64,000 nt of DNA from Lineus longissimus (Eukaryota; Nemertea; Pilidiophora; Heteronemertea; Lineidae): contig NC_088317.1 of NCBI RefSeq assembly GCF_910592395.1, positions 10,728,001-10,792,000 on the forward strand, written 5' to 3'. Positions 1 to 64,000 of the stretch are shown here, piece after piece. The notes under the pieces were generated by a model. It was not told the origin of the DNA. It made no database searches and saw only the letters and a program-made list of their open reading frames with translations. The number at the start of each line of letters is the position of its first letter. The first letter of the stretch is position 1. Both the position numbers and the translations under genes were made by a program.

Positions 1-483
1 GACCAAACTTCGGTCCCTGAGATCACCTGACTAAGGGGTAAATGTGTACCAAATTTGGTATCAATAGTCATTGCAGTTTAGAAACGTGCCATTGTTACAT
101 CCTAACGGCCAATTTACACCATTTGACCTCTGTGACCTTGAAAAGGAGGTCAAATCAAAAACCCGGAGGATATATGATGCACCTTTGCTAGAAGTACCTA
201 CGATATTTTTTTCAAAATTTCCCGACTACTATTAAGGGAGATATTGCATATTTTCACTTTTAACGTTTGGCCCCCTGGTGGCCAAACCATAAAACGAATC
301 GGACCGAAACTTGGTCTCCAAGGTGTCATTACATAAGGGTACATGTGTACCAAGTTTCAACTCAATAGCTCTAACAGTTACGAAACGTGCCCTGCTAACG
401 GACGACGGACGACGACGACGACGACGGACGACGGACGCCACGGTATGGGATAAGCTCACCTCTGCTAAGAGGTGAGCTAAAAA
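1..483 (-). mobile_element. A-type repeat element, copy 1, cut by window edge
   Basis: This is the 5' part of an A-type element in reverse orientation; it closely matches the start of the copy at 2694-3832. Its 5' terminus lies near 483 and carries a hairpin at 453-478 (AGCTCACCTC paired with GAGGTGAGCT). Next comes a GAC/GTC microsatellite (about 400-436). The body has one CTCF-like core (around 269-286) and one nuclear-receptor DR3 with an extra AGGTCA half-site (around 128-155). No protein-coding capacity is seen; the reading frame through it is a product of the microsatellite. Confidence 0.85.
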
Positions 484-1127
484 GTTAGTGGAACGCATCA
501 TCAGACTCGGGTGGTCCAGAAGAAGCAAGGTAATTATCATCCTATATTCAGAATTGAGTTAAACTTAGGGGCACTGACCTATGAGGCCGAAGCAAAATAA
601 AAATGAAGCCAAGAGAAACTAGAAAAAATTGTTTCTCCTTACACAAATACTGATACATACTATAGTAAAGAGTTCATGTGGGGTGCCTATCTACGGCTCA
701 ACTCAAGGTCTTCCAATTGGGAGGGATGTCAACGTCTCACATGATGACTTGGATACCAAAATCTTTAGCATCTAATGAGGATTTGGTGTCACATCCAGTC
801 AGCTTTGGGAGACTGAAAAGGCCTTCCGTCATTAGGAGGGGCATCCTGTTGCATCTTGGTCATGTTGGACTGGGGAGGGGAGTCAAAGACACTTGTCCAC
901 TGTTTGGGGTGGCGGAGAATGCATGGCACAAGCCCCCTAAATCTCATTGATTGCTATGACTTTCAAGATCAAAAGTAGGGCTTTTTTTCCATGTAGTACT
1001 ATCATGCATGTGACCAGAAATCAGCTCGCTTATCTATTCCTGATGTGACTGATTGATTGATAGTAGATAAATCCCGTACATCAACTGACACATATTTACC
1101 CCGGTATTTCTACATCATGTATTTCAG
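484..1127. other. Non-coding stretch, nothing recognised
   Basis: Reading frames here are short and have no recognisable domain. It probably is the intron upstream of the exon starting at 1128, ending in the acceptor TTTCAG at about 1122-1127. Confidence 0.4.
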
Positions 1128-2745
1128 TACCAGTACTTCAATGACTGATGAATACGGTTGTGTTGCTGATAGATGGAAACCAAAAAGTTACCCTGATGGC
1201 GAGACCCTTGAATCTCTCGAAGAAAAACAGAGCACACTGAAGACGTTACATGGGAAGGCGGACTCTCGTATGGATAATGTGTTGGCGCTGATGAAGGCAA
1301 CTTTCTGTCTCCAAAGAAAGCAAATTACCAATAACCCTGATGTTATGGAGCTACAACGAGACTGGCCATACTTGTTCGAGATTGAATGCCTTGTTGATCA
1401 CTTCGAAACACTGACTAACATAAACGTCGATTCTGCCCTTAAAGAGGCCATAGTCAGACGAAACAAAGCCACCCGCATTGCCGACTTTATCACGTCAGCG
1501 AAGAAGAAAAGTGAGACACTGAAAAGCTGGCTTTGCCTCCTCAAGGCAGAAGTTGCAAGAACTCAAACTACCAGTCCAAATGAGCAAGGTGTCATCTTCT
1601 TACTGATTAGCCACTTTCTTGAAGAGGAGGGCACTTTGTTCCGCTTTTATGGGGTAAGTTGAACTGTTTATGTACTCACCACAGCACTGCCAATACAATG
1701 CAGCATGCAGGCCTAAATCATCATGGCTGCAACTTTGTCAGTGACACGATGATACAGTAACAGGAGAGAAAACATCAACTATTGTTTTGCATCATATTCA
1801 TACATGTCATGCTGATTTTGGTAGGATTTTTAAGGTAGGCCTGCCAGTACTCTGTGGACAGTGTGGTTATCACAAATCTTAAGCAAGAAGCTGAATTGCT
1901 AAAAATAGTCTGCTTCAGTCATTGGTCATTGAGGCTTGTGAAAATACAGTTTGGATTTACTTATTTTAGTGTGTAGGCCTACTGCAAGCCAGTACCAAAA
2001 AAGTCGAGCAGCGGAGAGAGAAAACAGTTTGTAATCAAAGCGACAGGCCTTGCGCGCCCGCGCCATAACGCGCCTAAAATGAAAATGAGACGCGCAAAAA
2101 AATGTGCGCCTTCCAACGAAAACCGTGCCGCGATTACAGACGCAATTTTGACTATGGTTTTAACAAATTATTTTGAATCAAATTCATTTTCGCACCATTT
2201 TTAATCATTTCATGCCTAGAATGACCCCTGCAAATGGCAAACTCATAGCTCTTTCCATTTTCTCAGGGACCACAAATTGCACCCTTGATTTTAAAATGAA
2301 CAGCCCCTTTGAGGCGAGCACTTTTCTGCTCGCCTGCAATACTAGTATTTTAAGGATAAGGACTGAAGCGAGCTTTGTAGTAATATTGACATTGAATCTG
2401 TTTTCAGGTTGAAGGTAACAAGGCTGCCATTATTGCGGACAAGGGCAAACCACAAACACCTTTCATCGCAATCCTTGGTAAGTTCTCTAAGGCTCTTTAC
2501 TACCCACCCCCCCCCCCCCCCCCCGACCTTGCTCAACGTCTTTTTTAAAAGCTGAACCTTTACATTGCTTACAACATTACGTACATCTACTGGTCCATGT
2601 CATCTGACCATTTTCAAGGGTATTTTACTAGTCTTGGTGTCCACTTGATTGGGATTAGCCAATCTGTGGTATCAATAATCTCTGGCTTGTTTTTAGCTCA
2701 CCTCTTAGCAGAGGTGAGCTTATCCCATACCGTGGCGTCCGTCGT

Positions 2746-2795
<50 letters not shown>

Positions 2796-5155
2796 CGTCG
2801 TCCGTTAGCAGGGCACGTTTCGTAACTGTTAGAGCTATTGAGTTGAAACTTGGTACACATGTACCCTTATGTAATGACACCTTGGAGACCAAGTTTCGGT
2901 CCGATTCGTTACATGGTTTGGCCACCAGGGGGCCAAACGTTAAAAGTGAAAATATGCAATATCTCCCTTAATAGTAGTCGGGAAATTTTGAAAAAAATAT
3001 GGTAGGTACTTCTAGCAAATGTGCATCATATATCCTCCGGGTTTTTGATTTGACCTCCTTTTCAAGGTCACAGAGGTCAAATGGTGTAAATTGGCCGTTA
3101 GGATGTAACGATGGCACGTTTCTAAACTGCAATGACTATTGATACCAAATTTGGTACACATTTACCCCTTAGTCAGGTGATCTCAGGGACCGAAGTTTGG
3201 TCCAATATGATTCACCACTTGACCACCAGGGGGCAAAATCCAAAAACCTTAAAAATGTGATTATTCCTTAACTTCTTGCCCGATTGCCACCAATTTGATA
3301 TCATGGGTACATCTAACCACCTTACAGTATATGTCACACAGGTTTTTAATTTGACCTTCTTGTCAAGGTCACAAAGGTCAAATGGCGTAAATTCGCCGTC
3401 AGGCCGTAACTATGGCACGTTTCTTAACTGCAATGACTATCGATCAAAAATTAGGTACACATGTACCCCTTGGTCAGGTGATCTTAGGTACCGAAGTTTG
3501 GTGCGATCTGATTTGCCGTTTGGCCTCCAGGGAGGGGGCCAAATCCTAAATTCTTCAAAATGCCATTATTCCTAGTAATGACTTGCCCGATTGGCACCAA
3601 TTTTATATCATAGGTACATCTAATTCTAACAACCATTCAATGTGTCACCCGGGTCTTCTTTGATTTGACCTACTTTTCAAGGTCACAGAGGTCGAATGTT
3701 ATGTAAATTGGCCATTTTGGGGAAATTGTAATTGCTTGGACCTACATCAAACCTAACACTACATGACACAATACCATGCTCTTTATCCATCTTTCCTCCA
3801 CATGAGGTGAGCACAATGGCCCTGGCCATTTCATTTAAAAAAAATGGTGCCCTGGTCATTCTTTCCACACCTATTCTCTGACACTGCCACCCCGATTCTT
3901 CTTATTTTCCAGGACGGAAGGAAGACGTTTTCCAGGGGAGACTGATATTCTACCTAGTCATTGACGGGGAGGTAGTAAACGACCATCTCAGAACTTTCAG
4001 AGAGGCTCTCGTGGCCCTGTTCACCTCATTTTATGCCTTTGCATATAAGTACCCAAAAGAATCTGAAGTAACGATGGAATTCCTTCAAAGGTAAGCATTG
4101 TATGTCTTAGGGTTCAAGTACAGTTGAATTTCGATGAAAAGAAATGTTTGGAAATTGATTGGAAACTGGTCATTGACACTGACATTGCCAGCTGGTGTAA
4201 TACTTAAATTACTTGTGAATAGGAACCAGCAGACATTTTTGTATGGGCAGGTTTCGGTTTCTTTCTTTCCGTGGGTTCAGGCCAAAAAATTCTCTGAAAT
4301 AATTGAAAGTACTGTAAGGCGTAATATTGATGCAGGAGAGATGATTTAAAGCCCAAATTGATGTTTGCCAGGTTTTTAGGACATGTTGGTTGCAACAGGT
4401 TCAGGCAGATGATTTCTCAAGACAGGAATAGTCTTGTATTGTAATGGTAGTGTAAGGCAATACGTGAGAGTACTGGACCTTTGCCTTCTGGTGATACGGC
4501 CAACCTTCCAGACACAGAGCAACTCATAAACTTACATTTTGAGACTTTCAAAATTAGCGTGCAAGAAATTGACTGATTTCCTGATTGATATCTTGCTGAA
4601 CACTTTTGATAATCTCACAGATGGCACCAACCTAAACTATTTATATGGAGGATGATGGTCACAGAACTTTATTCCTTGCGATCATAAGAAGCTTTCTTGG
4701 CCACCAGCAAGGCCTAACTAGTCCCCCCCCCCCCCACCACACACGTCATGTGAATAGGCGTGCTTCATTTGACTACCAAACATTTGATTTCTCATTGCAT
4801 CAAAGGAGAAAACACAGACTGTGTCACCCAATAATATTGCTAGGCTTGATGTGGCGCATTTGAAAATAATGACATTGGTGGACCTGCCCATACAAAAATG
4901 TCTGCTGGTTCCTATTCACAAGTAATTTAAGTATTACACCAGCTGGCAATGTCAGTGTCAATGACCAGTTTCCAATCAATTTCCAAACATTTCCTTTCAT
5001 CGAAATTCAATTGTGGTGTCAACAGCATAAAACAGCAAAAAAATGTCTATGATACACAAACCAAACAGAAGTACAAAACGCCAATTCCACCAAAGATAGT
5101 AACATTTCTTGCTGCCATGCTGCAATTCGAAAGTGACTGGAATGCCAAGGAGTGA
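1128..5155 (+). CDS. 3' exons of an uncharacterised SAMD3-like family gene
   Basis: Exons read from splice signals: 1128-1653 (acceptor TTTCAG, donor GTAAGT), 2408-2477, 3913-4090, and a terminal exon ending at the stop at 5155. The phases agree for the first three. Exon 1 holds YGC, WKP, an acidic PDGET stretch and WPYLF; exon 2 ends with the PFIAILG strand; exon 3 carries VIDGEVV, ALFTSFYAF and MEFLQ. The terminal part has PPKIVTFL followed by QFESDW. This order matches, from memory, the long uncharacterised metazoan proteins often called SAMD3-like; their function is unknown. 5' exons, including any SAM domain, lie outside the window. Oddity: a fold-back element (4121-5013) lies directly against the last exon, so its acceptor is unclear. 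A rival last exon is 5418-5505 (acceptor TTTCCAG, stop TAG). An A-type element sits in the intron between 2478 and 3912. Confidence 0.65.
2694..3832 (+). mobile_element. A-type repeat element, copy 2, full length
   Basis: Full-length about 1.14-kb non-autonomous element within an intron of the SAMD3-like gene. The 5' end begins with a hairpin (AGCTCACCTC, TTAGCA loop, GAGGTGAGCT), then a run of about 15 GTC units at 2750-2795. The body is about three ~300-bp monomers, each with a CCACCAGGGGGC-like core (2919 and 3216 good, about 3520 degenerate) and an AGGTCA direct repeat (about 3063, 3363 and 3680). The 3' end has GAGGTGAGC, the inverse of the 5' end, then the hairpin AATGGCC-CT-GGCCATT. 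There is no open reading frame beyond the arginine-run artefact. The ends recall Helentron/HINE or pearl-type elements; that class assignment is an inference. Confidence 0.85.
4121..5013. mobile_element. Fold-back element with ~130-bp inverted ends
   Basis: The left arm 4121-4251 is the near-perfect reverse complement of the right arm 4882-5013 (both ends contain TTGAATTTCGATG or its complement). The roughly 630-bp interior has no coding signal and includes a C-rich run at about 4722. No clear target duplication was found. It lies between exon 3 and the terminal exon of the SAMD3-like gene and may contribute the terminal exon's upstream sequence. Confidence 0.75.
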
Positions 5156-5571
5156 CTTTTGATGTTCTCAAGTGATGAAGCTACTCAGACAATTTAATTC
5201 AGCTTCCGTGCATTGGTTGACTCCCTACTCGAGAATTCTGTGTATTTGATTTCAATGTTGTAATTCAGGTTTGATAAATGTTTTTGGGATTAGCATTCCC
5301 TGATTTTGGTTAAGTATGTCCCTGTGTATTTAGGGATGAGCTTTTCAAAACTTTGTAATACATTTGAACTGTACTGAAAGTCCAGTGAGTAATCAGTATT
5401 TTGATGTTATTTTCCAGGTTTATTTCATACTGTATGGAGCTTGAACATATTGAAGTGATATACATGGAGGTTGTCCTTGAAACATGTATAGATGGACTGA
5501 AATAGTCCATCAACTGTTTGGTTTGTGTATCATAGACCTTTTTTTTGCTGTTTTATGCTGTTGACACCACA
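5013..5571. repeat. Second inverted repeat abutting the fold-back element
   Basis: The stretch starting TGTGGTGTCAACAGC at 5013-5064 recurs in reverse complement at 5520-5571. It directly touches the previous inverted repeat and encloses the putative last coding segment of the SAMD3-like gene (to 5155). It may be an element of its own or a local inverted duplication. Confidence 0.65.
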
Positions 5572-5719
5572 GTCACTGTGCATACTGGTCTAAGTTGATT
5601 TATCATCATTAATATGGCAGTGAATATAGCTGAATAGCACCATCATTTCAGACAGATTTTGGCTACATCTTGTACCGTCGAAGGTAAATCAATTTACCAT
5701 CGACGAGTCGTCGATACAT
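5572..5719. other. Short spacer, nothing recognised
   Basis: It includes a small local palindrome (TCGAAGGTAAAT against ATTTACCATCGA) near 5680-5702 and otherwise no recognisable feature. Confidence 0.3.
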
Positions 5720-8700
5720 TTTTAGCTCAGCTGACAAAGTCAGCGGAGCTAGTCAAATAGCTATTCGATTGGTGTCCGTCCTTCCACCCATCCTGCCATC
5801 CTTCCATCATGCCATCTGTAGACAAAGTTGGGCATTTTGTAATCATACAACCGAGGCACTTCAAATCTAGTCTTGCTTATAAACACCGCAGAAAATGTTG
5901 CTTACGGAAAAAAATTTGGGCGATTCGACTCAAATTCAGCTCCCCAGGGGGCAAAATGCGTAAATGAAAAAACAATTTTTTGACGCTCTATTCCAGCAGA
6001 TAAAAGCTTAAAATAAAGTTGAAAAGGTCTTCATGATACAGAAGTTTTGATATAAAATAGATTAGTGTCGATTTATATCACCAGTTGGCGGTAGTGAGCA
6101 AAACTGTTGTTTGACCCCGGATGACCCCGCTTTAAATTTCCCGCCGAGGTTACCTGGAGTACTATCGTCAAAAAAATGGCGGTGACATTTTTATTTCTAC
6201 CGGAGCGATGATTTTGTAAGTGACGAATTTTTTTTTTTAAGCCTTTACGGAAACGTATTTTGGTACGAAACTTCACACGTTTATAGAAAAGATCAACGAG
6301 AATGTGTTCAAATGCCCTCATAACGATGAGTTCAACAGAATTTGGTCAAAACAACCTTCGAATGGAGTCAACTTTCTTTGCGAAATTGAAGCGACGACCT
6401 CATTATTTATCGTAATTTATGCAGATCTGAGTCCAGCTGATGGGTGATGTTCTGATTTGTGTTCAAACTATTGGAAACTTCGGAAATTAGTTCTATTAGT
6501 TCTCCTATTCTGCAGGAGTATATTATAGCCATTGATGTTGACAGCTAAAAGCACGAAAACTTTGTTCAGGTTTCTCGTCCAATCACGTGACCTCTCCAAC
6601 ACTCGATAATGCACTCTTTTCGTCCACGTTTTAGGCCAATCTTCGGCCTGAACATGAAATCTAATAAGCGCAGTACTTAAATCAGATGTTTCTCTCGCCT
6701 TGAAAACATTCCTGGGTAAAATCCATTGAGATTAGCCGAGTTAATCCACTTTTTCCGTGCCTAAAATCTCTGCCGCTGAATTCTATAAATAGAAACTATT
6801 AACATCGCGGCAGTGTGGTTCCCATTGTGCGCCCTCCCACTTCACACCATGTCAGGAAGTTTTACGGAGAGAGAGGGCGTGCGGTAAGAAGAATGGCCAA
6901 AATGACGTCACGTTTTCCTGGCAATGTCTCTTGCCAGCATCTTTACAGACAACGTTAGAACTAGAAAACGAATATGTTAATTTGCAAAATTAAAAGCAGA
7001 TTTCACCACTAACCAGCCAAATCGGAATACGACGGCGCAAAATGTTCTCGCTTTCCTCCTGCTAAAAAACCTTGTTCCCGCACTCCTATTTTAATTTATG
7101 CCAAGGAATATGATATGATCTGTTTTCACTTTTTTGTAATTAAATGGTATTCATATAATGAGATCAATAGTAGTGTCCGTGTCAGATCCCATCATGGAGG
7201 TATAAATAATTATTTATACCTCCATGATCACATCGTTCAACTAGTCTTCTCTCCCCAGCCCAGGTGCCTCACACGGACCTTCACGTCCCCATACTCAAGA
7301 CCAACTCTTACAATATCGCCCTCAAAACAACCCTGGAGTCATGAATTCACAGGTGCTCCTGTGAAATCTCAGTTCTAGTTTATTTATCAAACTTTATCGA
7401 GGGTTATCGAATCGAATGGATGTGTCGATCGTCGGGGCGGATTGTATGTGGTTAGGTTGTGCGTCCAAGGCGATTAGGTCATTCAGTTAGTTTGAGAAAG
7501 ATCATGATCATGAAGATGCGTGTTGTGTTATCATAACTGGAAAATAAGTTGAAGTTACTATTAGTACTACGATTCTTACATGAGTAAAAAGTAGACGTTT
7601 TAAGCAACACAATAATGTTACTCCCATAAAAAAACTGTCAATTCTCCTTACCACTCACAGAAGCCAAGCGATTGCTGTTAAGTTATACAGGGGCTTAATC
7701 AATTACTTGCACTCCATGTGGGGTGAATAACATTACCTTTTGAACGGCTGGCTGTAGGGGGATGATTGGAACAGCCGGTATACCTGCTGACCTGCTGAAC
7801 CGAGGTTAATGTTATTTTCAATCCACGATTGCAGGTCACCTGATTTTCGAGATTTCGCGGGAAATGAAATTGTAAACAAACGCATGTGTGCAGTTCAAAT
7901 GTAAACAAAAATGTATTTTTGGTACTTTTGGTTGCTGGACTTGGGTTTTCCCGCAGTTAGGAGCTGGATCAAATTGGTGGTCTATTGTGCTGTTTTAGTC
8001 AGAGGTAGCCCTTGATTATGAAGGGATTTTCAAATTAAGGTGACCATAGTCTTTTATGCTCTCAGCTCACCACAGCTTTCAATACTTGATGTATCTGAAG
8101 AGGCGCGCGGAACCTGACATGGCCTTACCAAGGAGCTGCTAACTTTGCCTTTTTGGCTGAGACATTGCTTCATGTAGGACTAGGAGGAGCACGCATTTTA
8201 AAGTTCTAGTAGTGATAGTTGGTTCGAGCCATTTGGAAGCCGACATGTGAAGGCCTATCTGGGTTCTCCTTCTTCTCCGTATAAAAAGGGGCATATTGCT
8301 GACTAAGGAACAAGGCATATTGACATTGCCTCATCATCTCTATGGGACCAATTGATATACTTTTATATGCACGCATACATCATGCCATCATGTCAGGGTC
8401 CGAGTCTGTGGACAATTGGTTTGATTAATTTGTCTCTTCGATATTGCTCCTTTATTGCATTAGATTTTCATCGAAATTCGATCTATTCAAGATATAGCCA
8501 ATTTGAACCTGTCTGCGCCAAGGATAGATTGGTTCCAGATCGACTCACTATGACTAGGAATACGCAGTAGAGCACAATGTCATGAAAAACGACCCTTTGT
8601 ATTGTAAATTCCAATCACCTGCAGGACAGGTCAATTTCTCTCAATAAAATTAATTTTGTTGACTCCTGTAATCTCTACCTTATTAAAAAAAAAAGAAAGT

Positions 8701-9111
8701 GGTGCTAGTCCCAAACTGGTAATTTCTATTTATTTTGACCTCTGTTAAATCATGATACCTCTCAATTACAGACAGCATTTTGTATCCTTGTGCTGTACAA
8801 CCCAGCCTGGACATACCACAGTTGTCCATGGAAAAGTCTCATCCTCTCTGACACTTTTTTTCTGTAAAGCTACTGATACAACATGCTGAACTAGGGATAT
8901 CTTCCGTTGCCTCCTGTAATGTTTACATACCGTGGCTGATTAGTTCAATCATATTTCATCCACCTGGCAGCTCTGCATTGGAAATTTTAGTGGTATAACG
9001 TGTTCTCTTGACCTTCAAACAGTAGTATAAAGCCGATATTTACTACTTTATACCCTCAGTCCTATGTTATTAGGTCATCCAGCTGAGCGCCAGGCCCTTG
9101 GGCCTCTTGTT
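5720..9111 (+). mobile_element. C-type repeat element, putative ~3.4-kb unit
   Basis: The 5' end has a hairpin at about 5724-5750 (AGCTCAGCTGAC paired with GTCAGCGGAGCT), followed by a CCATCCTTC-like simple stretch where A and B types carry GTC repeats. The 3' end at about 9080-9111 has CAGCTGAGC, the inverse of the 5' AGCTCAGCTG, then the hairpin AGGCCC-TT-GGGCCT and CTCTTGTT. This is the same plan as A and B with different bases. Whether the whole 3.4 kb is one element, or two ends with other insertions between them, cannot be settled here. The interior has no recognisable coding region and includes a 38-bp perfect palindrome at 7191-7228. Confidence 0.55.
7191..7228. repeat. Perfect 38-bp palindrome
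   Basis: ATCATGGAGGTATAAATAA is followed immediately by its exact reverse complement, with no spacer. It is AT-rich in the centre. It could be the centre of a fold-back element or a cruciform-forming site. Confidence 0.9.
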
Positions 9112-9220
9112 GTGAGTGGCTTTGTTCCATGCTATTAATGATGTTTATGAGTATACCTACTCTTTGCTTCTGTCATCTTAATACTGCCGGTACTTGAATC
9201 GGTTGCTCTTCTATTCACAT

Positions 9221-10293
9221 TTTTAGAGCTTATCCCATACCGTGGCGTCCGTCGTCGTCGTCGTCCGTTAGCAGGGCACGTTTCGTAACTGTTAGAGCTA
9301 TTGAGTTGAAACTTGGTACACATGTACCCTTATGTAATGACACCTTGGAGACCAAGTTTCGGTCCGATTCGTTTCATGGTTTGGCCACCAGGGGGCCAAA
9401 CGTTAAAAGTGAAAATATGCAATATCTTCCTTAATAGTAGTCGGGAAATTTTGAACAAAATATGGTAGGTACTTCTAGCAAAGGTGCATCATATATCCTC
9501 CGGGTTTTTGATTTGCCCTCCTTTTCAAGGTCACAGAGGTCAAATAGTGTAAATTGGCCGTTAGGATGTAACGATGGCACGTTTCTAAACTGCAATGACT
9601 ATTGATCCCAAATTTGGTACACATTTACCCCTTAGTCAGGTAATCTCAGGGACCGAAGTTTGGTCCAATATGATTCACCACTTGACCACCAGGGGGCAAA
9701 ATCCAAAAACCTTAAAAATGTGATTATTCCTTAACTTCTTGCCCGATTGCCACCAATTTGATATCATGGGTACATCTAACCACCATACAGTATATGTCAC
9801 ACAGGTTTTTAATTTGACCTTCTTGTCAAGGTCACAGAGGTCAAATGGCGTAAATTGGCCGTCAGGCCGTAACTATGGCACGTTTCTTAACTGCAATGAC
9901 TATTGATCACAAATTAAGTACACATGTACCCCTTGGTCAGGTGGTCTCAGGTACCGAAGTTTGGTGCGATCTGATTTGCCGTTTGGCCTCCAGGGAGGGG
10001 GCCAAATCCTAAATTCTTCAAAATGCCATTATTCCTAGTATTACTTGCCCGATTGGCACCAATTTTATATCATAGGTACATCTAATTCTAACAACCATTC
10101 AATGTGTCACCCGGGTCTTCTTTGATTTGACCTACTTTTCAAGGTCACAGAGGTCGAATGTACTGTAAATTGGCCATTTTGGGGAAATTGTAATTGCTTG
10201 GACCTACATCAAACCTAACACTACATGACATAATACCATGCTCTTTATCCATCTTTCCTCCACATGAGGTGAGCACAATGGCCCTGGCCATTT
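9221..10293 (+). mobile_element. A-type repeat element, copy 3, lacking the 5' hairpin
   Basis: Near-identical to the copy at 2694-3832 through body and 3' end, but the first 20-base hairpin segment is precisely missing: TTTTTAG joins directly to AGCTTATCCC. The GTC run is shorter (about 9246-9266). CTCF-like cores are at about 9383 and 9683; DR3 motifs at about 9525, 9825 and 10140. It ends with the hairpin AATGGCC-CT-GGCCATT, where a B-type element begins with no host sequence between. Confidence 0.85.
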
Positions 10294-10333
10294 TTGGCTC
10301 ACCGTAAGGGGAGTCTATATGATAGCGCTGTGT

Positions 10334-10373
<40 letters not shown>

Positions 10374-11712
10374 ATCCTAACAGTGGCACGTTTCTTAACT
10401 GCTAGGGCTATGAACTTGAAACTTTGTACACAGAATGCCCTAGGTCAGCTGACCCTTGACACTGATTTTCGGTCCGATCTGATTCTCTGTTTGGCCACCA
10501 GGGGGCCAAATGTCGATATCTAAAAAGTGTCATATCTCGCTTATTAGTGACTTGTTTTCGATAAAACTTTTGTTGTAGGTACTCATAGCAAATATACATT
10601 TTATATTATACGGGTTTTTAATTTGACCTTGTTTTCAAGGTCGCAGAGGTCATATGGCGTAAATTGGCCATTAGAGTGTAAATTATGGCACGTTTCTTAA
10701 AAACTAAAGCTATGAACTTGAAACTTGGTACATATAACCCCCTATATCACATTGCCTCTGGTGCTGAAGTTTGGTTCGATCTGATTCCTAACTTTGCCAC
10801 CAGGGGGCCAAAAGTGGAAATCTAAAAAGTGTGATATCTCGCTTATAAGTGACTTGTTTTCAATAAAATTCTTATGGTAGGTACTGTTAGGAAGAATACA
10901 TCACATGTTATACGGGTTTTCAATTTGACCTACTTTTCAAGGTCACAGAAGTCATATGGCGTAAATTTGCTGTTAGAGTGTAAACTATGGCACGTTTCTT
11001 AACCAGTAAAGCTATGAACTTAAAAGTTGGTGCATATAACCCCCTACATCAAATAACGTCTGATGTCGAATTTTGGCCTGATCTGATTCTTTATTCGGCC
11101 ACCAGGGGGCCATAACGTAAAAGGAAGAAGTGCAATATCTTGCTTATTTGAGTGAATTCTTTTCGATAAAATTTTGTGGCAGGGACTCCCAGCAAGGATA
11201 CATCACAGTTCCTATGATTTTTGGATTTGACCTCCTTTTCTAGGTCACAGAGGTCAAATGGCGTAAATTGACCGTTTGAGTGTAACTATGGCACGTTTCT
11301 TAACTGCTAAAGCTATGAACTTGAAAGTTGGTACATGTAACCCCCTACATCAGATAATCTCTGACACCGAATTTTGGCCTGATATGATTCTTGATTTGGC
11401 CACTAGGGGGTCAAAACTGAAAAAGTAGGACGTGCAATATCTCGCTTATTAATGACTTTTTTTCGATGAATTTTTTATTGCAGGGACTCTTAGCAATCAC
11501 ACGATATTGATCTTATTGATGTCATAGACAATTATTGGTTGGATCATAAACTTATATATACTGCCCTGTCTTATTACTTGACATCAATACACATCTAAAA
11601 AAGTCTTCATGCCTGATTGTGTTCACCATATTCACCTCTAAACTAAGCATGATCCTGCCTACTAAATGATGTATACGGTGAGCACAATGGCCCCTGGCCG
11701 TTTCATTTCTCA
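10294..11712 (+). mobile_element. B-type repeat element, full length
   Basis: Begins TTGGCTCACCGTA, then GTCTATATGATAGCGC and a run of about 12 GTC units (10334-10371). The body is four tandem monomers with a regular ~300-bp period: CTCF-like cores at about 10492, 10795, 11096 and 11396, and AGGTCA direct repeats about 140 bp after each of the first three. The 3' end has TACGGTGAGC, the inverse of the 5' GCTCACCGTA, and the hairpin around AATGGCCCCTGGCC, then GTTTCATTT. No protein is encoded. It abuts A-type copy 3 head to tail. Confidence 0.85.
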
Positions 11713-11970
11713 TTAATTATAATTCAAGTGTAGTAATTCAAGTTTGATATTGGTGCTTCAAGACCAGGGATTGCTGAGTTGGAGTCCATAAATGTAGTTG
11801 AGTTTCGGATCAGCTTTTGTTGGAAACCTTTAACTGAACTAAGGTTGTGTTTGTGTGGAAAAAACCCAGAGATCTGTTATTGTGATTGAGAATTTTTGTT
11901 TTGATAACCAGTAATTTTAATAAATGTTCTATAAATTTACAGAAGTTGCTTGCGTCCTGTCATTGGTTAA

Positions 11971-12231
11971 TTTACAGAAAGTGCTTGAAGCCGAGTCCTT
12001 GGAACCATCCGTATTTTTACAGAACTTTTGCTTTATCCAGTATTACACTTCTTCTGTAAAAAAAAGGAACCATACATATTTTTACAGAACTTTTGCCCAA
12101 TACAGTATTACAACTCTTCTGTAAAAACACAGAATGTATGTTTCTGAAAATATTGTATTCTGTAAAAAAAATAGTCTTCCAGTAATATTAATCAAGGTTC
12201 CAGGGACTCGGCTTCAAGCATTTTCTGTAAA
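11971..12231. mobile_element. MITE with 36-bp inverted ends
   Basis: The left end, TTTACAGAAAGTGCTTGAAG and on to 12006, is repeated in reverse complement at the right end (12196-12231). The 261-bp interior contains several further TTTACAGAA/TTCTGTAAA words, so it folds extensively. No coding capacity. A clear target duplication was not found. Confidence 0.75.
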
Positions 12232-13675
12232 TCTACTGAGAATTTTTCTAACAGTGTAGAAAACTTTCATAGGAAAAGGAGAAAGCTCAATCTATTATTT
12301 CTTAGCAGTTTTCTGAGTAAGACTTTACATGCTAAAGTGCATATTGGAGTATTTTAGAATTTGGTACTGGTACAATTTTGTACTTGTTTGTTCCTATCTT
12401 TTCATATTTGGTAATTTTGTTTATGGTGTAAATAGAAGTTTACCAGAGTTGATGAGTTTGCCAGAGTTAAATAAGTTAGAGTTACTAAGTTACAAGTTTG
12501 AATATTTTAAGTCGGAGTTTGACAGCTCCTGAGCTACTTTACAGTAATTGGTTTTTTTACTGTGTACCAGTATTTCAGTCTAAGTGGAGACAGTAATTCT
12601 AAGCTTGTCTAAGCGCTGTGTTTAAATAGTGAATAAAAGTGAAGGACATTATTGTGAAACTGTGTGTTTTTGAATGGTACAATTTTGAGGTCATAATACT
12701 CTGCTGAAGTTTTAAAAAGACATTCGTAATAGACAGCTGGACTGATATTTTTGCAGAGCAGAGTTTATTGTTTGATAGTGGTTACTCTTCTAAAAGGGGA
12801 GGGGTTGTAGTGTTTAGCGCTCCATATATTTGTCACTGTGTAGTTCATTGAGAGTCCGCTAGGGGCGACAAAATAAAACATGTAATCTAATTTGTTATCA
12901 TGAATATTCGTCCGAGTTGAATCTGTCGAATCCCAATTAAATGCAGCACAGTCATGTCGTTATTCACCACAAGTCTTTTGCATAGTTTATGATTTATGAG
13001 CGTTGTTTTCGACATGACAATATTACCAGCGCTCGAAAGCGATCACAATTATACTGGTTAGTCCCGCCTACCAATAACTCTGGCCAATCGAAATTCCTCT
13101 TACATGTTAATTGGCTGCTGCTCGTCAATACAAGGATAGTCACAATCTGGAGAAACCATATGTGGCACATCGATCTTTCAGCATACAAGATGGCACAATC
13201 AGTCCTCACTTGAGCAAACTCCCATACGCACCGGAGGATATTTCAGTTGGAGGAGCCCCTACATTGTTGTCTTGGGTGGAAATGTGCTCCGAGACAATCT
13301 TGCCCTGATTTCCCGTCATCGCTGATATAATTATGCATATTTTTCTCAGAAGACATAATTTTTAAATAAGATCTCTAATGCCTTATAGACCAAGGCATGG
13401 TGACATCGTCACAACCTAACTCGCTTGCACCAGTCAGTCATCCTATCGGTACCCAAGTAAGGGTAGGAATGGGGTACAGCCCTGTCCCTTCAGTATTGGA
13501 CGATACATGTCTGAGACCATCAAAAGCACGTGCTGAGAGAAAGCCTCATCAATACTCCTATTGCATTCAAACGTTTGTGTTTGACCCATCCCTACCCAAG
13601 TAGTTGTGACCTTGTCTTCAGTAGAGTACATCCTGCAGTCAGACTGCCTTACCTTTGGCAATGTTTCTGAGACAG
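12232..13675. other. Unassigned non-coding region
   Basis: No protein family was recognised. An AATAAA is at about 12631. At about 12795-12810 a purine tract (AAAAGGGGAGGGG) is followed by TGTAGTGTT, which looks like a polypurine tract next to the 5' end of an LTR, so this may be the 3' remnant of an LTR retrotransposon. No partner LTR is visible in the window. Confidence 0.3.
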
Positions 13676-14240
13676 GCCTGTTGTGACTGTCTTATAGCTC
13701 TCTCATCGATTCGACGACATGTTGGAAGTCCCAGGCTCAATTCAGTCTGGTTGTGACTGTATTATCTCTCTTATCGCGTTGGAAACACAGTGGGGCTCCC
13801 AAACTAGAGTCTGGTTGTGACTGTCTTATAGCTCTCATCGCGTTGGAAACATGGTGAAGCTCCCAAGCTCGATTCGGCCTGGTTGTGACTGTCTTATCTC
13901 TCTCATCGACTTGACAACACAGTGGAGCTCCCAAGCTGGAGTAGGCCTGGTTGTGACTGTCTTATCCCTCTCGTCGATTTGACAACACAGTGGAGCTCCT
14001 AAGCTAGAGTAGGCCTGGTTGTGACTGTCTTATCTCTCTCATCGATTTGACATCACAGCGGAGCTCCCAAGCTCAAATCGGCCTGGTCGTGACTGTCTTA
14101 TCTCTCTCATCGATTTAACAACGCAGTGAAGCTCCCAAGCTAGAGTAGGCCTGGTTGTGACTGTCTTATCCCTCATCGCGTCGGAAACAGTGGAGCTACC
14201 AGGCTCGATTCGGTCTGGTTGTGACTGTCTTATCTCGATT
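13676..14240. repeat. 68-bp minisatellite, about nine units
   Basis: Units begin TTGTGACTGTCTTATC at 13681, 13751, 13815, 13883, 13951, 14019, 14087, 14155 and 14219, a period of 68 with two shorter steps of 64. Each unit contains CTCATCG and GTGGAGCTCCCAAGCT. Since 68 is not divisible by three, the array is not a coding repeat, although reading frames run part of the way through it. Confidence 0.85.
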
Positions 14241-14482
14241 ATTGTAGGTTGTGACATCATATCGAGCGATCGGATGTTGTTGGGACACTTGACAGATGGA
14301 AATATTGTCCACAGAGACATGGTCTGTACTAAGGTTGCGACATCATATCAAGAAAGGTTCTTGATCGAGACACTTTGGTCGTGTTGGCAGTTGTTTACAG
14401 GTGATGCATGGTCTTTGTGACATCATATCGAGCGATCGGATGTTGTTGAGACACTTGTCACAGATAGAAATATTGTAGGTGG
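14241..14482. repeat. Local duplication next to the minisatellite
   Basis: A segment with TTGTGACATCATATCGAGCG, then GATCGGATGTTGTTG, appears at about 14248-14310 and again at about 14415-14475. A related word (GTTGCGACATCATATC) sits between them at 14334. It resembles a diverged higher-order extension of the neighbouring array. Confidence 0.65.
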
Positions 14483-15491
14483 GGCATGCAATAGCAGAAT
14501 AGAGAGCGCCGGGGTTTTGACGTCAGGTGAGACGTCAGGTGAGACGTGAGAGGGGACCTAAGGGGAGTCGTTGTACAGCAACAAATAAGAAAGAACAAAC
14601 ACGTATTATTTTGTATTCGCTCATTTATTTATTTATTTACTCGACGGAACAGGTTGTGACATCATATGGGAAATAAATTTACACATGTTGTATTTTCATA
14701 AAGGGCATGTAAATATTGACAACATAAATCCTGTAACAAAGTAAATAGATTTAAAGCTTGTGCAGTAACGCCCCTTTGATCTGCAGTCCAACATGGCTGC
14801 CAACCGAAAAAATGACACTTCAACGCCATACTATGACTGATGCTGATTATGGTAGGCCTATGCTTATGGCTGCAACGAGCGATCAGGCAGATTCGCACGA
14901 TGCACAAAATGAAAGCTCGTTGTTGATTGGTTGACTATAGCCCTGCCCAGTAGAATCGACGAACAAAGCTTTCCAAATTACACAACACTCCGGATTATGA
15001 ACTAACGCGGTAGAATATTGACATGACGATATTGATATTGACATTACGGAAATAATATCGACAGTACGGAAATAATATCGCCATCACATTATTAGAGAGT
15101 TGTGATAACCTTGGAGCGCCATACAAACGGGCCACAATCGATCCAAAATGAATGATTTGGGAATGCCATTACCAGCAGCAGATAGCCAAATGCATCTAGT
15201 TTATTTATTGACCGGTATTATTTACCCGACCGTCGGATCTACTGTAATGTATAGATAAGCTTTTAAAATAGAGCAGGCCCAGACTCCCTTAGATGACGTT
15301 AGGAGACCCCGGACATCCGGGACAGGAGAACGTGTGAGCAATTCTAGCAGGTCGTTATATATCAGAATAAAGTCATTCAAATTGAACCAGAAGACTTATA
15401 TGAGTATTTCATACAGCAGGATTCAAAGGAATGTAACATGGTGCCGTTAACCGGGACTTTATTCGATAGTAGCGAGTTTCCGCATCGCTTA
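14483..15491. other. Unassigned non-coding region
   Basis: Contains a short ATTT run (about 14615-14640) and a few repeated words (ACGGAAATAATATCG near 15045-15080). No coding exon, RNA gene or transposon was recognised. The TTA at 15489-15491 is the left target duplication of the next element. Confidence 0.35.
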
Positions 15492-16369
15492 AGCCTGCAC
15501 CACACGGTGAAAATTTGCGTGATGCAAGTGACACGCGTGCATGTTGCGACAGGCAAATTCTCACTGTGTGGGGTCGTTTTTTGCTGCGTATCTTCCCTCG
15601 CGAGTCGAGACGCAGCCGATCTAGCATGTTTGATATTTTCTCGACACGCGAGGAAGTTAATCACCGTGTGGGGGCTACCTGCAGCAATGTTGCGCGAGTT
15701 CGACGAATCACAACAAGCAGATCGGTCACATGATTTATAGGTCAGTCACATGATACCAAAATGGCAGCGCCCGGGAACTGTCAAATCCTATGAGAAGTAT
15801 TATGGACCAAGAAGACCAAATTGCCCTTATTCTCCTGCCGTTACTCCATCTGTTCCTCGACCCGCACTCTGTGGAACTGGCGATACTTCATGGGGTCCTC
15901 CTCCCGCAATTCAGCAATTAGATTTGCATGGCCCCCTTATCCTCTCTTCTCTGAATCCATGGCCTTGTCCAAGGACTACGGTCCACGCAGCGCCGCCTCC
16001 GCCGCCGCCTCCGACGGAGTAACAGCAGGAGAATAAGGGCAATTTGGTCTTCTTGGTCCATAATACTTCTCATAGGATTTGACAGTTCCCGGGCGCTGCC
16101 ATTTTGGTATCATGTGACTGACCTATAAATCATGTGACCGATCTGCTTGTTGTGATTCGTCGAACTCGCGCAACATTGCTGCAGGTAGCCCCCACACGGT
16201 GATTAACTTCCTCGCGTGTCGAGAAAATATCAAACATGCTAGATCGGCTGCGTCTCGACACGCGAGGAAGATACGCAGCAAAAAACGACCCCACACAGTG
16301 AGAATTTGCCTGTCGCAACGTGCACGCGTGTCACTTGCATCACGCAAATTTCACCGTGTGGTGCGGGCT
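15492..16369. mobile_element. PIF/Harbinger-like fold-back element with transposon-ORF remnant
   Basis: Two arms of about 350 bp (15492-15846 and 16018-16369) are near-perfect reverse complements; termini begin AGCC(T/C)GCACCACACGG. The element is flanked by the 3-bp duplication TTA (15489-15491 and 16370-16372), as expected for PIF/Harbinger. The ~170-bp loop, read on the minus strand, encodes LIAELREEDPMKY and then FHRVRVEEQME before a stop. This resembles the segment upstream of the catalytic domain in HARBI1-like proteins (from memory). It is non-autonomous, and the arms could form a very long hairpin. Reading frames in the arms are mirror images of one another and are not genes. Confidence 0.8.
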
Positions 16370-16370
16370 T

Positions 16371-16394
16371 TACGATTACGATTACGATTACGAT
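16371..16394. repeat. GATTAC short tandem repeat
   Basis: About four units of TACGAT/GATTAC directly follow the right end of the Harbinger-like element. A similar pair of opposed GATTAC runs lies near 36697-36745. Confidence 0.8.
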
Positions 16395-16550
16395 TTGTGT
16401 TTGACGTCTTCGATTTTTGGTGCTACGTCATCCCCGGCGAAATCGTCGATGGTACTTTCGTCTCGTTCTTACGAGGATTCCGGCTGATCTTCGTAAGTCG
16501 AAAAACGATTACATGGATTAGCGAAAAGCCTATTTTCCACGCTACATATC

Positions 16551-19500
16551 AAATTCAAATTCAAATTATTTATTTGCACACTATCACAAGTACAGACAGT
16601 ATGGCATATACATGCATGAATATTACACAATAAAAGACATTAGATTAAAACATATCATAAGTCGCATTGGTAAAACTATATTGTCATTGCTCCTGAAGAG
16701 CTGCTTGCCTTTCGTAAAAAGCCCTGGAGATAAAAATAGCAGTCTTGATGATGATGTCGTGATCAGTGCTGCTCAATGTGGAAATAAAATCCGAATTGGA
16801 GAACAAGTGACTATCTTTACAAAAAGCAATATTCTTAAAATACTCATCTCTTAGTTTTTGAATAGAAGGACATCTAGCAAAAAAATGAAATTCGTCTTCT
16901 ACTACGTCACTCCCAAATGGACACAGACGCTTTTCCAACTGAGTACCAAAATGTCTAACTTTTTCGATGAGTAGGTTGTGATTGCTAAAGCGAAACTTAG
17001 CCATTTTGGAAAAGACCCCTCGATTTTTTAATGCATCGAGGTAGGGCTCAAATTGATACTCTGTTTTAAAAGTTCTGTATGTCCTGAGCTTATTCTTTTG
17101 ATTAGGATCCGACCTTCTGTCGTTTTCTAGGACAGAGAAAAAGTGAGTGCGATACAAGGATTCAAGCGAATTGAAAACGCAAGTGCTACCAGACCAAATA
17201 CCACAAGACCGTGCGAGCTTATTGTCAATTTCATAAGCTTCATTGAGAATAGCATTACTGGAGGATTTAACATGAGATAAGTAGTTAAAAGTATGCTTGA
17301 ACATGAAATTAACAAATGGATGAAGACCTAATTCTGCTTTAACTCCACAATTGGAAGTAAATCTGTTAACACCCAAAATCCATTTACAAAATTTAGACAA
17401 CAGTTGTTCAAAAGGAAATCGATCTACCTGTTTAAAGAACTTATTACTGTCGTTAACAAGGAATGACTTAAGATAGGTAAAACTCCAGATTTCACAATTA
17501 TAAGAAAGAATTGGCTTGATAAAACTACTAAACAAAAAACGAATAGCAGTGCGTGGTTCTATACCATTGGAGTTGAAAAGCTTTGGAACCTTTTTTAGTC
17601 AACAATTCAACTCTGGCTTTAAAAGAGCCCCTGAAATCAATTGATGTACCAAGGTATGTGAAGTCGTACACCCTATCAAGTATAACACCATCCAGCGTAA
17701 AAGGTATCTGACCTGATACCTTCTTTTCAAAGACCATAATCTTTGATTTGTTGAGATTGATTTGAAGTCTCCAAGTTTTGCAGTATTGGGAAAGACCATC
17801 CAGACATGTCTGGAGGCCTTCCGAGGTACGAGAGAAGAGAACCAAATCGTCCGCATACAGTAGAGATGATAACCTAGTTGTTTCTAACAAAGCTGGTGAA
17901 GGATTGACCTGATCCAATACATTTACAACATCATTGATGAAAAGATTAAACAGTGTGGGGCTCAAGACATCACCCTGACGAGTCCCAACCTCAACATTAA
18001 AAAACTGTGACATTCCTTGAGGAAATTTGACACAGCTTGACACTGATCCATAAAAACTTTTTACATAGTCAAGAAAATTGCCAGTAATATTGACCTTCAT
18101 CATTTTAAGGAATAAACCATTGTGCCAAACACTGTCGAAAGCCTTTTTGAGGTCGACAAAACAACAGTATATTTTTTACCCTTACTGAAGTATTTGTTGA
18201 CAATGGTTTTGATGATAAAGATGTTGTCACGAGTTCTGGCATTTTTCTTAAAACCATTCTGACAGTTACTGATGACATTATTCCTGTCAATATAAGACAC
18301 TAGTCTAGCATTCAGTACAGATGAAAACAACTTACATAGACAACTTGAAATAGTAATTCCCCGATAATTGTTGGGGTCATCAGGATCACCTTTTTTTTTA
18401 AAGAGAGGTACAATATAACCATATCTCCATTGAGATGGAGAAAGTGAACAACCCAGAATTAAGTTAAAGACCTTAGTAAAGAGAGGCAGAAGTTGATCAG
18501 AACCAGTTTTAATCATTTCATTAGAAATCGAATCAAAACCAACTGCCTTACCATTTTTTAGCTTCCTAATGGATTTTTTGATTTCACTCATAGTGAATGG
18601 TTTATTGAGTTCGGTTACTTCCGAGTCAGATATGCTACAACCCTGTAGTTGATCTTGAGAGCTGGGTCCATTGGAGCTACATGCAGGCTTACCATCACAG
18701 GGTTTATCAGGAAGAGCAAGATCTTTGAAATGTTTTAGAAAGAGAGATGGATTGACATTATTTTAAGGGCGAGTCTGATCACAGTCATTTAGTTTTTTTA
18801 AAGTGTCCCAAAACAACTTTGGGTCACTTTTCTCAGACTCGCACAATTTTTTAATAAGGAAATCCTTATTTTCACTCTTAGCTCTTTTGATAGCCTTGTT
18901 GTATTGATTACACATAGCTCGGAGACGACCCGCCAGAAACGTGTTATTGGTATCACGAGCGAGAGTCTTGGAAAGACTTCGTGTACTGCAACGTAAAGAT
19001 TTACAGTCATATTGAACCATCTTTTGTGCGTCTTCTTGGGGGTTGTTTTCCTACGCGGTTTAGAGCCTGCAGATATTTTTAGGCTCACCTCTGCAGTACC
19101 AGTAAAAATACTATTTAAATCTTGTATGGCTGCATCTACACCAGATTGTTCCTTGCTGTATTGTACACTTTGAAAATATCGTAGCTGTGCCTTAATTGCA
19201 TTTGACTCCAACACTTTGGTAAACCTGTGTTTACCTTTATCGTCCCATACATACTTTTTTGGTAGTGGCGCCAAATCACAAAACAGCTGATCAGCACAAT
19301 CATTTACAGATAAGTCAACCGGTACTTTGATGTCAAAAGAGATCTGACAGTGATCAGACAGAGCAATATCAAATGGATGTACACAAAATGATTTACAGAG
19401 GCAAACAACTCTTCAGAGACAAGTGTATGATCTGTTGTACTTTTGAACACTTTATCTTGGCAAACTTTGAAATATGTAAAGTTGCCGAAATAATCACCAA

Positions 19501-20164
19501 TGTCTCTTCCATTTAACAATCTAAGTCTGTTTCCAACAGCAATGTCAATCAGCGATTTACCATGACTATTGAAAACATTGTCTCGATGCAGCCTCTCTGG
19601 GATGCTGTCATCATCACACACATAGTCCAAATGATCATATATTGGCAGGTGAAGGACGGAATCTTTCTGAATAAAGTCAGATTCTCCACCGATTCTACTG
19701 TTGAAATCACCGAATAGAGCTATCATACCCTGACTACTATACAAAAGCACCTCATCCTGGAGTTGTTCCCAGGTGTCATTTAGATGAGGCGAGCCAGTAG
19801 GAGGAATATGACATATGCATAGAAAAATTGATTTCTTAAATTTGAAGAAATCTGATTTGAGTTCCAGCCACAGTAAGTTTTCTGACTTACTGCCTAGAAT
19901 TTTAACACCCCTTTTGATGGAGTTTTTGATAAAACATAAACTGCCGCCTGAGGCACGCCTGACATGTTTTGATAAGTTCCTATATTTGTTGTAGGTATAA
20001 TAATCAGGAATCTGAATAGAAGAATTTTCCGTCGCCCATGATTCTAAGACACCGAATATATCACATTTGGCGATTCTATTCAGGAGACTTGAGTCGGAAA
20101 GCTTCCATCCGTCAATGCCAGACCCATTTAGATTTAGAGTACTAACTGTCATACAATTACGCAT
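16551..20164 (-). pseudogene. LINE ORF2 (AP endonuclease and reverse transcriptase), decayed
   Basis: Minus-strand non-LTR retrotransposon pol. An endonuclease domain starts near 20155 (LNLNGSGI, then LFGDFNSRIGG, LIDIAVGNRL and TTDHTLVS). A linker follows, then reverse transcriptase: LKNGKAVGFD, NNYRGITISS, VDLKKAFD (motif A), VGTRQGDVLSPTLFN (motif B) and YADDLVLFS (catalytic motif C, intact). The C-terminus has a cysteine/histidine cluster (CPFG to FHFFARC) near 16900. Frameshifts at about 19300, 18160 and 17590 and a stop near 18765 inactivate it. The 3' end at about 16551 carries a few AATTTG units rather than poly(A), as in the CR1/L2 and Jockey lineages. The exact clade is not resolved. 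Confidence 0.85.
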
Positions 20165-20905
20165 ATACGCAGGCGTAACGAAAATTTGCGATCATAATGA
20201 AGCAGATGAGTTCTTTGGCTAAATACCGTGAGCTTGAGGGCTCAAATCTCATATTCATCCACGTTGAAAATGAGGGGAAGGTTGGCATGCCAGCGTAGGG
20301 TCCATACATTTGAAACGGTCCAGACTGGATTTGTTGAAAAGGTAGACTATTTCTACACACTGAGTTGTTCATGAAATTGTTCATGTGGTCATACATGGCG
20401 GGCATTGACCACTGAGGGGTCCACTGCGCTGAAAATTTTTCACATTTGACATACTCGATCCGAATGGCGGCATAGGTTGAAAATCTGAAAGTTCAGGCTT
20501 ACGACTGTGCACTGGATGATTGGACGGAATCGTGACAGGAGGACACTGTCTGTCGTTACTCCGGTTGGTCCTAGTTGTACGGCGGGGTGCTTTGCTCTGT
20601 TGAGAGTTCAAATGTTCCTCTGAAGCAGAGTCACTAACTCTCCGTAACGAGTGTTTTTCTGAGAGAATGACTCGGTTGCGAGACCGATCAGTGGACGGAC
20701 TTGTGCAGCAATCCTGCGAACCATACGGGCCACACCTCCTGATTTCACACTGAGATGCACATTGTCGTGATATAGACTAGGCGCAAAGACACCAATGTCA
20801 AGGAAACATGCTATCCCTTTTGTGGGCTCGTATTCCTCACACTGAATCTGGATCATTGCATTGCAACGTAGTCTCCTCCAAACAAACGTGGTATATGTAC
20901 GCTTG
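20157..20905 (-). pseudogene. LINE ORF1 remnant with esterase-like C-terminus
   Basis: Directly upstream of ORF2 on the same strand. Three overlapping frames look like one broken protein. The first carries LYHDNVHLS, like the catalytic Asp/His block at the end of SGNH esterase domains known in CR1/L2-type ORF1 proteins. A basic, proline-rich stretch and a Met/Gln/Pro-rich tail ending near 20157 follow. The 5' half is missing. The copy at 34296-36184 contains the complementary N-terminal part of a similar ORF1. Confidence 0.55.
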
Positions 20906-21790
20906 ACATCTGGCCTTTATATCGTGGGCATTCTACGATTAATGAACAGCCAATCAGGAGTCCGTTATAGTGAAGGAGGTTAGGTTGTTGATCTTTTGTT
21001 TTAATATATGGTCACTGCCCGCTCGTCCCCGCTCCCCGGGCGCCCGCCCGCCCGCCCGCCCGCCCCCCTCCGATTCCACCCTACCATAGACCCCGCATTT
21101 AGGCCCTACCCTTTTTAGTGCAGGCAATGCTTTGAATTACCGAACATCTGCCTTTGACGTCACCGTTATGCGCTCCGACCGTGCGCCCCGACCAGTACGA
21201 ACTGCCGGTGTAAAAGTAGAAAATGTCCCCTGGAAAAAGTGTCCGGCCCTATTGTATTCTGCTATAATAATAATATTTTTATGGTCCTATTATCTGGTCT
21301 ATCGAGACCATGACTGACAATGCAATAGCTCAGAGATTGAAGCGCATAATAGAATCCTTTGTTTCCCGGACATTCTATCCTAGGACATTTTAAACTTCTA
21401 CACCGGTCCAGTGTAATCGTTATTGTAGTCCTCTGAAGATATCAGCCCGAGTCAGCTTGCAAGCACAAGGAAAATAGTGGAAGAGTACCCTCCCCTGATC
21501 CCCACCATAAACGTGCCCGCCCACGGACCCCAACCACCACCACGCCTTTGGCTGCACATTGATTTTTTTACTCTCTCCGCCTCACGTTTGATTGGAAATG
21601 CCCCCAAGCTCAGGATGATAGGCCTACTTTTTCCTATTCCGCTGGGTGATGAGTCAACCGAACGTAATCACGACGCCAACGGAGGTTCTTCGAATGCATT
21701 GCGAAAGTGACGAAATCAGCGCCTCTAGTCTCAAGATTGCGAAATGCCCCAATTCATTTGTCGTGATATATCGCTTACCATCGGGACGAA
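20906..21790. promoter_or_regulatory. GC-rich region, likely promoter/5' UTR of the chromodomain gene
   Basis: A sharp rise in GC includes a GCCC tandem repeat (about 21042-21064) and several CpGs, followed by about 700 bp without a recognisable gene before the start codon at 21791. A promoter is an inference from composition and position only; no TATA box is obvious. Confidence 0.35.
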
Positions 21791-24700
21791 ATGGATTCTA
21801 CCAGTAACGATAATGATACAGGTAATAGCATGGTTAATGAAGATTTAGCAGGTATCAATATTATTGTGAAGTTTTCTTTACATAATCGACATTGGCGGCG
21901 TTTGGCCAACCAAACCAGCCAGCCCCTTTCGGTACAGCCTGCATACAATGTCAATAACATAGGCCTATGCACATGATGCATCGAATGTAACTGAAATGAA
22001 ATGCATGAACAGCAGGCAGCTGCTGTGCAGACTGACAGAGGTATAAAGTTATTTATGGACCCTTGACATTTAAAAATAAGCGGAATCTTGATTTGTTTGC
22101 TTGTTTCACCTAGTATAGGAGATGGGTAGGCCTATTACTAGTATTGGTATTATTATGTTATGTTAGGTGAGCACACTCACTGACACTCACACTCACGGGC
22201 CATCATGGCCATGGCCATGCAGACGCAGTGACAGTGTGGGCTATTATAAATCACATAAACTGTGAGATGCAAACTTGTGATATCGCGATATGGGTAGGTT
22301 ATCATTAAGTGCATCTCACGGTTTATTATAAGCCCACAGTGTGACGACAATCACAATTGAATAATGTCGATGCCAAAATCATGAAATGCGAGTATCGTAT
22401 AGCAAGGCTATAGTTTTGTCCAAGTTGTTATGTAATCTTGGAAATCTGGACTTTTACTACAGCAAATACATTACAGTCATAGGCTTACTCTGAAAAGGTT
22501 CCCTTCAAACTTGGTACATGTGCAAACAAAATTGACATTTGGATTGTGAAAAAAAAGGATGCAACTGTGACTCTTTCCCGTTTCCCTCTCTCTCTGCAAC
22601 CAAACAATGGAGAGAATAAAGTTTTAATCCTTCTCGTATTGTTCTGGACACTCTCCACGCATGCGAGGAGTTTGGTCAGGGTCTTTCTCGAAACTGTCTA
22701 TTGTACTGCCACAGCGTGAGAAGATGATGGTATGGTACAAATGTAGATAGCCATGGTATCTAGCACTGCATTTACAGAAGCTTAGCAGCCCACCAGGCCT
22801 TCATGTAGGCCTACCGGTACATTGATTTAGTTAATGAATTATGAGTGACTTCCTCACGCACGCTGTTATTGTAACTGAACCACTGAGGACCAGGAATGGT
22901 TATTAAAAGTGGACCCACAATGATTATGATGACAGTACAGTACTGCCACTTTTTAAAGGGTAATTAAATAAGCGCCATGTCTGCATGACAGAAATAGTAA
23001 AATGGGGATACAATACAAAGCAGACCTGGCGATATATTATCGTGCAATGTTAGCATCATTGGGAATTGCCATTCTAAATTTTAACTTCTTCATCTTTGCG
23101 AAAATTCTGGCTGCATAGCAGCCATCTTTGAAATCTTTTTTCTGATTTCATTGCCAATGGTTGTATGCAGAGGTACAAATAATACCCAAAAGATTGAGGA
23201 GCAGATACACTGCCACTAAAAGTGACTGACAATAATCTTCAGATTGTGGCATGTGACCTCTTTGCTAGATCGTCTGACCCAGATTTGTTTGCCTTCTCTT
23301 TTACAGGCTGCACCAGCAAGTAGGCCTGAGGCAACTTCTCAACCTGTGAACAATAGGAAGTCAGTCAAAGCTAAGGTATGTGTGTGACCAAGTTTCCATA
23401 ACCGAATTCTTTTTAGACCTTGAGATTGTTCAGACTTAACTTGTCATGTCCAATCTGTCATCATGACTTTATGGGAAAACCTGTGGCATGTTTGTCAAGG
23501 TTCCGCAGCAAAACATCCCCATAGCATAATGCTGCCACCTCCGTGCTTCACAGTCAGTACGGTGTTCTTTGGATCCCCCCCCCCGTTTTGCCAAACGTAC
23601 TGCTGGTAGTTGTGGCCGAAGACTTCGCTTTTAGTCTCATCAGACCAAAGAACACTCCTCAAGAAGGCTCTGTATTTGCCCACATGTTCTCTCGCAAACT
23701 TCAGCCTTGCTTCCCGGTAGCGTTTTTGAAGTAAAGGCTTCTTTCTTGCCCTGCAGCCTCGTAGTCCACTACGATGCAAGACCTTCTGGACAGTGGACAG
23801 TGACACATTTGTCTTTGTAGCTTCTAATTCCTGGCAGAGGTGTTTCTTGGTCGTCTCGGGGTTAATGTGCACCTTTCTAACCAATGTGGGCTCATCTTTG
23901 GCTGTCAGCTTGCGCTTTCTTCCTGACCTTGGTAAGGTTGCTGTTGTCCCTGGGTCGTCCCTGTACTTCCGCTTTATTGTCTGAACTGACGCCCGTGGCA
24001 TATCAAGCTGCTTGAAAATGGCTGTTAGTGAAGTACCAGACTGGTTCAAGTGGACAGGCGACTCTATCAGATCTTGAGAGTACTCCTTTGACTTCCCCAT
24101 GATGGCTCTAAGCTGGCAAATTACCTGAGCAGAAACCCAGTCCCTTTTATACTGCTACAGTGGCGCCACCTGAGCTATGACATAATTATGATGGTCAACA
24201 GGTAGTTGAGACAAGATAAAAGCCATTGTATAACATATTTGCCCACCTCAAGGCCAAACAACTAGTAGATAAGGTAGGTGTATGTAAACTTATGACACTC
24301 TGAAATATGCATTGTTTTCAAATAGAGCTCATAAAAACAATGAAATTAATGAAACAGAAGTATGTTTTTTAGTTGATGACGAGATGTGATGATAGACTTC
24401 CTGTAAACTATATACTATTCCCGCGTTCTGTAGTTGCAGAGAAAGAGACAGGGTTATATCATCCTTTGAATTGTATGTAAACTTTCGAGCACGACTGTAC
24501 TCTCTAATTTTTGCCTTGGCCTCCAGAAATAATAGTGTATTTTCAAATTCTTTCTTATCAAACCTGAGTGTGTGTTATTATTGCACCACCAATATCCAAT
24601 TTGATAACCAGTACGCATGTACCCAATGGTTTGGTTGTCTAATTTTCTAATTGTAATTTCTAATTCTAGTGTAAAAGTCAATAGTTCCCTTTTTTGTCAT

Positions 24701-25941
24701 GGTAATGTTGTGGGCATTTTCTATTCTTGGCTCACATGGGTGAGCTAATATCCTTACGATTTCATCTTGTCCAGCATTGTTGGCTTTGACTTTGTCTGTC
24801 TTTAAGCACTTTTATCATATACCCTAAGTGCAGTGATCTGGCAGACGTATATGATAAATAGAAAACTGCACGAGTGTCTGATCCGAGTATCCAGATTGCA
24901 GTCGATGATTTTCTACGCAGGTCGAGAGCTTTTCAAGCCGTAGAAAATCATCTCGTGCAATCTGTATACTCGGATCAGACACTCGTGCGGTTTTCTTATT
25001 GTACATGTACATGTAAGAAGCACTATCAATGGAAACACGTACCACTTTTTTTCAGAAAAGAAAAGCCAGCAAGGGAAAAGCAAGCAAGGCGAAGGGTAAG
25101 AAATTTTTATTAGATTCAAGTTGCCGTGTTGGAAATAACAGTGGTCATAAGATATATAGAAAATGTAGCACTTGTCTTCATGGCATCATTGCATCACATC
25201 ATCAGGAGGATAGGATTTTTGATAAAAATTTGCAACCATAAGCTGATTTAGAAATTTGCAACCATAAGCTGATTTAGAAATTTAATTTGCGGAGCAAAAA
25301 CAAACAGTTATGTGATATTTCCATTGAAATAATGGACTCCTCGGAGTGCATGATGCAATGAGATTACAAAGAAACATTTAGCCAAAGGTTCAGTTGTTGA
25401 AAGGTTTAATGAGGAACTGACCCCTGTATCCTCATATCCAATCGGGGGGGGGGACAATTTGGTCGCATGGCCATCAGAATGAAATGTAATTGACTTATTT
25501 TGCAGGAGACTATTGCGCAGCTGAGAGAATAGACAACTACGACCCCAAAAACAACACGTATTACATAAAGTGGCAAGGATATGATGCGTCCCACAACTCA
25601 TGGGTAAAAGCGGAAGACGTAACTTCTCCTCTCATCTCTTCTTACAAAGAAAAATTAGGTAAATCATGATTGAAAGGATTATGGCTGTGTGCTCCATGCA
25701 GTTGATGTTGTAGTGGTTGTGAGTCAGGCTGATGCAGCAGTTTCTTAGAGGTAGTGCCCAATTCGAACAACTGTAGCTTATCACATAATTATCGTTTATC
25801 AGAATTGTGGAGTCAAAAGGAAGGATTGACAATCAATTTATTGAAATTCCTTCAGATGATACATTAAAAGATGTCATAAAACTCACCTGTCCATTCAAAA
25901 GGCTTTTGTATTGCAATTACAGAACGGTTTCTATTCAATAA
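21791..25941 (+). CDS. Small chromodomain protein gene, five exons predicted
   Basis: Predicted exons: 21791-21821 (ATG in context GACGAAATGG, donor GTAATA), 23317-23375, 25056-25095 (acceptor TTTTTTTCAG), 25506-25658 and 25856-25941 (stop TAA). Phases agree throughout and give about 122 aa. Order: short Ser/Asp/Asn N-terminus, Lys/Ala-rich basic linker (KRKASKGKASKAK), then a chromodomain of about 50 residues. Its Tyr (DYCAAERI), Trp and Tyr (IKWQGY) match the three aromatic cage residues of HP1-type domains; it ends SWVKAEDV and PLISSY. A role in binding methylated histone is inferred from the cage only. Exon 2 has two acceptors 10 nt apart (23306 and 23316); only the second keeps the frame. 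A possible poly(A) signal AATAAA overlaps the stop. Alternative last exon: 26179-26201. Intron 2 contains the Tc1-like element. Confidence 0.6.
22228..22346. mobile_element. Small hairpin MITE in intron 1 of the chromodomain gene
   Basis: The left arm (AGTGTGGGCTATTATAAATC to GTGAGATGCA) pairs imperfectly with the right arm (TGCATCTCACGG to AAGCCCACAGTGTG) around a core containing ATATCGCGATAT. No coding capacity. Confidence 0.55.
23495..24497 (-). mobile_element. Tc1-like DNA transposon, 3'-truncated
   Basis: A 201-codon minus-strand frame (24100-23495) starts MGKSKEYSQD and carries a paired helix-turn-helix region with a GRKRKLTAKDE hinge, then VLWSDETKSEVFG with a catalytic Asp, and GGGSIMLWGCF. 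Family proteins are about 340 aa, so roughly the last 140 residues, including the remaining catalytic acids, are missing. The 5' terminus is at 24497, next to TA (24498-24499). It has an outer repeat reading AAAGTTTACATAC and an inner copy at 24274-24300, as in IR/DR (Sleeping Beauty-type) elements. No right-hand inverted end is seen. It lies within intron 2 of the chromodomain gene in opposite orientation. Confidence 0.85.
24500..24860. other. Intronic spacer with a GCTCAC-type element end
   Basis: At about 24729-24745 the sequence TTGGCTCACATGGGTGAGCTAATA looks like the 5' hairpin end of yet another relative of the A/B/C elements; the body and 3' end were not recognised. Confidence 0.35.
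24861..24995. repeat. Long hairpin, ~55-bp arms
   Basis: The left arm starting GAAAACTGCACGAGTGTCTG pairs with the right arm ending CAGACACTCGTGCGGTTTTC, with only a few mismatches and a loop of about 20 bases. It is MITE-like and non-coding; frames on both strands are mirror images. Confidence 0.8.
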
Positions 25942-26618
25942 AAACACTTCGCTGGTGAGAAAATTGTTGGGAACACTTCAAAGCAGTGGAAGTCTTTGGT
26001 TCAAAGGCATCTCAAACCAGTATGAGGTTGCAGCATGAATGCAGTGTAATTGAGATTTGCTTGTTTTCTTCGCCTTAATTCCATATATTTTGGTAGTGTA
26101 CCCTTGAAGAAAATGATATGATGTCGTGTGATACTAATATCTGAATAATAGTGGTTCTTTTAATTTCCTCTATTTTAGGTTTCGGAACGCACAAGAAGTG
26201 ATGCACCTCATGTCTTTCGATTGTTGAAAAAATTGATGTGAATTTGTGCAAATCCTCCCGCCTGTGTTTTTTTGTTCAGTGGAATTCACGTATTTCGGTA
26301 TTCCTTCTTCACCTCCACGCATTATTCATTCTGACATAAACTCACATGATCACTTTTGATGAAAGATTACATAATGGATAATATTGAATTCGCACAAATA
26401 TAGTACAATGTAAACTTATCATATCTTTCAAAGGTCTCATTAAAAGTAAATGTAAGTTACATGTACATATACTGTGGAATTATTGTTTTTTCAGACAATC
26501 TGTGGCTGTTGTATACATGTATCATTCAATAAACGTGGCGTTTTTCATATTATTAGATACATATATAGTCTTGCCTTTATCTTTGCTACCTCCCAGCGAC
26601 TTGACTACATGTATTATA

Positions 26619-26756
26619 AGGGACCATCTCAAAAGTATTTTGAAGCCTAAAAGACTACGGGTAAGTCATTTAGTCTTTTTGAGTGTGGTCACACCCAAGA
26701 CCAAGTGACTTGAGTCATTTTTGCTTCAAAAAACATGTACCTGTGAGATGGTCCCT
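26619..26756. mobile_element. 138-bp MITE-like hairpin
   Basis: Terminal inverted repeat AGGGACCATCTCA (26619-26631) and TGAGATGGTCCCT (26744-26756), with further partial pairing inside (TTTTGAAGC against GCTTCAAAA). It lies downstream of the chromodomain gene. Confidence 0.6.
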
Positions 26757-26879
26757 GAATTCATACCTTGAGACAATATCCAGAACGGCACTTAATACTG
26801 AGTTTCTCTTGAATTGGCATCAATAGAGAAGTCTGGCTACATGTGCTAGGATTGCAAATTACAGCGTACTTTACATGTA

Positions 26880-27030
26880 CATTGGACTTGGAGCCTCCCT
26901 CGGTGGATACCTCTCTAATAAGGACACCGGTGCTGAATTGGTTTGGGTGGAATTCCACAACCAGGACGCCTTTCAATTGCAGACGATATTGGAGTGTCCT
27001 AACAGCAAGGTAACACTTTACTTAGACAAC
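26880..27030 (+). repeat. Dispersed repeat of the CCTC..GGACAC family
   Basis: Contains GGAGCCTCCCTCGGTGGATA and CTCTAATAAGGACACCGGTG. Related copies lie at about 49917-50040 and 50245-50390. The reading frame across it carries no known domain and is not taken as a gene. Confidence 0.6.
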
Positions 27031-27159
27031 GTCACGTCCAACAAGAATACACCTGCCACATACGGAAATACTGCCTTTGAAGACATCATTCAGAATGTTT
27101 GGGTTACTTAAGGATTTGTCACACCCACCCAGAATATACACAAGATGTCATTGAAAATG

Positions 27160-28290
27160 CTTAAAAAAATGTCACATCCCACCTGAATACGCCGAACGTA
27201 TGGAAATACCGTCTCTGAAGACATTATCCAGCATGGTCGGTTTACTTTATTCGACACAATGTCACATTCAACCTGAATACGCCTGATCGTATGGAAATAC
27301 CGTCTCTGAAGACATTATCCAGCATGGTCGGTTTACTTTCGACACAATGTCACATTCAACCTGAATACGCCTGATCGTATGGAAATACCGTCTCTGAAGA
27401 CATTATCCAGCATGGTCGGTTTACTTTCGACACAATATCACATCCCACCTGAATACGCCTGATCATATGGAAATACCGTCTCTGAAGACATTATCCAACA
27501 TGGTCGGTTTACTTTCGACACAATGTCACATTCAACCTGAATACGCCGGACCGTATGGAAATACCGTCTCTGAAGACGTCATCCAGAATGGTCGGTTTAC
27601 TTTCGACACAATGTCACATTCAACCTGAATACGCCGGACCGTATGGAAATACCGTCTCTGAAGACGTCATCCAGAATGGTCGGTTTACTTTCGACACAAT
27701 GTCTCATTCAACCTGAATACGCCTGATCGTATGGAAATACCGTCTCTGAAGACGTCATCCAGAATGGTCGGTTTACTTTCGACACAATGTCACATTCAAC
27801 CTGAATACGCCTGATCATATGGAAATACCGTCTCTGAAGACGTCATCCAGAATGGTCGGATTACTTTCGACACAATGTCACATCCAACCTGAATACGCCT
27901 GATCATATGGAAATACCGTCTCTGAAGACGTCATCCAGAATGGTCGGATTACTTTCGACACAATGTCACATCCAACCTGAATACGCCTGATCATATGGAA
28001 ATACCGTCTCTGAAGACGTCATCCAGAATGGTCGGTTTACTTTCGACACAATGTCTCATTCATCCTGAATACGCCTGATCATATGGAAATACCGTCTCTG
28101 AAGACGTCATCCAGAATGGTCGGTTTACTTTCGACACAATGTCTCATTCATCCTGAATACGCCTGATCGTATGGAAATACCGTCTCTGAAGACGTCATCC
28201 AGAATGGTCGGTTTACTTTCGACACAATGTCACATCCAACCTGAATACGCCTGGTCGTATGGAAATAATGACTCTGATAATATCATTCAG
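27160..28290. repeat. 88-bp minisatellite, about 13 units
   Basis: Units contain ATGGAAATACCGTCTCTGAA, at 27200, 27291, 27379, 27467, 27555 and every 88 bp to 28171, with a diverged last unit at 28259. Left-hand units read ACATTATCCAGCATGG, right-hand ones ACGTCATCCAGAATGG, so variants are clustered. Degenerate units flank it (from about 27040 and to about 28470). Since 88 is not divisible by three it is not a coding repeat. It lies between the chromodomain gene and the KDZ-like gene. Confidence 0.95.
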
Positions 28291-28469
28291 AAGAGTTGGG
28301 TTTACCTACATGTACGATATAATGTCACTTCTAACCAAAATACTGCAGCTGCATATGGTATGTAATTCAGAATGATGGTTTACTTGAGACAATGTCACAT
28401 CCAACCAGAATACACCTACCGCATACTGAAGTACGGTCTTTGAAGATGTCATTCAGAGTAGTTTGATTT

Positions 28470-29406
28470 TTCTCAGTAATCCAACAGCCCGCTACATGTA
28501 TATGTGTACATGCAGGACAATACAATGGTCAGTCACTTCAAAGCGTGGCCTTCAGGGGATGGCACAAGGACAAGGGCAACTTGAATACACAACCTTTCTC
28601 AGTCAAGATGAGGCAGATGCTACTTGACCATACACATCTTTGACACCTGTCTGCTCATTTCCGGCAAAAATTGATGGTTCTTTATACATGTAGGCAGCCT
28701 GATAGTATCAGCTGTGTTCACCCAAGGTGAGCAACAATGAAAACAAGTGCATGTATTTTGATGCAAGAATCATTTTATTGCTGCTGAAATTCACATTCAG
28801 CCAGTAATACAAATCTGCTTATACATAATTGGTGGATTCACAATATATCAGATTACACAAAAGGCATTTTCCAAGGTCCCCAGTGGTCCGGCAATAATTC
28901 TAAGTCGTTTTGGGACATCAGGACATCAGCCTAGCCCCCTGCGGTCAGATAAAAAAATTAACCAGCAGCAGGTACCCCCCTCATGATTAAGTTCGTCCCG
29001 AGGGCCGGAACATCGATGTATCGTCGAACAGTTGGCAGATTCCTGAGCGCCAGACGAGCAAAAAAAACTCTCACTGAACAGTTTTGCCTCAGTTGACACT
29101 TTTTGCCATACGACGTCATTTTAGGGTCGTCACAACACCTGATTTGTGGCGTAGTTTCCCAATAAACTGCATTGGAAGTTCGAACTTTCACTACAAAAAG
29201 TCACCTTATTCACAAACATGCTTCTTGAGAACCTTGGCAAGGGCCTTAAGAGATGCCACAGAGTTCCGAAAACGTTAGCATCTCGTGGCATACTTTGTTA
29301 GCTTCGAGTGACATTTGGGGACACTATACCCTTTTAGGCAAACTTAGACCAAATCAAGTCGAAAAAGATCGGGATTTCTGAAATAAATCCGGCTTCAAAG
29401 GGTTAA
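28470..29406 (-). other. Probable 3' flank of the minus-strand KDZ-like gene
   Basis: No coding exon recognised. If the gene at 29407-33645 ends where predicted, its 3' UTR and poly(A) site lie here. Several TACATGTA-type words occur. Confidence 0.3.
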
Positions 29407-32400
29407 TTAAACGTACTCAATGCCAATGTCATCACAATCCTCCTCCTCGGAGCTAGACGCATCCTCCTCCGAATTTGATTCTTCACCACCAGGTTGCACC
29501 TCCCCTTCCTCAAAATCCACCACGATCTCTATGTCAGTGTCTATACATTCAAATACATCTGTTGCTTCTAGGAGAAGGTCTGTGTAGAATTCCTTTGATT
29601 CCAGCAGCAACTTCACCAATCCATGGTTTTCTTAAATAGAAGGAGAGCTGGACATTAAAATTCTGAAGTCATCAACAAAGGTAATGCACATACATCTGCA
29701 AACCAATAGTTTATGTCTGTCCAGTTAGATTAATGAAAGGCATTCGGTTTGAATTAATTCAAAGCAGGGCGTAGTACATTTGTATTAGTAAACTGAACCT
29801 GAGCTGGGAAAGAACGAAGTTGCAATCAGATCCAGATCAGCATCCTCAGCCCAGGTTAATTCAGAGGTAGTGCCACAGCAAGACAAGTACATGTATGCAT
29901 CAACCTCCACAAATGTTGGGTAAAAATAATTGCATGGCCACTACCTTGGTTTTTGATGGCCTCATTGTTCACGGTGTTGATTCTGTCTTCCAAGGTGTTG
30001 ATTTTTTTCTTGAAGAAAAGAACAGTTGATACCATCTCTTGAATGAGCACAGGCAATTCCTCGATGTACCTGGTCATGTGTTCATGTATATCAACTATTT
30101 TCTTCTTCAAAGCAAATGTTTCTCCCTTGTTCCCTGAATTGAAGAAACAAATATTAGGACTACAGGCTGAAAGTTTCTTGCTCCATCCCTCCTACATGTA
30201 CATACGAAACGCTGGTAAAAATACATAGAAAAAAATACATAGTCAGAAATGTGACTATAAGATTGAGGCGCAACTTAACATTTTACTTGCAACCAATGCT
30301 ACATTGTAACCAAATTGTGTTAAATGTACAAGGTAGAATGTACTTTACATCACTTGAAGACCAATGTACCAGTAAGCCTGGAGCAAAATGCCGACCCAGG
30401 CTTTAAACCTCAAATTGCTTGATAAACAACCGCTGGATCAATTTCTCTGAACAATCGAAAATGACTGCAGGACATTACCACTTGGAGTTATTTGTGTCCT
30501 GGACTTTGTGTTACATGTACTAAGTGAAGTTTGTGGGTAAATGAATATGAAGTGAATGCCAACCTGCAGGATTATGCCAAGGCAACAAAGAGTCCTCTTG
30601 CGTGACTTCGTCCACAGAAACATGACAGTCTGCTTTTGAATTGTACAGTGTAACACAATGCTGAAGTTGCTTTCTCTCCTTTTCAAGACGCTTTCGTAGA
30701 GAAGCCCGACTCTTTGAAGCATCTGAAATGAAAATGATAAACTTTTAAACTGATCGATATAGCAGTGAACTCGACATGCATCGTAACTGCACAAACTGCT
30801 AATATGAAGAAAGCCCCTTTAATACTGTCGTGTTAATTGCTATCTTTCAAATCATGTCATGTTATTTAAACCAATGAACTTTATAAGAATCTGAAAAGAA
30901 TGAAAGTGTGTATATAATCAAATTGAAAAACTCCCGAAGATAGGGCAGAAGGCTGGAAAACCTGGTCAACAAACTGGGTTGACCATGGCACAAGGAAAAC
31001 CGTGGTGTTCTTGCAGCTTCTATCTTCAGCTCCAGACTTTGAATCACATTCTAGAGAACAAGTTGTGTTTTGATTAAAGAGCTGTGTTCCTTCAGTTATT
31101 TTTAGTGCCTGTTACATGTACACTTTGAAAAACAAATTTATCTCCTATAAATATATCATACCTGATAACAGCTGACGACGCACATGAGATACAAACTGCA
31201 CATGATGAACTATGTTTTCCCATTTTCCTAAGTATTGACCTCAATACTGGCTCCCGCACCTCCTCCCAACTTTCCTCTTGTCTTTGCTTCCGGTCAGCAT
31301 GCGCAACAAAATGCCTTTTCTTCCATTCAGATTCAGTGCCTGGCACTTCAGTACTATTGGAAGCCCGAATCCCATTCAGAAGCTCCATAAGTTCAGCTCT
31401 CACTGTAAATTAAAAGTGCATTGATAAATACTACCGGGAAAGAAAAAAAAAGTTCCTAAGTGTTGATTCGAAAATACCATTATTTGCCTTAATCAGCAGC
31501 CAGTGTTGCCCAATTAACCTTTAAAAAAGAATAAATCATTTGCAAACTATTACCCGACTTGTGATCAACACAAAATTCAAAATTTAGATGAATCAGTTAA
31601 CGTCGTAAAAAGTATGGTAGGTCAAATCGAAAACTTTCTCCTTATAAAATACACAACTTGATTTGTGTCTTGGAATAGAGCCAACTAGCTGATGAATAAA
31701 AAGACCTTAAAAGACAAATCACAAACCTTGCTGGAACACTTGAAAATCGAAAGGTGCATCGATTTCTACTTCATTATTACTTGGTAGCAATTCCTCAGGA
31801 AAGTCCTTTAGTTTCTCTGGAAAAACAAGCAATTTTGAAATTAAGGCCAAATGCAGATTACGCCAGAAAAGATGCAATTTCTTCCATGGAATTTCTTACA
31901 TAAAAAGGGTGGAAAAGACTAATTTTTCTGGTTTGATTTTAAAGATTGGTGAGAAATTTTAACGAGGTATAGCAGTGATAGGGTTGGATTTGTAGGCATA
32001 AACCATTTGTCCAGAACATGAAATTATCAGTTAATTGCACTAATGTAAGACTAGTCTAGCAGCAATATTTTTCCATGTATAAAGCCTAATTGAATATTGA
32101 TGGCTCAGACGAGGTGAAGGCATTTGTCAACCAAAAACAATCTACCTGTCGTTGAGGTTTTCTTCCCTTTTCTTTCTCTTCTGGGAACTGATGGACCATC
32201 TATAGCACCATTGATGTCCCTGGATGGAGCCTTCACATATGGTTTTAAGTTCTTTTTAGGATAGGTTTTCCTCTTTTCCCTGCGATAGCAGGCAGCCAAC
32301 TCTTTGATTCGTGCATAATGCCCTGCATTCTCACCAAAAGGATTGTCATCATTACCATTGGATGATGCTGAAAAACAAACACATAAAGTGACAAATACTA

Positions 32401-33645
32401 ATAGTCAAAACTATGACTTAGCCTAGACAAAATACAGCCTCCGTGCAGGCTACACTCGATTTATGATTTTAACAAACACGAAATACTTTTCTACTGAGTT
32501 TTGTAACACCATGATTCTATCCAAATGGGCCATTGTACGATAGAGTGACAGGCCTTTCAATTACGTGGAGACCTCTACACCCTGTATTTTTTTAGCCTAT
32601 TTTGGGGGACATGTTTTTTTGCTTTTTGGCTTAATTTGGGGACATTTCATCACGCCAATTTGCCTGAACAGCGATGTCATAAATCAAAGTTAGTGACTGA
32701 TATCACCACATACACCTGAAAAATCATAATTTTAGGGGAAAACTTTAAAATGAGGCCATTTGGATGAGATTTGGTTATGTTAGGGGTCAAAAAACGCTTC
32801 AGGGGGGTCATATTTTTAAAAAAAAAGAAAAAAAAGACCTAATTTGGGGACATCCTGTACGGTGTAGGAATCATGTAATTGAGAGGCCTGAGTGACCTTA
32901 TACAGTCCTTCGTAACTGGGCGTGCTGACCTGCCAGATTTTGGTCTCATGTTCACGGGCTTAGCGCCTTCGTTGCTCAAGAAATAGGCGAAGAACCCCCC
33001 CCCCCCCCCACTGCGATATCAGGCTACGCCCCTGAACGTTCACGTGATACATGTTCTATGTTATTTTCGAATTGGTCAATCACTGTGCATGAGGTGACTT
33101 GTGACAAGACATCACATGGAAATAATTAATGCGATGACAGGGTAATCGGCCTGGGAAATATTGAAACGCCACAATATTTGAGGCCACAATTCATGAATTA
33201 CCTCTTTTGGCAGAAGGGCAGGCACGCCGGTCTAGGTCAATGAATGTGAAATGTTGAATTTATGGTTAGGGCCAGGGGGGGGGCGGCCTGGCCTGCCCGC
33301 CCGGCAAGCGTGGCCACACAGGGTAGGCTAGGCCTAGGGGGTGGGCATGGTGGGGGGGGGGGGGGGCTAGGCCTACCATTACATCAATGTGTATGTCAAT
33401 GATGACAAATAATGATGAAGATGTCCACGCATCGAGCATTTACATACATTTACGGCAGCAGCATGGGGATGCATCTCATTTATCAATACAGGTGGTAGGC
33501 CTAGCCAGGCACGTGCCCTGCTGGGCCTGGGTCGGGGCTGGGCGACGGCCATGCATGCTTTTTTCTCATATCGATTTAGGACAATTAGGTGACAAAAAAA
33601 CAACACCTTGGCGACCATCTGGCTATACTTACCACCAAATTCCAT
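29407..33645 (-). CDS. Multi-exon gene with KDZ-associated cysteine cluster and helical tail
   Basis: Exons in coding order: 33645-33633 (start codon, donor GTAAGT), 32367-32146, 31816-31727, 31402-31162, 30722-30564, 30133-29945, 29630-29407 (stop). All but one intron is phase 1. The N-terminal part is lysine-rich (RREKRKTYPKKN). Exon 4 has EWKKRHF and CAVCISCASSAVIR, a CxxC cluster like those of KDZ (Kyakuja-Dileera-Zisupton) transposon genes. Exons 5-7 give RKRLEKERKQLQ, PWHNP, a coiled coil, and an acidic C-terminus (SNSEEDASSSEEEDCDD). The KDZ catalytic domain is absent. The step from exon 4 (phase 2) to exon 5 (needs phase 1) is unresolved. A candidate exon at about 31050 would continue the cluster with CDS, but only after a one-base shift. 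So this may be a co-opted fragment or a decaying gene. Function unknown. Confidence 0.6.
32541..32900. mobile_element. Degenerate inverted-repeat element in intron 1 of the KDZ-like gene
   Basis: GAGTGACAGGCCTTTCAATTAC on the left matches, in reverse complement, GTAATTGAGAGGCCTGAGTG on the right; pairing continues inward with gaps (GGGGGACAT against ATTTGGGGACATCC). No coding capacity. Confidence 0.45.
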
Positions 33646-34019
33646 GGTCAGGATATTTGATGCGGTCCTAACTGTGACATGGTCTACGTTTCACAGCCTA
33701 CCGGTACTTCAAACCGTAAATAGCAATGGAATTGAGCAAAACTGAAATACTACAACACCATGAACACCATCCGATAAATCGAATGTCGCACGTTCTGTAT
33801 CCCGCGAGATCTCGAAACTACTGCGCACAGGCGCGAGAAATTATATAATAGCTCAATTGCCCCCTACCCCTTCAATTCAGCTCAGGCCCCCTCGACTAAC
33901 TACCTCCATCCCCCCCCCCAAATGTAAAATGATATCGTTTTTAGATTTGCTGTCGGTGTAGTCGGGGTTTGTTTGTCAGTCAAGGGGGCAACCGAACGGG
34001 GGGGGGGGGGGGGGGGGGG
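33352..34019. repeat. Poly-G tracts flanking the 5' end of the KDZ-like gene
   Basis: A run of about 15 G (33352-33366) lies in intron 1 and a run of about 22 G (33998-34019) lies upstream of the start codon at 33645. Smaller C/G runs are at 32997, 33274 and 33909. They could form G-quadruplexes or be sequencing-sensitive. Confidence 0.85.
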
Positions 34020-34295
34020 TCTCTAAGTTTCACGTGCCTGTGCTGCTGTTTTAGTAGCGGCAGAGGCAGTGGCTAAAAAAGTAGCACGAGAAACGAGGAT
34101 GAGCTGATATAGTTCTCCAGTAAAATGGGTTGCCGCAAATATTGACAACTTTAAAACTGTCGAAAACTTGCGTGAAGATTAATCAGAATAATTGAAGAGT
34201 CATGAAACTATATGATTACTACAAACCTAATGCAAATCTAAAACATTCATACGGGCTGGTTTTGCGAATAGATGGATACCTTTGTTTACAAAATG

Positions 34296-36184
34296 ACGTC
34301 ACTCTGACGTCACGCATAACTTAAAAGATACTTCGTTGCTATAGTTCATCATCATTATCCCACTGTAGCGCAATGTCTGTTTAGTTCCACCCCTAGCTGA
34401 AAGGTGGGGCAGCCTGATTTGGATCGTGGGATATGTACGTTATAAGCCACTAATACCAATCGTAGATATACCACTATTGTTTGCGGAGAATGCACTGTGC
34501 ATTAACATGCTTTAGTTTTTCGCCAAGGGCAGGATCAGCACGTGTTAGTAGCGCATTGACCATGCATATTTTCGCGTTAGGATGCTTTTCATATGCTTTT
34601 ACCAAAAGGGTCTGAATATCTGCCCGACAACTATTCGAGTTTTGGAAATTTGTGGCATTTTTCGTGCAAAGAACAAATACAATAGCTTTATCAGCCACGA
34701 TGCACGAGTCTGACACAAAATCAGCAGCACCCTTGAATGACTTGTCCTTCAGCATATGTTTTTTGACACATACTTCGTCTTTCCCAAAGACGGCTCCAGT
34801 ATGGATGTTCCTAACGTGAGATGATCCGATGAGAAGAACATCACATTTTGATCTATGATCAGGTGGGAGACCGACTTCTATGTGAGATTCATCTGGCAGG
34901 GGGCTAAATCGATTGTGACAGGGCACTTCAGCGTTAGTTTTCTCCTCAGCCCAGGCAGCACGTCTCGCTGGATTGCTGGGTTTGGAGAAAGAGTCTGATA
35001 TATGTATCTCATTTTTGAAGTTAGTGTAGTCCTTTGACAGATCACCTAACTGCACTTGGATTGTCTTTATCGTTTCAAAAGCAGCGATGAACCTGTCATC
35101 TGCAGCCTTCACGTTGTTCCTTATGTCGGCAGTACTAGCAGCGAAACCAAGCAACCTTGAGTCGGTATTGTCGATACGAGTGCTCAGTGCATCAAGACGT
35201 TTTGTACTGGTGGAGTTATTGGATTCCACTGTCTTTCGCAGAGATGAAATGTCAGATGAAAGTTTCGATGATGACTTTTCAAATGACGCAAACTTCTTTT
35301 CGATAGCCGCAACGTCCATGGTAACAAAGGATGACTGGCCTTTCTAAATCCCACACACAATCTTCGAAAGCGATGTCAGATTGTTCTCAAGGGCTTGAAA
35401 ACCGGAGTGAAATCTATCCATGATACTATCACAGTTACATGAAGACTGAGACTTGGATGTAGGAGCTGGCAACTGAGGGGCGGGGGAAAGCGGCCCTGCG
35501 TCATTGTCACTATATAGGATGTGCAGCAACTATGTCACGAAGTAATTCCTCGGTATCAGAGTTATCAGAAAAAAGTTCTTGAGAGGCTGTGACTGCGTCT
35601 GTGAGAGGCTTGTCCTCGATAATCATGTCGTTCTCGCAAGGCGTTTCAGGTACAGAGTTTTTATCATCAGCAACTTGGTTCAGCAGGTTGGAGGGGAACG
35701 AGAGCCTCCTTGATGCGGGGAAAGTGCCGACTGCACCAATCCATGAACCCGCCACCTTGAATCATCACGAAAGAGTTCTTCTGATAAAAGTTCAGAATTG
35801 CATACAGTTTATTATCGACGTCATCATCAGCGTCCGACTGATTCACGAGAATGCGAATCGCAAACCCACCAGCAATTTTCGATTCCGTTACCTTCATTGT
35901 GTTCACTCCCTTTGAAGTACGCTAGTGTAGCATCCTTCCGCGAAATCAGGCGATCACTAAAAAATTTGGCATTGCATGGGAAATAAGCACCTCCTTCCAC
36001 TTCCTCTTTCGACTCGTTATTCTCATCATCATGCTCAGCACGTTGCCACGAATAATCATAAAACAAGTTCTCTGGATTCGCTTTTAACTGACCAGCATTA
36101 GTCTTTGTATTGGGTTTCGAACTATTCACACTGCGCATTCGTTCTTTCAGAAGCTTGAGATGATTTCGAAGTCGGCCATGTTTG
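34296..36184 (-). pseudogene. LINE ORF1-like segment flanked by 15-bp direct repeats
   Basis: Identical TTTGTTTACAAAATG lies at 34281-34295 and 36185-36199. Between them, on the minus strand, is a broken reading frame starting near 36180 and running through several frame changes (near 35890, 35740, 35520 and 35345) to 34474. The last, intact 281-codon part has a coiled coil (about residues 1-110) and an SGNH-like block I motif (DVLLIGSSHVRN), then ends before the catalytic Asp/His block. It resembles the N-terminal portion of CR1/L2-type ORF1 proteins, complementing the remnant at 20157-20905. No ORF2 and no poly(A) tail follow. It may be a retroposed or non-autonomous derivative. Confidence 0.6.
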
Positions 36185-36199
36185 TTTGTTTACAAAATG

Positions 36200-37461
36200 T
36201 ACGTAGTGTATTGCACAGTGCAGGTACAATGCTGGGTGCTGGAAGCGCGGGAACGAGAAGGGTTGGAGTCACGAATAGAATGGAAATCGGCGCTAAAGTA
36301 GTGTATAACTACCTAGCATTTAGTTTGTGGTAGCCGTAGAGGTTCTTGAAGTGTTTATAATTCATTTAGCATCATTTTGGTGTTGTAGGAGTTCATTACG
36401 ATCACAAATTTACGAATACTTTACAAGTACGCTCCGAGGTGTTTTGTTGAACCGAGCGCCATCTCGATCCAGCTCATATTAAATTCAAGGTGAAATATTC
36501 ATTGAAGAATACTTTAGAACATATCTGTCAAACATAGGAACTGCATTTAATGCGATCAACGGCGATTTTGATCATGTTTTAGCGCCGAGAAAAGTTCACC
36601 CAGAGCATGAGAGCAGAGTATAGGGTCTATACTACAGTACACCAAGTCGTTGGTGTGAATGCAGAAACAAAATTTCTGGTTCATGCCGGTTTTGAGAGTA
36701 TTACGATTACGACTTTGAAATCGTTATCGTAATCGTAATCGTAAGCGATGCGGAAACTCCCTAGTATTAGGATATAACGACCGAGAACACGCCGTTTCTA
36801 ATCGAGGAACTTTCGATTTTTTTCGGTGCGCGCACCCAGCAACCATTACGCAATGCATTGTGCTGAGTGACTGTGGACCACGTGAGTCAAACAACAGAAA
36901 AGTTAGTTTTTTTGACGAATGTCAAATGTGATCTTGTGAGTTTGCTAACGTTTGAGATCCGCTCGATTTAGGCTTTCATTTGAGTGGTTTGTTGACGAAT
37001 TTGATGCAGTTGTCGGTGGTCGTCGGATGTGACAATTCATTCTGTTCGAAAAAACGCACGTCCCGAACTTTCTAAAAGACTCCATTGTTCTTTCGTCGAT
37101 CATTTTCGAGGCGGAGGACGCTGATTGGTCAGAAGTTCGTGATCACGTGGTATTCTTGGGAAAAACCCAAGCTATCTCGTGTATGTGAATATATGCAGGA
37201 TCTGGCGTGCATACATTCTGTTCATTCCGAAGTCGAAACAGTGAGTTTGACAGTTTTCATCGAGATATTTGTTTGATGATTGGGTAATCCGGGCAGCTCA
37301 ACTATACTGTGTTGTGTAGTAGTGCACTCAGACTCAGTCGAGACCTGTCCAGCAGATGCCAGTGACGAGTGAGTGATGGTCGATAGACATTTGTTACCAT
37401 TTTCTTCACCTGAGAGAGAGGTGATGCTAACACTAACTGTATACTTACGGAACAATACTGA
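36200..37461. other. Unassigned region with opposed GATTAC runs
   Basis: No gene recognised. Around 36697-36745 two runs of GATTAC/GTAATC face each other and could form a short hairpin. Confidence 0.3.
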
Positions 37462-38040
37462 TGTAAAAAAGTAAGACCCCATCAGGTAAAAAAGGAAGAC
37501 CCTTGCAAAAAATCGTAGAAGACATTGAAATATTTCCTTCAAATTTCATAGGCATGCTCTACTAATCAATACCCAACTCTCCTGTGAAAATCAAAGAAAT
37601 CGATCTAACCGTTAATTGCCTAGAGGGCGTGACGGAACAATTCGGAGGTAAAAAAGTAAGACCCCATCAGGTAAAAAAGGAAGACCCTTGCAAAAAATCA
37701 GAGGGCATTGAACTATTTCCTTCAAATTTCATAGACATGTTGTACTAATCAATACCCAACTCTCCTGAGAAAATAAAAGAAATCGATCAAACCGTTACTT
37801 GCCTACAGGGCGTGACGGAAAAATTGAGAGGTAAAAAAGGAAGACACCATCAGGTAAAAAAGGAAGACCTTTGAAAAAATCATAGAAGGCATTGAACTAT
37901 TTCCTTCAGATTTCATAGGCATGTTGTACTAATCAATACCCAACTCTCCTGAGAAAATCAAAGAAATCGATCAAACCGTTACTTGCCTACAGGGCGTGAC
38001 GGAAAAATTAAGAGGTAAAAAAGGAAGACCCCATCAGGTA
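37462..38040 (+). repeat. ~184-bp tandem repeat, three units
   Basis: The block GTAAAAAAGGAAGACCCCAT recurs; its ACCCCATCAG word lies at 37476, 37661, 37844 and 38028 (steps 185, 183 and 184). Each unit also has ATTTCCTTCAAATTTCATAG and GGGCGTGACGGAA. An inverted part lies at 38943-39257, beyond an inserted B-type element. Confidence 0.85.
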
Positions 38041-38942
38041 AATGAAACGGCCAGGGGCCATTGTGCTCACCGTATAGATATTTGGTGCTTTGGAATTCAT
38101 CCAGATTAAGAAACATTGTACATGTATAGTATATAGGTCAAACCAAAGTCGGTATGACATGTGATGTATCGTTGCTTGGAGTAAGTACCATAAGAATATA
38201 ACCAAAAACAAGTCACTAATAAACGAGATATTGCACTTTTTACCTATTTTAGTTTTGGCCTCCTGGTGGCCGAGTTGAGTACCAGATCAGATCGAAATTC
38301 GGTGTCCGAGGTTACATGATGTAGGGAGTCATTTGTATCAAATTTCAAGTTCAAAGCTTTAGTGGTTAAGAAACATGCCATGACCAATTTACGCCATTTG
38401 ACCTCTGTGACCTTGAAAAGCAGGTCAGATCAAAAACTCATATGATATGTGATGTATCCTTGCTAGGAGAACCTACCATAAAAATGTTATTGAAAACGAA
38501 TCACTAAAAATAAGCAAGATATTGCACTTCTTACTTTTTCCATTATGGCCCCCTGGAGGCCAAATAAAGAATCAGATCGGGCCAAAATTCGGCATCAGAG
38601 GTTATCTGATGTAGGGGGTTATATGCACGAAGTTTCAAGTTCATAGCTTTACTGGTTAAGAAACGTGCCATAGTTTACACTCTAACGGCCAATTTACGCC
38701 ATATGACCTCTGTGAACTTGAAAAGTAGCTCAAATAGAAAACTCGTAAGATATGTGATGTATTCTTCCTAAGAGTACCTACCATAAAAATTTTATCGAAA
38801 ACACGTCACTTATAAGCGAGATATCACACTTTTTAGATTTCCACTTTTGGCCCCCTGGTGGCAAAGTTGAGAATCAGGTCAAACTGAAATTCAGTACCAT
38901 AGGCTATGTGATATAGGGGGTTATATGTACCAAGTTATATGT
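38041..38942 (-). mobile_element. B-type repeat element, 5'-truncated, inserted in the 184-bp array
   Basis: The 3' end (AAATGAAACGG, then the hairpin CCAGGGGCCATT and GCTCACCGTA) begins exactly inside a unit of the 184-bp array. Two to three monomers follow in reverse order, with CTCF-like cores at about 38261, 38551 and 38851. The 5' end with the GTC run is absent; the element stops at about 38942, where the array resumes in inverted orientation. Confidence 0.8.
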
Positions 38943-39257
38943 TCTCTGGAGAGTTGGATATTGATTAGTAGAACGTGTATATGAAATTTGAAGGAAATAG
39001 TTCAATGCCTTCTATGATTTTTTTCAAAGGTCTTCTTTTTTTACCTGATGGGGGTCTTCCTTTTTTACCTCTCAATTTTTCCGTCACGCCCTGTAGGCAA
39101 GTAACGGTTGGATCGATTTCTTTGATTTTTTCAGGAGAGTTGGGTATTGATTAGTAGAACATGCCTATGAAATTTGAAGGAAATATTTCAATGCCTTCTA
39201 CGAGTTTTTGCAAGGGTCTTCCTTTTTTACCTGATGGGGTCTTACTTTTTTAGGTCT
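38943..39257 (-). repeat. Inverted part of the 184-bp repeat
   Basis: Reverse complement of 1.7 units of the array at 37462-38040 (GGTCTTCCTTTTTTACC at about 39052 and again near 39216). With the forward array it forms an inverted pair around the B-type copy. Confidence 0.85.
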
Positions 39258-39607
39258 TAGGTCTTTGTTTTAGAGATTTTTAGATTTTCAGAGGTATGTA
39301 AGGTCTTAGGTCTTGGGTCTTGGGTCTTGGGTCTTTGTTTTTTCATACACCCAGTGCAAGGGGAACTTCATGCATTATTCCTAACCATTGGCATGCTATA
39401 CTCGCGGTCAGTCTATTTCTATTCTATTTCTATTTCTATTCGATTTAAAGTCTCTTCTATTCAATTTAAATTCTCGGAGGGCTGATTGCGTTGACATTGT
39501 GTGTAGTTACAGTTTGTGACTGTTTGCCATCTCAAATATTAGTATTGTTTTTCAATTCTTAGTTTTCCAGTCTCATACATGTCATATACTGTTAAAAAGT
39601 ACTACAG
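39258..39607. repeat. Simple repeats upstream of the Gypsy-type gag
   Basis: GGTCTTGGGTCTTGGGTCTT-type repeat at about 39290-39335 and CTATTTCTATTCT-type repeat at about 39412-39445. No LTR was recognised between here and the gag start. Confidence 0.7.
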
Positions 39608-40791
39608 ATGGCAGACCCAGCTCCAGGTGCAGCCCCAGCTGCAGTACCAGCCCCTGCTCCAGCCGCAGCCCCTGCTCCAGCTGCAGCCCCAGCGGCACTT
39701 AGACCATTAGATTTTCTTCCAGACCCCAAGTTTAGTGGGGAAGATGTATCTAATGAAAAAGCGATCAGCCACTGGTATCTTTTTACAGATTAGTTGCAGG
39801 TGCATGGATTAGCCAATCCAGGTGTGGCTGCAATGCCAACAGTAACAGTTAGATTTAGATTGTCCCTAGCGGGAAATGCGAGGTTATGGGCTCATGATAG
39901 AGTATTTGCAGACCTAAATGATATGAAAGAGTCATTCATACAGCGGTTTAGCCCACACCATAGCAAGTTTGCAAATATCAAATATTTTGACAATATTGTT
40001 TACAAAACCGGTGAATCCGCAGAGTAATTTCTACAGAAGATTAGGATTGCAGGACAAAGGATAAACTACAATGATAATCTGATAAGGACGAAGTTCTTAC
40101 ACTCTCTTCCTGAGGAATGCCAAAGAGCAGTTGTGATGGCCGCTCCAGTTGGAACCAATGCCCAAGTCATTGTAATTTAGCCCAAAAGTATTTAGATATC
40201 ATGCCAAAAACCGATAAAACTGTATCCTTTACAGATCAAGTGCATCATGTAGCAGCTCCCTCACCAGATGTAAAGGACCTCAAAAGCGACATTCGAGAAC
40301 TTGAAGCAAGCATTAAAGACCTACAGGTGCAGTTTGCAAGCAATGCAGCAGGAAGTCATCGTGAGGTTGATCATAGGTCCAGTAGCCGTAGCCCTAGAAG
40401 ACAGAGAATGAGACAGGAGTTCGGATGCAGATATCGTCAGCGATCTAATAGCCCCTCACGTCCCCGTACCCCTGACCAGAATCAACAACGAGAATCCAGT
40501 CCTAGAAGGTCAACTGATCGTTCACAGAAAAAGAGATACCGTCCTTTCCAGTGTCACTTTTGTTGGAAATTTGGTCATGGATGGAGAAAGTGTTGGAGTT
40601 ACCTCAAGACGGCACAGGCTCAACAGGGACAGCCCCCTCCATTCCAAGCTCAACAGGGACAGCCCCCTCCGTTCCAGATGCAAGACAATCACATGAGGAA
40701 CCAGACTTCCTTTCAGCAAGATCAAGGCTCTGGTATGTCAGGACAACCCTGGCAACCCAGAAAACCAAATAGAGATCAGAATTTTCAGTAA
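39608..40791 (+). pseudogene. Outer Gypsy-type retrotransposon: gag
   Basis: A start at 39608 is followed by an Ala/Pro-rich N-terminus, then capsid-like sequence (LDFLPDPKFSGE, SHWYLF, NARLWAHDRVF, FIQRFSPHH) interrupted by stops near 39791, 40024 and 40178. After a coiled-coil-like stretch and an Arg/Ser-rich region comes one CCHC zinc knuckle (CHFCWKFGHGWRKC, spacing C-x2-C-x4-H-x4-C) near 40546-40590, then a Gln/Pro-rich duplicated segment. Typical of Ty3/Gypsy gag; inactive. Confidence 0.8.
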
Positions 40792-41328
40792 GGGGTGGTT
40801 CAGGAGGACCAACTGAGTTACCCCAAGAAACTGTTAGAAAAGCTGAAGATCCTTCTGAATTTTTAGGTACTGAGTCTACAGCCATCCAGTTAATAGCTAA
40901 CAATTATGCAAAAGGCTATCTTGATAGTAAAGAGGGTATTGTCTTATTGTTTGATTCAGGAGCAACATTTAGTTTTATCTCAGGTTCTTGTATACAAAAA
41001 TCAAGGTTTCTTAGTAGTTTACCAGCATTTGATATTGAACAACGTTGTTTTAAAATTGGTAATGGAGAATATTTACTTACTAACAAGGCACTCTCATTTG
41101 AAGTTTCTATTCAGGGTTGTAGGTTAAGAATATATGCCTGTATCGTGGACAACCTGACTGGCCCAGATGTGTTGGTAGGAGCTTCAACTTTGTCAGCCTT
41201 GAATGGTTCATTACATTTTGCCACTCGTACTTTTACTGTAAGACCAAAGAAGGTTTGGTTTACACCTGTAAACCGTAATATCATAAAACCCGGAGAGACA
41301 AAACATGTGCTGGTGAAAGGTAGGTTGC

Positions 41329-42188
41329 TGTTACGGGGTCATCCCAATTTGTAAAGCAATCCCATCCTCTATGACTCCACTGATGTAATATAATTTCTTT
41401 GTATAAATAACAAATTAAACTGTTATCTACTACATCAGCCTCAGGTACTTCATGTACACAACCAAATTACCCTTTAAGAAACCACTATCGGACAAGCTTG
41501 TAAAACCTGTAAGCGTTATGGCCAAACAACTCCTATCTCCAAACCATTCCTAATTTTAGCCAAAAGCCAATGTCAAAATCTGGTCATCTTGCCATAGTCA
41601 GATAATTCCTAGTGCAATTGTTGGAGCTAACATAGTCAACGCTTTCTCTAAAACATCGTAAACACCTGTGTAAGCTGATGGTACAAGGTAGATAACATCT
41701 CGAGCTTTAACTTCCAGACCACGATAACCTTGGGAAACCCTAACTATTCAGAATTACAGAAAAGTGCAATGACGCACACTCTACGGGTTTGAGGATACGT
41801 TCGTTCGGTATTTATTGATTTTGATACCTAAATAAGGGTGCGTTTTTAGAACGAACAGCTCTCAACGAAGTAGCAGCAATAGTTTTAACTCCGCTCCCGG
41901 GCGTAACAGTCAGCTTCCGAGCAGAGCTCATCATCTAGCCGCAGCGCAATAGTCTTAACTCCGCTCCCGAGCGTAACAGTCAGCTTCCGAGCAGAGCTTA
42001 TCATCTAGCCTCAGGGCAATAGTTTCAACTCCGCTTCCGAGCGTAACGATCAGTCAGCTTCAGAGCAGTGACTATATTCTAGCTTCAGGGCTAAACATTT
42101 GACCAATTCGTCGTGGAAGTAAGCTCACACCAGTATTGTGATATCATCTGTCATAAAATCTGCGAAACTGAACAGTCTTGTGTGGACA
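41329..42188 (+). repeat. Left LTR-like end with three internal ~70-bp units
   Basis: About 860 bp starting TG and ending CA. Contains three tandem units (about 41878-42090) built on CAATAGT, AACTCCGCTCCCG, CGTAACAGTCAGCTTCC and GAGCAGAGCT. Confidence 0.75.
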
Positions 42189-42279
42189 TTATTTGCGACC
42201 CGTGACATAGTGGAGTGAGAGGAAGTGAGGGTCTAATCTAAACAGGACTTGGTAAATATTGACATTGTTTTCTTTTAAA

Positions 42280-43380
42280 ATGGATGAAATACAAGTGCAA
42301 CTTGATCAAATGAGAGACAGAATGGATGATGCATTAATCGCTGCCATACCAGGAGGAGTAGAAAGTTTACGCCCTCAGTTTTTCTATGGACATAGCTCTG
42401 AAAACCCGGAGGAATTTCTAACTAAATTCCAGGATTTTATGATTGCCACTCAAATAAGGCCGGTTAGATGGTGCCAGCAGTTTTGCCTATATTTGCACGG
42501 TCCAGCGTTCCAGTGGTACCGGGAATTGGACGAGGACTTGAGAGGCGACGGAAATTTTGATGAAATCAAACGTGTTTTTCTGGAAAGATTTAACAACGTA
42601 CAAGCACAGTATGTGCAGAGGATGAGATTTCATGATTTCAGACAGGGTCCTAACCAACCATTGGACCAATTTCTGGACGCTTTTACTACTGCTTGTGCTC
42701 GCCTGAATGTCCCGGCAGAGGAACGCATAACCATGTTCATAAGGGCGTAAAAACCAAGGCTACGATCCGCTGTTGTGAGGCATCAGCCAGATACCCTGAA
42801 CGATGCCATCGCCTTGACCCGCACAGAGGAGGTGTGTTTGGAAATGGAAAGTGATGCCGCAACTGGAGATGGCGCCCTGACAGCATCCGTATTACAAGGT
42901 AACAATACGTCCATCCAAAAACGGCAAGAACTGGTATCACACGCCGAATTTGAACGAGAAAAGGCAGAAATTACTAGGAAGATCGAGGATATGACGCTTT
43001 CCTTGAAGACCGAGATTAGGGACTCTTTCAATAGATTAATGGAGCAAACACCTCGAGCCCCACAATACAATTCGGAGACGTCAACGAGGCCTTTATGCAC
43101 TTATTATAAGCGTTCAGGACACTATTACGACCGTTGTTTCCGCAACCCACAGCAGAACCAGGAAATGGACAGTGGCAGAAGACAGGACAAATACTGCAGG
43201 AATCATGGCAGTTGCAATCATACCACAGCAGAATGCCGACAAGCAGGAGTGTACAGAAGAAGAGGACCAGGCACCCATGGATTCGTCCCAAACTCAGGAC
43301 CGAGTTCAGCTCCAGCCAGACAATACGGAGCAGCAAACCAAACGGGAGGCAATTTCAACAGACAGTCGGGAAACCAGTAG
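42280..43380 (+). pseudogene. Inner element: Gypsy-type gag with one internal stop
   Basis: The start at 42280 gives a capsid-type domain (FYGHSSENPEEFLTKF, GPAFQWYREL, FLERFN, FHDFRQG, LDQFLDAF, ARLNVPAEERITMFIRA), then a stop TAA at 42748-42750, and the frame continues in register to 43380. A coiled coil is followed by two zinc-knuckle-like motifs. The first, CTYYKRSGHYYDRC, has lost its second cysteine; the second, CRNHGSCNHTTAEC, reads C-x2-H-x4-H-x4-C. No protease signature follows in 43400-43830. Confidence 0.8.
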
Positions 43381-43847
43381 AGCGGGATACGCGAGGACAG
43401 GTCTATCGGTAGGATCCAACCCGCTATGAAGACCACAATGGACAAGATTTACAGATGGTTTTAACATGGCAAAATAAGGTAATAGGTTGTCAAGCAGAGA
43501 CGGACGCCTTGGTCGACAGAATCCTAAATGGAACGCTGTCCACTTTGGCCAGTCAACATCCAAATGTATTTTCTGTATTACCTGTGCATGAATGTGTTAT
43601 GAATTATGTTGATGAACCAATAGACAGTATTGACTATGAAATAGAACCAATAACATAATTAAAATTGGCAGAAGTTCCTGTTAGTGCGAATCCCATTGAT
43701 GAGTGTGAGCAGAAAATTGTACCCACGTACGTGAAAGAAAATGATCTAGAAGGTGTGCCGGCTCAGGCCGAAGAAATAGTTAAAATACCAGTACTCAGCG
43801 TACAAGTAATTACTAGTACATATGAAAATGTCACGGGTCGCAAATAA

Positions 43848-44637
43848 TGTCCACACAAGACTGTTCAGTTTCGCAGATTTTATAACAGATGATATCACAA
43901 TACTGGTGTGAGCTTACTTCCACGACGAATTGGTCAAATGTTTAGCCCTGGAGCTAGAATATAGTCACTGCTCTGAAGCTGACTGATCGTTACGCTCGGA
44001 AGCGGAGTTGAAACTATTGCGCTGCGGCTAGATGATGAGCTCTGCTCGGAAGCTGACTGTTACGCCCGGGAGCGGAGTTAAAACTATTGCTGCTACTTCG
44101 TTGAGAGCTGTTCGTTCTAAAAACGTACCCTTATTTAGGTATCAAAATCAATAAATACCGAACGAACGGATCTTCAAACCCGTAGAGTGTGCGTCATTGC
44201 ACTTTTCTGTAATTCTGAATAGTTAGGGTTTCCCAAGGTTATCGTGGTCTGGAAGTTAAAGCTCGAGATGTTATCTACCTTGTACCATCAGATTACACAG
44301 GTGTTTACGATGTTTTAGAGACAGCGTTGGCTATGTTAGCTCCAACAATTGCACTAGGAATTATCTGACTATGGCAAGATGACCAGATTTTGACATTGGC
44401 TTTTGGCTAAAATTAGGAATGGTTTGGAGATAGGAGTTGTTTGGCCATAACGCTTACAGGTTTTACAAGCTTGTCCGATAGTGGTTTCTTAAAGGGTAAT
44501 TTGGTTGTGTACATGAAGTACCTGAGGCTGATGTAGTAGAAAACAGTTTAATTTGTTATTTATACAAAGAAATTATATTACATCAGTGGAGTCATAGAGG
44601 ATGGGATTGCTTTACAAATTGGGATGACCCCGTAACA
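43848..44637 (-). repeat. Right LTR-like end, inverted, with two internal ~70-bp units
   Basis: Reverse complement of the left end. It is about 790 bp; the 70-bp length difference equals exactly one of the internal units (two here, three on the left). Confidence 0.75.
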
Positions 44638-45590
44638 GTTGCCTAAGCTATTAAAAAATTCTGAGATCCTTCTACATTCTGGCAAATATTTGACTAGATT
44701 TTGTCCGTCTCGTATGCTTGTAAAGCTCAAGAAAGGTACGTGTACCGTTCAAGTCACTAATACCGGGAGAAAGGCAATTTCCCTAAGTTCCGATAAACCA
44801 GTAGCATTTACTGATTTGGGCTAGTTTTCTCATACTTTCAGGCAAATCCCACAGGAGATGTTACAGACACATTTGACAAGAGCTTCTTGTGAGTCCGATG
44901 TCCAGTGGAAAACCTGAAAAAGGATCCCCACCTTGAATGTACTGATTCCCTTTCCAGAAAGTCACCTGAAGATATTTCAAAAGAAACCATTGATCTTGAT
45001 TCAGATGATTGTATTCTGGACGCAGAAGGGAAACGAAGAGTAAGAGATATGATTCTGAAGCATAAAGATGCATTCAGTCTTTATGGTGAGATAGGACAAT
45101 GTCCAAACATTGAAATTGACATTGAGCTGAAGGACAAAACCCCGTTCTATATAAGATCATATCCTCTTCCAGATGTACAGAAACCCATAATGGATAGAGA
45201 ACTACAGAAGTTGGCGAAGTAAGGGATTCTCAAGAAAGGTTGTTCTGCTTACAGTTCACCATGTTTGTTAATTAAGAAGCCCAATTCCGATCAATTTAGA
45301 TTTGTTTCAGATTTTAGGTTTCTCAACCGGAAAGTTGTGACAGCTCAACAGAATTATCTTTCATTGCAGAATGTCCTTTCTAGGTTAGGAAAATCAGAGT
45401 ATCGAGTTGTTTCCGTAATAGATTTGAAATCTGCTTTCCATACTCTACCTCTTTCAGCCAAGTCGCAAAGATACACAGGAATTTGTCCCTATCCTGGCAT
45501 ACCTATGTATATGTACCAACGGTTACCAATGGGAATGAATATGTCGCCAGCCAAGTGGCAACAGCAGATTAACTAGTATTGGGCAATTCG

Positions 45591-46179
45591 CCTAACAGCA
45601 AATTGCAGACCATATCCCTGGTGAAAGTATTTTGTCATGTTGAGAAATTAGGTTTGCACCAGGATATAACCAGATAAATCAGAGGCAAATAACCATGAAT
45701 AACCAGCTGAATTAGGTTGTGACAGTAGGTGCATCATAAATACTAGAATTAGCGATGGTTTTGGGACTGCAACAACTCAGCATATGGATGGTCAGAATCC
45801 AGCAGACAACAAGCAAATGTAATCTGAATCTCAACATCTTTCGTATCTTTTGATGAGTTTTCTGGTCGAGTGAGGGAAACCAGTTGGCCATCTGATATGG
45901 CTGGTGGGGATGAAAGCTCCCAATGTTGGGACGACCAATAATACATTGCGTTTCCACAGTATTTATATTATGATACCTCCCTCCATGCACACATGGTTCT
46001 GCTGCCAATTTTTTCTTCAAATGATCTAGGTGTCAATCATGTACTTGTGGGTACTGGCACCACGTAGGTAACTTCTGATCTGATCTTTAATTGGCAGGTT
46101 TTTGGTGCTTTGTCCTGGTGCTCATTTTTAAGATGACAAAACACTATCTCCAGGGATATGGTCTGCAATTGCTGTTAGG
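45591..46179. mobile_element. Fold-back unit with 30-bp inverted ends
   Basis: CCTAACAGCAAATTGCAGAC and on to 45621 is repeated as reverse complement at 46150-46179 with a single one-base gap. The interior has no coding capacity. Confidence 0.7.
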
Positions 46180-46929
46180 AAAGTCACAACCTGGGGACAA
46201 AAAATAAATGTGATTTAGACTTCGCATTCCTTTGAAGTGTAGGTTGCAACATCCCAGGCCATTGATGCATGCATGGTCACAACATAGGGGCAACCGGGAA
46301 TCATGGCAAGGATTTTTACAACCATTCTTTTGAGGTGTAGATTGTGATGTGAGGGAAGTGTCTTGATCTCTACATAAAATTCCTTCGACATGGTGCAACA
46401 AACCAGTCCAGTAGATATATACATGGTCATAGCATACGGCATCGAGACAACCAGTATGCAAGGTTACGGCCAGGCCCAAGGGGTATGACCGATCAGCACT
46501 AAGAGTAAAAACGTAAAATGCATGAATATCTTTTTAAACTAACTGCCACAGTAGGTTTATTTATTCAGTCTTTTTGAAGTAAAAGTATTACAGTGAAAAG
46601 AACGAAATACGGCTGGAATATTATACTGGTTTGTCTTCGGACGGCAAATTCAGCACTGCACAGATGTCAAGGTTAAGACGGTTATACGACTTTGCCTCAT
46701 CAGCTCCTCGTGGTCAAGGCTCCTATATCCGTGACTGATGCGGTCGCAGAACAGAACAGATGCCGATCATCCCCGTCACTGCGTCAGGCTGTAAAACAGA
46801 GCGAGGAAATATTCTAACTTAATCACCAGAAGTTTTATCATTCATTATTCAGACCAACAGACACTGACTACCTGCTAATAGTCTATGAATTTCATTGTCA
46901 TAATTCAGAACAAACACTTATCACCTTTG

Positions 46930-47290
46930 CTGACAATATTTTCAGAAGGTGTGTACATTCGTGTGTCCATTTACACTGCACGTGTATACGTGCTTTACTG
47001 TACATTTCTACAGGAGTGAGCAGGATGTACAGAAAAACGATCTCCAAAACTGTTGCTTTCAGCACTCGCGACACGTTAAGCGAGGTTTTAGCAATTATTT
47101 TCAGTGAAGGTATATCTCATGTGTAGAGTCTGGGTGATTTTGAGACATTCTTATGTGTTTAAGGCGCACAGTTTGATGAAACTTGCCCGAATTCGTAATT
47201 TTTTTGATGAATGTATATCCGCCATTGCGGGGATCTGGAAACTTTCGGATGACAAGTTTGCCTCAAAAGATGAACGTGCTCCCTATAATC
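46930..47290 (+). repeat. Dispersed ~330-bp repeat family, one of three copies
   Basis: Shares an ordered set of words with segments at about 54720-55090 and 56060-56430: a TACA-rich start, AAAAATGGCTGTTT-like, GCACTCGCGACA-like, a GATGAGTAGTGTCT-like step followed by TTATAAACCAT, and CCGCCATTTTGCC near the end. The copies at 54.7 and 56.1 kb are closer to each other than to this one. Non-coding. Confidence 0.6.
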
Positions 47291-48629
47291 ACCCAAACTA
47301 ACAGCGAATATATATTCTTAAGATCCTTTTCTTGACCTCTGATGAGTTAATTTTGTCTGATGCAGTGTTTCAACACAAATTTGAGGGCGATTACAATCAC
47401 GAAAAAATCACACTCACCCAGTCTAGAATGCGCAGACGAAATGTCTGTTGGCTCCTCCATGTAGCGGGTATCCTCCCACCTGTTCAGGTCGGGGACAGAT
47501 CAACGTTGAGCAACTTGCCTAATCGGTAAAAACGCGGGAGGCAGTGCTATTACCGGAACGGTTCAGAACCGGCGATTTTCATCAAAAATCACCCGAAAAC
47601 TAAAAAATTAAGCAACGGCTGCAAAAATAAAGTACACGTTGTTCGTTAGCAGGTTATGAAACGTAACCTAACCAAATTTCAGGTCGTTCCGTGCGGCAGT
47701 TTCGGAGATACGTGTCGAAAACCACATCCCTCGGGTCCTGGCGATCGGCTCAGTAAAAACAATAGACCATATCCACGGAGTTGTGGATATGGTCTAATGA
47801 TATATTGGCTAACATTCCTGATAAAGATAACTTTTGTGTTGCTATACATGATGATTGCTTGATTTTTAGCCGTAATGAGTCTGAGCACATGCAGCACCTT
47901 CAACGTATTCTACAAGTTTTTCAGGAACATGGATTATAGCTGTCAGCCCAAAAATGCCGTTTGTTTCGATCACGCTGTACTTACATTGGTCATGAAATTT
48001 CCATTTCAGAACCAAAGGGGATTGTTCAAGTCCGAGCAATGATGGACAAGTGTGCAGCAATTAGAAACATGAAGAAACCCTGTAACCAGAGGGAGGTCAG
48101 ACGCTTTATTAGTGCAGTTACATTTCTTTCCATGTATTTACCAAAACTCCAGATTCTATTAAAACCACTACATTCTCTTTCTAGGAAAAATCAAAGGTTT
48201 CTTTGAACTGAGGAACATGAGGACAGTCATGAGAAGATCAGAGAACTTCTTTTATCCCCTCAAATCTTATGTGCCCCTCAAGGCACTGGTGATTTCCATT
48301 TGTACAGTGATACTTCTAGGTCCGCCACAGGTTCAGTGTTAATGCAAGACATTTGTGGACAACAGCACGTTGTTGGTTATTACAGCAAAATCTTGCCCAA
48401 TGCCGCACAAAGGTACAGTGTAAGTGAGCTTGAATTAACATGTCTTCTAATCAATGTTACAGCTTGGAAATATTACTTACAATTTACAACATTTCACTGC
48501 TATGTTGATCACTCGTCTCTAGTTCAGATGTATAAGTCAAAACACCAGCCACCTACTCTTAGGTTGGAAAAACTATGGGAGCGACTGTCTCAGTATTGAT
48601 TTGATATTTCTTACTGTAAAGGATCCGAC

Positions 48630-48962
48630 ATGGTTATTTCAGATTTTCTTAGCAGAGCACCAAGGGAAGATGACGATCAACTTGAAAGAATTATGCCGAT
48701 AGCCCTTTCGGCACAGCTAGTACAATTCTGCCCATTGTCTGCAGATGATCATGCCTTTCCTTCCAGAGCAGCTCCAGTAGAACGACCAGTAACCCGAGCG
48801 TTTGCGAGACAAATGAACATTCCTGTCAAGCCAGTTTTTCCAGAGAGACCACCCATACCCCGATATGCAGATGTCCCTGAGGCTGAGGCTGATGCTAACC
48901 AGGATCAGCCGATACCAGATGCTCCACAGCCAGTGGCCCCGGCTCTGCCAGATGTTAATCCA
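48630..48962 (+). pseudogene. Outer Gypsy-type: pol linker, left part
   Basis: Continues after RNase H with MVISDFLSRAPREDDDQ, then an Ala/Pro-rich stretch (RPVTRAFARQMN, PERPPIPRYAD), cut at 48962 by the A-type element. The linker resumes at 57542 beyond it. Confidence 0.65.
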
Positions 48963-49730
48963 TGAAATGGCCAGGGCCATTGTGCTCACCTGTCGATATG
49001 AAAGGGAGAGTGTGAGGAAGAACTTGTCATTGTTAGGCGTTGATCATGCAATAGTTGTGGGATGGTGTGGTTTGTCTTGAAAAATCATACCATTGCCAAG
49101 AAAAGGTTCTTTAGATTACACACTTAGCATTAGCAATAGCACTACCAGCAGCCTCTGGAGAAATTACCGAATTCTCCACCAAAGTTGGGTTCTCATTCTT
49201 GTAGTGGTACCATGTTTTGACATCATTTTGTATGCTTTAGCACACAAGATGCACTGTCATGACTGTCAAGTGTCACTCAAAACATCACAACTAAGTTAGG
49301 TCTACCTCGGGGAAATATCAGCCTCGGCTTATCATGAGCTGCAAAAGGTAAAGTGCAAAACACAAATTGCCAACCTACAATATATATTCTATGAGTAAGA
49401 GGGATTAAGGATTCAGTATAGGTCAGGACACCATGACATCATCGAGACGTTATGACAATATCGGGTCCAACACTTACAGCTGTCATTAGTGTCAAGACAC
49501 TCCCTGAATGTTTTTTTTCATTCAGCAGACACAATGGACACACCAATTCGCCACGTCAACAATAAAGCCTGCCCTGCCCAAGGCTTGGGTAGTAAATATA
49601 AGACTAGTACAAGCCTATCGGCGTCTGATTCACAATGTGGTTTGTGAGGAGTGTCATAGTCGTCAACAGTGTAGCTTACGTATTTCGAAGACCAGTGGAA
49701 TTGGCGGCGTCAAATTATTAGTGAAATTTA

Positions 49731-49757
49731 TAATTTACAAATTACAAATTACAAATC
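49731..49757 (-). repeat. LINE 3'-tail-like microsatellite
   Basis: On the minus strand, ATTTGTAATTTGTAATTTGT follows AATAAACG, which looks like the short tandem-repeat tail of a CR1-type LINE. Confidence 0.45.
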
Positions 49758-49916
49758 GTTTATTGAAACCGTGTAAAAAGTTACATTTTACATAAGATGA
49801 AAGTACAATGACCATAAGCATGATGAACTAAATAACTGGTGTGACATTGTTGTGGATTTGGTGGTGTGCAGCTGGAGGAGTGGACAATGTCACAACCAGG
49901 GTTCCTACATTATGTA

Positions 49917-50390
49917 CAGTGGAACCTCCGTTAGTAGACACCTCTCTATTAAAGACAACCTTTCCAATAAGGACACTGGTTTTGGTCCCAAATTGGTTGT
50001 TTCCATTCAATTTTGACTTCTCTAATCAGTCTTTGGGTGTTCCGAATGCTTGACACATTTCGAACATGTTTTGGTTGGAAACAACCCTACAGTCTTACAC
50101 TTATGGCTGAATGAATGACAGTGCATTTTCGTGTAAGCTCGGTGACGAAATGCTGCGACACTATTCGTCACCAACATGCTAGGTGTCCACATCGAGGAGT
50201 AGATGATGTCACTACATGTACCAGGGTTTGTACTTTCATATACAGTGGGCCTACTTTTTGTGGACACCTTTCTATTGAGGACAACCTCTTTAATAAGGAC
50301 AGTAGTTTTTGGTTCCAAATTGGTTGTTTCCATTCAACTCGACTTCTCAGTTTAGGACACCTCTCTGTTAAAACAGCACTTTTCAGTCCC
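49917..50390 (+). repeat. Two copies of the CCTC..GGACAC dispersed repeat
   Basis: Copies at about 49917-50040 and 50245-50390 share CTCTATTAAAGACAACC-like and AATAAGGACA words, followed by CCAAATTGGTTGTTTCCATT. A more diverged relative lies at 26880-27030. Frames through both are not coding. Confidence 0.7.
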
Positions 50391-50429
50391 TGGCGCATTT
50401 CTGGAAATTTCATGCTATAGAGCAATTGG

Positions 50430-51995
50430 TTCAGCTAAGTGACAAGAACAGTACTATAAGACGGTTTTAAAAAGTTGAAAATTATTTATTTAAATGACAT
50501 ATGAATGGTTCAGCAGTAATTGGCAGTGTGCATTATGTAATGAAATATGATTTACATAATATAACATTTTTGTGACAAATAGTACAGATGATGGATAAAT
50601 CGATACAGTGGATAGCTGTTAGAATATGCAATACATGCAATAGCATTTGTTTTTATTGAGATTTTGCGAGAACCAAGTGGTATTTTGACAAGATAATAGA
50701 AAGCCAATAACACTACAAGAACATGACTTCAATACATTGACATTGTAGTACTTGGTATACTAAAAATATTCAAAGATGGGTATCTTGAGTTAAAGTACAA
50801 GATGTATGAATGAAGGAGGCACTCGGGTAAGAAATGGTGTCGCTAATGAAAGATTAGAATTAAGACATATCTCTGTATTTCATGTGGTGTACTGACAAAT
50901 GGTGCAGTTTGTTAGCAATTTTGTACATAGTTGGTGTGTCATGTTTATTCATACATCTTGCTATATAAAAGCGAGTGAGAGAGGCATTGTGACATTAGAG
51001 TGTTGTATATCTATAGAATATGTGACCCGTCACAGCAAAACCAGGTACATGTCGCACAGAAGATGAGCCTAAATGACACCAGGAGATAATGGAAGAAATT
51101 GATGTGCTCATATTTTACAAAAGGCAGACAATAGATAAATGAACAAACAGTCCGTCTCAACCTGCCAAGCTCAGAGCGACATGCGTCTGGTTTTGCTGTG
51201 ACGGGTCACATATACAAAGTTTACATAAAACAAGATTTGTATGTTTATTTAGGAGGAGTACAAAAGTTGTATATAAAATGCCGACTTCATAATGATTTAT
51301 AGGACACAAAATTTGACATGACAGCATTTTATAAAATATGAATAATCTATAATGAGAATAGTTTTGTAGCACCAATGATTTGAAAATACTGAATTTATTT
51401 ATTGCATGAATAGAACACAAAAAACAGGATGATTACATGATTGTCACATGCGTGAAATATATTGTCATGGATGGGCATTGGGAACAAAAAGAATTGCTGT
51501 TATCAGCTGCATTGGTAGCGATTGCTTTAGCTGATTTTCAGAAACTGACAGGAATGAGAATGTTGATATAGTGTTGAAAAAATATTTTTATAACATACAT
51601 TGCATTCAAATAACACTAAGAAGTAGACGAGTACTAATTTCGCACACTTGAAAATATATGGACATTGACTGTCACTGGTAGTGGTAGTAGAGTAATTACA
51701 TGCCATCAGCAGCACTAATTCAGACAGTTTTCGCTGTGCTTCAGTAACTGACTGGAATGACTAAGTTTGATTGTGCTGAAATAATACATAATAACGTACA
51801 TTGCATAAACAAAATGATTACAAGATTTGTACTGTCTTGAAATATATGGACAGGGACAGTCACTGGAAGTTTGACATGCCATCAGTTGCACTGCTCCCGA
51901 CAGTTTTCACTGTGCTTCAGTAACTGACTTGAATGACTAAGTTTGATTGTTCTGTATTTGCCTCCATTTGGATTTTGTGAACAAAAGTTACTAAC
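50430..51995. other. AT-rich non-coding region with a MITE
   Basis: No gene recognised. It contains a MITE at 51021-51210. Segments at about 51530-51600 and 51730-51800, and at 51640-51680 and 51840-51880, share words (CTGACTGGAATGA-like, AAATATATGGACA), suggesting a local duplication of about 190 bp. Confidence 0.4.
51021..51210. mobile_element. 190-bp MITE with TA target duplication
   Basis: The ends TGTGACCCGTCACAGCAAAA and TTTTGCTGTGACGGGTCACA form inverted repeats of about 38 bp with a few mismatches. TA flanks both sides (51019-51020, 51211-51212), as expected for a Tc1/mariner-type MITE. Confidence 0.85.
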
Positions 51996-52765
51996 CTTGT
52001 GTAATTGAAGTGTCGAATTCGCCTTGGTCGAAATGATAATACAGTAAATAAATCTATTGAATGTTGCTGAAAAGAAAACATTTACTACGTTAGAAGCCAT
52101 GTACATGATAACACCACCACCACCATTATCAATATCATCACAAGTCAACTGGGGAATATGTGTGATATTTGTTCAAAACTTGCGTATATGGTATTTGCAG
52201 GTCTATTGTATTGTAATATATTTTTCACTTTCAAAATTAACTTTTTTACTAGAAATTATGAATCAATACTAACCGTAAGAAGCGTATGAAATTACAGAAG
52301 GCCTTCGTCGAAAATATGTAATGTACTTGTACTCATTCGTGTCATTAAACCTGAAAGCAGCACAGCATAACAGTGAAATTACCGTGACATCAATGGATGT
52401 CAAACTAACGTAGTGACGTAAATTTGAATTCGAAGTGCACAATTTCACAATTAAGGTTTTGAACACATTGAGAACTGAAAAACTTCATACAAATGCTTTC
52501 ACACCAATGATATGATTGTGGCGCTCCTGATGAGGTATCGCCCTCTGCTAAACAGCTTTGGTCGTAACTAGGGTAAATGTTTTTTTCAAGTGATATGAGC
52601 GATGCAATACCTTAAATACCACTAGCGCCACGTAGCAGTCAATGAAGTTGTGCTGGTACCCCATTAACGTCATGCTTCAAATTTGAAGAAATTAATATTA
52701 CCTTCATCAAGTACGTAAAATTTATACACCAGGCCTTTGTCGAAAATGTAGATCTCGAAGTCTAA
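51996..52765 (-). other. Three exon-like blocks, possibly duplicated
   Basis: On the minus strand three blocks are each bounded by good splice signals: 52765-52702 (acceptor CATTACAG, donor GTAATA), 52350-52274 (acceptor CTTTCAG, donor GTTAGT) and 52066-51996 (acceptor CTTTTCAG, donor GTTAGT). Each contains a version of TTTCGACNAAGGC. The first translates openly with DFEIYIFDKGLVYKF; the second has a stop in the matching frame. They may be relics of a duplicated exon of an unknown gene, or repeats with chance splice sites. Confidence 0.3.
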
Positions 52766-54719
52766 CTGTAATGAAAGAAAACATCAATGTGACAATATGG
52801 TCTACTATTTATGAGGGGGAGAACGGGTATTTTCGGGACACTGGGATGGGCCGAAAATAACTGTCGGGATTCGGGATAGACACCCTTATTTTAGCGGGAT
52901 TCGAGACAAGCCGTGTTTTGCGTCACGATTCGGCTAAAATTGCATATTGGGAAACGGGATAAGCCTTTTTTCCTAACGGAACGTCGAGACAGTTACCCCC
53001 CCCCCTTCCCCGTTCCCACCCTCATGACATGTAGCATTGATTGTATTGTAGGCCTATTGTTACTCACAATCTATTTTTTTGTAATTGATACTGGTAGTAT
53101 CAATGTGAAATATGCCACACGTTGGGAGCATGCAAGGCCTAGTACAATACACCATCATCACAATCAAATATTTCAATAATACACTGTCAACGAGAGTGAA
53201 TGTTCAACCATCAATCACGTGCATTGTAGTGTAGCCTACATCCCCCATGACGGCTTGCGCCCCGCTGACACGACGAGCACATGGCTGAGCCAATCCATCG
53301 CCTATACACTACTTTACAAAAATCGACACCTACTGAAACTTTCACTAATTATTCTCGGAAATGTACTTTATCGTTACATCAATAAATGCACATTCGAATT
53401 TCAAAACTACCACTTATTTTTGCCGTGAAACTGACCTGAGTTATCGAAACACCGCCACTACGAAAAGAGGAAGAAGCAGGTCCGCATTTATCGAAATATT
53501 GCTAAATATAATTGTCAAAATGTCGACCAAATTACCAATTAAATCACAATAAACTTATCAAATGTTCACTCATGCCTTTGGGTGAAAAAATACTGATTTT
53601 TCAATCATTCTCAATTTTACAAATCACCAATCACAAAAAGAAATAATGATGCAATTACCCAAAATAGATGAGATTTGACCACTGGTATAATTCCGCCATC
53701 TTTGATATCGGCATCGTCACCACCACTTCAAATTCTAAAGTCTTATTCAGGCCTAATATGTGTCACCTGCTGTGGTAAAATGGCTTGTTTTATCAATAAA
53801 TAACAAAATATGATCTTTGTAAATAAAATCGGAGATCTTCTGGTGTGTTTTTATGTGAATTTATTACGAACTATCAATGCAGCGCAGGGCAGCCATCGTG
53901 TTCTCATGCGTAGTGGCGATGCGATAGCCATCCGCGGCACTGCTTTTCAAGATGGTGGCAATTGCCCAGTGCTAGAGGCGTTGTAAGGAAAATTGAGAAC
54001 AGGCCCCTAATGAATGAACTCTCAACGATATCGATATATTTTCGTAATTCCAGCACAACTGTTCAACAATGAACGTCCACCGACAATCCCACTTAACGAA
54101 TATTAATATCAATTCATATCATGTATCTTAAAACGCTTTTATTTCATTTTAAAAAGAGTTATCGAGTGAACGATGACCTCCTACCGTACCCTCGAAATAA
54201 ACAGCCAAAATGACCACAAAAACACCTTTTTAGAAAAAAACAGCGATTTTTACGAAATAAATGTCATCAGAGACGAAACTAGACACTAATTTAGCTAGGT
54301 ATGCACAGTAATAGTACCTGAAGTGATCGATTTCAAGGAGAAAATACACTGAAAACAACTTTTCAGGAACAGAAATAAGATCACATTGTGAATAATAACT
54401 ATAAGAAGAGAAAGATCATCAATTTAGTCAACTCATACTCCTGGTCCTATTAGCAGATAGCGAAAATGTCCATGCATGTAGGCCCCTGTAATGGCATACA
54501 CATGGCATGCATGTGCAGAGGCCTACTCCATGTACTCGAAGTGAAAATTGGGTTGTGGGGCCTAATCTATTACAAAAGATTTGCTTACAATCATGAGTTT
54601 ACGTATGAATATTACATTCAAATAGCTTGGATCACCGTTAGCAATCATATTATCATATTACCAGTTGACATCGTGTGTTAACTTATTTACTTTTGGACTT
54701 TGGATTCACGATCACGTAC
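52766..54719. other. Non-coding region inside the A-type segment
   Basis: A short inverted-like stretch of GGGATTCGGGA words (52810-52990), a C-run at about 52996-53006, and several GCCATCTTTG/CAAGATGGTGGC words (53696, 53948) resembling YY1 sites. No gene recognised. Confidence 0.3.
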
Positions 54720-55090
54720 TACACACTCAGTCATGTCAGTGGTTGTGTCTCCCGCATGAATTTGCTACAACGTTAGTTCTGCACATTTATACAGCGGGTG
54801 AACGGAGCATGGAAATCACTGAGAAAAATGGCTGTTTGAGCACTTGCGACACATTTACAAAAGTTAAAAGCAACAATTTTTAGTGAATGTTTACCCGATG
54901 AGTAGTGTCTACGTCATTATAACCCATCAAAATGAGTTTAAAAGCGCATAGTGTAACGAAAGGTTCTGGCTTGTCTCTAATCTCAATCCAATGACGGCAT
55001 CCGCCATTTTGCCATAATGTCGAAACTTCGGGATCGTCAAATAGAATGGACATCTTATAATTTCTGACGCACACTACTACTGTTTTCTTC
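54720..55090 (+). repeat. Dispersed ~330-bp repeat family, second copy
   Basis: Similar to 56060-56430 over TTTACAAAAGTTAAAAGCAA-like, GATGAGTAGTGTCT, TTATAACCCAT, GTAACGAAAGGTTCTGGCTT, TCCAATGACGGCA, and GAAACTTCGGGATCGTCAAA. Confidence 0.75.
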
Positions 55091-55401
55091 ATCCATGGAG
55101 GTATTATAAAGACATCTTAGGCAAAATTAAGATAAGCATTTCATTGACAAAGAGTGATTACGAGAATCTACTGGAGCTCTGATGTTGGATGGGAGATGCA
55201 AGGTTTTTGTTTGATTCTGAATTGAGTGTAGCTCAGCCCTTCTCCCCAGGTGATCTCTGATTGTCATGTGGTCAGATAATGTTGAAATCCAGCAGTCAGC
55301 CATCATGTCCCGACCATGCATGCATGCCATCACTGTTATACTGATATAGAGTAGGCTATAGTATAACATATGAAAAAACATAGTTACAAGACAGTCCTAT
55401 G

Positions 55402-55928
55402 GTCGGATTCATAAGTAAATGTACGTCACTGCCCTTTTGGGCCGCTGCGCAAAAACTACTGGGCCGATTTCTTCAAAGTTTGGTTTTTCTTGAATCTAAT
55501 TTCGGGACCCAAGAGGATTTTCATATTTCAGTAACCATAGTTACGAAAAAATTTTTTTGTATGTATTGGTGTACATTGTATAGTGTATTGATTTTGACAT
55601 TTTCTCCTCTGTACTGCTTATTTCTGGATGCATTTTGCTGAAATGTTCAGGTTAATTTTTTTTCGTGTGTATCTTTAAAGCTGCCAAGTTTCATTTAGAA
55701 CTATCCATCAAAAAAATCGGGCCCTCCAGATTCCCCCAAAATGGCCACCCCAAAGGGCTCCAAAGTTGACAATTTTTTTCTTTATAATTTGCAAATCTCT
55801 AACCTGGAAATTGTGTTGGGTCCCGAAATTAGATTCAAGAAAAACCAAACTTTGAAGAAATCGGCACAATAGTTTTTGCACAGCGACCCAGAAGGGCAGT
55901 GTCAGTGACATTTACTTATGAATCCGAC
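55402..55928. mobile_element. Fold-back element with ~120-bp inverted ends
   Basis: The left arm starting GTCGGATTCATAAGTAAATG is the reverse complement of the right arm ending CATTTACTTATGAATCCGAC. The arms pair through CCAAACTTTGAAG/CTTCAAAGTTTGG and TCCCGAAATTAGATTCAAG. The spacer (about 55520-55805) has no coding signal. Confidence 0.8.
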
Positions 55929-56059
55929 TATCACTATAGGCCTAACTATGACAGCTGCGCTTCACTTTGATCATTATCATCATCTACTTTAGTCAACCAG
56001 CTCAGATGACCTCTCTTGGGGCAGTGATCGGTAACGGTGAACTCCTTCCGACCCAACAG

Positions 56060-56430
56060 GCAAATGTTTACATTCGTGTTTCCGTGTATCATGGATTCAT
56101 GTGTATACTAACACCGTTGTTGTGTTGACACACTGACCGACTCTGTGTACATTTATACAGCGACGAAAAACGATCACAAAAATGGTTCTTTTAAAGCACT
56201 CTTGACATGTTTACAAAAATTAAAGCAAGTGTTTTTAGTAGAGGTTTACCTAATGAGTAGCGTCTGGGTGATTATAAACCATTAACTTGTGTTTAAAAGC
56301 CCACATTGTAACGAAAGGTTCCGGCTTGACGCTAATCTCCAATGACGGCAGCAGCCATTTTGCCATACCCTCGAAACTTTGGGATCGTCAAATGCAATGG
56401 AAATCACATGATTTCTGACACACACTGCTA
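56060..56430 (+). repeat. Dispersed ~330-bp repeat family, third copy
   Basis: See the copies at 46930-47290 and 54720-55090. This one has GATGAGTAGTGTCT in the variant form AATGAGTAGCGTCT and ends with CAGCCATTTTGCC and CGAAACTTTGGGATCGTC. Confidence 0.75.
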
Positions 56431-57457
56431 CAATTCATCATTTTATTGTTCTTCCACAGTATTATTACGCCACCCCATTTCGGATTCGCAAGGCAGCTTG
56501 TACCAACTGGCTCTGCATTGACTATCCCCATTCCAAGCCGAAGAACAGTGTGACAAGTTTCTCATTTTTCCTTCCAATCACAGTCAAAATTTTCTAAAAC
56601 AACCGGCAATGAGGACAAACTAATAATCTCAAACCAATCACAAGAATGTAATCAACACATACTACGACCCGCTCATCCGAAGAGCGGATGATTAAGTTTT
56701 AGTATTGATTCAAGGTGATTTAATTCCTTCTTCGTCTCGCTTCAAATTCATAAAATGGCTGTCTTCCATACTTGTAGTATGCAGATCTAGTGGCGCAGTA
56801 CAACACTGCGCATCTGGGATACCCGACGGATTGCCTCGAACCGCGAAATTCAAAACTGCTGGCAATGTGCCAACTGACATTTTTGCACAATACCGCCACC
56901 TAGTGATATGAAACGAAATTAATGTATTTAATATCGAAACCTCTATATCAGGCCGACCTCTAAAACTTCATTTCAAACATCAATCTGCTGGAATAAAGAA
57001 AATGGGCATTTTTAACCTTGACCTACTTATACCTGAATAGTAGGTCACACTGACCTAAATCTGTGTCAACATGTAGAGATGCCCAATAGGTGTCTACATA
57101 TCAAATTTAGAGAGTCTATGACCAATAGCAAAAAAACGTGCCATGATCAAAGAAATTTTAGAGTTCGACCTCTGTGACTTTGAAATGAAGGTCAAATCAA
57201 AACCCGTGTGATATGTGATGTACCTTTATTAGATACACCCACCATAAAATTTTCATCACTCTAGCTTTAACCATAAGCTTCAAAATGACAAAAATAGGTT
57301 TTCAAAGAGCGCCCCCTATATGGCAGACCAGCAGTCAAATTGCGCTGATTTTCATTCTGAAGGAAGGTCTTGCCTAGGGGTACCCACACACCAAGTATGA
57401 ACTTTCTGGGTCAAGCGGTTAAGAAACGTGCCACGATTTTGTCAAAAGTTAACGACG

Positions 57458-57495
<38 letters not shown>

Positions 57496-57541
57496 ACGTC
57501 AGACGCCGCGGTATCGTATAAGCTCATCTGACAGGTGAGCT

Positions 57542-57712
57542 AACAAGAGGACGTCATAGACCCACCTTTGCAGAATGATGACCAGCATCCTCTGCAAGTA
57601 GAGAACCAACCCCAACCAGGTGAATTGGCACCTATGAGAGACCTCGAACTAATAATACCAGGGGATATCTTCTACCCACCGCCAAAGACGAAACCCAGAC
57701 AACGGTTGGAAT
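57542..57712 (+). pseudogene. Outer Gypsy-type: pol linker, right part
   Basis: Resumes the linker beyond the A-type segment with EDVIDPPLQNDDQHPLQ, PMRDLELIIPGDIFYPPPK and a stop after RQRLE. It belongs between RNase H and integrase. Confidence 0.5.
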
Positions 57713-57729
57713 GATCAGCTAGTGCGCTG

Positions 57730-57870
57730 AATTGACGGCAGCCTTTCTGAGTTCTACTGAAAGGTTTCAGGAGAGACCGGGGTAATAATGTAAAGCGCTT
57801 TGAGCGGGCAAACGGCCTGGATACTGCGCTATATAAGACGCATCATTATTATTATTATTATTATTATCCC
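57730..57870 (+). mobile_element. SINE/LINE 3' tail with ATT repeat
   Basis: Contains GTAAAGCGCTTTGAGCG, then CTGCGCTATATAAGACGC and seven to eight ATT units (57847-57868). From memory this is the conserved tail of an L2/CR1-like LINE or of SINEs that use it. It separates the linker and integrase of the Gypsy element. Confidence 0.65.
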
Positions 57871-57987
57871 AGAATAACCCAGACTTGTCGACAGAGTTGT
57901 CAAGAAGCCGACAAAAGAGGATTCGAATAGGGAGAATGTCCAGAGTTTCTTCGCAAGCCGAAACCTCTGATAACCAGGATCGAGGAT

Positions 57988-59266
57988 TTGACGGCCCGTC
58001 ATATCCCAAACCAGTCTGAGCTAAACCGAGTTCTAAAAATCATAAAACGGAAAGTTATCAGAAATTATAATTTACCGTTTGAAGCACAACAATTCGGGGC
58101 AGCCCAGCAGTCTTCTCCAAACTTCAAACCTATTTATGATTATCTTGCCCATCAAATTCTACCAAAGGACAAGAAAGCAGCGAGAGTGATAATGCTTAGA
58201 GCAGAACAATATCTGTTGTGTAATGACATTCTTTTCAGAATATTCTTTCCGTCAAATAGCGATCATTTCTGTTTTCAGCTTGTGATTCCAGACCAGTTCA
58301 TTGATCCATTGATCGCCAAGTATCATGATTCTCTATTGAGCAATCACCAGGGTTGTGTTAGAACTTACCTTACAATGAGGAAATTGTTCTATTTTCATGG
58401 CATGTATCAACGTATCGTGTTTTACATCCAGTCTTGTGCCCAATGTCAGCAATTCAAAGGAAGAGCTGAAACACTGAGGCCATTCCATGACCGAATTTCA
58501 TTGGATTATTCACCATTTCAGACTATTTCTTTAGATTTCAAGAAGATGGTAACATCAAGATCAGGATATTCTTGGCTAATGGTTATAACTTGTGCTATAA
58601 CTAGATATACTGTATGTGTTCAAATGAAGACACTGGATGCTACAGTTGCAGGAACACCAGCAGAAAACCCAGAATGAGAAGAGCTCACAACGATTGTCAA
58701 AGAGTTCAACATATGCACAAGGACAGCATGTCTATTTGCATAAACCCAGTAGTTCTAGTCTTACATCAAATGCTAAGAAATTCACTGCTAAGTATGTAGG
58801 ACCATTTGTTGTTCATCGGGTGTTAGATCCTAGTCATGTATTACTTGCAGATCTAAAAGGTAGAATATTGCGAGATGTGTTTCATGTCAACCGTATAAAA
58901 CCGGCTTTTATGAGGGCAAGTGAGTCTAGAAATATTTCTAATTTGCAGAAGTTAAGGGAAGCGTTGGCCATGAAAACCCCACAGCAGAATGCTGAAGAGG
59001 ACCAGTGTCATTTCAACAGCGAGGACAGACCTGCATATCAGTTTGACTTTGTTGATGAAACAGGGAAAGAAATAAGTGATGATTGTTCTTGTACTGATAA
59101 TGATATCATGGCTGGCACAGTGCCAGCCCATCGATCTAGACGCAAGGGCCCAACGCCCCGCGTAGCGGCAAAAAAGCGAAGCTGGCGAAACATTTATAAC
59201 GGGTCACCTTCACTTATTATTGGACTTATAGCGCATTTACGGGGTTGCAACTATTTTGCTTTATAG
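57988..59266 (+). pseudogene. Outer Gypsy-type: integrase, core partly deleted
   Basis: The zinc-binding HHCC domain is present (YHDSLLSNHQG through CAQCQQFKGR, near 58320-58460), then the first catalytic Asp (ISLDFKKM) and SWLMVITCAITRYTV. After residue TLDAT (about 58643) the frame runs out; a second frame takes up the C-terminal SH3-like domain (FTAKYVGPFVVHRVLDPSHV, then VFHVNRIKP). The core between, with the other two catalytic acids, is missing. The tail (EEDQCHFNSEDRPAYQFDF) runs to a stop at 59264-59266. No 3' LTR was recognised downstream. Confidence 0.85.
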
Positions 59267-61571
59267 TGTCACCAGGAAAGAAAAGCATGCGACATAACGC
59301 CGATCTATTTGTATAAAGTGATAATTGGAAGGTATATGGTAGGAAATATCAATAAAATAATCATTCCATGTCGTCTTTTGAGGGCATTTTTGATTGTAAA
59401 AATATATGTGTACGTAACCGGAGTCTCTGCAATGATAATTTCATCACAGCAGTCTCGCGCAAGTAGAAGTTCTTTACCTATTAGTTCTTCACTTATTAGT
59501 CTGGAGCAAAGCCATACGTTTTCCATTACGATTTCACTACGATGTTTGACCAGAAGGAGCAGTGCGCGAGATATGCTAATGAGCAGACTTCCCTCGCTTG
59601 AGTTTCGGAAGAATGTTCCATATCGCGCTAAGCTGATCACTGCTGACCATGACAGGCGTGCAACGGTAGGTTTCTGCTCCTTAACTTCCACCCTAATACG
59701 GTACTCAGAGTCACCATTTGATGGGAATGGGACATTGCCCTCACTGTGTATGGAGTCATAGGGATAAGAAGACATTATTCATAAGTGTTGGTGCAAGTGA
59801 TTTTGCCCAAAAAGCATGCGCATGCAAAGAACAAGATGTGCAAGGTATCACGTGCATGACCATGACGACGTGCAGAAAGTGCACTGGCCAGTGCATACCC
59901 TATGGCTATGTACTAGTAAACATAGTAAACATGAACAACATCATTATTCATATGCAGTTCATTTTACTCCGAGCTTTTCCTGAAACATATAGGCATGATG
60001 ATTAGGCCTACTATGTACCATTACCAATAACAGCACTAGATCATGTAGATGTCAACAACATGAACCGTATAAGCCCGCATGGCGCATGTGGCGCATGCGT
60101 CTAAACCAAAGCCCAAAAAACACTTGTTTTGGTCTATTTCACTTGTGTTTCCCCCGTCTTCCAGTCCATAATACATTTAGAGTTAACAATCCCCGATCAT
60201 GGCCCAAAAAAGGTCAGCAGTTGACTGAAGGAACACAACTGTTCAATGGATTTATAGTTGAATGCGATCAAACTGCGTCTTTCCAATGGGGGATTGTAAA
60301 TTTAACCCCATGGGCCTAGGGAAGGCCCTATAACAATACTTTCGACACAGTTACTATCTGCGCTGCCTCCACCATGTTACACGCAGTGCTCACTGCTGAT
60401 TCTAAAATGCGCCTCCTAGTCAAAACACGACTTATGTTCTTCTAGGAATAGATCTCTTTCCAATATTTCGTCATTCCACTATCGTCATCACCTGATCATA
60501 CTTTGATTGACATTACAGGCACACGTCGACAGAGCACTCTTCCACTTAACGACACAGTGGCTATCCAAGTAGCAGTATAGGTAAATATCAATATCCCCAC
60601 ACAGTGGCCTGAGTGGGTTTCCGTCTTAAAGGGACACTATAGGTAGGAACTAGGTTCGCAAGATAGAGTTACCGGTACATGAAGTAGTCAATGGGGGTTT
60701 CTTACCTCTTGTAGGTCGAAACTTTTCGCGCTTGTACGAGGAATACATTCAGCGCGCTGAATCTAACAAGACCCAATGCCCCATAGTCATTTGTCGAAAC
60801 ACGATTTATCTTGTGGTAGCATCTCTTGCCAATATTTAATAATAGCACTATTGTCATCACCTCATCATACTTTCATTGACATTACAGGCACACATCCACA
60901 TAGCACTCTTCAAATCATCGACACAGTGGTTATCCAACTAGGATTCACATTCTCCCCCCATCCATTTCAAAGGCCACGGGGGACCTGTTCCACCTACATG
61001 TACTGTACTGCCATGGCAAATGCAGCTGACACTGCCTTCTAGTCTCATAATAAATTTTGCTTTCCTCAATAATAACATTTCTTCTTCTTCAATGCTTTCA
61101 TCATTCCAAACTTCTCCTCCTCCGACTTTTACAGGGGTACAGTCATGGCAATCAAAACCCAAATACCCAAACCCACCCACCAAATATCAATGAAATCTGT
61201 GAAATTGCTTTATCACCCACTGCCTGGTGCTATCGTGGACTTGCACTTAAATACAAGTATAGTTCCGTACTCCTAGTATAATAGAGCCTTTATAATTAAA
61301 TAACGTCATACTATAATGTACACTACATATTAATAATATTTATCTTACCAATTTATTACCAACATTTTGCTTAATGAAAAAATTAGTAAGATAGAAACCT
61401 ACCAAATTCTTGTCAAGAAAATTATTATCAATTATATTCTTGTTAATTTCTTACCAATTAATTTCTTACAAATAATTATCTTTGTTAGATCTGGTAAGAC
61501 TTTAATTAGAAATTTTTTCCTTAGACCTTTATTTCTTATAATTTCTTACTAAGAAAAAAATTACCAGGTTT
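59267..61571. other. Non-coding region with a ~140-bp duplication
   Basis: Open frames on both strands at 59305-59775 overlap almost entirely and match nothing I know. The segments 60430-60570 and 60795-60940 are related (CATCACCTGATCATACTTTG-like, GACATTACAGGCACAC, GACACAGTGG). The AT-rich stretch 61340-61570 is full of TTACCAA/TTCTTAC words and precedes the B-type element. Confidence 0.35.
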
Positions 61572-61617
61572 TTGGCTCACCGTAGGGGAGTCTATACGAT
61601 ACCGCAGTGTCCGTCGT

Positions 61618-61652
<35 letters not shown>

Positions 61653-63226
61653 CGTCGTATCCTAGTTCAAAAACAGTGGCACGTTTTTTAACCGCTACGC
61701 CTATGAACTTAAAACTTTGTACACATGACCCCCTAGGTCAGATGACCCGTGACACTAAATTTCTGTCCGATCTGATTCTCTACTTGGCCACCAGGGGGCC
61801 AAATGTGGATATCTAAAAAGTGTGATATCTCGCTTATTGGTGACTTGTTTTCGATAAAACTTTTGTGGTAGGTACTCATAGCAAGGATACATCATATATC
61901 TTACGGGTTTTTAATTTGATCTACTTTTCAAGGTCGCAGAGGTCAAATGGCGTGAATTGGCCGTTTGAGTGTAACTATGGCACGTTTCTCAACCACCAAA
62001 GCTATGAGCTTGAAACTTGGTACATATAACCCCCTATATCAGATAACCTCTGGTGCTGAATTTCAGCCTGATCTGATTCTTGACTTTGCCACCAGGGGGC
62101 CAAAACAGAAAAAGTAAGAAGTGCAATAGCCTGCTTATTAGCAAATTGTTTTTGATGAAATTTTTATGGCAGGGACCCCTAGCAAGGTTACCTCAGATGT
62201 TGCACAATTTTTCGGATTTGACCTACTTTTTAAGGTCGCAGAGGTCAAATGGCGTAAATTTGCCGTTTGAGTGTAACTATGGCACGTTTCTCAACCGCAA
62301 CAGTTATGAACTTGAAACTTTGAACAAATGACCCCCTAGGTCAGTTGACCTTTTACACTGAATTTTGGTTCGGTCTGATTATTGACTTGGCCACCAGGGG
62401 GCCCAAACTCAAAACGTGTGATTTCTCGCTTATTACTGATTTGTTTTTGATAAAAGTTTCATGGTAGGTACTCCCAGCAAGGATACATCACATATCTTAC
62501 GGGTTTTTGATTTGACCCACCTTTCAAGTTCACAGAGGTCAAAGTTGAAAACTTTACCGTTCTTGGTACGTTTTGTCGTTGTTCAATGTAAAGAGTTTTA
62601 ATTTTGTGTAATGATGCATCTAAGAAGCCACTATTTGTATGCCAAGTTTCAGCCAGATCGGAATTCAAATATGGCCGAAATTGCATGTTTTGTGGGTTTT
62701 TCCTCGTATTGTGGCAATCAAAAGGTCGTGAGTTCAAACCCCGGTCAAGGACAGCCAAAAATATTTTTCATCTTTTCCTTTTTTCTTTTCTGAGTTCTAT
62801 CTTACATTTTCTTCATTTTTTGATTTATTTGGTGCCATAGATTTAATTAGGCGGCCATCTTGGAAATCGTTTTTTGCCGATTGCTGTAGTGTAACGAGTG
62901 ATGAAATTGTTATGGTCAGGTGGATGTGTCTACATATCACCCTGGTTTGTTATTTGACCTACCTGTCAGGGTCACTGAGGTCAAAGTTAAAAATATATTC
63001 GCCATTGTCATGGAGTGGCACGTTTCTTCACTATCATTTTCACCTAGACTCTACAAGCTTGGAACCACAAGTCTCGGATTCACCACTTGGCCAGGGCCGG
63101 CTCTGAACTGGTCACAGATGCATGTATAAATTATGAGAGGCCTACATACTGTAGCACTTTCTGTAACTGTCTACTAAAAATACTTACGGTGAGCACAATG
63201 GCCCCTGGCCGTTTCATTTCTTATCA
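61572..63226 (+). mobile_element. B-type repeat element, ~1.65 kb
   Basis: Begins TTGGCTCACCGTA, GTCTATACGATACCGC and about 10-12 GTC units (61611-61650). Three standard monomers follow with CTCF-like cores at about 61786, 62087 and 62389 and AGGTCA direct repeats near 61930, 62231 and 62525. A diverged part runs from about 62540 to 63180 and includes a tRNA-like B box. It ends TACGGTGAGC, the AATGGCCCCTGGCC hairpin, and GTTTCATTT. Confidence 0.85.
62722..62745 (+). other. tRNA-like B box in the B-type element
   Basis: GGTCGTGAGTTCAAACCCCG resembles the RNA polymerase III B-box consensus GGTTCGANNCC. No matching A box or cloverleaf was found, so this is probably a SINE fragment rather than a tRNA gene. 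Confidence 0.35.
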
Positions 63227-64000
63227 GATTCCTGTAATCTAAATCTTAGCAATATTTATGGGCCCCAGACCCACAGTCTGGGGACCATATTGATATTGCT
63301 GGAAGTTCTACATTCTTCTATCTGTTCACCCACAAACATTATTGTGAGTGTTCTCTAAAACACCTAAATAAACCAAAAATCTTTCTTCCGTATACCACCA
63401 AACATAACCCCAACCATTCAACGTCACCAAAGACTTTTCAAAATTTGGGTTCATTTTGATGCTTTTGAAGCGTTTTTATGCGCCGATTTTCTGATTTGCT
63501 TTCAAATCTCCGGCACGATTCTGTCAATCACACGTACATTAGCAAAAGCTCCGCCCCGTAATGGAGACGTCATATCCTCATGCATCATGGCGGCAGTATC
63601 TCTTTGCCGAAGTGGGGGATTCCCCGAAGTGGCGAGCTGTCGAGTATTTTGAGCAAAGAACGACGGTTGAATGTTGGAATAAAATAAAGGAATAGCCTTA
63701 AATGCTTATCGATGATCCATCCTGCCCATCTGAAAAGGTTAGGGTGTTGTTTAAATGTTATTGAGCGTGTGATTTTGAGAAAGCGCGAGCGTGTTTGTCC
63801 GGAAATAGATCATCCGCGAAACGGAATAGACTTCAATCCTCCATACGTGTACTGTGTGGGCCCGTGGGGGCTATCAAATTTGCTGACAAGCAAATTTCAA
63901 ATTTCTAGTAATCTCTTGTCTCTTAGTTATTCATATTCTATCAAAAGTATAAAAAAGGATTTAATTGAATTGTCATCTCAAAACAAAACGTAGTACAGTA
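63227..64000. other. Window end, possible promoter or first exon
   Basis: ATGGCGGCAGTATC at 63587 opens a 21-codon frame starting MAAVSLCRSGG, with CpG-rich flanks. ATGGCGGC also matches the YY1 core. No donor follows, so a first exon is not supported. The frame at 63712-63993 is of unknown meaning. Confidence 0.25.

What the first reader, a model, noticed from the sequence alone, without database searches (positions are those of the whole stretch)
41324..44642. Retrotransposon with inverted, not direct, LTRs and a clean 5-bp target duplication
The 3,309-bp insertion in the Gypsy protease/pol region begins TGTTACGGGG, ends CCCCGTAACA and is flanked by GTTGC on both sides; the interrupted frame resumes in phase. 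Its 860- and 790-bp ends are LTR-like but reverse complements of each other, and each also carries the primer-binding-site-like GCGACCCGTGACAT. Only gag lies between. Both ends are therefore the same (U3-side) terminus. The target duplication suggests integrase joined two U3 ends. A model is that cDNA folded back and self-primed during reverse transcription, giving a palindromic product that still integrated; another is a stable lineage of inverted-end gag elements moved by helper enzymes.
Basis: partly seen in the sequence, partly recalled or inferred. Interest (0 to 1): 0.85.

Follow-up and report, generated by a model that had tools for sequence, protein, structure and literature searches.

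The report
Retrotransposon integrated with inverted LTRs
A small retrotransposon inside an older one has its two end repeats pointing in opposite directions instead of the same way, most likely because a misjoined DNA copy was inserted cleanly by the normal integration machinery.

Summary
The 3,309-bp insert (41329-44637) has GTTGC on both sides, and its ends are inverted LTRs of 879 and 809 bp (800 of 809 aligned bases identical) with gag between. LTR copies elsewhere in the same 391-Mb genome correct the interpretation: GCGACCCGTGACA is not a primer-binding site but the native 3' (U5) terminus of the LTR. Both arms are thus LTRs with exact termini at both tips, sharing a private 184-base deletion and private substitutions. 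In a tree of 15 LTRs they pair (100/99) at the distance of the two LTRs of one ordinary copy. They look like the two LTRs of one element, one of them flipped. In the 4 gag-bearing copies whose 3' LTR could be seen, that LTR is direct. Best explanation: an aberrant cDNA, in which the U5 end of an LTR was joined to an internal site (autointegration, end joining or template jump) with loss of protease and polypurine tract, was integrated through two U3 ends. Main rival: a nested reversed insertion plus a deletion at the similar LTR tips. I found no second inverted copy. No reads were available, and the search for an autonomous partner did not complete.

The parts
41324..41328 (+). left target-site duplication GTTGC
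   Evidence: relatives show 5-bp (C3, C16a, C12) or 4-bp (C5, C4_15, C3b, C19a/b, C9a) duplications
41329..42207 (+). left LTR, 879 bp, TGTTACGGGG...CCCGTGACA; lacks 184 bases near its U5 end compared with copy C17
41876..42047 (+). 70-bp tandem repeat inside the LTR, 2.5 units; the right arm has one unit fewer
42208..42279 (+). leader after the LTR; a candidate primer-binding site would start with TGG at 42211 (no tRNA identified)
   Evidence: TAGTGGAGTGAG follows the 5' LTR also in C12, C15 and C9a
42280..43380 (+). gag reading frame with one in-frame stop at 42748; capsid part related to Retrotrans_gag and Arc
43381..43828 (+). post-gag internal sequence ending ...CATATGAAAA; in copy C9a the protease region follows here
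43828..43829 (.). aberrant inner junction: internal ...GAAAA joined to the exact U5 terminus of the inverted LTR (TGTCACGGG...)
43829..44637 (-). right LTR, 809 bp, inverted, same 184-base deletion; its outer end is the U3 end CCCCGTAACA
44638..44642 (+). right target-site duplication GTTGC
40947..41328 (+). interrupted host Gypsy protease region (left part)
   Evidence: PF08284 E 3.5e-05; frame resumes in phase

Best explanation
This is one copy of a Gypsy-type element, from a family whose readable copies carry gag and protease, that was integrated from an aberrant cDNA. Reverse transcription made both LTRs (shown indirectly: the arms behave as the two LTRs of one element). Before integration the U5 end of an LTR became joined to an internal site just after gag (...CATATGAAAA), so that this LTR lies inverted, and the stretch from there to the polypurine tract (1,263 bp in copy C9a, with the protease) was lost. 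[quoted passage not shown] The result is a linear DNA with a U3 end at both tips. Integrase, probably supplied by a helper, inserted it into an older Gypsy with a normal 5-bp duplication (duplication shown; use of two U3 ends inferred from the termini). Afterwards the arms diverged by 9 substitutions and one repeat unit. It has no 3' LTR in the right orientation, so it should be a dead end for normal reverse transcription (inference).
For: Exact U3 tips next to GTTGC on both sides and host frame in phase. The inner end of the right arm is the exact native LTR terminus, where LTRs elsewhere also end. Both arms lack the same 184 bases; 22 of 22 other LTR copies read at that point keep the native sequence (19, 3 more, which scanned the 61 loci held), and none of the matches outside the window runs past the deletion point. 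Tree of 15 LTRs: the two arms form a clade, support 100/99, path 0.0155, much like the 5'/3' LTR pair of the direct-LTR copy C12, 0.0153; 6 private shared substitutions, against at most 3 in 78 other pairs. 3' LTR direct in 4 of 4 gag copies where it was seen. No polypurine tract at the right arm (no run of 9 or more purines in the last 86 bases before the junction), while C9a, C12 and C4_14 have GCAGAGGGGGA before the 3' LTR.
Against: No reads, no empty-site allele and no second example. Which joining reaction occurred cannot be read from the junction (0 to 2 bases of ambiguity). The structure could also arise by nesting plus deletion. The cDNA model needs several events in one molecule: misjoining, loss of the protease segment and release of the LTR at its U3 edge. 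That integrase can pair two U3 ends is recalled, not taken from a call. No integrase source was found; the search for a partner element did not complete.
Confidence: 0.62

Rival explanations
1. Chromosomal route: an ordinary copy stood at GTTGC; a second copy inserted in reverse inside it at GAAAA; a deletion then ran from the U3 tip of the reversed LTR to the 3' tip of the outer LTR, guided by the similar tips (CCCCGTAACA against CCCGTGACA).
For: The LTR tips share 8 of 9 bases (CCCGTRACA; sequences), which would put the deletion point at the tip and spare GTTGC; the inner junction has the exact terminus that a normal insertion leaves.
Against: The second copy would have to carry the same 184-base deletion, found in none of the 22 other LTR copies read, and share 6 private substitutions, unless gene conversion between the arms made them alike.
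Confidence: 0.17
2. Fold-back self-priming: a plus strand stalled after gag folded back and copied its own LTR.
For: Gives two U3 ends and a gag loop; compatible with the tree.
Against: Gives no reason for the inner boundary to lie exactly at the LTR terminus; the stalled end ...GAAAA could pair with only about one base next to the copied stretch (sequences).
Confidence: 0.08
3. A mobile lineage of inverted-end gag elements, moved by a helper integrase like a DNA transposon with terminal inverted repeats.
For: The termini fit the TGTNR pattern that Ginger and Gypsy share; the family copies read show no clear reverse transcriptase, so a helper would be needed anyway.
Against: Among the 48 LTR matches listed, which are a lower bound, no other two face each other within 10 kb; gag copies with a visible 3' LTR are direct.
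Confidence: 0.06
4. Assembly artefact.
For: Inverted repeats are error-prone in assembly; no reads were available.
Against: The arms differ by 9 substitutions and a 70-base unit, the flanks carry a target duplication and the host frame continues in phase.
Confidence: 0.04

Closest known systems
Ordinary direct-LTR copies of the same family in this genome (C12, C9a)
   Same: LTR termini, leader, gag, 4- or 5-bp target duplication; matched stretches roughly 93-96% identical
   Different: their LTRs are direct; sequence of the protease region and a polypurine tract are present
DIRS-1 type retroelements
   Same: inverted terminal LTRs
   Different: DIRS use a tyrosine recombinase and no canonical integrase (PMC5633606, passages); here TG...CA ends, a 5-bp duplication and no internal complementary region
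Ginger1/Ginger2 DNA transposons
   Same: terminal inverted repeats starting TGTNR; Bao et al. suggested that Ginger1 TIRs might derive from two LTRs in opposite orientation (PMC2836005, passages, Discussion)
   Different: no transposase gene here; the repeats are whole LTRs of 0.8-0.9 kb against about 40-270 bp in Ginger1; no family of inverted copies
Locust Gypsy-25, described in passing as having 'an inverted pair of LTRs'
   Same: of the papers I opened, the only one that claims inverted LTRs for a Gypsy (PMC8786324, abstract, outline and passages)
   Different: the terms for target duplication, gag and primer binding do not occur in it; its LTR is 217 nt
Autointegration products of retroviral and Ty1 cDNA (recalled; the Ty1 paper I asked for is not held)
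   Same: joining of the U5 end to an internal site gives an inverted LTR
   Different: recalled as circles, not as integrated copies

Membership tests
Ty3/Gypsy LTR retrotransposon | LTR with TG...CA ends and a short target duplication | tested here: met
Ty3/Gypsy LTR retrotransposon | gag related to Gypsy/Arc capsid | tested here: met
   a gag piece of copy C9a also matches Ty3_capsid just under its cut-off
Ty3/Gypsy LTR retrotransposon | direct orientation of the two LTRs | tested here: not met
   met in relatives C12 and C9a
Ty3/Gypsy LTR retrotransposon | polypurine tract before the 3' LTR | tested here: not met
Ty3/Gypsy LTR retrotransposon | protease, reverse transcriptase, RNase H and integrase | tested here: not met
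   no such domain in the four pieces scanned between the arms; in relatives a weak protease match and a crude motif test without a convincing RT
DIRS | no target duplication | tested here: not met
   GTTGC on both sides
DIRS | internal region complementary to the tips | tested here: not met
   longest exact match of the 40-base tip in the spacer is 8 (7 for the reverse complement); 200 shuffles: mean 7.5, maximum 10
DIRS | tyrosine recombinase | tested here: not met
   no such domain in the pieces scanned
Ginger-type DNA transposon | inverted ends of the pattern TGTNR | tested here: met
   TGTTA... at both tips; pattern
Ginger-type DNA transposon | integrase-like transposase and several copies with inverted ends | tested here: not met
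   no such domain in the pieces scanned; no second inverted copy in the listed matches

The most novel reading that the evidence does not exclude
A single misjoined cDNA with two U3 ends can be integrated by a Gypsy-type integrase, which turns an LTR retrotransposon into an element with long terminal inverted repeats in one step. That is the kind of link that the Ginger1 hypothesis needs; and if it is transcribed, its inverted LTRs would make a long hairpin RNA that could silence the parent family.
Probability: 0.15. Interest if true: 0.8.

Novelty: new variant of a known kind. Interest (0 to 1): 0.52.

Why it matters
If the cDNA route is right, this is a natural genomic example of integration through two U3 ends. 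It gives a concrete one-step route from a retrotransposon with direct LTRs to an element with terminal inverted repeats, which Bao et al. 2010 proposed only as two LTRs that happen to flank an integrase in opposite orientation. It also shows how the end of an LTR can be misread as a primer-binding site when LTR boundaries are taken from a single deleted copy.

Tried and rejected
Rejected: my own first model (plus-strand strong-stop DNA with its primer-binding site mispriming on gag), because the supposed primer-binding site turned out to be the LTR terminus. Rejected: DIRS. Led nowhere: protein searches with two gag pieces (14 and 110 candidates, none under the E-value limits of 0.001 and 0.01); viral and prokaryote contigs; a motif search in viral contigs gave 3 contigs whose listed ORFs look like phage, taken as chance; Rfam and tRNA scans of the window were empty; folding of the junction strands showed nothing; PHROGs gave nothing for the first gag piece; PDB and Pfam gave nothing for the post-gag part. 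Papers: ten searches brought up no report of an inverted-LTR insertion with a target duplication; only open-licence papers were searched, and of the listed papers I opened six (passages or sections only). Corrected: a count of 13 private shared substitutions was inflated by a misaligned tail; 6 replaces it. Not done: a genome-wide pattern search for the deletion junction and a DNA search for an autonomous partner; the server did not answer.

Full report
What is there. The insert at 41329-44637 is 3,309 bp long, starts TGTTACGGGG, ends CCCCGTAACA and is flanked by GTTGC. The two ends are inverted copies of each other: 800 identical bases, 9 substitutions and one 70-base gap in 879 columns; another alignment that places the gap differently counts 12 differences in 791 columns. 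The gap is one unit of a 70-bp tandem repeat. Between the ends lie gag (Pfam Retrotrans_gag, E 5.3e-11; capsid part related by sequence to Arc, E 1e-05) and about 450 bases of post-gag sequence without a recognised domain. gag has one in-frame stop, at 42748. The host is an older Gypsy: protease at the insertion site (PF08284), then a reverse transcriptase piece at 45265, RNase H at 48300 and an integrase zinc finger at 57988 (whether the last belongs to the same copy was not tested). Its frame resumes in phase when the insert and one GTTGC are left out.

Relatives in the same genome. The window lies in contig C10 of a 391-Mb assembly. The LTR query gave 48 matches, the internal query 11, the window's own included (both lists are lower bounds). 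I fetched 20 stretches around the best ones. In 11 LTR copies with both termini the length is 975-1,141 bp; C4_14 (951) and C12b (989) are irregular, C9a's 5' LTR, C19a and C19b are interrupted, and C11 and C16b have no end in the expected place. The LTRs end in GACCCGTGACA or a close variant. Copies with a matching flank right behind that end: GCACG (C3) and CCTAA (C16a), 5 bp; GTAC (C5), GTAG (C4_15), CATA (C3b) and CTGC (C19a and C19b, with the same flanks, so perhaps one event), 4 bp; C17 and C12b show none. Full copies with direct LTRs: C12 with TCAGA on both sides and C9a with CCAT. C9b and C4_14 show a direct 3' LTR, C15 only a 5' LTR, C6 no LTR in the 8 kb read. So in 4 of the 6 other gag copies a 3' LTR is seen, and in 4 of 4 it is direct. 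By coordinates, one other pair of listed LTR matches lies in opposite orientation within 20 kb (C4, 11.869 and 11.883 Mb, 14 kb apart), both incomplete and with no gag match in the stretches read; I take it as two separate insertions.

The correction. The internal region starts TAGTGGAGTGAG in C12, C15 and C9a as in the window. The window's LTRs lack 184 bases near the U5 end compared with C17, which had hidden this. Both arms carry that deletion. One search read 19 other LTR copies at this point (16 in the list of LTR 3' ends plus the 5' LTRs of C12, C15 and C9a), and three more (C10 at 7.94 Mb, C1, C4 at 12.24 Mb): 22 of 22 keep the native sequence. C4_14 is irregular there and could not be used. 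The remaining listed matches are fragments that do not reach the point or were not fetched.

One element or two? In a tree of 15 LTR sequences (C4_14 dropped) the two arms form a clade (100/99) with path 0.0155, close to the two LTRs of C12 (0.0153). They share 6 private substitutions; the largest number in 78 other pairs is 3, in C12's own LTR pair and in the C9 pair. Several inner forks of that tree are poorly supported (2 of 12 inner branches starred), but the arm pair is one of the two. The arms therefore look like the two LTRs of one reverse-transcription product.

The junction. Relatives read ...CATATGAAAACGGGTCC (C9a, C9b, C4_14) or ...CATATGAAAATGGGTCC (C12); the window reads ...CATATGAAAA followed by TGTCACGGG, the exact U5 terminus of an inverted LTR. 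In C9a, 1,263 bp follow before the 3' LTR, with an aspartic protease (PF13975 E 1e-4 and three related models, all under their curated cut-offs) and the tract GCAGAGGGGGA. A crude motif test for reverse transcriptase in C12, C9a and C4_14 gave one match, in C9a, which I do not find convincing; no profile search of whole copies was made. I read the family as a non-autonomous gag-protease element that needs a helper; the search for an autonomous partner did not complete.

Mechanism. Shown: inverted LTRs with exact tips, two U3 ends outward, target duplication, common origin of the arms, absence of the protease region and polypurine tract. Inferred: that the flip happened in cDNA. The U5 tip joined to an internal site is what one-ended autointegration would give (recalled for Ty1 and retroviruses; the paper I asked for is not held). 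End joining of broken cDNA or a template jump to the end of strong-stop DNA gives the same sequence. HIV papers, read in passages, report 26 of 88 proviruses with asymmetric LTRs and mark some inversions in a figure legend (PMC9278108), and mispriming at two-LTR junctions (PMC5618025), so aberrant cDNA that integrates or circularises is known. The rival is a nested reversed copy followed by a deletion between similar LTR tips; it needs the second copy to share the private deletion.

Known kinds. DIRS elements also have inverted LTRs but use a tyrosine recombinase (PMC5633606, passages); the duplication and the lack of an internal complementary region speak against DIRS. Ginger transposons have TGTNR inverted ends, and their describers suggested an origin from two opposed LTRs (PMC2836005, passages, Discussion section). 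A locust paper mentions a Gypsy with an inverted LTR pair in passing (PMC8786324). My ten searches brought up no inverted-LTR insertion with a target duplication; PMC6934838 on bivalve TRIMs (passages) concerns direct repeats.

Verdict. It is a new variant of a known kind, most likely a single event.

Noticed in passing
15484-16376: Foldback element with 367-bp arms (358 of 367 columns identical) and a 162-bp spacer (15851-16012); similar edge sequence also sits inside an LTR copy on C11, so it seems dispersed.
   Followed up: partly
2796-3623, 9259-10175, 10384-11496, 61701-62543, 1-426: Tandem arrays of a 301/302-bp satellite-like unit, two of them 98% alike and about 6.46 kb apart, one piece inverted at the window start.
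   Followed up: no
27168-28267: 12.5 copies of an 88-bp tandem repeat.
   Followed up: no
L045, L047, L048, L049: The element's family seems to be gag plus protease without a clear reverse transcriptase, and shows both 4- and 5-bp target duplications.
   Followed up: partly
L059:2277-3541: LTR copy with several more units of the 70-bp repeat, so the repeat number varies between copies.
   Followed up: no
23495-24100 (-): Tc1/Sleeping Beauty type transposase fragment.
   Followed up: no
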